Origin: an unicellular cyanobacterium SU3
GTDB lineage: Bacteria; Cyanobacteriota; Cyanobacteriia; Cyanobacteriales; Microcystaceae
Assembly: GCA_002172675.1 (NCBI GenBank)
Contig: NETF01000195.1
Span: 1-37,150, forward strand
Direction: 5' to 3'
DNA: 37,150 nucleotides
Below, one piece after another: positions 1-37,150 of this stretch (the first letter of the stretch is position 1; every line of letters starts with the position of its first letter). Both the position numbers and the translations under genes were made by a program. The notes beneath the pieces were generated by a model. The model did not search any database and was not told where the DNA came from. It worked only from the letters and a program-made list of their open reading frames with translations.

Positions 1-136
1 TTTAATCTCTTACGCAGTAAGGTAATCTCATTCATAGGGTTTGTTCGTTAGTTAGGGTAACTTTCTATCAAACCCTCTCTGTGTCTATCTTTGCAACCCC
101 TCTCTCATTTTTTTGTCCCGTACTAAGATTTTTATC

Positions 137-430
137 ATGAGAGTTTATTTAAAAAATGATATTTTATACATTAATCAAGAAGATTTACCCAGCTATAAAA
201 AAGGCGGTTCGATAGTAAGAAATAGTTATTTTTGGGCATTAAAATCTATTAGTTGTTATTCAAGAAGAGGGCGAGATTGGGAATTTGATTCGGTAGTTTG
301 GGTAGCATTATGTCGTATGTTATTATCCTTTGCACAATCAGGCTATTTAGGAGACTCAGAAACCTTATTAGAGTTTGATGTAGATACTCCTATTCCTCAC
401 GCGTTACGGTCAGTTTCTACTTGGTTGTAG
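137..430 (+). CDS. Hypothetical small protein (97 aa)
   Basis: I do not recognise this protein. The frame is also open upstream from a TTG at 113, but the ATG at 137 is the more likely start; neither has a convincing Shine-Dalgarno sequence. The product is soluble, with no signal peptide or membrane segment. It is basic and aromatic in the first half (LPSYKKGG, SYFWALKSISCYSRRGRDW) and acidic near the end (LLEFDVDTPIP). It lies about 240 bp upstream of the pilus operon in the same direction, with no sign of a functional link. It could be a genuine small cyanobacterial protein or the remnant of a longer one. Confidence 0.45.
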   Translation: MRVYLKNDILYINQEDLPSYKKGGSIVRNSYFWALKSISCYSRRGRDWEFDSVVWVALCRMLLSFAQSGYLGDSETLLEFDVDTPIPHALRSVSTWL

Positions 431-555
431 ACCTAATACTTGTTACCGAACTTTTCTCCGAGTCTATTGACTTAAGCGAATGAGTTATATGACGAATTAA
501 GGATTGTTATCAGAGTTTTCCTCTATTTCATACAACAAAACGTTAAGTACATAGG

Positions 556-647
556 ATGTCAGGAAAATTTAAGTTACATTAGAACGGGAACCAGATGAAT
601 GTGATCTCGATCAACATTGGTTGCCACAATTGTCCACTCAAGAATAG
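556..647 (+). pseudogene. Possible coding remnant upstream of pilM
   Basis: From 576 a frame reads TLEREPDECDLDQHWLPQL and stops with TAG at 645-647. This is protein-like composition in otherwise non-coding DNA. An ATG at 556 opens a different frame (MSGKFKLH) and stops at 580-582, so one frameshift near 576 would join the two pieces. It may be the 3' relic of a decayed gene, or chance. The family is not recognised. Confidence 0.2.
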
Positions 648-671
648 GTCAAGTCCCATTTAATTAAAGAT

Positions 672-1787
672 ATGTTAAGCCGTATCCAAGAGACCGTTGG
701 GGGTTTATTCGGAGGTAAGTCTGATGGAGTAGGTTTAGAAATCACCTCTGAAAGATTGAATCTAGCCAAACTCACCAAACACGGTCAAGGCTATAAAATA
801 GCAAAATTTTGTACTGCTGAAATACCTGAAGGCATTTTTGAGGAGGGAAAAATTGTTGACTCTCCAGGATTAGCTGAAATCATTCAGGAGTTCTTAACCG
901 AGAACAAAATCAAAACCAAACGAATTGCCACAGCAGTCCCCATGCGAGAGGCCATTATTCGCATTATTCCAGTTCCTGCTGAACTCGATGAAGCAGAATT
1001 GCGGGATATGGTCTTAAACCATGAAGCGGCCTTGTACTTACCCTATCCTAGAGAAGAAGTGGATCTAGACTATCAAAAATTAGGCTTCTTTGAAGATGAG
1101 GATGGGATCGAAAAAGTACAAGTTTTGCTGGTCGCCACCCGACGGGAAGTCACAGACTCTTATATGGATACCTTTGGTCAAGCAGGATTACAAATTGATG
1201 TCTTAGAGATCAACAGTTTTTCTGTGATTCGTACCATTCGAGAACAACTGCGACAATTTGGGTCCAGAGAAGCCGCCGTATTAGTTGATGTCGAATTCGA
1301 TAGCACAGAAATTGCCATTATCGTAGATGGGGTTCCCCAATTTTCCAGAACCGTTCCTATAGGGACGTTTCAGATGCAAAATGCCCTCTCACGGGCGATG
1401 AATTTACCCCCTTCTCGTAACCCAGAAATTCTCCAAGGAATGACCATTCCTGTGACCCAGTTTGATAGTTTAACCACCCAGGGAACAGCAGTGAACCCAG
1501 GAATGACCGCATTGATGCGAGTTCTAGGGGAATTAACTGATGAGTTACGCCGTTCTATTAACTTTTACTTAAACCAAAGTGAAGAACTAGAAGTGGTTCA
1601 ATTATTATTAGCAGGGCCGGGAGGAGGATTAGTACAGTTGGACGAATATTTTACCCATCGTCTCAGTTTACCGACCATGCAAATTGACCCCATTGCTGCT
1701 TTATCCTTAGAAATGGATAAGGACATTCCTGCCGTTCAACGGCCAGCCCTGGGAACAGTTTTAGGTTTAGGATTACGGGAGGTGTAA
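672..1787 (+). CDS. pilM: Type IV pilus assembly protein PilM
   Basis: PilM is the cytoplasmic actin-like (FtsA/MreB-fold) protein that binds the short N-terminal tail of PilN and links the inner-membrane alignment complex to the pilus motor. Seen here: 371 aa, the usual length, no membrane segments, an N-terminal GLEITSERLNLAKL strand pattern, the phosphate-binding style DVEFDSTEIAIIVDG segment in the middle, and GPGGGLVQLDEYF towards the end. It is followed after 3 bp by pilN, then pilO and pilQ, the standard cyanobacterial order. These pili drive phototactic twitching and DNA uptake in related species. The ATG at 672 has only a weak upstream purine stretch. Confidence 0.95.
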   Translation: MLSRIQETVGGLFGGKSDGVGLEITSERLNLAKLTKHGQGYKIAKFCTAEIPEGIFEEGKIVDSPGLAEIIQEFLTENKIKTKRIATAVPMREAIIRIIPVPAELDEAELRDMVLNHEAALYLPYPREEVDLDYQKLGFFEDEDGIEKVQVLLVATRREVTDSYMDTFGQAGLQIDVLEINSFSVIRTIREQLRQFGSREAAVLVDVEFDSTEIAIIVDGVPQFSRTVPIGTFQMQNALSRAMNLPPSRNPEILQGMTIPVTQFDSLTTQGTAVNPGMTALMRVLGELTDELRRSINFYLNQSEELEVVQLLLAGPGGGLVQLDEYFTHRLSLPTMQIDPIAALSLEMDKDIPAVQRPALGTVLGLGLREV

Positions 1788-1790
1788 TCT

Positions 1791-2519
1791 ATGTATAGTT
1801 TAGATGTTAATTTTCTTAAAGATCGTCATCTCGAAACCAGTAACAAAACAACCTTAATCACCCAAGCGGGTAATCCATCTTTAAAGGAGCAATTGCCTCT
1901 GATAATCGGTGGTGCAGTCATGGTTGTACTGCCGGCTATCACCGCGAGTTCTTTGTTGCTGTTGAATCAGTTATCTTCCTCAACCGAACAAAGAATTCAA
2001 CAACTAGACAATCAACTAGGACAATTAAGCTCACAGAACCAAAGTATTGAAGAAATTAACGCCAAAGTAGAGCAAAATAACCAAGAAATTCAGTCTTTAG
2101 TCACTGTGTTTAATCAAATTCGTCCTTGGTCAGCTATTTTGAGGGAAATTGAAACACAAATTCCAGCCAATGTTCAAGTTGGGTCTATTGCACAAACGGA
2201 TACTGGAGTAACCATTGGGGGTTATGCCGTGGGTTATGATGACCTCAATGACTTTCTGTTGACCTTACAAAGTTCTCCATTATTAGATGCAGAACAAACA
2301 GCCATTAAGACAGCAACATTAGCAGACTTTCCCGTAGAAACTAGTAATGCCCCTGACAATATAGAAATTGAGTTTCCTCAAGGGGTTCAATATACTATTA
2401 CCACAGCCATTAGCGATCGCCCCTCATCGGAGTTACTTCAAGAGTTTGCTCGTAGTGGGGCAACGGGTCTTGTTAATCGCATTAGAACCCTTGAAAATAA
2501 AGGAGTGCTTAAACCATGA
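1791..2519 (+). CDS. pilN: Type IV pilus assembly protein PilN
   Basis: PilN is a bitopic inner-membrane protein; its N-terminal cytoplasmic tail binds PilM and its periplasmic part pairs with PilO. The sequence shows the diagnostic start MYSLDVNFLKDRH, which matches the conserved PilN INLLP-type tail that docks into PilM. A single transmembrane helix follows at about residues 36-60, then a coiled coil (roughly 62-110) and a ferredoxin-like periplasmic domain. Length 242 aa, slightly longer than the proteobacterial protein, as usual in cyanobacteria. Its stop overlaps the pilO start (ATGA at 2516-2519), which suggests translational coupling. Confidence 0.93.
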   Translation: MYSLDVNFLKDRHLETSNKTTLITQAGNPSLKEQLPLIIGGAVMVVLPAITASSLLLLNQLSSSTEQRIQQLDNQLGQLSSQNQSIEEINAKVEQNNQEIQSLVTVFNQIRPWSAILREIETQIPANVQVGSIAQTDTGVTIGGYAVGYDDLNDFLLTLQSSPLLDAEQTAIKTATLADFPVETSNAPDNIEIEFPQGVQYTITTAISDRPSSELLQEFARSGATGLVNRIRTLENKGVLKP

Positions 2520-3319
2520 CCTTCTCAGAAGAATTTACCAGTACACAAACCGACGTAGATTTTGATGACCTGGGTAGTAATTATCCGACGGCCTTTGGTA
2601 TTACCTTTACCCCGCAAGTGAGTGGCATTTGCTTGGGGTTATTGGGCTTAGTGGGTTCAGTCTATGTTGGATTGACCTTTGTCAAACCAGCCTATGATAA
2701 CTATACTCAACTCAAAGCCACCGAAGCTGAAAAGTTAGCTCAAGTGGCGCAACAAGAATCAGGAGAACTCAGCAGAAAAATGTTAGATGCTGAGCAAAAA
2801 TTGAGAGAGTCCGAAGCCTTAAGAAGTCAAGTCTTATCCTTGTTTTCTAGCGAAGACAGTCTCAAAACCATCCTATTTGATATTAATCAATTAGTCCAAA
2901 AACACCAAGCAGAATTAGTCAGTTTTCAACCCGATGGGACTATTACAGTGGTTGATGATGGCTCCCTAGGAGAAGGAGTGAATGGTCGTCTCAAACGGCA
3001 GCAATTCAATTTAACCGTTAAGGGGGATTTTGACTCAACTCAAAGTCTGCTCAGAGATTTAGAACGTCTCCAACCCTTGTTAGTCGTTAAAGGACTTCAA
3101 ACTAATTTAGCCGAAGAACAATTTATCATTGACATTATTGACGTGAAACAACAAGGAGGGCAAACTGTTGTCACAGGACAAACAAAAAGCAAAGGCAATG
3201 ATTCTTTAGAAACCAGTTTTACCTTAGATGCTATCTTACCCTTAAGTCCAGAGGAAGTAGCAGAATTAACCCCAGAAAAAGAAACATCCGAAGGAGCCGA
3301 ACAACAAGAAGGACAATAA
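2516..3319 (+). CDS. pilO: Type IV pilus assembly protein PilO
   Basis: PilO forms a heterodimer with PilN and connects the inner-membrane platform to the outer-membrane secretin. Visible: a cytoplasmic N-terminus, one transmembrane helix at about residues 35-58 (GICLGLLGLVGSVYVGLTFV), a long coiled coil at 65-120, and a periplasmic alpha/beta domain containing QQFNLTVKGDFDSTQSLLRD, typical of PilO. The C-terminus is a Glu-rich tail (ETSEGAEQQEGQ) of about 25 residues that looks disordered. No pilP gene lies between pilO and pilQ, as is normal for cyanobacteria, so this extended tail may do part of PilP's linking job (inference). The start overlaps pilN by four bases. Confidence 0.92.
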   Translation: MTFSEEFTSTQTDVDFDDLGSNYPTAFGITFTPQVSGICLGLLGLVGSVYVGLTFVKPAYDNYTQLKATEAEKLAQVAQQESGELSRKMLDAEQKLRESEALRSQVLSLFSSEDSLKTILFDINQLVQKHQAELVSFQPDGTITVVDDGSLGEGVNGRLKRQQFNLTVKGDFDSTQSLLRDLERLQPLLVVKGLQTNLAEEQFIIDIIDVKQQGGQTVVTGQTKSKGNDSLETSFTLDAILPLSPEEVAELTPEKETSEGAEQQEGQ

Positions 3320-3367
3320 TCTTCCTCTTAAAATCATTAAAATAGTTCCTAATCCTTTAATGGACAT

Positions 3368-3395
3368 TGTGTGTGTGTGTGTTTTGTGTGTGTGT
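3368..3395 (+). repeat. TG dinucleotide microsatellite before pilQ
   Basis: Seven TG units (3368-3381) and five TG units (3385-3394) are separated by TTT. The run lies in the 92-bp pilO-pilQ gap, ending a few bases before the pilQ Shine-Dalgarno AAGGAG (about 3400-3405). Such runs are prone to slippage. A change in length would alter leader spacing or structure rather than a reading frame. Confidence 0.85.
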
Positions 3396-3411
3396 AAACA
3401 AGGAGTGAACC

Positions 3412-5733
3412 GTGAAACAGTATCATTATCCGCTTATGACCAGTGGAGTGTTGTTAATGCTCCTCTGCTGTGAACCTGTAATGGCATTAGAAGAGTCTAA
3501 ATCTTTCTTTGAGAAGATAGATTATCGAGAAATTGGCCAAGAAAAACCAGAGCCAAAAAACGAGAGTTTTCCTCAAACCCAGTCCCTGTTTGAACAACTC
3601 GATGCCCACTTACCAGAGTTAGATACAAAGAGAGATAAAAAACAAGTCTCTGTTATGGCTTCAGAATGGTCTGAGGAGAAATCAAACGACCCCTTTATCG
3701 CTCAAATCCCCAACTATTCCCCACCCCCAGAACAAATCTATCAAGCGCCTACCCCTAACCCCCCTTCTGGACCCATGAGTGAGTCAGAAGTGCTAGTTCC
3801 CAACCCTGAAGTTATCATCAAATCCAACGGCAGTTCTATTCCTGATAGCTTACAACCCACTATGCCCGTAGCCCCCACATTACCACGGGCGATCGCTCCA
3901 CCAGTGGGAGATATGGCTATTTCTAATATTAACGCAGGGGCATCTGAAATCGATTTAGGCAGTGGTGCCATTGTGCCACGGTTGGTGCTTAGAGAAGCAC
4001 CTGCCAGAGAAGTCCTAGCGGTACTCGCTCGTTTTGCCGGAGTTAACTTGGTGTTTACCGATACCCCTGGAGGTGGTCAAGGTCAAGGACAGGGACAAAC
4101 TGCAACCGAACCGACCGTATCCTTAGATTTAGAAAATGAACCCGTCCAAGATGTCTTTAACTCGGTGTTGATGATTTCGGGACTACAAGCAAACCGCCGA
4201 GGCCGCACCGTATTCGTAGGGTCTCGCTTGCCCCAAGCAGCCCGTAACTTAGTCAGTCGTACCCTACGCCTCAACCAGGTAAAATCCGCTAACGCAGGGG
4301 TATTTTTAGCCTCCCAAGGGGCAGAGTTTCAAAGGTTAGTGACTCAAACCGAAGATATTATCGACCCCTTAACTCAACGGGTGGTCGGACGTAGAGAACT
4401 CCCTAGTACCCTCGAATCATTAACCTCCGAAGCCGATGAGGGGTCGTCCGGTGCGATGTTACTCAAGGGGTTAACCGTCTCTTCTGATGATCGTCTTAAC
4501 ACCGTTACTTTAGTGGGAGAACCCCGAGATGTCCAAGTAGCGACCTCTTTATTAACTCAAATGGATGCCCGTCGTCGTCAAGTGGCAGTTAACGTGAAGG
4601 TCGTTGATGTCACCCTCACCAACGATCAATCCTTTAGCAGTAACTTCTCCTTCGGTTCTGACGATGCTTTTATTGTTCAAGACGATGGGGCTGCACTGCT
4701 AAGATTTGGGGGCTTTAGTCCTGTTAGCGGTGACGATCTCAACAATGCGCCCAGTCGGGTAACTAATCCCCCCGTCATTGATAACCCCTTACTCGAGGGT
4801 AATACCTTTATCGATTTTAATCGCTCGATCATTGCCCCAGGACAAGGAGGCGGACTTTTGTTCCTTGATGATATGGGGAACTTAATTCGTGTACCTACGG
4901 ATGCAGAATTTTTTGGGCGAGTTGCTGGTGTCTCTATGGATCCTAGCATTGCAGGGATTACTGATATTACCCCAGGGGAAGCAGATACTTTTGAGAGAAC
5001 CTTTGACCCTGAAACAGGCTTTATTAGCACGACTGTAACCCCTGGAAGTATCGCCACCGCCGAGGCGGCTCTTCCTAGTTTCTTCCAATTCCCTAGACGC
5101 TTTTTAGCTCAAATTGAAACCAATATCCAAAGTGGTAACGCTAAGGTTCTCACTGATCCGACTCTCGTGGTTCAAGAAGGACAAGAAGCAACGGTTAAAC
5201 TCACTCAGAAGGTCATTGAAAACATTACGACTCAGGTTGATCCCTTGAGTGGTGTGCGGACAACAACCCCGGTGTTACAAGATGCAGGATTAACCTTAGC
5301 GATTAATGTCGATAAAATTGATGATAATGGTTATATTAACCTTACCGTTAGTCCTACCATTGCTGCGGTTGGGGATGTTCAATCCTTTGATGCTGGGGCT
5401 GATGGCGGTACAAATAATCTCTTCCTCTTAAACCGTCGAGAATTAAGTTCTGGTTTAATTCGTTTGAGGGATGGTCAGACTTTGATTCTATCAGGAATTA
5501 TTAGTGAAACGGATCAATCTACTACCAGTAAGGTTCCTTTATTGGGGGATATTCCTTTACTTGGGGCTTTATTTAGAAGTCAAACAGACAGTTCCCAACG
5601 AACTGAGGTGATTGTCTTATTAACCCCTCAAATTCTCCATGATAATGGTCAATGGGGTTACAATTATCAACCTGGACGAGGAACGGCTGATGTTTTACGA
5701 GATCAAGGTTTCCCTGTTCAGTTAATCCCCTAA
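3412..5733 (+). CDS. pilQ: Type IV pilus outer-membrane secretin PilQ
   Basis: PilQ forms the gated outer-membrane ring through which the pilus fibre passes. The GTG start is set by the well-placed AAGGAG at about 3400. A signal peptide precedes VMALEES (about residues 1-26), followed by a long Pro/Glu-rich low-complexity linker to about residue 180. A secretin/TonB short N-terminal domain begins at VPRLVLREAPAREVLAVLA, an N1-type domain follows, and the C-terminal secretin barrel contains the family signature VPLLGDIPLLGALFRS near residues 720-735, then TEVIVLLTPQIL. The STN domain carries a small GQGQGQGQ insert. At 773 aa it has the usual cyanobacterial length. It ends the pilMNOQ operon and is followed by a terminator. 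Confidence 0.95.
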   Translation: MKQYHYPLMTSGVLLMLLCCEPVMALEESKSFFEKIDYREIGQEKPEPKNESFPQTQSLFEQLDAHLPELDTKRDKKQVSVMASEWSEEKSNDPFIAQIPNYSPPPEQIYQAPTPNPPSGPMSESEVLVPNPEVIIKSNGSSIPDSLQPTMPVAPTLPRAIAPPVGDMAISNINAGASEIDLGSGAIVPRLVLREAPAREVLAVLARFAGVNLVFTDTPGGGQGQGQGQTATEPTVSLDLENEPVQDVFNSVLMISGLQANRRGRTVFVGSRLPQAARNLVSRTLRLNQVKSANAGVFLASQGAEFQRLVTQTEDIIDPLTQRVVGRRELPSTLESLTSEADEGSSGAMLLKGLTVSSDDRLNTVTLVGEPRDVQVATSLLTQMDARRRQVAVNVKVVDVTLTNDQSFSSNFSFGSDDAFIVQDDGAALLRFGGFSPVSGDDLNNAPSRVTNPPVIDNPLLEGNTFIDFNRSIIAPGQGGGLLFLDDMGNLIRVPTDAEFFGRVAGVSMDPSIAGITDITPGEADTFERTFDPETGFISTTVTPGSIATAEAALPSFFQFPRRFLAQIETNIQSGNAKVLTDPTLVVQEGQEATVKLTQKVIENITTQVDPLSGVRTTTPVLQDAGLTLAINVDKIDDNGYINLTVSPTIAAVGDVQSFDAGADGGTNNLFLLNRRELSSGLIRLRDGQTLILSGIISETDQSTTSKVPLLGDIPLLGALFRSQTDSSQRTEVIVLLTPQILHDNGQWGYNYQPGRGTADVLRDQGFPVQLIP

Positions 5734-5772
5734 TTGGACAGTCAATAGTGACCACAAAATTTGATATCTTAT

Positions 5773-5799
5773 AAGGGTCAACGCTGGTTGATCCTTTTT
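5773..5799 (+). terminator. Rho-independent terminator after pilQ
   Basis: AAGGGTCAAC (5773-5782) pairs with GTTGATCCTT (5787-5796) around a GCTG loop, with one G-T wobble, and is followed by a T run to 5799. It lies 40 bp after the pilQ stop. Because the hairpin occupies this site, the next gene most likely starts at the ATG at 5803 and not at the in-frame TTG at 5761. Confidence 0.8.
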
Positions 5800-5802
5800 C
5801 TT

Positions 5803-6612
5803 ATGAATAATATTGATAATTCTCCTAATCACTCTTTAATCCGTCTTTCTCAAGCACAATTAAATCTTTTAGAATTATGTCCTCCTCAATTTCAACGGAT
5901 TTATTTGGAACAGTTAGGGTCGCCCATTAGTCCAGAAGTTCAAGAAAATTTGCTTTGGGGTAATCAATTTCATCAATTAATGCAGCAATATTTTTTAGAG
6001 TTACCTCTAGATTCAATTTTAGAAGTTAATCAAGACTTAAAAAATACCGTTAACTCTTTATTGAAAGCAGTTAATGAAAAACACAATCTTAATTTTCATT
6101 CTTGGAAAGAAGCAGAACATTATCGCTCTTTAGAAAAGGATAATTATTTATTAAGTGCTATTTATGACTTACTTATTGTTAATAAAAATCAAGCAGAGAT
6201 TTTAGACTGGAAAACTTATTTACAACCTCAAAATAAGAAGAAATTAGAAAATGATTGGCAAACTAGATTATATTTATATTTGTTAGCAGAAACATCTAAT
6301 TATTTACCTGAACAGATTTCTATGACCTATTGGTTTGTTAAAATTCCCTATGAACCTCAATATTTAAGGTTTGAATATAATCAACAGTTACATGAGCAAA
6401 CAACTTTAGAATTAGAATATTTATTAAGTAACTTGGATAACTATTTATTAGATTATAATCAAAATAATATTGACTTTCCTCATTATAAGACTTGTGAAAC
6501 TAACTGTCCTTATTATCAATCATTTTTCTCTGAAACAGTAGATTTTAATGAAGTAGAAGATAATAGTGATTTATTGTCAATGATCGATGAAATTGAAGAA
6601 ATTAGTATTTAG
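5803..6612 (+). CDS. PD-(D/E)XK nuclease family protein (RecB/Cas4-like)
   Basis: Predicted DNA nuclease of the PD-(D/E)XK superfamily (PDDEXK_1 type), 269 aa from the ATG just after the pilQ terminator. The N-terminus LIRLSQAQLNLLELCPPQF matches the helix that opens RecB-like nucleases, and GNQFHQLMQQYF carries the histidine helix. The catalytic Asp-x-Lys is seen as DWKT at residues 135-138, preceded by hydrophobic AEIL. The QxxxY motif is WQTRLYLYLL. A C-terminal CETNCPYY gives only two close cysteines, fewer than the four needed for a Cas4/AddB iron-sulfur cluster. No cas genes are nearby, so a stand-alone repair or processing role is more likely than adaptation (inference). Confidence 0.75.
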   Translation: MNNIDNSPNHSLIRLSQAQLNLLELCPPQFQRIYLEQLGSPISPEVQENLLWGNQFHQLMQQYFLELPLDSILEVNQDLKNTVNSLLKAVNEKHNLNFHSWKEAEHYRSLEKDNYLLSAIYDLLIVNKNQAEILDWKTYLQPQNKKKLENDWQTRLYLYLLAETSNYLPEQISMTYWFVKIPYEPQYLRFEYNQQLHEQTTLELEYLLSNLDNYLLDYNQNNIDFPHYKTCETNCPYYQSFFSETVDFNEVEDNSDLLSMIDEIEEISI

Positions 6613-6763
6613 TATTTTGGATTGATTTTTTAATGTTTGTTGATAATATAATAAAAGATAATATCATTTCTTGTTTTTCAGAGGGGTTAGAAGATTGGTG
6701 AGGAGTAATTTCTCCTTGTTCATTAAGTTTAGTAAGTTCTTGATCTTGGTTAGGATTATTCAT
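6602..6763 (-). CDS. Possible small protein (53 aa)
   Basis: A minus-strand frame runs from ATG at 6763 to TAA at 6602, beginning MNNPNQDQELTKLNEQG. The product has a polar Gln/Asn/Glu-rich half and a hydrophobic stretch MILSFIILSTNI, so it could be a tail-anchored peptide. It overlaps the end of the nuclease gene by 11 bp on the opposite strand. No Shine-Dalgarno is visible and the region is AT-rich, so it may be spurious. Confidence 0.3.
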   Translation of the reverse strand: MNNPNQDQELTKLNEQGEITPHQSSNPSEKQEMILSFIILSTNIKKSIQNTKY

Positions 6764-7025
6764 TGAATTAGAAATAATAGTAGTTTATATTAACGTCGAT
6801 AAAATACAACAATCAGCATTGTGGTATTCTACACCATCAAAAAAGTTAGTTACTCTCGAACCACTGAAGTTAACTCATGGTTAAATGATAAAAAACCCTA
6901 GCACTAGGGTAATACTCAAGATAGAATTTCAGGAATTAACCTAAAACTCACCAACCGATTCCACAGACAGCGATATACTAAGCAATGAACATAAGGATAT
7001 AAACTTATAACCTGTCTTAACTACA
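6764..7025. other. Intergenic region upstream of ndhA
   Basis: Between the doubtful small minus-strand ORF and ndhA I see no convincing gene. Apart from the palindrome at 6890-6913 the sequence is AT-rich leader DNA. The promoter of the ndhA-I-G-E operon presumably lies here, but no clear -10/-35 pair can be assigned by eye. Confidence 0.5.
6890..6913. repeat. Palindrome CCCTAG-CA-CTAGGG with A/T tract (copy 1)
   Basis: The perfect palindrome CCCTAGCACTAGGG (6896-6909) is flanked by six A residues on the left and TAAT on the right. Read on the minus strand it has a terminator-like form, ATTACCCTAG-TG-CTAGGGT followed by T residues. A near-identical copy in the opposite orientation is at 10380-10405. 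Confidence 0.7.
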
Positions 7026-8144
7026 ATGAACTCAGGAATCGACCTACAAGCAAGTTTTATCGAATCTCTGAACCAGTTAGGAATACCTAACGGGGTAGCT
7101 AAAGCCCTATGGATTCCTTTTCCCTCCTTTTTAATGATTATCGGCGCAACGGTGGGAGTTTTGGTAGTTGTGTGGCTAGAAAGAAAAATTTCGGCAGCAG
7201 CTCAACAACGCATTGGTCCTGAATATGCCGGTCCATTGGGAGTATTACAACCCGTCGCAGACGGTATTAAATTAGTCTTTAAAGAAGACATTATCCCTGC
7301 TAAAGCTGATCCTTGGTTATTTACCTTGGGGCCTATTTTAGTGGTACTTCCGGTCTTCGTATCCTATTTAATTGTGCCTTTTGGTCAAAATTTAGTGATT
7401 ACTGACCTTAACGTGGGGATCTTTTTCTGGATCGCGTTATCGAGTATTGCCCCCATTGGCTTATTAATGGCGGGATATGCTTCTAATAACAAGTATTCTT
7501 TGTTAGGGGGTTTACGGGCTGCTGCACAATCAATCAGTTATGAAATCCCTTTGGCTTTATCTGTCTTAGCCATTGTTATGATGTCCAATAGTCTCAGTAC
7601 CATCGATATCGTTGAACAACAATCAGGATACGGTATTTTAGGCTGGAATATTTGGCGACAACCGGTCGGCTTTTTTATTTTTTGGATCGCTGCCTTAGCT
7701 GAATGTGAACGACTTCCCTTTGACTTACCTGAAGCAGAAGAAGAAATCGTCGCCGGCTATCAAACCGAATACGCTGGCATGAAATTCGCCCTCTTTTATC
7801 TCGGGTCCTACGTTAACTTAGTGTTATCTGCTCTCGTTTTTGCCATCCTATACTTAGGGGGGTGGGAGTTTCCCCTTCCCTTAGATAAGTTAGCCGGATG
7901 GTTAGGGGTGAGCGAAGACAGTTCTTGGTTACAGGTGATTACCGCCTCTTTAGGAATTACCATGACTGTCCTGAAAGCCTATTTCTTGGTGTTTATTGCG
8001 GTTCTTATGCGGTGGACAGTTCCTCGTGTCCGCATTGACCAATTATTAGACTTGGGCTGGAAATTCCTCTTACCTATCTCTCTGGTGAATCTCTTATTAA
8101 CGGCTGCCTTGAAATTAGCCTTTCCAGTGGCATTCGGTGGTTAA
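7026..8144 (+). CDS. ndhA: NAD(P)H-quinone oxidoreductase subunit 1 (NdhA)
   Basis: NdhA is the NuoH/ND1-type membrane subunit of NDH-1. It forms part of the quinone-binding cavity at the junction between the hydrophilic arm and the proton-pumping arm in the thylakoid membrane. The 372-aa protein has about eight to nine transmembrane helices and the signature [19 protein letters not shown] in the first loop. The conserved acidic loop [21 protein letters not shown] is also present. Both are among the most conserved ND1 segments and take part in quinone access. It opens the ndhA-I-G-E operon, the usual cyanobacterial and chloroplast order, which serves respiration and photosystem I cyclic electron flow. 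Confidence 0.97.
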
Positions 8145-8182
8145 TTTCTGTTGTTAACATATTATATTAGGGAATAAACATC

Positions 8183-8773
8183 ATGTTTAGCATTCTCAAA
8201 CAAGTCAGCGATTACGCCAAAGGTACGGTTGAAGCGGCCAAATATATCGGTCAAGGGTTATCCGTAACCTTCGATCATATGCGTCGTCGTCCTGTCACCG
8301 TACAATATCCTTACGAAAAGTTGATTCCCTCAGAAAGATATCGGGGTAGAATTCACTTTGAATTTGACAAGTGTATCGCTTGTGAAGTGTGTGTCCGTGT
8401 CTGTCCCATTAATCTGCCTGTAGTGGATTGGGAATTTAATAAGGACGCGAAAAAGAAAGAACTCAAACACTATAGTATTGATTTTGGGGTTTGTATCTTC
8501 TGCGGTAACTGTGTGGAATATTGTCCCACCAATTGTTTATCCATGACCGAAGAATATGAACTAGCCGCCTATGATCGCCATGAACTCAATTACGATAACG
8601 TAGCCTTGGGACGTTTACCTTATAAAGTAACTCAAGACCCAATGGTAACCCCGTTACGAGAGTTAGGCTATTTACCTAAAGGTGTCATGAGTCCCCATGA
8701 TTTACCGAAAGGCAGTCAGCGATCAGGTCAACGCCCTGAAGAAATCATTGAAGAAGCAGAAACTTCTTCCTAA
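8183..8773 (+). CDS. ndhI: NAD(P)H-quinone oxidoreductase subunit I (NdhI)
   Basis: NdhI carries two [4Fe-4S] clusters that pass electrons from ferredoxin through the NDH-1 hydrophilic arm to plastoquinone. Both binding motifs are intact: Cys64, 67, 70 and 74 ([12 protein letters not shown]) and Cys104, 107, 110 and 114 ([12 protein letters not shown]). The amphipathic N-terminal helix (about residues 1-35) seats the subunit on the membrane arm. At 196 aa it has normal cyanobacterial length, ending in a polar Glu-rich tail. AGGGA lies upstream of the ATG. It is the second gene of the ndh operon, 38 bp after ndhA. Confidence 0.97.
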
Positions 8774-8865
8774 ACTAAGGATAGTTGGTGAGAAATGGTT
8801 AATTTTCCATCAACTATTCACGATTCACTCTCAAGGATTAAGTAAGAAAAGGAGTATCAATCAAC

Positions 8866-9492
8866 GTGAATTTAGCTGAGGGAGTTCAAGTTATTTCGTT
8901 TGCCATCTTAGCCGCCTTAGTGATCATCGCTGCTTTGGGTGTGGTTTTGCTGGAGAATATTGTTTATTCTGCCTTCTTATTAGGTGGTGTTTTTATCAGC
9001 ATTTCAGGAATTTATGTCCTATTAAATGCTGATTTTGTAGCTGCTGCCCAGGTGTTAATTTATGTGGGGGCAGTCAATGTTTTAATCTTGTTTGCTATCA
9101 TGTTGGTCAATAAGAAACAAGATTATGCAAACTTACCCGGACGGTGGGTCAAAAGAGGAGCAACGGCTTTAGTTTGTGGGGGACTATTCGCTTTATTAGC
9201 GACTATGGTTTTAATTACTCCTTGGTCTTTAGAAAGTAATGCCCCTGGATTAATTGAAAATACAGTTGTCGAAATTGGTAAACATTTCTTTAGTGATTTT
9301 CTCTTGCCGTTTGAGTTGGCTTCGGTACTATTATTAATGGCAATGGTAGGGGCAATTGTTTTAGCTCGTCGTGACTTTATTCCTGATACATTACCCACAG
9401 AGGATGGGGTTGTCACTTCGTTACAGCTACCTGAACGTTTGAGTGAATTAGAATCAAGACAATTGTCTTCTTCTAAATCACCGAATTCTTAA
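8866..9492 (+). CDS. ndhG: NAD(P)H-quinone oxidoreductase subunit 6 (NdhG)
   Basis: NdhG is the NuoJ/ND6-type membrane subunit, which lies beside NdhE and NdhA and takes part in coupling quinone reduction to proton movement. Five transmembrane helices are visible. The conserved helix-3 segment is AAQVLIYVGAVNVLILFAIM, whose pi-bulge region (YVGAVNVL) is typical of ND6. The start is GTG, supported by AAGGAG upstream. The C-terminal 35 residues are hydrophilic, as in other cyanobacterial NdhG proteins. It is third in the operon; the 92-bp gap after ndhI has no terminator. Confidence 0.96.
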   Translation: MNLAEGVQVISFAILAALVIIAALGVVLLENIVYSAFLLGGVFISISGIYVLLNADFVAAAQVLIYVGAVNVLILFAIMLVNKKQDYANLPGRWVKRGATALVCGGLFALLATMVLITPWSLESNAPGLIENTVVEIGKHFFSDFLLPFELASVLLLMAMVGAIVLARRDFIPDTLPTEDGVVTSLQLPERLSELESRQLSSSKSPNS

Positions 9493-9535
9493 AGAGTGAA
9501 ATTTTACTGTTAGTTTTTTCTACAATTGAGGTGTT

Positions 9536-9847
9536 ATGGAAATACAATTAGAGTTCTGCTTATTGTTGGCGGCAGCCCTTTTCTGTATCGGAATTTATGG
9601 ATTAGTCATTAGTCGTAATGCAGTACGAGTCTTAATGTCGATCGAATTACTGCTAAATGCGGTTAATATCAACTTGATGGGATTTTCTAATTTTCTTGAC
9701 CCTGTTGGTATTAAAGGTCAAATTTTTACCGTGTTTGTTATTACCGTAGCAGCAGCAGAAGCAGCGGTGGGTTTAGCGATCGTTTTGACCATTTATCGTA
9801 ACCGTGAAACAACAGATATGGAACAATTTAATCTGTTGAAATGGTAG
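9536..9847 (+). CDS. ndhE: NAD(P)H-quinone oxidoreductase subunit 4L (NdhE)
   Basis: NdhE is the NuoK/ND4L-type subunit: 103 aa with three transmembrane helices. The first membrane-embedded glutamate is in [13 protein letters not shown] and the second in [14 protein letters not shown]. Both are thought to relay protons between the quinone cavity and the antiporter-like subunits. GAGGTG sits just before the ATG. It is the last gene of the ndhA-I-G-E operon and is closed by a strong hairpin terminator. Confidence 0.97.
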
Positions 9848-9870
9848 ATAAATAAGCATACTTTCCAGTC

Positions 9871-9907
9871 TTACCCGATACAATATATTTTGTCGGGTAA
9901 TTTTTTT
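9871..9907 (+). terminator. Rho-independent terminator after ndhE
   Basis: TTACCCGATACAA (9871-9883) pairs with TTTGTCGGGTAA (9889-9900), one base bulged, and is followed by seven T residues. It lies 24 bp after the ndhE stop. The convergent gene ends at 9909, so the hairpin may serve both directions. Confidence 0.9.
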
Positions 9908-9908
9908 A

Positions 9909-10376
9909 TCAATGCAATTTCCGTTCAGTGGGGAATTTTAAGGGAATAATGGGGACATCGGGATCAACTTCAATCCATACTCTAGCTCCCCCTGGAATGG
10001 ATTGATGAGGAAAATAGGTCAGTTTGCACGGTCCATTAATCTTAACTTCGTCACAGTAGGTGATGTGATTAGAGCCTTGACGAATCATGATCACAGGAGC
10101 AAGAGAGTCTTGATTGATATTGGCTTTGATGCGATCGCTATTGACATGAATACGGGTAGGCTTGGTTTGAAGACGTTTGCGCCAGGTCCCTTTTGGCCCT
10201 CTACTTCCAGAAGTAATCTTCGGTATGCCTCTATATAGGGGAATTTTCCAGAATCGTCCTTCTTTAAAGGCTCCTTTGATTCTCCCTTCAGCTAACAACT
10301 GTCGCACTCGTTGGGGACATATTTTAAGAAGGGATGCAGCTTTTACCGTTCCCACATACTCTATACTATTTTTCAT
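9909..10376 (-). CDS. Helix-turn-helix DNA-binding protein (excisionase/MerR-like)
   Basis: 155-aa protein with an N-terminal winged helix-turn-helix of the excisionase/MerR-like (HTH_17) type. VGTVKAASLLKICPQRVRQL forms the two helices and AEGRIKGAFKEGRFWKIP the wing, ending in the W-x-I-P segment usual for this fold. A basic linker follows (GPKGTWRKRLQTKPTR), then an unfamiliar C-terminal domain with two cysteines (ITYCDEVKINGPCKLTYF). No tyrosine or serine recombinase is nearby, so it is more likely a regulator than a phage excisionase. Its 5' end abuts the CCCTAG palindrome at 10380, a possible operator or insertion site. Confidence 0.65.
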   Translation of the reverse strand: MKNSIEYVGTVKAASLLKICPQRVRQLLAEGRIKGAFKEGRFWKIPLYRGIPKITSGSRGPKGTWRKRLQTKPTRIHVNSDRIKANINQDSLAPVIMIRQGSNHITYCDEVKINGPCKLTYFPHQSIPGGARVWIEVDPDVPIIPLKFPTERKLH

Positions 10377-10379
10377 CTC

Positions 10380-10405
10380 ATTACCCTAGCACTAGAGTTT
10401 TTTTT
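10380..10405. repeat. Palindrome CCCTAG-CA-CTAGAG with T tract (copy 2)
   Basis: ATTACCCTAG-CA-CTAGAG followed by eight T residues. It matches the reverse complement of the element at 6890-6913 except for the central dinucleotide and one arm base. It lies just 5' of the minus-strand helix-turn-helix gene. It has the shape of a small terminator, but no plus-strand gene ends here. Confidence 0.65.
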
Positions 10406-10490
10406 AGTTTAACAGACTCTAGAGATGTCTGAGGGGTGAGAGAATGATTACGGAGTCATATAATAGAAGAAGATAAAAATTGCTCAAATA

Positions 10491-10981
10491 ATGGCCAAAA
10501 GCTATCAAAATATTAATCAAAAAGTTAACACTGTAATAGAGTCGGTAGATATTACGTCGTCGGTTCCAGAAAAAGGGTCTTATGAAGCATACGGAATAAG
10601 AAATGGAAACTATTACGAAATACAGATGTAGCTAGATCATTTATTCAAGTTATGTTTGCTTTAGAAGCATTATTAACTTTTAGAGAACAAGGATTTTTAA
10701 TTTCACCAGGTATTGCCCATCAGTTAACAGAAATTGCTGCTTTTATTCTTGGTAAAAATCATGAGACTCGTTCGCAAATTGAGAAAAAAATCAAAAAATT
10801 ATATCAAACTCGATCCTCCATTGTACATTCGGGAAGTAGTAACGTTTCTAAATATGAATTAATTCAGGCTATTTCCATTATAAAAGGATTAATTGCTCAT
10901 TTAAAAATCGACCCTCATCTCTCAACTTTTCAATCGATGAAGCAACTACAAGAATGGATTCAGTTCAAAAAGTATAGTTAA
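10491..10981 (+). pseudogene. Frameshifted HEPN-domain (Apea-like) gene
   Basis: The gene begins MAKSYQNINQKVNTVIESVD at 10491 and stops at 10629-10631. A second frame, open from about 10586, reads KKWKLLRNTDVARSFIQVMF and continues to 10981. The two frames overlap and make one protein only with a frameshift between about 10583 and 10625. The C-terminal part holds LYQTRSSIVHSG: R-SSIV-H is the R-x4-H motif of HEPN ribonuclease domains, as found in Apea-like and abortive-infection proteins. Total coding capacity is about 160 aa, short for that family, so an internal deletion is likely. The best reading is a dead defence or toxin-type gene; an independent short HEPN protein from the ATG at 10652 cannot be excluded. 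Confidence 0.6.
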
Positions 10982-11365
10982 TTATTATCAGCTTATTTTT
11001 AAATAGCAGAAAGTTTATCAAACGTTAGTTGTATTATTTTTTGCTTATTAATATTTTAAATGGTCTCGATGTTAATAAAATTAGTAATAATTATTTAAAA
11101 TATCTGTATATTAAAAAAACTCTTAACTTGCTTTTATTTTTTCTTGTTGGCTAAATATAAAAGCTCCAAAACCTAATGGAGATTTCAAGAAAGATGGATA
11201 TTGCCCGCCCTGCAAATTAGACCAAGACCGATTTAGGTTAAAATAATAATGAGGACTTTATTGTAGAAAAAAGCAATCAATCACTCAATTGCTAAGACTT
11301 AAAAGAATAAGGTATTAGCTGAAAAATTGTTAAGAAAAATCAAAAAAATTACATTCCCTTTGATC
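10982..11365. other. AT-rich gap with a possible coding scrap
   Basis: No clear gene. A short open stretch around 11150-11240 reads NIKAPKPNGDFKKDGYCPPC and continues KLDQDRFRLK before a stop. It has protein-like composition and a CxxC, but no start codon, and could be the tail of a decayed gene. The rest is A/T-rich. An in-frame TTG at 11327 extends the next gene, but the ATG at 11366 is preferred. Confidence 0.35.
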
Positions 11366-12628
11366 ATGGACGGAAAATGGCAAATTGGTTCTTTATTAGG
11401 TATTCCCCTTTATATTGACTCTTCTTGGTTCTTTATTTTGGGGTTAGTGACCCTAGTTAATGCTCAAGAAATTACCCAACTTAACTTAGTGGGCAACCTC
11501 TGGTGGTTAGCTTGGCTTGCAGGACTAATTATGGCTTTATTTCTCTTTATTTCGGTACTTCTCCATGAATTAGGTCATAGTTTAGTAGCTTTAGCCCAAG
11601 GCATCAATGTTAACTCCATCACCCTATTTATGTTTGGAGGAGTCGCCGCTATCGAAAAAGAATCAGAAAACCCCATCGGAGCGTTTTGGGTAGCCATTGC
11701 AGGTCCATTGGTAAGTTTAGGATTATCAGTTCTCCTATTTACCTTTTTAAACACCCTTCCGGCTCGTGAAAACTTAGACACAGTAGGTAGTTTATCGGTT
11801 TATATGATGGAAGATATTGCTAGAATTAACCTAGTGCTAGGGATTTTTAATTTAATTCCGGGTCTACCGTTAGATGGGGGACAAGTGCTTAAAGCCATTG
11901 TGTGGAAACTAAAAGGCGATCGCTTCACAGGAGTGCGTTGGGCGGCTGCCAGTGGTCAATTAATCGGTTGGTTAGGCATTAGCTTAGGTCTATTTTTAAT
12001 CCTCTTAACAGGCAGCTTAAGCGGACTCTGGATAGTGTTTATCGGTTGGTTTGTACGACGGAATGCAGAGAATTATCAACGCATCACTCAATTACAAGAA
12101 AGTCTCTTAACTATTACGGCCACTGATGTTATGACTCGTGAGTTTCGCGTCATTAATGCTCATCTAACCATCACTCAATTGGCTCAAGACTATCTGCTCA
12201 GTGAACTTCATGATGAGATGGTCTATTTTGCTGCATCAGAAGGACGGTATCGAGGGTTAATTGTCATCGAAGACTTACAAGATATTGAACGCAGTCAGTG
12301 GAATACCATGACAGTGTGGGACATTGTTCATCCTTTGAATACCATTCCCTCAGTGACTGAAACAACCCCCGTTGTTACGATTATTGAAAAGCTAGAAGCT
12401 ATGAATGAGCGTTATATTACGGTATTATCTCCTGCCGGTGCCGTAGCAGGAATTATTGATCGGGGTGATATTGTCAAAGCGATCGCAGCTTATCATCAAT
12501 TACCCATTTCGGAAACGGAAATTAAACGTATTAAAGAAGAAGGCACTTATCCGAGTTATTTGCAATTACCTGCGATCGCTAAAACCCTTGATGGTGTAAA
12601 ACCAATCGATCACAAAGAGTTTAGCTAA
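11366..12628 (+). CDS. Site-2 protease family zinc metalloprotease with CBS domains
   Basis: Membrane-embedded M50 metalloprotease of about 420 aa (S2P/SpoIVFB-like, Rip3-type with C-terminal CBS pair). Such enzymes cut transmembrane segments of anti-sigma factors or other membrane proteins. The zinc site is intact: HELGH at residues 67-71 and the third ligand in LPLDGGQ at about 168-173. Six hydrophobic segments lie between residues 10 and 225. The C-terminal part (about 245-400) is soluble and fits two CBS modules, with TATDVMTREFRVI opening the first; CBS pairs usually sense adenine nucleotides. The N-terminus GKWQIGSLLGIPLYIDSSWF is typical of cyanobacterial members. The substrate is unknown. 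Confidence 0.88.
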   Translation: MDGKWQIGSLLGIPLYIDSSWFFILGLVTLVNAQEITQLNLVGNLWWLAWLAGLIMALFLFISVLLHELGHSLVALAQGINVNSITLFMFGGVAAIEKESENPIGAFWVAIAGPLVSLGLSVLLFTFLNTLPARENLDTVGSLSVYMMEDIARINLVLGIFNLIPGLPLDGGQVLKAIVWKLKGDRFTGVRWAAASGQLIGWLGISLGLFLILLTGSLSGLWIVFIGWFVRRNAENYQRITQLQESLLTITATDVMTREFRVINAHLTITQLAQDYLLSELHDEMVYFAASEGRYRGLIVIEDLQDIERSQWNTMTVWDIVHPLNTIPSVTETTPVVTIIEKLEAMNERYITVLSPAGAVAGIIDRGDIVKAIAAYHQLPISETEIKRIKEEGTYPSYLQLPAIAKTLDGVKPIDHKEFS

Positions 12629-12660
12629 AAATGCACCAGGAAATTTCAAAATCGTGAGAT

Positions 12661-12684
12661 ATGCCTAGGGCGAACAGGCATTTT
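12661..12684 (+). terminator. Weak terminator-like hairpin after the S2P gene
   Basis: ATGCCT (12661-12666) and AGGCAT (12676-12681) form a 6-bp stem with a 9-base loop, followed by TTTT. It lies about 30 bp after the protease stop. The T run is short, so efficiency is uncertain. Confidence 0.45.
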
Positions 12685-12776
12685 AACTTCTTGTATCTGT
12701 CTGAATACGTTATTTATAGAAATGAGTATGATTAAAAAATACGAAGAGATAGAATCTGGTTTTAGTAACGTTTTAA

Positions 12777-13652
12777 ATGTCTAAGTATCAAGATATATAT
12801 CCCTCAGAGCCACTAATTCAAAGCATTGATTTAGTGCGTCCCACAGCAACAGATTTGCTTACTCTTGAGTATTTTGAAGCCGAACCCGCTTCAATGCCTA
12901 CAGATCGGTACTCTCAGCATCATATTATCCTTAATCTCAGAGATGAACCCCATCGTTTAGAGAATTGGCGCGACGGTGAACATCGAGATTTTATCTATAA
13001 CAAAAATGAAATCATTCTTACTCCTGCTGGCGTGTCAAGCGGTTGGAGATGGCACGTAAAAAGCAAATGTATTATTATCACTCTCGAACCTGCTAAATTT
13101 GAAAGGTTTGCTCAGACTGAGTTGGGAATTTTACTTTCAACTGGTCAATTAAAAAATTTACCCCAATTTCTTGATGAAGATATTACCCAGTCGGGAATCC
13201 AACTACTAGAAGCTTTACAAAGTAAAATGGGTTCGCAGGTGATGTTTGAATCCTTTGCGCGGGTTTTTCTGACCAAACTAATTCTTAAATATGGATTACA
13301 AGCAGAAAAATACAATTTTTCTAAAAGCTTTACCGCAGGGCAGTACAAACAAGTTCTAGATTATATCGCTGTAAATTACGCTGACAATATTTTACTAGAA
13401 GACATGGCAACCCAAGCCGATCTTAGTACGTCCCATTTTTCTCGTTTGTTTAAACAAACTATTGGTCAGAGTCCCTATCAATTCTTGATGTCTTACCGCA
13501 TCGAACAAGCGAAGAAGATGCTTGATAATCCCAACGCTTTAATGATAGATATAGCGATGAATTGTGGTTTTTCCGATCAGGCGCATTTTTCTCGCGTCTT
13601 TAAAAAGCTTGAGGGGGTAACTCCTAAGAAGTATCGAAAAAAAAGCAATTAA
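12777..13652 (+). CDS. AraC family transcriptional regulator
   Basis: 291-aa regulator with an N-terminal cupin-like sensor region (about residues 20-180) and a C-terminal AraC/XylS DNA-binding domain (about 190-290). Both helix-turn-helices are intact: ADLSTSHFSRLFKQTIGQSP in the first, and IDIAMNCGFSDQAHFSRVFK with the family signature ending GVTPKKYRK in the second. The sensor sequence (SGWRWHVKSKCIIITLEPAKF) belongs to the group often found beside small oxidoreductase or hydrolase operons. It is followed 11 bp later by the remains of a second AraC-type gene, then by DUF4336 and hydrolase genes that it could control (inference). Confidence 0.88.
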   Translation: MSKYQDIYPSEPLIQSIDLVRPTATDLLTLEYFEAEPASMPTDRYSQHHIILNLRDEPHRLENWRDGEHRDFIYNKNEIILTPAGVSSGWRWHVKSKCIIITLEPAKFERFAQTELGILLSTGQLKNLPQFLDEDITQSGIQLLEALQSKMGSQVMFESFARVFLTKLILKYGLQAEKYNFSKSFTAGQYKQVLDYIAVNYADNILLEDMATQADLSTSHFSRLFKQTIGQSPYQFLMSYRIEQAKKMLDNPNALMIDIAMNCGFSDQAHFSRVFKKLEGVTPKKYRKKSN

Positions 13653-13663
13653 TTCCCAAATTC

Positions 13664-14127
13664 ATGTTCGATAGCCAAATACACCTAATCGATAGCAAAA
13701 CCAAACGTTCCTTTTCCGTAGCGTTAACGGGAACGGTATTAAGTTCGAGTATCGATCTGGGTTGGCAAGGAATTACCGTAGAGTTTCATTATTTACCAAA
13801 AAGTGAATACCCCGAACACCAAATACAAGGACATCGTTTGGCTATAATGCGTCGAGGAAAACCCCTAACTTACCAATGGAAAAATGGGGGTAAATGGCAC
13901 AGCAGAAACACTCATCCAGGTACATTCTTTTTACAGTCTCACGGCGATACTAACGCGCCTCGCTGGTATTGAACCTTTTGAGATAGTTGCTGTTGCTCTC
14001 GAACCTGATTTTGTAGCTCGCTGTTTCCAGGATACAATTAACTGTGACTTGCTTCGCTTTCAAGAATGTCGCGCTCAATACGGCTCAATACGATCCGTAT
14101 ATTGCTCGATTTGCTGTCCATAATTAG
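13664..14127 (+). pseudogene. Broken second AraC-type regulator (sensor half only)
   Basis: Frame 1 runs MFDSQIHLIDSKTKRSFSVA to GTFFLQSHGDTNAPRWY and stops at 13970-13972. Removing one T near 13969 restores the reading W-Y-E-P-F-E-I-V-A-V-A-L-E-P and continues as DFVARCFQDTINCDLLRFQE. A perfect 10-bp tandem duplication, GCTCAATACG at 14073-14082 and 14083-14092, then shifts the frame again. With one copy removed the protein reads RAQYDPYIARFAVHN and ends at TAG 14125-14127. The repaired chain matches the sensor half of AraC-type regulators but lacks the C-terminal helix-turn-helix domain. Two frameshifts plus a truncation make it a clear pseudogene. Confidence 0.8.
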
Positions 14128-14146
14128 AAAAAAGCTTTTTTGGATG

Positions 14147-14207
14147 ATACTCCATAATTTCTGCTAAAAATAAATCAAGAGTAATTACGATAAATAAAAT
14201 GGAGTAT
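14147..14207 (+). promoter_or_regulatory. Inverted repeat covering the DUF4336 ribosome binding site
   Basis: ATACTCCAT (14147-14155) is the exact complement of ATGGAGTAT (14199-14207), with 43 nt between. The right arm contains the Shine-Dalgarno GGAG (14201-14204), seven bases before the ATG at 14212. In RNA the left arm could hide the ribosome binding site; as DNA the pair could be an operator. A 9-bp perfect match at this spacing in AT-rich DNA could be chance, but its position is suggestive. Confidence 0.4.
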
Positions 14208-14211
14208 AGTT

Positions 14212-15111
14212 ATGACTCTAGATTTTCGTCCAGTTCCCATTGGATTAAAAAGCAGTCTGGTTAAAATTACCTCAAATATTTGGACAATAGAGGCAAAGGA
14301 TTATGTTTACTACCGTCCTCCAATGCAGCCTCGTTATCCTTATACTCATCGTTCGGTTGTAATTCGTCTTAAAAACAATAGTTTGTTTATTATATCTCCT
14401 ATTAAGCCAAATTCCGATATCTGCAATGAAATCAATGCTCTCGGAGAGGTAAAATATCTCGTGTCGCCCAATCACTTGCACCATCTTCATATAGGTGAGT
14501 GGAAACAAGCATATCCCGAAGCGAAGCTTTATGCTTCACCTCGGCTAGTTTCAAAACGCAAAGACTTAGCTTTTGATAAAACCTTATCTACAAATACTTC
14601 TGAGCTTGAATGGACTGGAGAAATCAAGCAATGTATTTTTGGTTCGGGAAATGGATGGTTTGACGAGATTGTCTTTTTTCATTGCGAGTCACGCACCGTA
14701 ATTTTTACCGATCTGATAATGGATTTCGATTCAAATATCTTTTCTCCTCTGTCTCGTGTCACTACTCAGTGGAATCAGATGTATAAAAATACACCCCGTG
14801 GCGTGAGGCTGGTACATACCTTTGACCGAAAGCTTCTGCGTAATTCTTTAAAGACCGTCCTTTTATGGAAACCCAAACACTTAATAGTAGCCCATAGCCA
14901 TTGGTTATGTTTGGATGGGGAAAAGCAAGTTGCCGAATTCTTGGATTCTGTCTTTGAGTGGTTAGAACCACAACCTTTTATCCTCGAAGCTGTGACAACT
15001 GCAACGCAATTTATGGTGCTTTTATTTATTATTTTACCCGTCCATTCGCTAATTGTGCTGGTTGCTGATGTAATCTATCCAAAGTTTGTCAAACAAGATG
15101 AAAACACATAA
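14212..15111 (+). CDS. DUF4336 domain protein (metallo-beta-lactamase-like fold)
   Basis: 299-aa protein of the DUF4336 family, which has a degenerate metallo-beta-lactamase fold. The characteristic block LVSPNHLHHLHIGEWKQAYP sits at about residues 83-102, and later IVFFHCESRTVIFTDLIMDF and LIVAHSHW supply further His/Asp positions where MBL enzymes bind metal. The classical HxHxDH motif is replaced by NHLHHLH, so metal binding is uncertain. Residues 263-290 form a hydrophobic C-terminal helix that probably anchors the protein to the membrane. GGAG precedes the ATG. No enzymatic function is established for this family. It follows the AraC gene and pseudogene. Confidence 0.75.
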   Translation: MTLDFRPVPIGLKSSLVKITSNIWTIEAKDYVYYRPPMQPRYPYTHRSVVIRLKNNSLFIISPIKPNSDICNEINALGEVKYLVSPNHLHHLHIGEWKQAYPEAKLYASPRLVSKRKDLAFDKTLSTNTSELEWTGEIKQCIFGSGNGWFDEIVFFHCESRTVIFTDLIMDFDSNIFSPLSRVTTQWNQMYKNTPRGVRLVHTFDRKLLRNSLKTVLLWKPKHLIVAHSHWLCLDGEKQVAEFLDSVFEWLEPQPFILEAVTTATQFMVLLFIILPVHSLIVLVADVIYPKFVKQDENT

Positions 15112-15259
15112 ATCTGTTTGCTGATATAAAATTTTTTCAATCGCAGTAGCAACTCATTTAGATTCAGTTATGACAAAAAGCAAGAATATTCAAAAAATTA
15201 GATAAAACTCTTCAAGAGATATATTTTCAGCTTCTGTAAATTAAACATATAGAGTTTAA

Positions 15260-15973
15260 AAACAAAGGAGCAAAAAAGGGGATAAATTACCAGGAGTCGT
15301 AGTAACTGGTGCTTGGACGACAGTAAAGGAACAAATGCCAGCTACTTATGCTGAAGAATTAGCAGACCGCGGTTATGCAGTTTTAGCTTTTGACTTCCGC
15401 AATTGGGGAGAATCTGGAGGAAACGAACGTCAACTGGAAAATCCAACTAATAAGACTCAAGATATTATTGCTGCTGCCAATTATTTAACGAAACGCCCTG
15501 AAGTAAACCCTAACCGCATTGCTGGCTTAGGAATCTGTGCCAGTGCAGGCTATATGGCAGATGCAGCAGTACAAAGTGACGATATTAGAGCGATCGCATT
15601 AGTTGCACCGTGGTTACACGATCGCAAAATTGTTAATGAGGTGTACGATGGTGAAGAGTCGGTACAGAGTTTAATCGCTACCAGTCGTCAAGCGCAAACA
15701 AAGTATGAAACGACTGGCGAACTTTCCCTGATTCCTGCTGCTAGCGATACTGATCCTAATGCCGTGATGCAGCAAGCTCCGTATTATACCGACCCCGAAC
15801 GAGGAGCAATTCCTGAATATATTAACGACGTGACGCAGTTTGACTTTTACGATTTGCCTGAAGCTGTGACTACAGCTAATGTAGTGCTATATTTCGCGAA
15901 TATTACGATCCCATTGTTTTTCAAAATGCGTTTGGTCTTAATGAGTGAAAACCTGACCGTTCTCATCCTTTAA
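15260..15973 (+). pseudogene. Truncated alpha/beta hydrolase
   Basis: The frame is open from 15260 to 15973, but no start codon precedes LPGVVVTGAWTTVKEQMPAT, which is a core strand of the family. An ATG at 15335 would begin inside the fold. Clear alpha/beta-hydrolase features follow: AVLAFDFRNWGESGG (oxyanion-hole region) and the nucleophile elbow GLGICASAGYMA. The chain ends abruptly (FFKMRLVLMSENLTVLIL) before the strand and loops that should supply the catalytic acid and histidine, and another frame becomes open near 15895. It therefore lacks both ends. Homologues are secreted or cytosolic hydrolases of unknown substrate. Confidence 0.7.
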
Positions 15974-16125
15974 GTCTCCATCTCGTAGAAGAAGAAAATA
16001 GGGTTAAAGCCTTATTCAGCGAGGGTTTTGCTTCGAGTTTGTCCCTCTGCACAGCTTCGTAAACACAAGCAGCAATTTTCAAACAATAGATGAGATAATA
16101 ATTGAATCGGTTGATAAAGGGCAAT

Positions 16126-16800
16126 ATGAGCAAGGAGAATTCTGGATCAGCATCAAACTCATCCCAAACCACCATTATTGCCATCATTAATGGGAAAGGG
16201 GGTGTAGGTAAGACCACAACGGCAGTGAATGTGGCTGCTATTTTAGCTGAAAAACAAGACGTTTTATTGGTAGATGCTGACCCTCAGGGTTCAGCCAGTT
16301 GGTGGACACAACGGGGGAAAGAGGGGATGGATTTTGATTTAACCGAAGAAAATAACCCCAAAATCCTGCAAAAAATGCGTAAAGTAGAAGAATATGATTT
16401 AATCGTTGTAGATACGCCTCCAGCTTTACGATCTCAAGCCTTAAAATCAGTCATCACCTGTGCGGATTATATCATCCTACCCACACCCCCAGCGGCCATG
16501 GATTTAACTGCTCTCATCGAAACCGTGAAAACCGCAGTCATGCCGTTAAAGGTCGCTCATCGGGTATTATTAACAAAAGTAGACTCTCGCAGTTTAACCG
16601 AAACCCTAGAGGCTCAAAACACCTTACTGGAATTAGGAATTCCCGCTTGCCATGCCTTTGTTCGTCAATACAAAGCCCACGAGAGAGCCGTTTTAGAAGG
16701 GGTTCCTATTACGGAATGGCGTGGCAAAAATGCCAAAGAAGCTCAAGCGGATTATCGCAGAGTCGTCGAAGAATTACAACGGGATTGGAATCAATTATGA
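16126..16800 (+). CDS. ParA-family ATPase, candidate McdA (carboxysome positioning)
   Basis: 224-aa ParA/MinD-type ATPase. The deviant Walker A is intact, [12 protein letters not shown], with the signature Lys24 and the catalytic Lys29. Walker A-prime is [12 protein letters not shown] and Walker B is LIVVDTPP. ParA proteins bind DNA as ATP dimers and are released by a small partner to move plasmids, chromosomes or protein bodies. The partner encoded next (overlap ATGA) looks like McdB rather than ParB: no ParB homology, a coiled coil, and a Trp near the C-terminus. McdA proteins position carboxysomes on the nucleoid; type 2 McdA keeps the signature Lys, as here. The start at 16126 follows AAAGG; a TTG at 16102 is less likely. 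A plasmid-type ParA is the alternative. Confidence 0.85.
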
Positions 16801-17366
16801 CAAAAAAAGAATTATCAGATTTAATACGAGAAGAAGCCAAAAACAACTCCCAAACCGCTTCTCAAACAGGGCAAACTCCTACAGTTCCCAGCAATCGCAC
16901 TCGTATGACTAAAGCCCAATTAGATGAACTGGTAACTGAATTAAACCAAGCCCTGCAACAAGAAAAAAAACAAGTTGATAGCTTACAAAATAAAGTCAAA
17001 ACTTTAGAAACTGAAATTAAAGATGAACGAGACTTAAGTAGTCGTCTGCAAAACGAATTAAAAGACGCAGAAGACTATCAATCTCAAATTAATGAACAAA
17101 AACAATTAGTGGAAAAACTCTATACCCAACTGCAACAAAAAGAAGAGTTAGCAGTAGAATTAGCCGAAAAAAATGAGTTAATTGCCTCTTTACAGGCGAA
17201 ACTACAAGAAGAGCCTAAACCCCTGGTTCCCACTGCTTCGCCTCGCGAAGAATTGCAGGTAAAAGAAACAGCTTTAACCAGGCAAGCTAGGGAGTTAGAA
17301 CCCTTTGCCGCCCCTGCTTCAGCCAGCAAACCATTGACCAATGAAGATATTGGCTGGTTCGATTAA
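16797..17366 (+). CDS. Coiled-coil ParA partner, candidate McdB
   Basis: 190-aa hydrophilic protein. Residues 1-40 are charged and Gln/Thr-rich and probably disordered. Residues 42-145 form a Gln/Glu/Lys-rich coiled coil ([20 protein letters not shown] and repeats). A Pro/Ala-rich linker and the tail [10 protein letters not shown] follow. This plan (charged N-terminus, Q-rich coiled coil, Trp close to the C-terminus) is that described for type 2 McdB proteins, which phase-separate, coat carboxysomes and stimulate McdA. Its ATG overlaps the ParA stop (ATGA), so the two are coupled. No carboxysome (ccm/rbc) genes are in the window. Confidence in a coding gene is high; identity as McdB is about even. 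Confidence 0.8.
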
Positions 17367-17378
17367 AACAGTAAGCAT

Positions 17379-17405
17379 TCAGCTATCAGCCGTCAGTCAT
17401 CAGCT
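17379..17405 (+). repeat. Degenerate TCAGCTATCAGC-type short repeat
   Basis: The stretch from 17379 contains TCAGCTATCAGC, then CGTCAGTCATCAGCT: four degenerate 7- to 8-base units around the core TCAGC/TCAGT. Runs of this kind are widespread in cyanobacterial intergenic DNA. It lies 13 bp after the mcdB-like gene, before chlG. Confidence 0.5.
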
Positions 17406-17505
17406 TAAAAAAGTATCCTATCAACTTAGAATGTAGAATGGAATTCAAACCTTCTTCGTTCTCTGTAGACTCGACAATTATTAATTATTACTCATTCATT
17501 AACCT

Positions 17506-18486
17506 ATGTCTGATTCTTCTCCCTCTAAAATTAACGAAAAAAGCAGCAAAACCCGTCAATTATTAGGAATGAAAGGGGCGAATTCTGGAGAAACTTCTAT
17601 TTGGAAGTTACGCCTACAGTTAATGAAGCCCATTACTTGGATACCTTTGATTTGGGGTGTGGTATGCGGTGCTGCTTCATCAGGAAATTATACCTGGAAC
17701 TTAGAAAACTTTTTGCTGGCAGCGTCTTGTATGTTGCTATCAGGTCCGTTGATGGCTGGCTATACCCAAACCCTCAATGATTTCTACGATCGCGAAATTG
17801 ATGCCATTAATGAACCCTATCGTCCCATTCCCTCTGGGGCTATTTCCGTTCCCCAGGTGGTGACACAAATTTTATTGTTATTGGGGTTCGGACTAGGATT
17901 AAGTTATGGGTTAGATCGATGGGTAGGCCATGACTTTCCCATTATGTTGTGTTTAACGTTAGGGGGAGCATTTCTAGCTTATATTTATTCGGCTCCACCC
18001 TTGAAGTTGAAACAAAATGGCTGGTTAGGCAATTATGCCCTAGGTGCCAGTTACATTGCCTTACCCTGGTGGGCTGGCCATGCTTTATTTGGGGACTTAA
18101 ACTGGACAATTGTCATCCTGACTCTATTTTATAGTTTAGCTGGCTTGGGTATTGCAGTGGTTAATGACTTCAAAAGTGTTGAAGGCGATCGCCAATTAGG
18201 GTTAAAATCTCTGCCTGTGATGTTTGGGATCAATACGGCAGCTTGGGTATGTGTCATTATGATTGATGTCTTTCAAGCAGGAATTGGGGCTTATTTAATT
18301 TACATTCACCAAAATCTCTATGCTGCCATTTTACTCTTATTAGTCATTCCTCAAATCACCTTTCAAGATATGTATTTCTTGCGTGATCCCTTAGAAAATG
18401 ATGTGAAATACCAAGCCAGCGCACAACCCTTTTTAGTTTTGGGAATGCTAGTCGCTGGATTAGCGTTAGGCAATGCAGGGGTGTAA
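17506..18486 (+). CDS. chlG: Chlorophyll synthase ChlG
   Basis: ChlG esterifies chlorophyllide a with geranylgeranyl or phytyl diphosphate, the last step of chlorophyll synthesis, in the thylakoid membrane. It belongs to the UbiA prenyltransferase family. The first Asp-rich motif is NDFYDREIDAINEPYRPIPS (starting at residue 91), which binds Mg-diphosphate. The second is VNDFKSVEGDRQLGLKSLP. About eight to nine transmembrane helices are present. The N-terminal TRQLLGMKGANSGETSIWKL is typical of ChlG and distinguishes it from other UbiA enzymes. Length 326 aa is normal. It is transcribed alone. In Synechocystis ChlG works with Hlip proteins and the YidC insertase. Confidence 0.96.
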   Translation: MSDSSPSKINEKSSKTRQLLGMKGANSGETSIWKLRLQLMKPITWIPLIWGVVCGAASSGNYTWNLENFLLAASCMLLSGPLMAGYTQTLNDFYDREIDAINEPYRPIPSGAISVPQVVTQILLLLGFGLGLSYGLDRWVGHDFPIMLCLTLGGAFLAYIYSAPPLKLKQNGWLGNYALGASYIALPWWAGHALFGDLNWTIVILTLFYSLAGLGIAVVNDFKSVEGDRQLGLKSLPVMFGINTAAWVCVIMIDVFQAGIGAYLIYIHQNLYAAILLLLVIPQITFQDMYFLRDPLENDVKYQASAQPFLVLGMLVAGLALGNAGV

Positions 18487-18519
18487 CTAGACTCAAAAGA
18501 AGCAGAAGAGGAAGATTAA

Positions 18520-18540
18520 ACTTCTGACTTCTGACTTCTA
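18520..18540 (+). repeat. Heptanucleotide tandem repeat (ACTTCTG)x3
   Basis: ACTTCTG ACTTCTG ACTTCTA in tandem, with degenerate echoes (ACTTCTC, ACTTCTA) to about 18578. This is a short tandemly repeated element of the heptamer type known in cyanobacteria. It lies 34 bp after the chlG stop; the rest of this 291-bp gap shows nothing else clear. Confidence 0.6.
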
Positions 18541-18777
18541 TGGGAGAGTGCCGAAACTTCTCTATAGAACTTCTAACTTCATACACACTAAATTAAAATT
18601 AATCTAAGGATGAATAATGGTTTTTGTTCAACTCTAACTAATGGAATAAACCACTAAAATATTAACTTTCGTAATCAGTAAAAGTTATTTAATAACTAGG
18701 TCATAAGGTAGAGGGAAGAAACTATTTTAGTTAATAAGATAATGAATAGATGAATATTAATTGGAAGGAAACTATAT

Positions 18778-19617
18778 ATGGCTCTCATAAAAATAAGAGA
18801 CTACAATCCTAACTATGAAGATAGCATTTTAGACGGAAATCCCTTGCATAGTTTTGATTTATATACTAATGCTGACGGAAAAAGAGTTGGCTCGGTCCAA
18901 GACATTTTAGTTGATGAATCTGGACGCTTGCGTTATTTCGTTATCGATACGGGATTTTGGATTTTTGGCAAAAAAGTCTTATTACCCATGGGTTTGTGTC
19001 GAATTGACTATACTAATGGGCGTGTTTATGCTTCTAACTTAACTGAAGAACGGGTCAAGGAACTACCGAGATATGATGAAGATACAACGGTAGACTATGC
19101 CTATGAAGAGAAAGTAAGAAATATTTATCGTGTTCCTGAAAGACGTAATACAGCCAATCAACATGATGAATATAGTTATAATCATGACGATCATGATCAC
19201 GATTTATTTGGTCTTCGAGAAGAAGATCACGGAATTCTCAAACTTTACGAAGAACGGTTAATTGCTGATAAGAATCGCCAAAAAGTCGGAGAAGTTGCTG
19301 TCGGCAAAACCATTGAAACACAAAGAGCAGAGGCTTCTGTCCCCGTAGAAAATGAACGGGTAGTAGTTGAGCGTCGTACTCCAGCCCACCCAGAAAAAGC
19401 CGTTGCTCCTCACGAAACTGACTTTAACCAAGAAGAAGTCGCTCGTTTAGAAATCCACGAAGAAACAGCTAATATTGAGAAAGAAGCTTTTGTCAGTGAA
19501 GAAGTTTCTGTCAGAAAAGAAGTTGATCGAGATGTGGTTACGGCTCAAGAAAAATTACGTCGAGAAAAATTGGATCTTGATGTAGAAGGAAGACCTACAG
19601 TTGAGCATAAGCGATAA
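18778..19617 (+). CDS. PRC-barrel and DUF2382 domain protein
   Basis: 279 aa. The N-terminal PRC-barrel-like domain spans about residues 20-105 (DLYTNADGKRVGSVQDILVD; LRYFVIDTGFWIFGKKVLLP). A flexible His/Asp-rich linker follows at 125-150, and a DUF2382 (YsnF/AvaK-type) domain at 155-275, with LYEERLIADKNRQKVGEVAV and VSVRKEVDRDVVTAQEKLRR. Proteins of this build are abundant in desiccation-tolerant and stress-exposed cyanobacteria (AvaK of Anabaena), though the biochemical role is unknown. GGAAGGA precedes the ATG. It has a paralogous half-gene directly downstream and its own terminator in between. Confidence 0.85.
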   Translation: MALIKIRDYNPNYEDSILDGNPLHSFDLYTNADGKRVGSVQDILVDESGRLRYFVIDTGFWIFGKKVLLPMGLCRIDYTNGRVYASNLTEERVKELPRYDEDTTVDYAYEEKVRNIYRVPERRNTANQHDEYSYNHDDHDHDLFGLREEDHGILKLYEERLIADKNRQKVGEVAVGKTIETQRAEASVPVENERVVVERRTPAHPEKAVAPHETDFNQEEVARLEIHEETANIEKEAFVSEEVSVRKEVDRDVVTAQEKLRREKLDLDVEGRPTVEHKR

Positions 19618-19635
19618 AATCAAATTTCGTTAGTA

Positions 19636-19699
19636 GAGAAAGCATTTAATCATAATTTTCTTGATTATCAAGGGAGATAATGCTTTCTCCTTCTTTTTT
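19636..19699 (+). terminator. Terminator hairpin between the two DUF2382 genes
   Basis: GAGAAAGCATT (19636-19646) pairs perfectly with AATGCTTTCTC (19679-19689), and an inner stem AATCA/TGATT closes the loop. A T-rich run follows (19690-19699). The downstream gene therefore probably needs read-through or its own promoter. Confidence 0.8.
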
Positions 19700-19722
19700 A
19701 GGTTCTATATTAGGAAAAAATC

Positions 19723-20130
19723 ATGGAATCTCCATTATCTAATCATAACTCAAATAATAATCACGACGAGATTAAATTATTACAAGAACGTTTGAAAGTA
19801 GAACGAGAACAAGAGAAAATTGGAGAAGTTGTTGTTCGCAAAGAAACTGAAACCAAAGTAGCTTTTGTTCCTCTACAACAAGAAAAGTTAATTGTTGAAC
19901 AAGTGGATGCCGACAATTCTCAAGTTGAAAAAATAGCAGAAGTTGATCTGAAAAAAAGTCAAGTTAGGGAGCAAGAAGTTGACTTAGAAAGTTCATCAAC
20001 TATTCAAGCTAAATTTAACTCTCTTCAAGAAGCAAAAAATTATCTCCAAGAAACGGCTTCAGACTTATCGAAGCAAGTGACTGCAGTAGAAATTAAGCTA
20101 ACCATTAATAATAAGACAAATTTAAGATAA
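19723..20130 (+). CDS. Short DUF2382-like protein
   Basis: 135-aa protein resembling half of a DUF2382 domain. IKLLQERLKVEREQEKIGEV parallels LKLYEERLIADKNRQKVGEV in the upstream gene, and VVRKETETKVAFVPLQQEKL parallels its next block. The C-terminal half (SLQEAKNYLQETASDLSKQV) is helical and not shared. There is no PRC-barrel and no signal peptide. It looks like a diverged partial duplicate of its neighbour. It converges with the glycosyltransferase gene on the other strand; the two ends overlap by 9 bp. Confidence 0.75.
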   Translation: MESPLSNHNSNNNHDEIKLLQERLKVEREQEKIGEVVVRKETETKVAFVPLQQEKLIVEQVDADNSQVEKIAEVDLKKSQVREQEVDLESSSTIQAKFNSLQEAKNYLQETASDLSKQVTAVEIKLTINNKTNLR

Positions 20131-21273
20131 GTGACTCATCATAGAAATATTGGGTCTTCCTAAAATTTCTTCATAGACCTTTTCTACCTGAGAAATATTA
20201 TTAGTCAAAGAATATTTATCTAAGACTCTTTGTCTTGCTTTTTGCCCTAATAATAGGGTAATTTCGTTATGATCTCGAAACAAGGGTAAGAGGGTTTTTA
20301 ACTGTGTGGTAACTCCCTGAGTGTTTAACACCACGCCAGCCCCATCTTCTAAGACCTCACCATCGGCCCCTGCATCAGTAGCAATACAAGCGACACCGCA
20401 GGCCATGGCTTCTAATAAAGATAAAGATAATCCTTCAACTAAAGAGGGCAAAATAAACACATCAGCAGCCCGTAAAATATCAATCCGTTTTTGTTCATCA
20501 GCCACAAACCCCAACCAATAGATCCCATGTTCTCCACCATAAAAAGGTTCTAAGGAGGGTTTAAGGGGTCCATCACCGACAATTAATAATTTAGTCTCAT
20601 CACCCATCCCCACCTGTTTCCAAGCCTTTAATAAGGCTTCTACATTCTTTTCTGTGGCAATACGTCCCACATAGACAAACAACCGTTTTGCTTTTATTTG
20701 GGACTTAATAGACGATGGTCCAGGAGAATATTTTATTGGGTCGACTCCATTGGGAATAATCGCTAGTTTATCTTGATTAACCCCCAATTTCATCAATAAT
20801 TCTTGTTGTAGCCTAGAGAAAATAATCACCTTATCGTAATGGGCTAAAAACGGCGCATATAGCTGATAGGTTAAAAATTGGGTACTGGACTTCAAATTGC
20901 GTAATTTGCTGTCAAAAGGGGGATGAAACGTGGCTATGAGGGGTAAATTCAACGCCTGGCAGATTTCTGGCAGTCGAAAGTCTAGAGGGGATAAAGTAAG
21001 AGAGGCATGAACTAAGTCCGGTTTCAGTTTAGCCAAAGCATCCATGAAAATCTTACTTGATTTCGGGGTTGGGATGGTGTAAATTTGCGATTTATAGAGA
21101 AAGGGTAAGGCTACTTCTCGACAGTCTCGCCAATGCGCTGAGTTCGTCTCTTCTTGCGAAAAATGAAGAAAACTAACTTGATAACCTCGGTCTAGAAGGG
21201 CGTTTGTCACTTCCCGACCATAAGTTACATTTCCACAGAAAGGGGATTTTTTCCCAAGCCAAGCGATGTGCAT
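20122..21273 (-). CDS. Glycosyltransferase family 4 protein
   Basis: 383-aa GT-B fold retaining glycosyltransferase (GT4). The N-terminal acceptor domain opens with MHIAWLGKKSPFCGNVTYGR, the family's glycine loop. The C-terminal nucleotide-sugar domain shows IIPNGVDPIKYSPG, FVYVGRIATEKNVEALLKAW and the E-x7-E motif in SLVEGLSLSLLEAMACG. No membrane helices. Members build lipopolysaccharide, exopolysaccharide or glycolipids; the acceptor and sugar cannot be told here. It is not SqdX or a sucrose-phosphate synthase by its N-terminus. It lies downstream of the nested inverted-repeat element and the fused ABC transporter, in the same direction. Confidence 0.87.
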   Translation of the reverse strand: MHIAWLGKKSPFCGNVTYGREVTNALLDRGYQVSFLHFSQEETNSAHWRDCREVALPFLYKSQIYTIPTPKSSKIFMDALAKLKPDLVHASLTLSPLDFRLPEICQALNLPLIATFHPPFDSKLRNLKSSTQFLTYQLYAPFLAHYDKVIIFSRLQQELLMKLGVNQDKLAIIPNGVDPIKYSPGPSSIKSQIKAKRLFVYVGRIATEKNVEALLKAWKQVGMGDETKLLIVGDGPLKPSLEPFYGGEHGIYWLGFVADEQKRIDILRAADVFILPSLVEGLSLSLLEAMACGVACIATDAGADGEVLEDGAGVVLNTQGVTTQLKTLLPLFRDHNEITLLLGQKARQRVLDKYSLTNNISQVEKVYEEILGRPNISMMSHLS

Positions 21274-21299
21274 TCAAATATAAAAACAGATAGTTATTA

Positions 21300-21415
21300 C
21301 GAACTGATAAAAGATAATTCGTTGTAATTGTATGGATTATAAGCATAAGCTACCCATAACTACAAGGGGAAAATTTAGGTAGCTTAGATAGTCTGGGACA
21401 ATCATTATCAGTTCG
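21300..21415. repeat. Nested inverted-repeat element (116 bp)
   Basis: The outer arms CGAACTGATAA (21300-21310) and TTATCAGTTCG (21405-21415) are perfect 11-bp complements. Inside them TAAGCTACC (21346-21354) and GGTAGCTTA (21378-21386) are perfect 9-bp complements, and a shorter ATTGT/ACAAT pair lies between. The element fills most of the gap between the ABC transporter and the glycosyltransferase, both on the minus strand. It could be a miniature inverted-repeat element or a structured leader or terminator RNA. No coding potential was seen. Confidence 0.6.
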
Positions 21416-21424
21416 AGCGGTTTT

Positions 21425-22867
21425 TTATTGTACTATTTTGTCTCTTTTATAAGCCCAAACAGTAACAAAACTCAGTAAAATTCCTGTCCAAATTAACCAA
21501 AAAATATGAAGTCCTAAATAATCAACGGGATATCTATCAAAATGGGCTGACCAGGTTAATAGTTCTTTATAATGATAAAAAGGAGAAAATATTAAAATAT
21601 TCTCGTACATTTCGGATTCAGATAAGGGTAAGCCACAAGTTAAACTAATCACAAACAGAGATAATCCTAGAAACACATCAATACTTTTGGGATTGAGTAA
21701 ATAACCAATTCCTATCCCTAAAATAGCAAAGGGCATAATCCCTAAGACTAAACTCAAAAAGATAGTTATCCATGTTAAAAATTGTTCTTCAATACCTAGT
21801 TTTAAATATCCAAACCCAAAAATAAACAATAAACTGATTGAGGAGATAATTAATACTAAAGTTAGTTTAGATAATAGATAGATATAGGGAGGAAGTGGAC
21901 TAACTCTTAAAAGTTTTATCCATCCACCAATTCTTTCTAAAGAAATACTTTTACCTAACCTTTCGATAGCATATATCATCAAGCCTAAGAATGAAATAGC
22001 TAACATGACAGCTACTTTATTATCATTGGATTTACCAGCAGCAGAAAACCACCATAATGCAATTAAAGTAACTGGTAAGATAAAGATTCCTACTAAATAC
22101 TGAAGGTTGTGACTGAGTTGCCTTAACTCAATCCTACTTTGATTAAAAAATAGGAAAAAATAGTTTATTTTCTTTATTTCTTCGTGTAAGTTTTTGAGTT
22201 TTTCTTGCTGTATTTCTAAACTATTTATTTGAATATCTTCTTGTATTTTACCATTAGAAAGTATAATTTTTCTGGTTGCTAGTTCTTTGAGATATTCCCA
22301 ATCATCATTTTGATGGGTTGTCATTAAAATTGTTACCCCTTCTTCTTTACATTTTTTTATTTGTTGCCAAAAAATGCCCCGTGTATCTTGTCCTAAAAAA
22401 GCTGTGGGTTCATCTAAGATTAAAAGTTTAGGGTTTCCTAGCAAAGCTAAGGCTAAAGCCAATAATTTTTCTTGTCCTCCTGATAACTTAGAAACAAAAT
22501 CATTAGCTTTATCTTCTAAGTTCATCTCTTTTAAGATTTCTTCAGTCTTGCGAGACTCATCATAATAACTACGCCACAAATTGACTAATTCTTTGACTTT
22601 TAAATGTTCAGGAAACTTTATTTTTTGAAAAACAACGCCAATATTTCTTTTAACTTGATGGTTTTTCGGGGATTTATTTAATAAAGTAATCTTACCTTTA
22701 TTAACATCTAATAACCCTAGAATCGAATTAATTAAAGATGTTTTACCTGAGCCATTTTTTCCTTCTAAAACAACAAATTCCCCTTTCTCTAAGGTGAGAT
22801 TTATTTTATCTAAGACAAGGGTAGAGCCAAATTTCTTGGAAACGGAAGAAACCTCAATAAAATTCAT
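21425..22867 (-). CDS. ABC transporter with fused ATPase and ABC-2-type permease
   Basis: 480-aa single-chain half-transporter with the ATPase first. ATPase domain (about 1-215): Walker A GKNGSGKT (36-43), Q-loop VVFQK, signature LSGGQEK, Walker B LLILDEPTA, and switch His in MTTHQND. Residues 225-255 are a charged linker. The permease domain (about 255-475) has six hydrophobic helices of the ABC-2/CcmB-like export type. Most ABC-2 exporters encode these parts separately, so an NBD-TMD order in one protein is unusual, although eukaryotic ABCG proteins share it. It would work as a homodimer. Two small membrane proteins are encoded just upstream in the same direction. The substrate is unknown. 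Confidence 0.88.
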   Translation of the reverse strand: MNFIEVSSVSKKFGSTLVLDKINLTLEKGEFVVLEGKNGSGKTSLINSILGLLDVNKGKITLLNKSPKNHQVKRNIGVVFQKIKFPEHLKVKELVNLWRSYYDESRKTEEILKEMNLEDKANDFVSKLSGGQEKLLALALALLGNPKLLILDEPTAFLGQDTRGIFWQQIKKCKEEGVTILMTTHQNDDWEYLKELATRKIILSNGKIQEDIQINSLEIQQEKLKNLHEEIKKINYFFLFFNQSRIELRQLSHNLQYLVGIFILPVTLIALWWFSAAGKSNDNKVAVMLAISFLGLMIYAIERLGKSISLERIGGWIKLLRVSPLPPYIYLLSKLTLVLIISSISLLFIFGFGYLKLGIEEQFLTWITIFLSLVLGIMPFAILGIGIGYLLNPKSIDVFLGLSLFVISLTCGLPLSESEMYENILIFSPFYHYKELLTWSAHFDRYPVDYLGLHIFWLIWTGILLSFVTVWAYKRDKIVQ

Positions 22868-22983
22868 GGTTTTGTAGAATAAAAGTTATTAATTGACGAT
22901 GATGTTGAAAAAAAAATCTAGTAATTTTACTAAAGTTTCTATGGGATAAATAATAATAAAATTACTATTAGAAACAATGGAAA

Positions 22984-23271
22984 TTAAAAGAAATTAATAT
23001 TTCCCATGATTACCCAAAAAAGAACCCCGATGATGATAGCGTAAGGGGCTGCAATAAGGCTAGTTAAAGCCGTTGCGATCGCGACACCACCAATAATGGC
23101 CATTGTTTCATTTGCTGTGGCTGTTATCTCTGGAAACATCAATAAAAAAGAGACACAAACACCGATAGGTAACAACCATTTCAAAACAATTCCTAGAAAA
23201 TCTCCTAGTTGTTTGCCCAATGAACTTAAGAAAGAATTAGTGAAATGATCTGATTGATTTTGTTCAGACAT
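22984..23271 (-). CDS. Small membrane protein (95 aa), unknown
   Basis: Not recognised. From the ATG at 23271 the protein begins MSEQNQSDHFTNSFLSSLGK and then has two to three hydrophobic segments (LKWLLPIGVCVSFLLMF; AIIGGVAIATALTSLI; APYAIIIGVLFWVIMG). An upstream in-frame start would overlap the preceding gene and is less likely. It lies 28 bp after the Cys-rich small protein and 116 bp before the fused ABC transporter, all on the minus strand, so the three may form a transcription unit. Role unknown; it might assist or be the cargo of the exporter (inference). Confidence 0.65.
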   Translation of the reverse strand: MSEQNQSDHFTNSFLSSLGKQLGDFLGIVLKWLLPIGVCVSFLLMFPEITATANETMAIIGGVAIATALTSLIAAPYAIIIGVLFWVIMGNINFF

Positions 23272-23299
23272 AATTATTATTGTTCCTAATAATATTAGG

Positions 23300-23554
23300 T
23301 TATTGACCAAATTTTGGGAATGGAATATTAGGTAATTCTGGTAAATCTAGCTTCCCAGGATAACAAAATTGTTTAGAAGGTTTAGCTATTTTTCGAGAAC
23401 AAACACTGGTATCAGGACAACCAAATATAGGATTACAAGAATGTTGTATATTCCAGGTTTTAAGAATCAAAAAGATAGTCAACCCGATAAATATTAGACC
23501 AGCTATCCAAGTCAGCATTGACTGCTTGGATGTGGTTTTTGACAAAGATTCCAT
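23300..23554 (-). CDS. Small Cys-rich membrane-anchored protein (84 aa), unknown
   Basis: Not recognised. One transmembrane helix (residues 14-31) follows a short Lys/Ser-rich cytoplasmic tail. The outer part carries four cysteines (Cys40, 46, 52 and 64 in HSCNPIFGCPDTSVCSRK and KQFCYPG) and a Pro-rich end (LDLPELPNIPFPKFGQ). The topology suggests the cysteines face the periplasm or lumen and could form two disulfides. It is the first of three minus-strand genes leading into the fused ABC transporter. Its small size and disulfide-like pattern are compatible with an exported peptide or a transporter accessory, but there is no homology argument. Confidence 0.6.
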   Translation of the reverse strand: MESLSKTTSKQSMLTWIAGLIFIGLTIFLILKTWNIQHSCNPIFGCPDTSVCSRKIAKPSKQFCYPGKLDLPELPNIPFPKFGQ

Positions 23555-23751
23555 AACTTAATGACTGAGCAAAAAATTAACTTTGAGCAAAAGACAACAT
23601 TAGACTATTTATACTAAATCTTCACTGTGTTTTGCCCTTCTCTTTTAATATTCCTAATTCGTCACCATTCATAACAGGTAACAACAAAAAAAAATTATCA
23701 ATTATTTTAGATTGCAATTTCATCATAAAATTGACATCTTGAAAATTGTAG

Positions 23752-23768
23752 GGTGGGTATTGCCCACC
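23752..23768. repeat. GGTGGG-TATTG-CCCACC hairpin
   Basis: GGTGGG (23752-23757) and CCCACC (23763-23768) form a 6-bp GC-rich hairpin, preceded by TGTAG. The GGGTGGG...TTGCCCACC form is a common repeat in cyanobacterial intergenic DNA. It lies 11 bp past the 3' end of the lptF/G-type gene, where it could act as a terminator, although no good T run follows on that strand. Confidence 0.55.
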
Positions 23769-23778
23769 TTAGAAGACT

Positions 23779-25005
23779 TTACGATTCAGCAAAACGATAC
23801 AGTAACCAGCCTCCCATAGCGAGTCCTAAAAGATTAGGTAACCAACCGGCTAAAACAGGAGAAATTAAGCCGATTAAGCCTAAACTACCAATAAGAAATC
23901 CTAAGAGATAGTAACTAAAAATAATCACTACACTTAAGCCAAAACCTGTCGCCCGACTCATGTTTTGAGGGGTTGCCCCTAAGGCTGAACCTACCACTCC
24001 AAACACCACACAAATGAAGGGAAAAGCCAATTTTTGTTGAATTCTTACTTGAAACATTCGTAACTTTTTATCATCCCCCATCATCTTTAAAATTTTCATA
24101 TATTGATTAGCTTGAATAATATTCATTTCATAAGGATCACGACCCTGTAGGGCAAATTCAAAGGCTGCTTTCGTTAACGGTAACTGTCGATGTTCAAAAG
24201 GAAAAGCTTCTTTATAAGACGAATCAGCAGATAATTGATAAATCGTGCCGTTGAAAAAATCCCAGGTTTCTTCTTGTCCATTCCAAGTGGCTGAATCTGA
24301 GACAACAATGCGATTTAATCGTTCTTCTAACCATTCTAAGACTGTTAACGTTTTTAGATTTTGACCATCAAATTGTTCAGCAAAAAATAAATGTTTTAAC
24401 CGCTTTTCTTTCTCTCCATTGGGTAACGTTACTTGTTCATAATCAGGGTAAAAAATATCTTTATTTTGCCAATAAGGATGATCTTCTTGTAAATACTCCA
24501 CTAAAATGGCTGTAGCCCGATAATTGGCCGCAGGAACCACTAACTCACTCACTAAAAATGTCACCCCTGTCACCACCAAACTCATTACCATAGCAGGAAT
24601 AATCAAACGATATAAACTAACGCCACAGGCCCGAAACGCAATTAATTCACTATCGTTACTCAAGCGTCCATAGGTCAATAAGGTGCTTAACATCACAGAA
24701 ATGGGCAAAGCATAAGCAGTAAACTCTGGCACTTTTAACAGCAAAATTTCCGATGCTTGCATCAGGGGTAAATTAGAATCGACCACCTTATCGGCTAAAT
24801 CCGATAAATAACCGATCGCTACCCCCAACACAGACACTAAACCCACAGAAAATAATAACGGTCCAATTAACTGTGAAGCCAGATAGCGATCCATTAAGGA
24901 GAATGACTGACTACCCCACTGGGTAACGCTTCGTCGATCTCTTCGAGACCGCAGAAACTGACCTAAATATCTAATAATTTTCATGGGCATCGGTTTCTGG
25001 GGCAT
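23779..25005 (-). CDS. LptF/LptG-family permease (YjgP/YjgQ)
   Basis: 408-aa inner-membrane permease of the LptF/LptG family, which with LptB extracts lipopolysaccharide and feeds it to the LptC-LptA bridge. Visible: two helices near residues 45-115 (GPLLFSVGLVSVLGVAIGYL), the family segment YGRLSNDSELIAFRACGVSL, a periplasmic beta-jellyroll domain (about 165-300), and three C-terminal helices. Cyanobacteria often have a single such gene. The start is uncertain: conserved sequence begins near SLMDRYL (Met38), and the preceding residues RSRRDRRSVTQWGSQ come from an embedded palindromic repeat. It is followed by a hairpin repeat. Confidence 0.88.
   Translation of the reverse strand: MPQKPMPMKIIRYLGQFLRSRRDRRSVTQWGSQSFSLMDRYLASQLIGPLLFSVGLVSVLGVAIGYLSDLADKVVDSNLPLMQASEILLLKVPEFTAYALPISVMLSTLLTYGRLSNDSELIAFRACGVSLYRLIIPAMVMSLVVTGVTFLVSELVVPAANYRATAILVEYLQEDHPYWQNKDIFYPDYEQVTLPNGEKEKRLKHLFFAEQFDGQNLKTLTVLEWLEERLNRIVVSDSATWNGQEETWDFFNGTIYQLSADSSYKEAFPFEHRQLPLTKAAFEFALQGRDPYEMNIIQANQYMKILKMMGDDKKLRMFQVRIQQKLAFPFICVVFGVVGSALGATPQNMSRATGFGLSVVIIFSYYLLGFLIGSLGLIGLISPVLAGWLPNLLGLAMGGWLLYRFAES
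24931..24952. repeat. Palindromic repeat copy inside the lptF/G-type gene
   Basis: CGATCTCTTCGAGACCGC lies in the N-terminal coding part and matches 17 of 20 bases of the reverse complement of the core element between arsM and arsS (33638-33657). On the coding strand it gives the Arg-rich RSRRDRRS segment. It keeps the reading frame open, so it has been accommodated as a peptide insertion or extension. Confidence 0.55.
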
Positions 25006-25139
25006 CTAAATTAAGCTTACTGACGGTTAGAAAAACAATGAGTTGCAAAGGCTGTTGCCTCACTCTCTCTGTTGAATTTTTTCCCTTTGTCTGCGTTACA
25101 ATCTGTAACAAGCGTAACTCCTTTTAAATTTTAATCATA

Positions 25140-25925
25140 ATGGTGATGAAAACGGCTTTAATTACCGGCGCATCTTCAGGAATCGGACAAGCGTTTGCTG
25201 AAGAATTAGCCACTCGTCAGACTAATCTCATTTTAGTTGCCCGTTCCCAAGATAAACTATATAGATTAGCTAAACAGTTACAACAAAGAGCATCTATCAA
25301 TGTTGAGGTGATGGTACAGGATTTAACTGAACCCCAGGCAGGGCAAAAGGTGTATGATTGGGTGCAAAATAAGAATTTATCGGTGGATTTATTGATTAAT
25401 AATGCTGGCTTTGGGGATTATGGTCTATTTTCGGAACGAGACTTATCTCGACAGTTAGATATGATTCAACTCAATGTGAAAGTTGTGGTTGAATTAACCC
25501 ATTTATTTTTATCTCAGATGCAGCAACGAGGAGAAGGCAGTATCATCAATGTGTCTTCTATTGCTGGATTTCAACCTTTACCTTATATGTCTCTTTATGC
25601 AGCGACTAAAGCCTTTGTTCTCAGTTTTACAGAAGCACTATGGGCAGAAAATAAAGATAAAGGCATCAAATGTCTAGCGTTATGTCCTGGACCAACGGAA
25701 TCTGACTTTTTTGAAGTCGCCCGATTTCCTGATAGTTTTCAGAATAAAAATAATGGTAATTTAACATCAGCGACGACTGTAGTCAAAGATGCTCTTAAAG
25801 CGTTAGGAGATAATCAATCTAATGTGGTGACAGGAGGAATTGTTAATAGTTTTATGGTGAATAGCACTCGTTTTTTACCCAGGGAATTTTTGTTAAGTGC
25901 TGTAGAAAAGCAATTTAGAGAATAA
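25140..25925 (+). CDS. Short-chain dehydrogenase/reductase (SDR)
   Basis: 261-aa classical SDR oxidoreductase. The Rossmann motif TGASSGIG binds NAD(P) (residues 9-16), NNAG (in LLINNAGFGD) stabilises the central sheet, and the catalytic triad is visible as Ser in INVSSIAG and YAATK. Arg20-region sequence (LILVARSQDKL) suggests a preference for NADP. It is close to the DltE/YqjQ-like group that acts on lipids or short alcohols; the substrate is unknown. No clear Shine-Dalgarno; an in-frame ATG two codons later (25146) is equally plausible. It diverges from the lptF/G-type gene. Confidence 0.9.
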   Translation: MVMKTALITGASSGIGQAFAEELATRQTNLILVARSQDKLYRLAKQLQQRASINVEVMVQDLTEPQAGQKVYDWVQNKNLSVDLLINNAGFGDYGLFSERDLSRQLDMIQLNVKVVVELTHLFLSQMQQRGEGSIINVSSIAGFQPLPYMSLYAATKAFVLSFTEALWAENKDKGIKCLALCPGPTESDFFEVARFPDSFQNKNNGNLTSATTVVKDALKALGDNQSNVVTGGIVNSFMVNSTRFLPREFLLSAVEKQFRE

Positions 25926-26462
25926 TTACGTTGGTGTGACTTAAATATGGTCAAATAAAAATTTTATATAGTCAGTCTAAATAAATCGCAAAAACTGTAG
26001 CTCAAGTTTTTAGTTTGTAACAGGCAGGTTTGTATTGAGTTTGCCGAGGTAATGCCTGTGTTACTGTTCATAAATGATTTAGACTGGTTATAGATGAAAA
26101 TCTATAATGTTATTTTAATTAGCTATCGATGAGTATGATATAATTGTTTTGATATAAAAAGAAAAACACCATTCAAAAGTTACTAACCAATTAAACAGCA
26201 TATTAATACTATATTATTTGTTGTTTTCATAAACAAATATTAATTTTAGATATGTTTATGATTACTACAATTTTTTGATTTGTTGTTTCAAAAAAATTAA
26301 GCTTTAATTATAGTCTAGCTGAGTAACTTTAATCATAATCGATGATAGTTTTAATAATTGATCTGGGAATAATAATACTAATAAAATTAATTCATCGTAA
26401 TTACAAAATATGATTGTTATTAATGATGAACGTATAAGTCACCTGTTTTTTGAGGTTTTAGT
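25926..26462. other. Long AT-rich intergenic region upstream of the GGDEF-EAL gene
   Basis: 537 bp without a convincing gene. GTAACAGGCA (26017-26026) and TGCCTGTGTTAC (26053-26064) can pair with a 2-base bulge and a 26-base loop, a possible terminator or regulatory hairpin without a T tail. The sequence from 26100 to 26440 is very AT-rich and probably includes the promoter of the signalling gene. I looked for c-di-GMP riboswitch-like sequence and saw none. Confidence 0.45.
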
Positions 26463-28361
26463 ATGGATTATCGCCATAGTATTTTTAATGCAGCGATCGC
26501 CTTTGCTTATTGTTTGATCCCTGTTTTACTTTTACCTGTATTAAAGAATGCTCAACGAACTATTTGGCTTAACTTACTATTAGCAATTGCTTTTGTTTTT
26601 AGTTGTGGAATCGGACATTTCTTATCAGCCCTTCACTATCATCTTACCTATTGGCATCTCGTCACAGCAATTACATCCTGGCTTGCGGTCATTGCATTAG
26701 CTAAAAGTCAACCTCAATTACGTTATTTATCAAAAACATTTCAGTTATTAGATGCCACTTGGAATAAATCTATGACAGGAAATCTTTTATTTGAGAGAGT
26801 AGATGATGATTTAAAATTGCTAAAAATCAATAATATTGGTAAAAAAATATTTAATAATCAATTAAAAATTGGGGATTTTTTAAGTCAAAAGTTTCCCGTT
26901 TTTTCAGAAATTATTTATCCACAAAAAACACCATTAATTCAATTATATCTACAAGCGTTTGAAATTCAGGAATCCCAACAACTAAAAATTCATTACGAAA
27001 CCCAATTAGTAGGGCATTTTATTAATATCTTTGTCCCCCTTTCTCAAAAATTACTTTATGTTACTTTTCTAGATATTAGTCCCCGAAATCGTGATATTTT
27101 AACGGGATTATACAATCGTCGATTCTTTAATTTAGAAACTCGACAGTGGCAAAGCTGTATATATATTGATTTAGATCGATTCAAGCGCATTAATGACCAA
27201 AGGGGACACCAATTAGGAGATAAAATATTGATAGCTGTTGCAGAAATATTGCAAACCTATGCCAAACGTTACGAAGGCATTGCTACTCGAGAAGGAGGAG
27301 ATGAATTTATACTATTATTTCCTATCATTGAAGTTTATTCTATTGCCGTCTCAATTCTTCAAGACATTCAAATCTTAGACATTGAAGGAGCAAAAGTGAG
27401 TGCTTCTATGGGTATTGCTACCAATAATCTTCCCGAATGTGAACAGGATAAATCCATAAATAAATTACGACAAATTGCAGAAACCGCTACCAGAGAAGCA
27501 AAAAGCGATCGCCGTTCTGAATTACCTGAAAATCGTATCCGTCTTTGGAATCGTGAGTTAGCCAGTCAATATGCTCGTCAAATGTTGATAGAATCCTATC
27601 TGCGACAACCTGGAATAGAAAACGAACGGTGGTTAGTCTATCAACCGATTGTTTCTTTGACAACAGGAGAAATCGTCGGAGCAGAGGCTTTAATTCGATG
27701 GAGTTCCCCAGAATTAGGCATGATTTCTCCAGGAGAATTTATTCCGATTGCTGAAGGAGTGGGATTAACCTATCCTATTAGTGACTGGGTTTTGCGTGAA
27801 GGTTTACAACAATTGAAAGAATGGCACTCAATTAAACCTAATTTTTGGTTATCGTTTAATCTCAGTGCAGCCGAATTAGAAGATCAAATCTTTATCGAAC
27901 AGCTTTATCAGCATATTATTGAGGCCAATATCAGTCCCTATTTAGTAGGATTAGAAATTACAGAACGGGTCATTTATCAAAACTTAGAATTATATCGTCA
28001 AAGTTTAGATTGGTTAAAGAAAATGTCTGTTCGCTTGAAAGTGGATGATTTTGGTACCGGACAAGCGGGTTTGATACAATTATTACAATTTCATTTTGAT
28101 GAAGTGAAAGTTGATCGTTCTTTTATGCCAAACAATGAAACCGATACAGAAAAATTAGCCATCTGCAAAGCCATCGCTACTATCGCTCAAGAAATGCAAT
28201 TTAGTTTAGTTGCAGAAGGAATTGAAACCCTCGAACAACAAGAAATTATTTCTAATTTGGGATATAACTATGGTCAAGGCTATTATTTTGCTAAGCCCAT
28301 GATGGCCGACAGTCTAACGAAAGAATTAGAGGAAAAGAGTCAGTATTTTAGGGTAAATTAA
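26463..28361 (+). CDS. GGDEF-EAL cyclic-di-GMP protein with an ethylene-receptor-like membrane domain
   Basis: 632 aa. Residues 1-85 form three transmembrane helices with the layout of the ETR1 ethylene-binding domain: AFAYCLIP gives Tyr16, Ile19 and Pro20, and SCGIGH gives Cys48 and His52, the copper-ligand pair. The position equivalent to the essential Asp25 of ETR1 is Asn9. A variable linker (about 90-215) follows. The GGDEF cyclase is intact (GGDEF at 278-282; YIDLDRFKRIND), but its inhibitory RxxD is degenerate (RYEG). The EAL phosphodiesterase keeps EAL (408-410), DDFGTG, KVDRSF and AEGIE, so it may be active. Both activities are possible. The ligand is unknown; ethylene, copper or another small hydrophobic signal are candidates (inference). 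Confidence 0.9.
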   Translation: MDYRHSIFNAAIAFAYCLIPVLLLPVLKNAQRTIWLNLLLAIAFVFSCGIGHFLSALHYHLTYWHLVTAITSWLAVIALAKSQPQLRYLSKTFQLLDATWNKSMTGNLLFERVDDDLKLLKINNIGKKIFNNQLKIGDFLSQKFPVFSEIIYPQKTPLIQLYLQAFEIQESQQLKIHYETQLVGHFINIFVPLSQKLLYVTFLDISPRNRDILTGLYNRRFFNLETRQWQSCIYIDLDRFKRINDQRGHQLGDKILIAVAEILQTYAKRYEGIATREGGDEFILLFPIIEVYSIAVSILQDIQILDIEGAKVSASMGIATNNLPECEQDKSINKLRQIAETATREAKSDRRSELPENRIRLWNRELASQYARQMLIESYLRQPGIENERWLVYQPIVSLTTGEIVGAEALIRWSSPELGMISPGEFIPIAEGVGLTYPISDWVLREGLQQLKEWHSIKPNFWLSFNLSAAELEDQIFIEQLYQHIIEANISPYLVGLEITERVIYQNLELYRQSLDWLKKMSVRLKVDDFGTGQAGLIQLLQFHFDEVKVDRSFMPNNETDTEKLAICKAIATIAQEMQFSLVAEGIETLEQQEIISNLGYNYGQGYYFAKPMMADSLTKELEEKSQYFRVN

Positions 28362-28366
28362 CTGAT

Positions 28367-28834
28367 TTAAAGCAGTGCGGTACATTCTAAAATTAATTTT
28401 TGATTGATTAAAGCATGGGGTTGAACTTCCGATGCTTTGCGAAAAGCTGCGATCGCTTCCGAGTATTTTCCCAGAGCTAATAAACATAATCCTAACCCAT
28501 GCAAAGCCCCAAAATGATAGGGAATTAATCGAATCACTTGTTCACAATCTTTTCTTGCTCGTTCGTACTTTTCTTGGGAAAAATAGACTACAGCGCGTCG
28601 ATTCCAAGCTTCAGCAAAATCTGGCTGATTTTTTATGGTGTCTGTGAGTAATGCTTCGGCTTTTTCAAAATTTCCTGCCTCTAGAAAAAATTGCGATCGC
28701 CTTAATAATTCTCGTCCTATTTCTCCTTTTTGCCCAAACCATAATCGCCATAACTCATTTGTAGCCCGTTGTCGGGCTACTTCATCCGTTTTTTTTAAGT
28801 CTTGTAACAATTGGTCGATTTTTGAAGACTTCAC
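28367..28834 (-). CDS. Tetratricopeptide repeat protein
   Basis: 155-aa soluble TPR protein. At least two to three repeats are visible between about residues 52 and 150: NFEKAEALLTDTIKNQPDFA, KYERARKDCEQVIRLIPYHF and KYSEAIAAFRKASEVQPHAL, each with the W/L-G-Y-A-F-A-P pattern. The N-terminus (KIDQLLQDLKKTDEVARQRA) is helical and charged. TPR arrays mediate protein-protein contacts; the partner is unknown. It converges with the GGDEF-EAL gene (5 bp apart) and lies downstream of the small membrane protein gene in the same direction. Confidence 0.82.
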   Translation of the reverse strand: MKSSKIDQLLQDLKKTDEVARQRATNELWRLWFGQKGEIGRELLRRSQFFLEAGNFEKAEALLTDTIKNQPDFAEAWNRRAVVYFSQEKYERARKDCEQVIRLIPYHFGALHGLGLCLLALGKYSEAIAAFRKASEVQPHALINQKLILECTALL

Positions 28835-28887
28835 AATAACAATTCAGGGATGATTTAGTATTTTCTGAGATCCTTGGCTTAGTAACT

Positions 28888-29085
28888 TTAGAGGGCTGTA
28901 TCCTTAGGATCATCTGATGGTACATCAGGAACATAGTCGGGCTTTTCTTTATTTTCCCAGCCTGCAGGACGTTTTGAATTATACCAAGCGATAGAGCCAA
29001 TGGTCACAGCAGCGATGAAACCGACAACATAGACGATAACAAAAGAGATAGGGAAATCTCCGGCGGTTGCTAATAATAAGTTCAT
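28888..29085 (-). CDS. Small single-helix membrane protein, thylakoid type (possible Psb35)
   Basis: 65 aa from the ATG at 29085; a GTG three codons upstream is possible. One transmembrane helix (about residues 10-33, FVIVYVVGFIAAVTIGSIAW) is followed by the conserved-looking juxtamembrane YNSKRPAGWENKEKPDYVP and an acidic tail ending DDPKDTAL. This resembles small cyanobacterial thylakoid proteins. One candidate is Psb35 (Ssl2148 of Synechocystis), which stabilises the CP47 assembly module with Hlips; I base this on recall of its size and layout, not on an alignment. That it is a real gene is likely; the identity is a guess. Confidence 0.7.
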   Translation of the reverse strand: MNLLLATAGDFPISFVIVYVVGFIAAVTIGSIAWYNSKRPAGWENKEKPDYVPDVPSDDPKDTAL

Positions 29086-29258
29086 ATTTTTCACTTTATT
29101 TTACTCGTTGTTTTCTATATTACCAAACATTGTCATCGGAATTCAAAAATTTAGCACTATAAAAAAAGTTGGTATATTTGTTTAGGATTCAAACCTTTAT
29201 CTAATTCACCATTTCTATTCCCTAATGAATAGCACTATAGAAAGACTAATTAGTTATT

Positions 29259-30725
29259 TTAATCCTGAATTTGACAACTATTTAATCGATTAATCAATAC
29301 TGTTAACCATCCTGTAAACCCCCAGAACTGCATTCCTAACATGGGTAAATGACCTTGCGAAGCCCATAGATTAAAATTAAGTTCTTTATAAGATAGCCAA
29401 TTATTATTTTTTCTCCAACCCACTCTATCCCCAAAATCACGCCAAATTTTGGCATTATATTCTTGTTGACCGCCTAAACTTTCATAGAGGTTTTTCTGTA
29501 CTGAAAAACCAAAGCGTCCATTACTAGCTTCATACCAAAGTTGATTAATTATTTTTAAGTCATGACAAGGTAATTTTTCAATATGATGTTGATCGATCCA
29601 TCCTTGTTTTTCTCGATTAGTTAATTTTAAGATAATTTTTGCTGTTTCTTTATCGGCTTCTTTTAACTTTCCTACAGTTAAGAATTCCTGTAAGTTTTTA
29701 TAATTAATCCCTGAGTCTGAAATTGAAGGAATTTTAGAAATATTTTGAGCCGTTTTTGTTTCTTGTTTTGATTGACTAATTGGCTCTATTGTATTAGCCG
29801 TTAAATAAGAATCAGATTTTACACTGGTTGATAACTGTTCTTTTCTAGCAGGATTAAGTAGGATTTGTCTAGCGTTTCTTAAATTACGTTCTCGAGTCAT
29901 ACCAACTTGTTTGACCGTTAGCATTTTTAGCCATTCTTGAATAGATTGAGGTCGTTTTTTTGCCTGTAATTCCATACCCTGAAGAATAGCAACATTAACA
30001 GCATCACTAATATTAAAATTATGTCGTTTTGGAGGAATAAGGGTAGCCCCTTGTTGACGAAAAGGAGCAGGGAAGGGCAACTGTAAGGTAAGAATATAGT
30101 ATAAAGTAGCTGCTAAAGCATAAACATCGGTATAAGCTCCCCGTTTTGCAGTTAATTCATATTGTTCTAAAGGAGCAAAAGATTCTGTGCGGGAATTGGT
30201 ATGAGTTTGAATTTTATCTTGTACAAATTCCCTGGCTAAACCGAAGTCAATTAAAATAGCTTGCCTATCTTTTTTGCGAAGCATAATATTACCGGGTTTA
30301 ACATCTCGATGAATAAATCCCTGTTCATGGATATAGGTTAAAGCTGAGCCTATTTGTTGAATATATTTTAAAGCTTCTTCTTCAGAGATACCATTTTTAT
30401 AGTTAACATATTGTCTAAGAGTTCCTCCTGAAATATAATCCATTACCATACACCACAGTTCTTTTTCTTGGCAGACGTTATGGACTTTAATAACGTGGGG
30501 ATGATTACATTTTGCTAAACAAAAAGCTTCTTGAATAAATCGCTCTTGATGTCTGCTAAAATCAGGTTGATTTTGAATAATAACATTGAGAGTTTTTATA
30601 GCAACTGGATTTCCTTTCGGATATTCTTTGGCACGATAGGTAATACCAGAACCTCCATAACCCAAAACTTTATTAATTTCATAGCGACCATTTTGTAATC
30701 GTGTCCCAGGTTTCCAATTACTCAT
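29259..30725 (-). CDS. Ser/Thr protein kinase with C-terminal GUN4 domain
   Basis: 488 aa. The kinase domain (about residues 15-275) is complete: glycine loop LGYGGSGITYRAK, Lys44 in VAIKTL, catalytic loop IHRDVKPGNIML, DFGLA, and a PLEQY activation-segment end. A polar linker (about 280-345) leads to a GUN4 domain (about 347-488): YKNLQEFLTVGKLKEADKET and NGRFGFSVQKNLYESLGGQ, with the closing hydrophobic GFTGWLTVLINRL. GUN4 binds protoporphyrin IX and Mg-protoporphyrin, and stand-alone Gun4 activates Mg-chelatase. The fusion implies a kinase gated by a tetrapyrrole (inference from domains). No membrane helix. The ATG at 30725 is preferred over one 10 codons upstream because the conserved kinase N-terminus (SNWKPGTRLQNGRYEI) begins there. 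Confidence 0.92.
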   Translation of the reverse strand: MSNWKPGTRLQNGRYEINKVLGYGGSGITYRAKEYPKGNPVAIKTLNVIIQNQPDFSRHQERFIQEAFCLAKCNHPHVIKVHNVCQEKELWCMVMDYISGGTLRQYVNYKNGISEEEALKYIQQIGSALTYIHEQGFIHRDVKPGNIMLRKKDRQAILIDFGLAREFVQDKIQTHTNSRTESFAPLEQYELTAKRGAYTDVYALAATLYYILTLQLPFPAPFRQQGATLIPPKRHNFNISDAVNVAILQGMELQAKKRPQSIQEWLKMLTVKQVGMTRERNLRNARQILLNPARKEQLSTSVKSDSYLTANTIEPISQSKQETKTAQNISKIPSISDSGINYKNLQEFLTVGKLKEADKETAKIILKLTNREKQGWIDQHHIEKLPCHDLKIINQLWYEASNGRFGFSVQKNLYESLGGQQEYNAKIWRDFGDRVGWRKNNNWLSYKELNFNLWASQGHLPMLGMQFWGFTGWLTVLINRLNSCQIQD

Positions 30726-30813
30726 AATAATTTTTAGTAAGGTAGTTGATAACATTCATAGTTAACTAGAATGCTGCTAGAAATGGTTTTAAGTCCAGTT
30801 ATGGATAAATTAA

Positions 30814-30972
30814 GCTATCATCTCTATTGATAGAAATGATTTCATCGCTATAGTTAGTATTCCCAAAATTTTCTTAAAGTCTTCACTTAAAATTGAATAT
30901 TATCCTAGTTTAGTGGAAGAAATGTCAGGGACTTCTCCCTATGACATGGCAATTAAATTAAAGCCTCAATGA
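30814..30972 (+). pseudogene. Possible small coding remnant
   Basis: In the 454-bp gap between the divergent kinase and DUF998 genes, one frame is open from 30814 to TGA at 30970-30972. It reads IVSIPKIFLKSSLKIEYYPS then LVEEMSGTSPYDMAIKLKPQ. It has protein-like composition but no ATG before residue 37, so it is either a gene with an unusual start or a 3' relic. The family is not recognised. Confidence 0.25.
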
Positions 30973-31003
30973 TTAAATGGGACTTTAACCTGTTTTCGTG
31001 ATT

Positions 31004-31030
31004 AAAAAGCCTGCTATTAGTCGGCTTTTT
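31004..31030. terminator. Terminator hairpin AAAAAGCC...GGCTTTTT
   Basis: AAAAAGCC (31004-31011) pairs with GGCTTTTT (31023-31030) around an 11-base loop. The A/T arms make it functional in either direction. It lies 32 bp after the possible remnant's stop, which supports the idea that a transcribed gene once ended here. Confidence 0.7.
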
Positions 31031-31179
31031 CCATTAAAATCTCTCTTTAGACTGATTAGATAATTCGATACATTACTTAGACTAAGAGATAACAAATACT
31101 AAGGATATAAAATGTTGGTCAAGGCTTATCGGACATTAGGCTGACAATATTTCTTGGCTGATATCAATATAGATTTAAG

Positions 31180-31830
31180 ATGGATAAACAAAATTTCCGT
31201 TCAAGTTCTGGTCGATTTAGTCAAGGATTTTTTCAGATTTGTGGAATAGTAGGAATTGCTGGTAATGTGATTGTTTTGTTAACTGATTTTGTCGGAATTA
31301 TTGTGGTTGACAGCTATAATCCTATCAGTCAAACTATTAGTAATTTAGCAATTGGTGACTATGCTTGGATTCAAGATGTAGGACTTAACCTTTATGCAAT
31401 TAGTTTAATGGTTTGTGCGATCGCTCTGTGGCGTTGGAATTTAGGGGACTGGCGTTGGCGACTTGGTTCAGTCTTAGTATTCCTTTTAGGTATCGACATT
31501 CTTATCATTTCAGAACATGATCAATATGCTAAGCTTCCGGATAGTTCTGGTGCTTCGGTTCATTTATACGCAGTGTATGTACTGGGTTTGATGTTTCCGT
31601 CGATTTGTTTTTTGCTTTCGTCTGGACTTCGTAAAATCAGCCGTAAATGGAAGCGTCTCAGTTGGATAACTGCTGTTGTTTGGCTTATCTTTGCCCCTCC
31701 ATTCTTTCAAATACCTAATAATATTAATGGTTTATATGAACGCTTTGTGGCACTAATTTTACTAACTTGGACAACTGCCATCAGTTGGCTTATCTTTGAG
31801 CGAGGTTCGAGAGCAAGATTAAGTAGATAA
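31180..31830 (+). CDS. DUF998 family membrane protein
   Basis: 216-aa integral membrane protein with six predicted helices. The DUF998 signature is clear after helix 1: YNPISQTISNLAIGDYAWIQ, matching the family's conserved (D/N)P-x-x-Q-T-I-S-x-L-A loop. A second conserved loop, ISEHDQYAKLPDSSGASVHL, carries Asp and His residues facing the same side. The function is unknown in bacteria. It stands alone on the plus strand between two minus-strand groups, and its 3' end is 18 bp from that of the TVP38-type gene. Confidence 0.8.
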   Translation: MDKQNFRSSSGRFSQGFFQICGIVGIAGNVIVLLTDFVGIIVVDSYNPISQTISNLAIGDYAWIQDVGLNLYAISLMVCAIALWRWNLGDWRWRLGSVLVFLLGIDILIISEHDQYAKLPDSSGASVHLYAVYVLGLMFPSICFLLSSGLRKISRKWKRLSWITAVVWLIFAPPFFQIPNNINGLYERFVALILLTWTTAISWLIFERGSRARLSR

Positions 31831-31848
31831 GATATTTTGTAACATATA

Positions 31849-32580
31849 CTAAGTTTTTTCAATTTGATTATTTAAGGCATTTTGCGACAGTTTAGTAATA
31901 TAAACTGTAACTAATACTGTGGCAATTAATCCAACACCATATAAAGCCCATTCTAAAGAGGTTTTTTCCCTTTCGCCTGCCCCTAAAGTAGCAATATTAC
32001 CAACCAAAGAGCCAATATAAACATACATAATTGTACCTGGCAACATCCCAATCCAAGAAGCGGTTATATAATCTTTTAAGGATACCTGAGTAATACCAAA
32101 AGCATAGTTTAAAATAACAAAAGGAAAGACGGGAGATAAACGAGTTAACCCTACTATTTTCCATCCTTCTTTTGCCACCGCTTCGTCAACTATTTGAAAT
32201 CTTGGGTATTTTTCTATTTGCTTAGAAACCCATCCTCTAGCAAAATAACGTCCAATTAAAAAGGCTAATATTGCTCCCAACATTGAAGCAACAGATACTA
32301 AAATTGAACCTGTTACCACACCAAAAATAGCCCCGCCACCCAAGGTTAAAATAGAAGCAGGAATTAAGAAAACGGCTGATAATATATAAACTAAGGTAAA
32401 GATTAGATAACCAATGGTTCCTAAATCTTGTATCCATTGTAATAGATTTTGGAGAGTTTCTGTGATACCAAAAGTATCTAAAATACCTAGCTGTTTAATA
32501 ATAATTATTGTAGCAGTGGTTAACACAGCTATTCCTCCTAACTTTAATAATCTTTGTCTAGATTTTGTTGTTTTAAGCAT
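31849..32580 (-). CDS. TVP38/TMEM64 family (VTT/DedA-like) membrane protein
   Basis: 243-aa membrane protein with the VTT (SNARE-associated, DedA-related) domain. The core ILTLGGGAIFGVVTGSILVS is followed by AILAFLIGRYFARGWV, and the second half has LTRLSPVFPFVILNYAFGIT and SWIGMLPGTIMYVYIGSL, all typical of TVP38/TMEM64. These proteins are candidate lipid scramblases or transporters. It lies 31 bp downstream of arsS in the same direction, and relatives recur beside arsenosugar genes in cyanobacteria, so it may handle arsenolipids or their export (inference). Confidence 0.85.
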   Translation of the reverse strand: MLKTTKSRQRLLKLGGIAVLTTATIIIIKQLGILDTFGITETLQNLLQWIQDLGTIGYLIFTLVYILSAVFLIPASILTLGGGAIFGVVTGSILVSVASMLGAILAFLIGRYFARGWVSKQIEKYPRFQIVDEAVAKEGWKIVGLTRLSPVFPFVILNYAFGITQVSLKDYITASWIGMLPGTIMYVYIGSLVGNIATLGAGEREKTSLEWALYGVGLIATVLVTVYITKLSQNALNNQIEKT

Positions 32581-32611
32581 AGTTTTTTACTTGAATTAAT
32601 AACTAAATCGA

Positions 32612-33607
32612 TTAAATTAATGATCCCCCACAACTTGAACCACTTCCTGCAGTACACCCATAACAATAATCTGCGGTTTTGATGTCGTTAATAACGTCTA
32701 ACTTCCCTATTTCTAATAATGTTTTTACTGTTAACGATTTCCCATCGGGTAAAGTCGCTGAAATATTTTCCATTTGATTAAAATCACAATCATAAATATT
32801 TCCTAAATAATCAATAGAAAGCTGATTACGACACATAACGTGGTCGAGAGTTTGAGGATTATAATGAGACTCTAAAAACTGTAAATAAGAGTCATGCAAT
32901 TTTTTATTTTTTAGATATGTTTTTATTCTGCCAATGGGTAAATTAGTGATAGTAAAAAGCTGATTGAATTTAATATCAAAATTATCTTTAAGAAAGGCTT
33001 TGTAATCTTTTTCTAAGTTAATTTGATCAGGAGTTAAAGAAAAGTTTTCATTACTAGGAATGGGGGGATTATACACTAAATCTAGGATTAAATTGGGATC
33101 ATTTCCATAACCTAATTGATTCAGTTTTTCAATGGCATGAATAGACGCATTATAAACCCCTTTCCCTCTTTGCTTATCTACATTTTCTTCTAAATAACAA
33201 GGTAAAGAAGCAATTACTCTTAACTGATACTTAGCAAAATATTCAGGTAAGTATTCAAAATTCTGTTCAAAAAATATAGTCAAATTAGAGCGTACAATCA
33301 CTTCTTTTTTGGCTTTTTTAGCTGCTTCTACTATGGATTTAAAGCCGTAGTTCATTTCTGGTGCGCCTCCCGTTAAATCAACAGTTTTAATTTGTGGAAA
33401 GCGGTTAATTAATTCAATTAATTGTTGACAGATTTCGGGTGATAATTCTTCTGTTCGTTGAGGACTTGCTTCTACATGACAATGGTTACAAGCAAGGTTA
33501 CAACGTCGTCCTAAATTGATTTGTAATACCGTTATTTTTTGTTTATTTAAAGGCTGTTTTATTTTTTGATCAAAGGGTGTTACTTGATTAGTATTTAAAG
33601 TAATCAT
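32612..33607 (-). CDS. arsS: Arsenosugar biosynthesis radical SAM protein ArsS
   Basis: ArsS attaches an adenosyl-derived sugar to dimethylated arsenic, a key step to arsenosugars. 331 aa from the ATG at 33607, which is preceded by GGAG at proper distance; an ATG four codons upstream contains that GGAG and is less likely. The radical SAM motif CNLACNHC is at Cys36, 40 and 43, and TGGAPEMNYGF is the GGE-like SAM-binding strand. The C-terminal DUF3641 part has CRNQLSIDYLGNIYDCDFNQ and the end TADYCYGCTAGSGSSCGG, which supplies further iron-sulfur or arsenic-binding cysteines. It follows arsM, the enzyme making its substrate. Confidence 0.9.
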   Translation of the reverse strand: MITLNTNQVTPFDQKIKQPLNKQKITVLQINLGRRCNLACNHCHVEASPQRTEELSPEICQQLIELINRFPQIKTVDLTGGAPEMNYGFKSIVEAAKKAKKEVIVRSNLTIFFEQNFEYLPEYFAKYQLRVIASLPCYLEENVDKQRGKGVYNASIHAIEKLNQLGYGNDPNLILDLVYNPPIPSNENFSLTPDQINLEKDYKAFLKDNFDIKFNQLFTITNLPIGRIKTYLKNKKLHDSYLQFLESHYNPQTLDHVMCRNQLSIDYLGNIYDCDFNQMENISATLPDGKSLTVKTLLEIGKLDVINDIKTADYCYGCTAGSGSSCGGSLI

Positions 33608-33630
33608 TTTTTTCTCCATATCAATAAGTT

Positions 33631-33687
33631 GTTAACAGCGATCTCGAAGAGATCCGCAAAGCGGTGCGCTAATTAATCACTGTTAAC
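33631..33687. repeat. Nested palindromic element between arsM and arsS
   Basis: The outer arms GTTAACAG (33631-33638) and CTGTTAAC (33680-33687) are perfect complements. They enclose GATCTC-GAA-GAGATC (33640-33654) and CCGC-AAA-GCGG (33654-33664). The element sits in the 93-bp arsM-arsS gap. A close relative of the core is inside the lptF/G-type gene at 24931-24952. It looks like a small mobile palindrome of REP/MITE kind and could also act as a transcript-processing hairpin. Confidence 0.65.
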
Positions 33688-33700
33688 TGATCACTGAGAA

Positions 33701-34891
33701 TTAACAACATTCTCCAGGGGTACAACAGTCTATCTCTTCTTTTATTTCTGTTAGATGATAATCACTGCCTTTGGTTTCTTTGGGATGACGAATTGCTTTA
33801 CTTTTACAACTAAATTCTGTTGCTTCTTCTATGGGTATTTCTTGATAAGGAGGAATCCCAATAATATCTTTTTGGTAAGGACTTTCTGAACGGGTTAAAA
33901 TCTGATAAGTCTTATCACAAACTGCCATTCTTTCTCCCCGACAAAAAATATGTCCGTCATCGTCTTGAACTTGTTTCCAAGGACCTTTATAAATAATAGA
34001 TTGCTTTCTTTCTAAACAAGGCCCTTCTTTACCTTTATAAGCACGAATTGTCATGGAACGAAATTCCACGCCATCAATAACTTGCCAGGGTTGTTCCTCT
34101 CGTTTAAGGATTTCAACCCCATAAAATCCTACTTTTTCAAACATCTTTAAAAATTCATCTTCTCGGAAAGCACCTGCAATACAACCACTCCACAAATCAG
34201 GATCATTTAAAATGTTTTCGGTAGGATCTTCATCACAGACAATATCAGAAATCACTACTCTCCCTCCTCGCTTTAAAACCCGATAGAGTTCTTTAAATAA
34301 CTGTTGTTTGTCCTTCGGTTTAACCAAATTTAAAACACAGTTAGAAATAACAACGTCAATGCTATTATTTGCAACTAAAGGAGACTCTTTACGTAAGCGA
34401 TCGCATTCACTTTCAAACTGACTTAAATCATCCACCGATTGAATAGGATGATCCCGTAACCAACCTTCCACTAAGTCTAAATTTAGGGTTAAATCTTGTA
34501 TTTTTCCCTTGACAAATTTAGTGTTATAAGTTCCAATTTTATCTGCAATTTCTTGTTGATATTTACGGGCGATTTTCAACATCTCATCATTAAAATCAAC
34601 CCCAATCACTTGACCCGTTTTCCCGACTTTTTGGGCTAAAATATAACAATTTTTTCCTGTCCCTGATCCTAAATCTAAAACCGTTTCCCCTTCATCTACA
34701 TAACGAGTCGGATCCCCACAACCGTAATCTTTTTCAATGATTTCTTGGGGTAAAATTTCTAAATAGTTACCCTCGTATTCTGTGGGACAACATAAACTAG
34801 GTTGTTGAACTTTTGCCCCTTCTTGATAACGATCAAGGACAGTTTTTTCAATATCATAACTAACAGAATTTGAAGAATCAGATGTTACCAT
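33701..34891 (-). CDS. arsM: Arsenite S-adenosylmethionine methyltransferase (ArsM, arsenosugar type)
   Basis: 396 aa. ArsM methylates As(III) to mono- and dimethylarsenicals using SAM. The SAM site is VLDLGSGTGKNCYILA (Gly75, 77 and 79). Arsenic-binding cysteines are visible: Cys34-Cys35 and Cys58 before the SAM fold, Cys in LWSGCIAGAF at the place of the conserved ArsM cysteine, and FCRGERMAVC. The extreme C-terminus ends IDCCTPGECC, four cysteines in ten residues. The long C-terminal extension fits the version paired with ArsS in cyanobacteria. Divergent from the GUN4 gene; no ArsR gene or obvious ArsR site is seen. Confidence 0.88.
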   Translation of the reverse strand: MVTSDSSNSVSYDIEKTVLDRYQEGAKVQQPSLCCPTEYEGNYLEILPQEIIEKDYGCGDPTRYVDEGETVLDLGSGTGKNCYILAQKVGKTGQVIGVDFNDEMLKIARKYQQEIADKIGTYNTKFVKGKIQDLTLNLDLVEGWLRDHPIQSVDDLSQFESECDRLRKESPLVANNSIDVVISNCVLNLVKPKDKQQLFKELYRVLKRGGRVVISDIVCDEDPTENILNDPDLWSGCIAGAFREDEFLKMFEKVGFYGVEILKREEQPWQVIDGVEFRSMTIRAYKGKEGPCLERKQSIIYKGPWKQVQDDDGHIFCRGERMAVCDKTYQILTRSESPYQKDIIGIPPYQEIPIEEATEFSCKSKAIRHPKETKGSDYHLTEIKEEIDCCTPGECC

Positions 34892-35046
34892 GTTTCGCCG
34901 TAAACTACCTTCAATTAATTATACAAAAAAAGCAATAGACTATCCTTTCAGGAATGTAATATCATTAAAACAGAAAGAAATGAAAATTTCCTGAGATTTG
35001 TCTGAACTTTCTTAAGATATCATTTATTTGTTACCTAGAATTGATT

Positions 35047-35631
35047 ATGACTGAATCTGTTACCCCAGAAAATAACCCCGATCTATCTGCAATTTTAAGG
35101 GAAGTGCAGTTTTTGAAAGATAAAGTGTTATATTTAGAAGAAAAATTAAAATTAGTTTCAGATATCGATAGATATAGCCAATTACAAGAATTTTTGAAAG
35201 CAGGAAAGTTCCAAGAAGCAGATCAAGAAACCAGTCGGGTGATCCTCGATGCAGTTAACCGTAGTCGGGAGGATCTCACCCCCAACGACATGAAACAACT
35301 GCCTTGTAATATTTTGCAAGTGATTGATAGACTATGGCGAGACTATAGTAGCGATCGCTTTGGGTTTAGTATCCAGTTGCGTCTTTATCTGGATGTGGGA
35401 GGGAGTATTGACACCCTACGCGCTCAAAATATGAGTATCCTAGAGAAGTATGGCGATCGCGTGGGATGGCGTAAAAATGGACAATGGCAAGGGAATAACT
35501 ATCCTAATTGGGATTTTAGCCTATCTGCTCCAAAAGGGTCTTTTCCTGCGATTTGGTGGAAGTCTCCTTATGGGTTTAAAATGGCAACTTTTTGCTTTAT
35601 GCGTTTAATTGAATGTGAGTTAGTGCAATGA
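35047..35631 (+). CDS. GUN4 domain protein
   Basis: 194 aa from the ATG at 35047 (an in-frame TTG at 35041 is less likely). A short coiled coil (LREVQFLKDKVLYLEEKLKL, about residues 18-38) precedes a full GUN4 core: YSQLQEFLKAGKFQEADQET, DRFGFSIQLRLYLDVGGS and YGDRVGWRKNGQW. It ends with the porphyrin-pocket loop area (PAIWWKSPYGFKMATFCFMR). It lacks the N-terminal helical bundle of Synechocystis Gun4 (233 aa), so it is a Gun4-like paralogue and not clearly the Mg-chelatase activator. It is coupled (ATGA) to a secreted protein gene. Confidence 0.88.
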   Translation: MTESVTPENNPDLSAILREVQFLKDKVLYLEEKLKLVSDIDRYSQLQEFLKAGKFQEADQETSRVILDAVNRSREDLTPNDMKQLPCNILQVIDRLWRDYSSDRFGFSIQLRLYLDVGGSIDTLRAQNMSILEKYGDRVGWRKNGQWQGNNYPNWDFSLSAPKGSFPAIWWKSPYGFKMATFCFMRLIECELVQ

Positions 35632-36284
35632 AAAAGATTATTTTATCTATCATTGTTTTTAGTTGTTGCTATTATCCTCTTGGACAAATATTAGCCCAAG
35701 GAAGACTAGATCGCCCGACTTTTTTTAGGGATGGACAACAATTAATGGATCAAGAAATCCAACGATTGCAACAACAATCTGAATCTAACAATATCGAACA
35801 TCCTTCCCAACTGCTAACCATTGATATGGGGCAACTTCACTGGCAAAAATTTATCTTTCAAGAGGGAAATTTTTCGGTTTGGATACCTCAAGGATTACAA
35901 AGTTCTGAAGAAGTTTCTATTGAATTAGAAAATAGTAATTTATCTTTTCAAGTTTTAGCCAGTCATCCCCAAAACTATCGCTTTGTGGCTGCTTATTCTG
36001 ATAGATTAACGTCCAATCAAATCGACAATAAAGAACAATTACTTGATCAAGTTAAACAGGGAATTGTAAAAAAAACAAACTTTACTTTAATAAGTGATAA
36101 AAATATTACCTTTGAAACTGATATCGGTAAAGAATTAACGATGAAAAATGAAGAGGAATTAATTAGTTTTCGAGTTTATTTGATTAATGATAGAATTTAT
36201 GTTTTAGCAGCATCTAACCCAACTGAAACCGATGCTATCTCTGAAACAATTATTAGTTTTTTTGATTCTTTTCGTCTTTTATAA
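35628..36284 (+). CDS. Secreted protein of unknown function
   Basis: 218 aa. An N-terminal signal peptide (KKIILSIIVFSCCYYPLGQI, cut after about LAQ at residue 24) leads to a soluble periplasmic or luminal protein. The mature part has a Gln-rich helix (EIQRLQQQSESNN), then a beta-rich domain starting WQKFIFQEGNFSVWIPQGLQ, which resembles PsbP-like or LpqN-type folds in pattern only, and ends with YVLAASNPTETDAISETIIS. This layout, with repeated strand pairs and a final helix, is common in small cyanobacterial exported proteins. Its ATG overlaps the GUN4 gene stop, so the two are probably translated together. Confidence 0.75.
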   Translation: MKKIILSIIVFSCCYYPLGQILAQGRLDRPTFFRDGQQLMDQEIQRLQQQSESNNIEHPSQLLTIDMGQLHWQKFIFQEGNFSVWIPQGLQSSEEVSIELENSNLSFQVLASHPQNYRFVAAYSDRLTSNQIDNKEQLLDQVKQGIVKKTNFTLISDKNITFETDIGKELTMKNEEELISFRVYLINDRIYVLAASNPTETDAISETIISFFDSFRLL

Positions 36285-36292
36285 GCCCTTTT

Positions 36293-36451
36293 TTATTGAA
36301 AATTCTGTTTATTTTTTCGCATTCCTTTCGTTAAATAAGCTAAGACAAAAACAGTTAATCCCATCATAGCAACATTCAAATATTGAGTGGTTAAAGTTAC
36401 GGTTATAATTAAAAATAAACCTAATAACCAAGTTGGAAATTTTGAAGACAT
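36293..36451 (-). CDS. Small two-helix membrane protein (52 aa)
   Basis: A minus-strand gene from ATG at 36451 to TAA at 36293, preceded by GAGG at good spacing. It reads MSSKFPTWLLGLFLIITVTL, then VAMMGLTVFVLAYLTKGMRK, with a basic end. It has two hydrophobic helices with positive-inside ends. The codon use and Shine-Dalgarno argue that it is real. Its function is unknown. It converges with the secreted protein gene; the ends are 9 bp apart. Confidence 0.65.
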   Translation of the reverse strand: MSSKFPTWLLGLFLIITVTLTTQYLNVAMMGLTVFVLAYLTKGMRKNKQNFQ

Positions 36452-36683
36452 TTAGCCTCACCTCTGATCTAGATATTATTTATTTTAACAGAAGTAAAAC
36501 CTATGTTAATTAAAGGCAACAGGTAACTATAGCAGAAACGAAACCCAACAATATTATGAACTCTAAAGTAGGTAGGTCAGTTATTTGGAAGGTGATGTTT
36601 AGTGATGTTTCTGTTTAGAGGTAATCATTCCAGAAATTGAGTACGTTAGAGTTAATTTTGTATATGGATGGGACAACAGAATT

Positions 36684-37112
36684 ATGGATATTACTGCTGA
36701 AGAATTGCTTGAACTCTATAGTCTTGGAGAAAGGGATTTCTCTGGAGTCAATATTTCGGGAATTATATTGAGAGGTGTAGAATTGCCCAGAATACGACTC
36801 CACAAAGCCAATTTGAGTGGTGCTGATTTGATCGGCTCCGACTTCAGTTATGCTGGGTTGAATGAGTCTGATCTCAGTTTTGCCAAGCTCAGAAGAATTA
36901 ATTTTAGTTATGCTGCCATACTCTATGCTAACCTCGAGGAGGCTGACTTGAGTTATGCTCATTTGTTGGGAACTGATTTGTCTCATTCCAATTTGTGGAG
37001 AGCCAATTTTCAAACCGCTAGATTCAGTAGATCACAAACTCAGTTTCAGAGAGGCGAAACGTTAATCTGCGATCGCCAATTTACGTTGAAACAGCCCAAA
37101 AAACCTCCTTAA
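36684..37112 (+). CDS. Pentapeptide repeat protein
   Basis: 142 aa. Between about residues 16 and 115 the chain follows the A(D/N)LXX pentapeptide pattern: ANLSGADLIGSDFSYAGLNE, ANLEEADLSYAHLLGTDLSH and NLWRANFQTARFS. This predicts a right-handed quadrilateral beta-helix of about five coils. The N-terminal ITAEELLELYSLGERDFSGV is the cap seen in cyanobacterial members. Such proteins are numerous in cyanobacteria and mostly uncharacterised. The last 25 residues are basic and not part of the repeat. No signal peptide, so it is probably cytoplasmic. Confidence 0.85.
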   Translation: MDITAEELLELYSLGERDFSGVNISGIILRGVELPRIRLHKANLSGADLIGSDFSYAGLNESDLSFAKLRRINFSYAAILYANLEEADLSYAHLLGTDLSHSNLWRANFQTARFSRSQTQFQRGETLICDRQFTLKQPKKPP

Positions 37113-37150
37113 ACATAAGTTTGTTTTATATAATAGAAGATTGGACTTAA

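Follow-up and report, generated by a model that had tools for sequence, protein, structure and literature searches.

Our analysis indicates that an lptF/G-type gene of the unicellular cyanobacterium SU3 very probably received a 24-nt mobile dispersed repeat at a HIP1 octamer, GCGATCGC, within its 5′ part, most simply in an ancestor common to this strain and Cyanothece sp. BG0011. The window, meaning the whole 37,150-nt stretch of contig NETF01000195.1 that was analysed, holds the host gene and a second, intergenic copy of the repeat. A sequence-only reading of this DNA had spoken of a palindromic repeat absorbed into a protein, and this was borne out, in that a dispersed palindromic repeat has become part of the LptF/G sequence. 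The features discussed below are as follows.

23779..25005, minus strand: LptF/LptG-family permease gene, host of the insert (ORF, 408 aa; Pfam PF03739)
24982..25005, minus strand: first residues, MPQKPMPM, of the N-terminal tail, which precedes the insert and is largely conserved in genus orthologues
24921..24952, minus strand: drifted 32-nt copy of the HIP1-split repeat, GCGGT + 24 nt + CCC, 23/32 identical to the consensus
24924..24947, minus strand: the 24-nt (8-codon) insertion itself, an exact 24-nt gap in seven orthologues, with a register that is ambiguous by a base or so
33638..33669, plus strand: near-consensus copy of the repeat, 29/32 identical to the consensus, intergenic between ORFs 32612-33619 and 33701-34891

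Filled and empty sites in lptF/G

The Pfam family PF03739 (LptF_LptG) covers residues 40-404 of the 408-residue protein (E 1.3e-73), i.e., nearly the whole permease, and matches to the protein were obtained in all 59 genomes of the protein search. N-termini were compared in 43 loci, made up of 30 returned and 13 named loci, two sets that overlap. The results showed that only the window and genome G006, which we identify with Cyanothece sp. BG0011 on the strength of an identical reading at locus L039, carry the extra eight residues. These read FLRSRRDRRSVTQWG in the window and FLRSPRDRRNGTQWG in BG0011 as against FLRSRWG in the insert-free locus L011; what the latter has in common with the carriers is limited to residues encoded by the target site and adjoining positions. 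Within the genus the insert was present in two of the eight genomes with an orthologue, while another genome, G003, showed only matches of 44-45%. At the nucleotide level the gap was exactly 24 nt in each of the seven aligned orthologues without the insert, and in three of these (L011, L014 and L015) the empty site was exactly HIP1. The absence of the insert from orthologues, which the sequence-only reading had proposed to look for, was thus seen in all seven, and no repeat-free orthologue carrying RSRRDRRS, the case named there as a refutation, was found among the 43 loci.

The same reading had suspected a wrong or extended start codon and had taken SLMDRYL as the start of the family. Neither suggestion was supported. 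An in-frame stop codon is the triplet directly preceding the ATG at 25005, so translation starts at or after this position, and genus orthologues largely retain the residues that precede the insert (mostly MP.KPMPMK), which argues that translation starts upstream of it; other loci also have a reading frame ahead of SLMDRYL. A wrong start codon was therefore rejected.

The insert occupies about residues 20-28 of a tail in which residues 1-33 have pLDDT values below 50, and the long helix begins at residue 37. Comparison of the two carriers gave three nonsynonymous and no synonymous differences in the insert codons 20-27, four and none in codons 1-19, two and three in codons 28-38, and 15 and 92 from codon 39 on. 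These counts indicate that the tail, including the insert, is loosely constrained while the rest of the protein is held. Taken together, the LptF/G pattern is more in keeping with an insertion that is tolerated than with one that has been recruited.

A dispersed repeat within a split HIP1

The repeat consensus is GCGAT|CTCGAAGAGATCCGCTTTGCGGTG|CGC, that is, 24 nt within a split HIP1, and most of the 30 copies read share this consensus or a near form, while a few are longer composites. As had been claimed from the letters alone, 24933-24952 matches the reverse complement of 33638-33657 at 17 of 20 bases, and RSRRDRRS is present in the LptF/G translation. Against the 32-nt consensus, no position in the window scores as high as the 33638 copy (29/32) and, after it, the LptF/G copy (23/32); the third-best (20/32) overlaps the 33638 copy on the opposite strand. 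A score of 23/32 was reached in one of 100 dinucleotide shuffles of the window. The covariance model R1 gave the LptF/G copy an E value of 8.7e-7, a model that included this very copy. The model R2, built without both window copies and without the BG0011 copy, matched the 33638 copy at E 1.2e-10 and the LptF/G copy with 12.3 bits (E = 0.0073 for 41 kb) over part of its length, 24936-24951, and gave no match to the BG0011 copy at E ≤ 10. Judged by itself, then, the sequence similarity of the LptF/G copy is modest and weakly significant. It is through alignment with the orthologues that the insertion is certain, at exactly 24 nt and with a HIP1 empty site in 3/7.

The repeat recurs in this genome and beyond it. 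When up to three mismatches were allowed, an 18-mer taken from the LptF/G copy was found at 37 places in the genome vs 4 for the reversed control, and a consensus 16-mer at 63 places vs 18 for its control, most of the extra places being matches with three mismatches. At E ≤ 0.1, R1 gave 38 matches in this genome and 125 across nine genomes of the genus; at E ≤ 1e-3 it detected the repeat in 29 of 50 genomes of the family. In a survey of the order at E ≤ 1e-4 the repeat was present in 30 of 148 genomes and 19 of 81 genera; 48 candidates were scored per genome in this survey, and copy counts per genome are thus lower bounds. Public plasmids of Stanieria, Picosynechococcus, Synechocystis and Chondrocystis also carry the repeat, and weaker plasmid matches in Proteobacteria (E 0.06-0.7) are probably due to chance. 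A 6-bp hairpin is predicted for the repeat. Its RNA folding energies were little or no better than those of shuffles (z -0.24 to -1.72), giving no clear support for an RNA form.

HIP1 is described in PMC4390886 as an over-represented cyanobacterial octamer with the sequence given above. In the window it occurs 18 times vs 0.05 expected, and 16 of the 18 sites lie inside ORFs of at least 150 aa. Read from the opposite strand, the insertion point GCGAT|24 nt|CGC is GCG|ATCGC, which places it behind HIP1's third base; no target duplication was visible at the insertion sites. When the empty sites of four aligned genes (lptF/G and the phosphoglucomutase, LexA and GlyQ genes described below) were pooled, 7 of 23 were exactly HIP1. 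The remaining 16 comparators were one or more bases off, which is as divergence would give, yet is also weaker proof.

Some copies differ in form. Six loci (L054, L055, L066, L068, L069 and L073) hold composites with both repeat ends and about 20-45 extra bases in the second half, and these longer copies look as if they were nested or expanded elements. At seven others (L142, L149, L163, L172, L173, L177 and L099) the repeat is followed by a common cgatcttgta or a close variant; this shared flank may mark where a larger mini-element containing the repeat ends.

Copies inside other proteins

The loci examined gave 126 places with at least 22/32 identity to the consensus, a set that includes duplicates from overlapping loci and from which weaker copies and one contig-end copy of genome G005 were left out. 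An open frame of at least 70 codons covers 53 of the 126. Because open frames are not genes, 40 chosen host ORFs, including that of the window, were scanned with Pfam. In nine of the 40, one match above the cut-off extends across the entire element, the domains being PGM_PMM_I, DUF362, Peptidase_S24 of LexA, GFO_IDH_MocA, ACP_PD, tRNA-synt_2e (GlyQ), Alpha-amylase, PUCC and p450. The element adjoins a domain in LptF/G, DprA, MnmG, HemD and Uma2, and some hosts gave no Pfam match. The search for in-frame copies in other genes that the sequence-only reading had suggested therefore turned them up in several conserved genes, and LptF/G is not alone. Given that several hosts come from incomplete draft genomes, single copies among these could be assembly errors.

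At each of LptF/G, phosphoglucomutase (PGM), LexA and GlyQ, filled and empty sites differ by a 24-nt gap. The alignments comprised two filled and seven empty sites for LptF/G; two filled and five empty for PGM, with exact HIP1 at 1/5; one filled and four empty for LexA, the latter aligned out of eight other lexA loci, with exact HIP1 at 2/4; and one filled and seven empty for GlyQ, with exact HIP1 at 1/7. In one genome (G005), two lexA-like genes that are 87% identical differ in that one carries the insert and the other, which is among the four empty sites aligned, does not (L214/L222); the LexA insert comes after the segment GDSLVES. Against the solved structure PDB 5f5w, GlyQ showed a clean gap of exactly eight residues. 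The gaps of LexA and PGM against solved structures were split or looser, and in the P450 structure alignment the element residues showed only small scattered gaps. On a plasmid of Synechocystis PCC 6714 an annotated Cas4/Cas1 gene contains eight residues that are missing in all three relatives aligned. Picosynechococcus plasmids encode a diguanylate cyclase and a NACHT protein that read through a copy, as judged from the reading frame. XseB (L091) was set aside as further proof, since it gave only two matches, with one other genus genome, at 61% identity, and the gap was not placeable at the element.

No stop codon occurs in any of the six frames of the consensus, and all six frame-and-strand classes are present among 24 chosen host ORFs. 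A reading of this openness as an adaptation was not supported, since 13.6% of shuffles are also open in all six frames. With a length divisible by three and a consensus free of stops, a copy that enters a gene adds eight residues and leaves the frame unbroken. Since HIP1 sites lie largely in genes, proteins receive such insertions repeatedly, and some of these are tolerated. The share of repeat copies in open frames (53/126) can be set against that of the window's HIP1 sites in ORFs (16/18), two measures that are not strictly comparable; the lower share of copies fits selection against many gene insertions.

Several hosts deserve individual mention. Copies that two genomes share at a common place suggest older, inherited insertions: MnmG carries one near its C-terminus in G008 and G002 (L170/L186), and a glycosyltransferase carries one towards its N-terminus in G003 and G005 (L184/L197), with Pfam scans of L170 and L184. 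In G001 an RNB-domain reading frame stops shortly past the element (L194) and is perhaps a broken gene. The PGM match of BG0011 at L209 (contig C8 of G006) falls in two overlapping frames, covers residues 1-155 only and lacks the repeat, possibly owing to a frameshift or a contig end.

Origin, spread and comparison with known systems

In the reading that we favour, the 24 nt lie between GCGAT and CGC of the lptF/G octamer, keep the frame and add eight residues in the low-confidence tail ahead of the first long helix, where the peptide would have no function. Chance, in which the codons of an Arg-rich N-terminal tail merely happen to resemble the repeat, might appeal on the strength of the 23/32 identity, the single shuffle in 100 that equals it, the independent E value of 0.0073 and the failure of R2 on BG0011. 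On the sequence alone it would be excluded only weakly, but the exact 24-nt length at a HIP1 site, recurring with the same length and kind of site in PGM, LexA and GlyQ, leads us to reject it, and we regard it as exceedingly improbable. Recruitment would give the basic peptide RRDRRS a role in the permease, such as contacting lipid head groups or a partner protein. Membrane surfaces often have basic residues ahead of a membrane helix, and the insert has been kept in frame in two species. Nevertheless, only two of the 30 genome loci carry it, three of the eight codons compared differ nonsynonymously between the carriers and the region has pLDDT < 50, so that recruitment appears very unlikely.

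With respect to spread, copies of the inserted repeat would move in trans by a site-specific process acting at HIP1, on a substrate that may be hairpin-forming RNA or single-stranded DNA. An IS200/IS605-like (RAYT) Y1 transposase, as proposed for REPINs, could be the agent, given that the repeat is hairpin-bearing, site-specific and without target duplication and that the genome has nine Y1_Tnp matches, eight of them above cut-off. In the examined flanks of these nine loci, however, no copy of the repeat was found (best 18/32), and the consensus is without the GTAG mark, which makes this agent unlikely, albeit less so than recruitment. RAYT genes have been reported with REPs beside them (PMC3116915). 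The element resembles REPs and REPINs as a short hairpin repeat without a gene of its own, and differs from them in the lack of RAYT association (0/9), in the missing GTAG mark and in its specificity for HIP1; with no copy in those flanks, a RAYT is not favoured.

Small dispersed repeat (SDR) families of 21-27 nt were reportedly described in Nostoc by Elhai et al. in 2008, SDR5 being said to have secondary structure in common with SDR4 and SDR6, and the 24 nt seen at four aligned genes falls within this range of about 21-27 nt. SDR5 is presented as a small dispersed repeat inserted in HIP1 (PMC4390886). The repeat analysed here is likened to it by this description: the target is HIP1, and the insertion point is the same on the complementary strand. 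It differs in being found in Crocosphaera-group genomes and 19/81 sampled genera of the order, and the position of several copies inside conserved proteins may be a further difference.

A second parallel is with the Rickettsia palindromic elements (RPEs), which two papers describe as mobile palindromic repeats found in frame in conserved protein genes and also intergenically (PMC2229807, PMC10969869), with a size of 105-146 bp (PMC2229807); one guanylate kinase bearing an RPE insert was reported to be active (PMC2229807, PMC10969869). The repeat likewise inserts in frame into conserved genes, but at 24 nt and at one defined 8-bp target, and on account of this size it is not an RPE. By analogy, the element works like a combination of an SDR5-like target with an RPE-like effect on proteins. 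In the portions of the literature compared, we found no description of this repeat in Crocosphaera or of SDR/HIP1 insertions in proteins; the founding SDR description lay outside that comparison, and priority is uncertain.

Rickettsia provides the best-known cases of mobile repeats lying in frame within proteins, at lengths of about 100 bp or more; here the length is 24 nt and the hosts are cyanobacteria. In some relatives the empty target survives as an exact octamer, which reveals directly where the event took place and how large it was, and the finding links the HIP1 question to a mobile element. It also supplies naturally occurring insertions of eight residues in well-studied enzymes, together with sites where a mobilising activity can be tested. 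More tentatively, and with somewhat less than even confidence, we suggest that this 24-nt cyanobacterial element, with copies in 19 of the 81 genera sampled, regularly resides in genes by virtue of its size, its open frames and a HIP1 target that is rich in genes, and that it would keep adding eight-residue peptides to conserved proteins, among them LexA, GlyQ, PGM and Cas4/Cas1. If true, few mobile elements known to rewrite proteins would be as small.

One further observation concerns a transposase frame. An identical copy and flank are present on two contigs of this genome (L008 and L100), and in L008 the copy is read either immediately ahead of a DDE-type transposase frame or as its beginning.

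Follow-up and report, generated by a model that had tools for sequence, protein, structure and literature searches.

The gene under study lies in a 37,150-nucleotide stretch of contig NETF01000195.1 from the unicellular cyanobacterium SU3; we refer to this whole stretch as the window. The gene encodes an ethylene-receptor-type membrane domain (ETR1_N) that is followed by a linker, a GGDEF domain and an EAL domain (Table 1). Pfam assigned its upstream neighbours to a short-chain dehydrogenase, LptF/G and an ABC transporter, and its downstream neighbours to a TPR protein and a kinase-GUN4 protein; no partner gene was evident among them. Type IV pilus genes (PilM, PilN, an open reading frame that matched no Pfam family, and a secretin) occupy positions 672–5733, about 20 kb upstream. 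Rfam and tRNA scans found nothing, promoter and terminator scans gave no more matches than in shuffled sequence and a plasmid search returned no match. A foreign origin was not supported by composition, with a GC3 of 0.248 in the gene and 0.312 ± 0.067 in 21 other open reading frames.

Table 1 Features of the ETR1_N–GGDEF–EAL gene and its protein (positions are those of the window).
Feature	Position	Strand	Basis
ETR1_N–linker–GGDEF–EAL gene, 632 aa	26463..28361	+	Intact open reading frame and Pfam
Shine–Dalgarno-like TTGAGG	26450–26455	+	Sequence reading, 5' of the gene
ETR1_N (ethylene-receptor-type) membrane domain, aa 5–86	26475..26720	+	PF25487 and hhalign
Asn9, ETR1 Asp25 position	26487..26489	+	Alignments and residue check
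Cys48, ETR1 Cys65 (Cu ligand)	26604..26606	+	Alignment and residue check
His52, ETR1 His69 (Cu ligand)	26616..26618	+	Alignment and residue check
His65, ETR1 Lys91 position (published Asp25 partner)	26655..26657	+	hmmalign, MAFFT and hhalign agree for the window protein
Linker, aa 87–208, PAS-like by eye only	26721..27086	+	
GGDEF domain, aa 209–352	27087..27518	+	PF00990, E 5e-25
GGDEF motif, intact	27294–27308	+	Residue check
EAL phosphodiesterase domain, aa 387–612	27621..28298	+	PF00563, E 1.1e-62

A first-pass annotation, made from the sequence alone, had proposed an ETR1-type domain at the N terminus of a GGDEF–EAL protein, and the domain searches bore out both the sensor and the fusion. 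The whole protein matched Pfam PF25487 (ETR1_N, cut-off of 27 bits) with 37.1 bits (E 3.8e-9) over aa 5–86, and the sensor domain alone scored 42.6 bits. Comparison by hhalign of a profile of the four-member subfamily described below with 15 canonical cyanobacterial ETR1_N domains gave a probability of 97.7% and an E value of 1.5e-12; the likeness is thus not due to chance. A rival identity is an unrelated MASE-type membrane domain that resembles ETR1_N by accident. Nothing spoke for it: no MASE family appeared among the Pfam matches at E ≤ 1, the sensor scored above the ETR1_N cut-off and the hhalign comparison was strong; at the level of profile evidence this identity is refuted, and we consider it extremely improbable. 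The sensor score is nevertheless far below that of canonical domains (41 bits versus 138 for the canonical gene of the same genome and 128–160 for the other matches listed). In a Kyte–Doolittle scan with 19-residue windows, values in the sensor exceeded 1.6 at aa 5–30 and 32–58 only, a crude measure that also exceeded 1.6 at aa 280–302 in the soluble GGDEF domain; the third sensor segment reached 1.69 in 17-residue windows, within the 5–95% range of the other genes (1.32–2.32). When sequences of solved structures were searched with the whole protein, the best 60 of 88 matches covered aa 189–625 (GGDEF/EAL), with nothing real for the sensor. The sole phmmer structure match of the sensor domain, DETOXIFICATION 14 (E 0.13), was judged to be chance. 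Two Oceanobacter loci found in a contig scan with the whole protein matched only at aa 211–618, the GGDEF–EAL part.

ETR1 requires seven residues: D25, Y32, I35, P36, I62, C65 and H69. The window sensor is identical at five of these and differs at D25 (Asn9) and I62 (Val45). The five are Tyr16, Ile19, Pro20, Cys48 and His52, the last two being the equivalents of the copper ligands Cys65 and His69, and alignments together with a residue check confirmed the assignment of Asn9 and of both ligands made in the first-pass annotation. Its claim that the ETR1 spacing is kept is inexact for the Tyr-to-Cys distance, which is 32 residues in the window sensor versus 33 in ETR1. The number of required residues is given as seven in a published account of ethylene receptors (PMC6682694). 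His5 corresponds to the histidine of LHxxSD, a motif common in cyanobacteria.

Three further changes had been overlooked: the loss of Lys91, a missing N-terminal cap and a shortened loop. The sensor lacks the Asp25–Lys91 pair and has Asn9 and His65 instead. Between helices 2 and 3, the stretch that joins His52 to the T-A motif Thr in helix 3 measures 16 residues in the window sensor, 18 in proteins of the genus g193 and 22 in 190 of 195 ETR1_N genes. The N-terminal cysteine cap (HGxC) that marks cyanobacterial and plant receptor dimers, found with a loose pattern in 188 of the 195 genes, is absent from the window protein and from L121, L122 and L123; the other genes without HGxC are L183 (genome G291), L320, which is cut by a contig end, and L239, which has QGYC and keeps the cysteine. 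An in-frame TGA at 26451–26453 precedes the window gene, and no PHGxCYLW cap is encoded in any of the three forward frames over 26100–26462, which rules out an annotation or frameshift artefact. Judged by its motifs, L183, which lies outside the window's subfamily, is a histidine kinase; it combines Asn25 and His91. Its relatives L193 and L203 are capped and combine Asn25 with Gly or Ser at position 91. Elsewhere, the domain of L181 (G567) keeps Asp25, has Phe where Cys65 is expected and probably cannot bind copper.

A search of 50 genomes of the window's family (own genome included; 8 are congeners) yielded no close relative; the best match there, in G042, is a canonical capped kinase with 37% identity. 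We built a subfamily profile and applied it to overlapping genome sets (386 from the phylum as a whole, 14 from the family of G494 and 388 from the order). Four members scored at least 135 bits, and no other match exceeded 54 bits. The three kin (G551, G559 and G494) belong to one genus, g193, of another family and are 32–34% identical to the window protein over its full length. They share with it a short capless ETR1_N domain, the shortened loop, a linker and an intact EAL output, and differ in their degenerate GGDEF motif (GADAF or GADGF). Their residues at positions 25 and 91 are Asn/His, Asn/His and, in G494, Asp/Arg; Asn is thus not a hallmark of the subfamily, as the same architecture also occurs with Asp25/Arg91. 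The placement of the His or Arg of the kin in column 91 comes from hmmalign, and the larger MAFFT alignment shifts it; for the window protein the three methods give the same pairing. Despite the low identity, the Cys65 and His69 equivalents are kept in all four members, which share 25 invariant columns including H5, I12, A13, A15, Y16, I19, P20, C48 and H52. The GGDEF–EAL half had nothing above 40% identity among the matches listed from 59 genomes (own included, E ≤ 1e-60), ruling out a recent sensor swap onto an older GGDEF–EAL protein.

In the enzyme half, the EAL residues E408, N466, E498, D528, D529, K549, D551, E585 and Q605, which we take to be the catalytic and metal-binding positions, are all present and are invariant in the four members. 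This points to phosphodiesterase as the predicted conserved activity of the subfamily. The window GGDEF domain reads REGGDEF, has the metal-binding Asp residues D236 and D238, and falls about 15 positions short of the profile length. The linker matched no Pfam family at E ≤ 1 (aa 87–211 scanned).

The first-pass annotation had proposed surveying homologues for Asn versus Asp at position 25. We counted 191 distinct cyanobacterial ETR1_N genes, of which 190 could be read at this position (169 Asp, 21 Asn) and one is a fragment with a gap; no other residue occurred. Cys65 was kept in 189 and His69 in 190 of the 191. This set was assembled with no motif filter; the 195-gene set used for other counts holds more loci and required CGxxH, leaving out the Asp-type genes L268 (CATGH) and L181 as well as the second fragment of a broken gene on contig C167. 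Both sets consist of search matches, near-copies included, whose ranking depended in part on similarity to the window, and are not a random sample; 120 regions were taken from the top of the matches listed, own-genome rows apart, so that divergent ETR1_N domains are under-counted. On a poorly resolved tree of 190 genes and ETR1 (94 columns), the Asp/Asn label changed ten times on the best topology, and at least three changes were forced by well-supported branches. Given its presence in 21 of 190 genes and these ten switches, Asn25 is a recurrent and tolerated state in cyanobacteria. Natural Asn25 also occurs with Cys65 and His69 in histidine kinases such as L124, L127 and L128, but these are capped, have Lys or Arg at position 91 and have a PAS–histidine kinase output (by Pfam for L124 and by motif for L127 and L128).

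In ETR1-type receptors, Asn here is known as a tuning variant, and natural cases have already been noted in print. The abstract of the primary paper (Azhar 2023) reportedly describes a functional Asp-to-Asn receptor with about 100-fold lower affinity. The D25 change reported to eliminate binding was one to Ala. According to a 2026 review, ETR1 with Asn in place of Asp still works as a receptor, its ethylene affinity is lowered about 100-fold, and natural variants also occur (PMC13012798); another source states that mutation of D25 eliminates binding, with the substitution unnamed in the passage concerned (PMC11819568). The annotation's premise that Asp25 is essential and that Asn excludes ordinary ethylene binding is therefore not supported. 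The plant variant (PMC13012798) has Asn at the same site as the window protein, but it is an engineered AtETR1 that keeps Lys91, whereas in the window protein position 91 is His, position 62 is Val and the cap is missing as well. As Asp25 has been counted among the copper-site residues (PMC12643061), Asn9 may, by analogy, also weaken copper binding.

In ETR1-type receptors, Asp is described as bridging to Lys (PMC13012798, PMC11819568), and the residue at position 91 differs with that at position 25. In the 191-gene set, Asp25 was accompanied by Lys in 133 genes, Arg in 25, Gln in 9, Asp in one and a gap in one, and Asn25 by Arg in 8, Lys in 6, His in 4 and Ser, Gly and Leu in one each. All four His91 genes have Asn25. 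A non-basic residue 91 occurred in 7 of 22 Asn versus 12 of 173 Asp genes of the 195-gene set (Fisher 0.0019, with kinship ignored). By weighted mutual information with APC, columns 25 and 91 were mutual best partners at 70% weighting, ranking 10 of 3,837 pairs. Column 91 was the best partner of column 25 at weightings of 60, 70, 80 and 90% (ranks 25, 10, 51 and 117); the pair ranked 12 when the window's subfamily was removed and dropped to 39 without the His91 rows. The best rank among 60 shuffles of column 25 was 535. A phylogeny-aware pairs test found 3 usable pairs on well-supported branches, too few to decide. Judged from these alignments, positions 25 and 91 covary across cyanobacteria, and kinship may contribute.

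The annotation had considered a link to c-di-GMP notable. The fusion is real, but it is not unique to the Asn type. Of 143 ETR1_N genes complete at the 3' end, 12 encode a GGDEF domain and 4 of these also an EAL domain (the window gene and its three kin), making the ETR1_N–EAL fusion rare; the remaining 48 genes had a GGDEF match in 4. Like the window protein, the minimal ETR1_N–GGDEF proteins L007, L132, L143 and L171 (301–357 aa, confirmed by Pfam; L171 is located in G494) have the sensor fused directly to a c-di-GMP enzyme. They differ from it in being canonical at the eight tabulated positions (the ethylene site and 91) and in the lack of an EAL domain, and their GGDEF motif is intact; on these features they are candidate ethylene-responsive diguanylate cyclases. 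Because canonical Asp25/Lys91 domains are also fused to GGDEF, the predicted c-di-GMP link is not special to the Asn type.

The window's own genome encodes a canonical Asp25/Lys91 ETR1_N–GAF–HisKA–HATPase–REC protein (L125, positions 80–4767 of contig C51), followed on the same strand by a REC–GGDEF–EAL gene with an open frame at 74 bp and the first Met at 149 bp after the kinase stop. The two genes are likely to form a two-component route from receptor to c-di-GMP, which would give this genome a second possible ethylene-to-c-di-GMP route. Its third ETR1_N gene (L126, about 2301–2781 of contig C167) is split across two reading frames, either a decayed gene or an assembly error; in the congener G006, the open frame of a similar gene (L009) extends over 676 aa. 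In published work, a predicted diguanylate-cyclase gene adjoins GeiEtr2 (PMC6682694), and as a check of our data two G505 loci, both Asp25, sit at the published GeiEtr1 and GeiEtr2 coordinates. Among the matches listed in a search of the open-licence literature by title or abstract start, we found no paper on an ETR1_N or ethylene-binding fusion with GGDEF, EAL or c-di-GMP, and a term search of a 2022 census of stimuli for c-di-GMP (PMC8846402) found neither ethylene nor copper in its main text.

The reading that we prefer, and to which we give about an even chance, is that the gene would encode a sensor of the ethylene type, dependent on Cu(I) and of low affinity, that governs a c-di-GMP phosphodiesterase. 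Domain identities, residues, covariation and the intact EAL catalytic residues are its observed part; we infer the copper, the ligand, the membrane topology, the direction of the effect and the net enzyme activity. The product would sit in the inner membrane and act on c-di-GMP, most likely with net phosphodiesterase activity, under the control of an ETR1-type sensor whose Cu(I) would be bound between the helices by Cys48 and His52. Asn9 and His65 would swap the usual charged pair for an uncharged or weakly charged one, lowering ethylene affinity and altering the coupling of the pocket to the output. Binding of ligand, or of copper, would shift the helices and act via the linker on the GGDEF–EAL part to change c-di-GMP.

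The lost cap, Val45 and the low profile score call for caution, and they bear on two other explanations. The sensor may have lost ligand binding and now serve to anchor a GGDEF–EAL enzyme in the membrane or to dimerise it, the enzyme being constitutive or regulated in another way, an explanation that fits the low Pfam score, the loss of the cap and its Cys, the shortened loop, the Val at the Ile62 position and the orphan distribution. We judge it unlikely: the four members, although three are of one genus, share 25 invariant columns, and the strict alternation of Asp and Asn at position 25 together with the kept Cys and His argues against a dead domain. Alternatively, the sensor may read Cu(I), or redox, CO or another small ligand, with copper occupancy of Cys48 and His52 as the signal and c-di-GMP turnover as the output. 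Retention of the copper ligands while the Asp25/Lys91 pair and Ile62 changed would suit this, as would the loss of the N-terminal cap; however, ETR1 with Asn25 is described as still functional for ethylene (PMC13012798), and a Pfam scan of 20 other window proteins revealed no copper protein (the window has 40 open reading frames of at least 90 aa). We regard this explanation too as unlikely, if slightly less so than the loss of ligand binding.

A wider model builds on two genomes. G494 encodes both ETR1_N–GGDEF and short ETR1_N–EAL proteins, and the window genome has the canonical receptor kinase beside the REC–GGDEF–EAL gene as well as the ETR1_N–GGDEF–EAL protein. Some cyanobacteria might run two opposing c-di-GMP arms of differing affinity, in which a canonical Asp25/Lys91 receptor would drive synthesis and a capless subfamily receptor breakdown, setting a dose window for ethylene or a copper-bound ligand. 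In the window genome, G551 and G559, the Asn–His pair would correspond to low affinity; the Asp–Arg pair of the G494 EAL protein is left unexplained by this model, which we consider a long shot.

Among known systems, Synechocystis slr1212 (SynEtr1/UirS/PixA) presumably has the canonical Asp25 and a capped N terminus. It likewise has an N-terminal ETR1-type ethylene-binding domain in a cyanobacterial protein, as described in accounts of this receptor (PMC6682694, PMC5812497), but its output is a cyanobacteriochrome and histidine kinase whereas that of the window protein is GGDEF–EAL. On the comparisons made here, the window protein is a rare variant, a stripped-down ethylene-receptor sensor on a predicted c-di-GMP-degrading enzyme, with a second change beside the Asn. 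In these proteins both residues of the proposed Asp25–Lys91 switch vary naturally with the copper ligands retained, providing a natural test of whether the pair acts in affinity, signalling or both. The read-out for the pair is here predicted to be enzymatic, with c-di-GMP hydrolysis replacing a histidine kinase, and through the subfamily ethylene or copper would join the signals that feed c-di-GMP networks.
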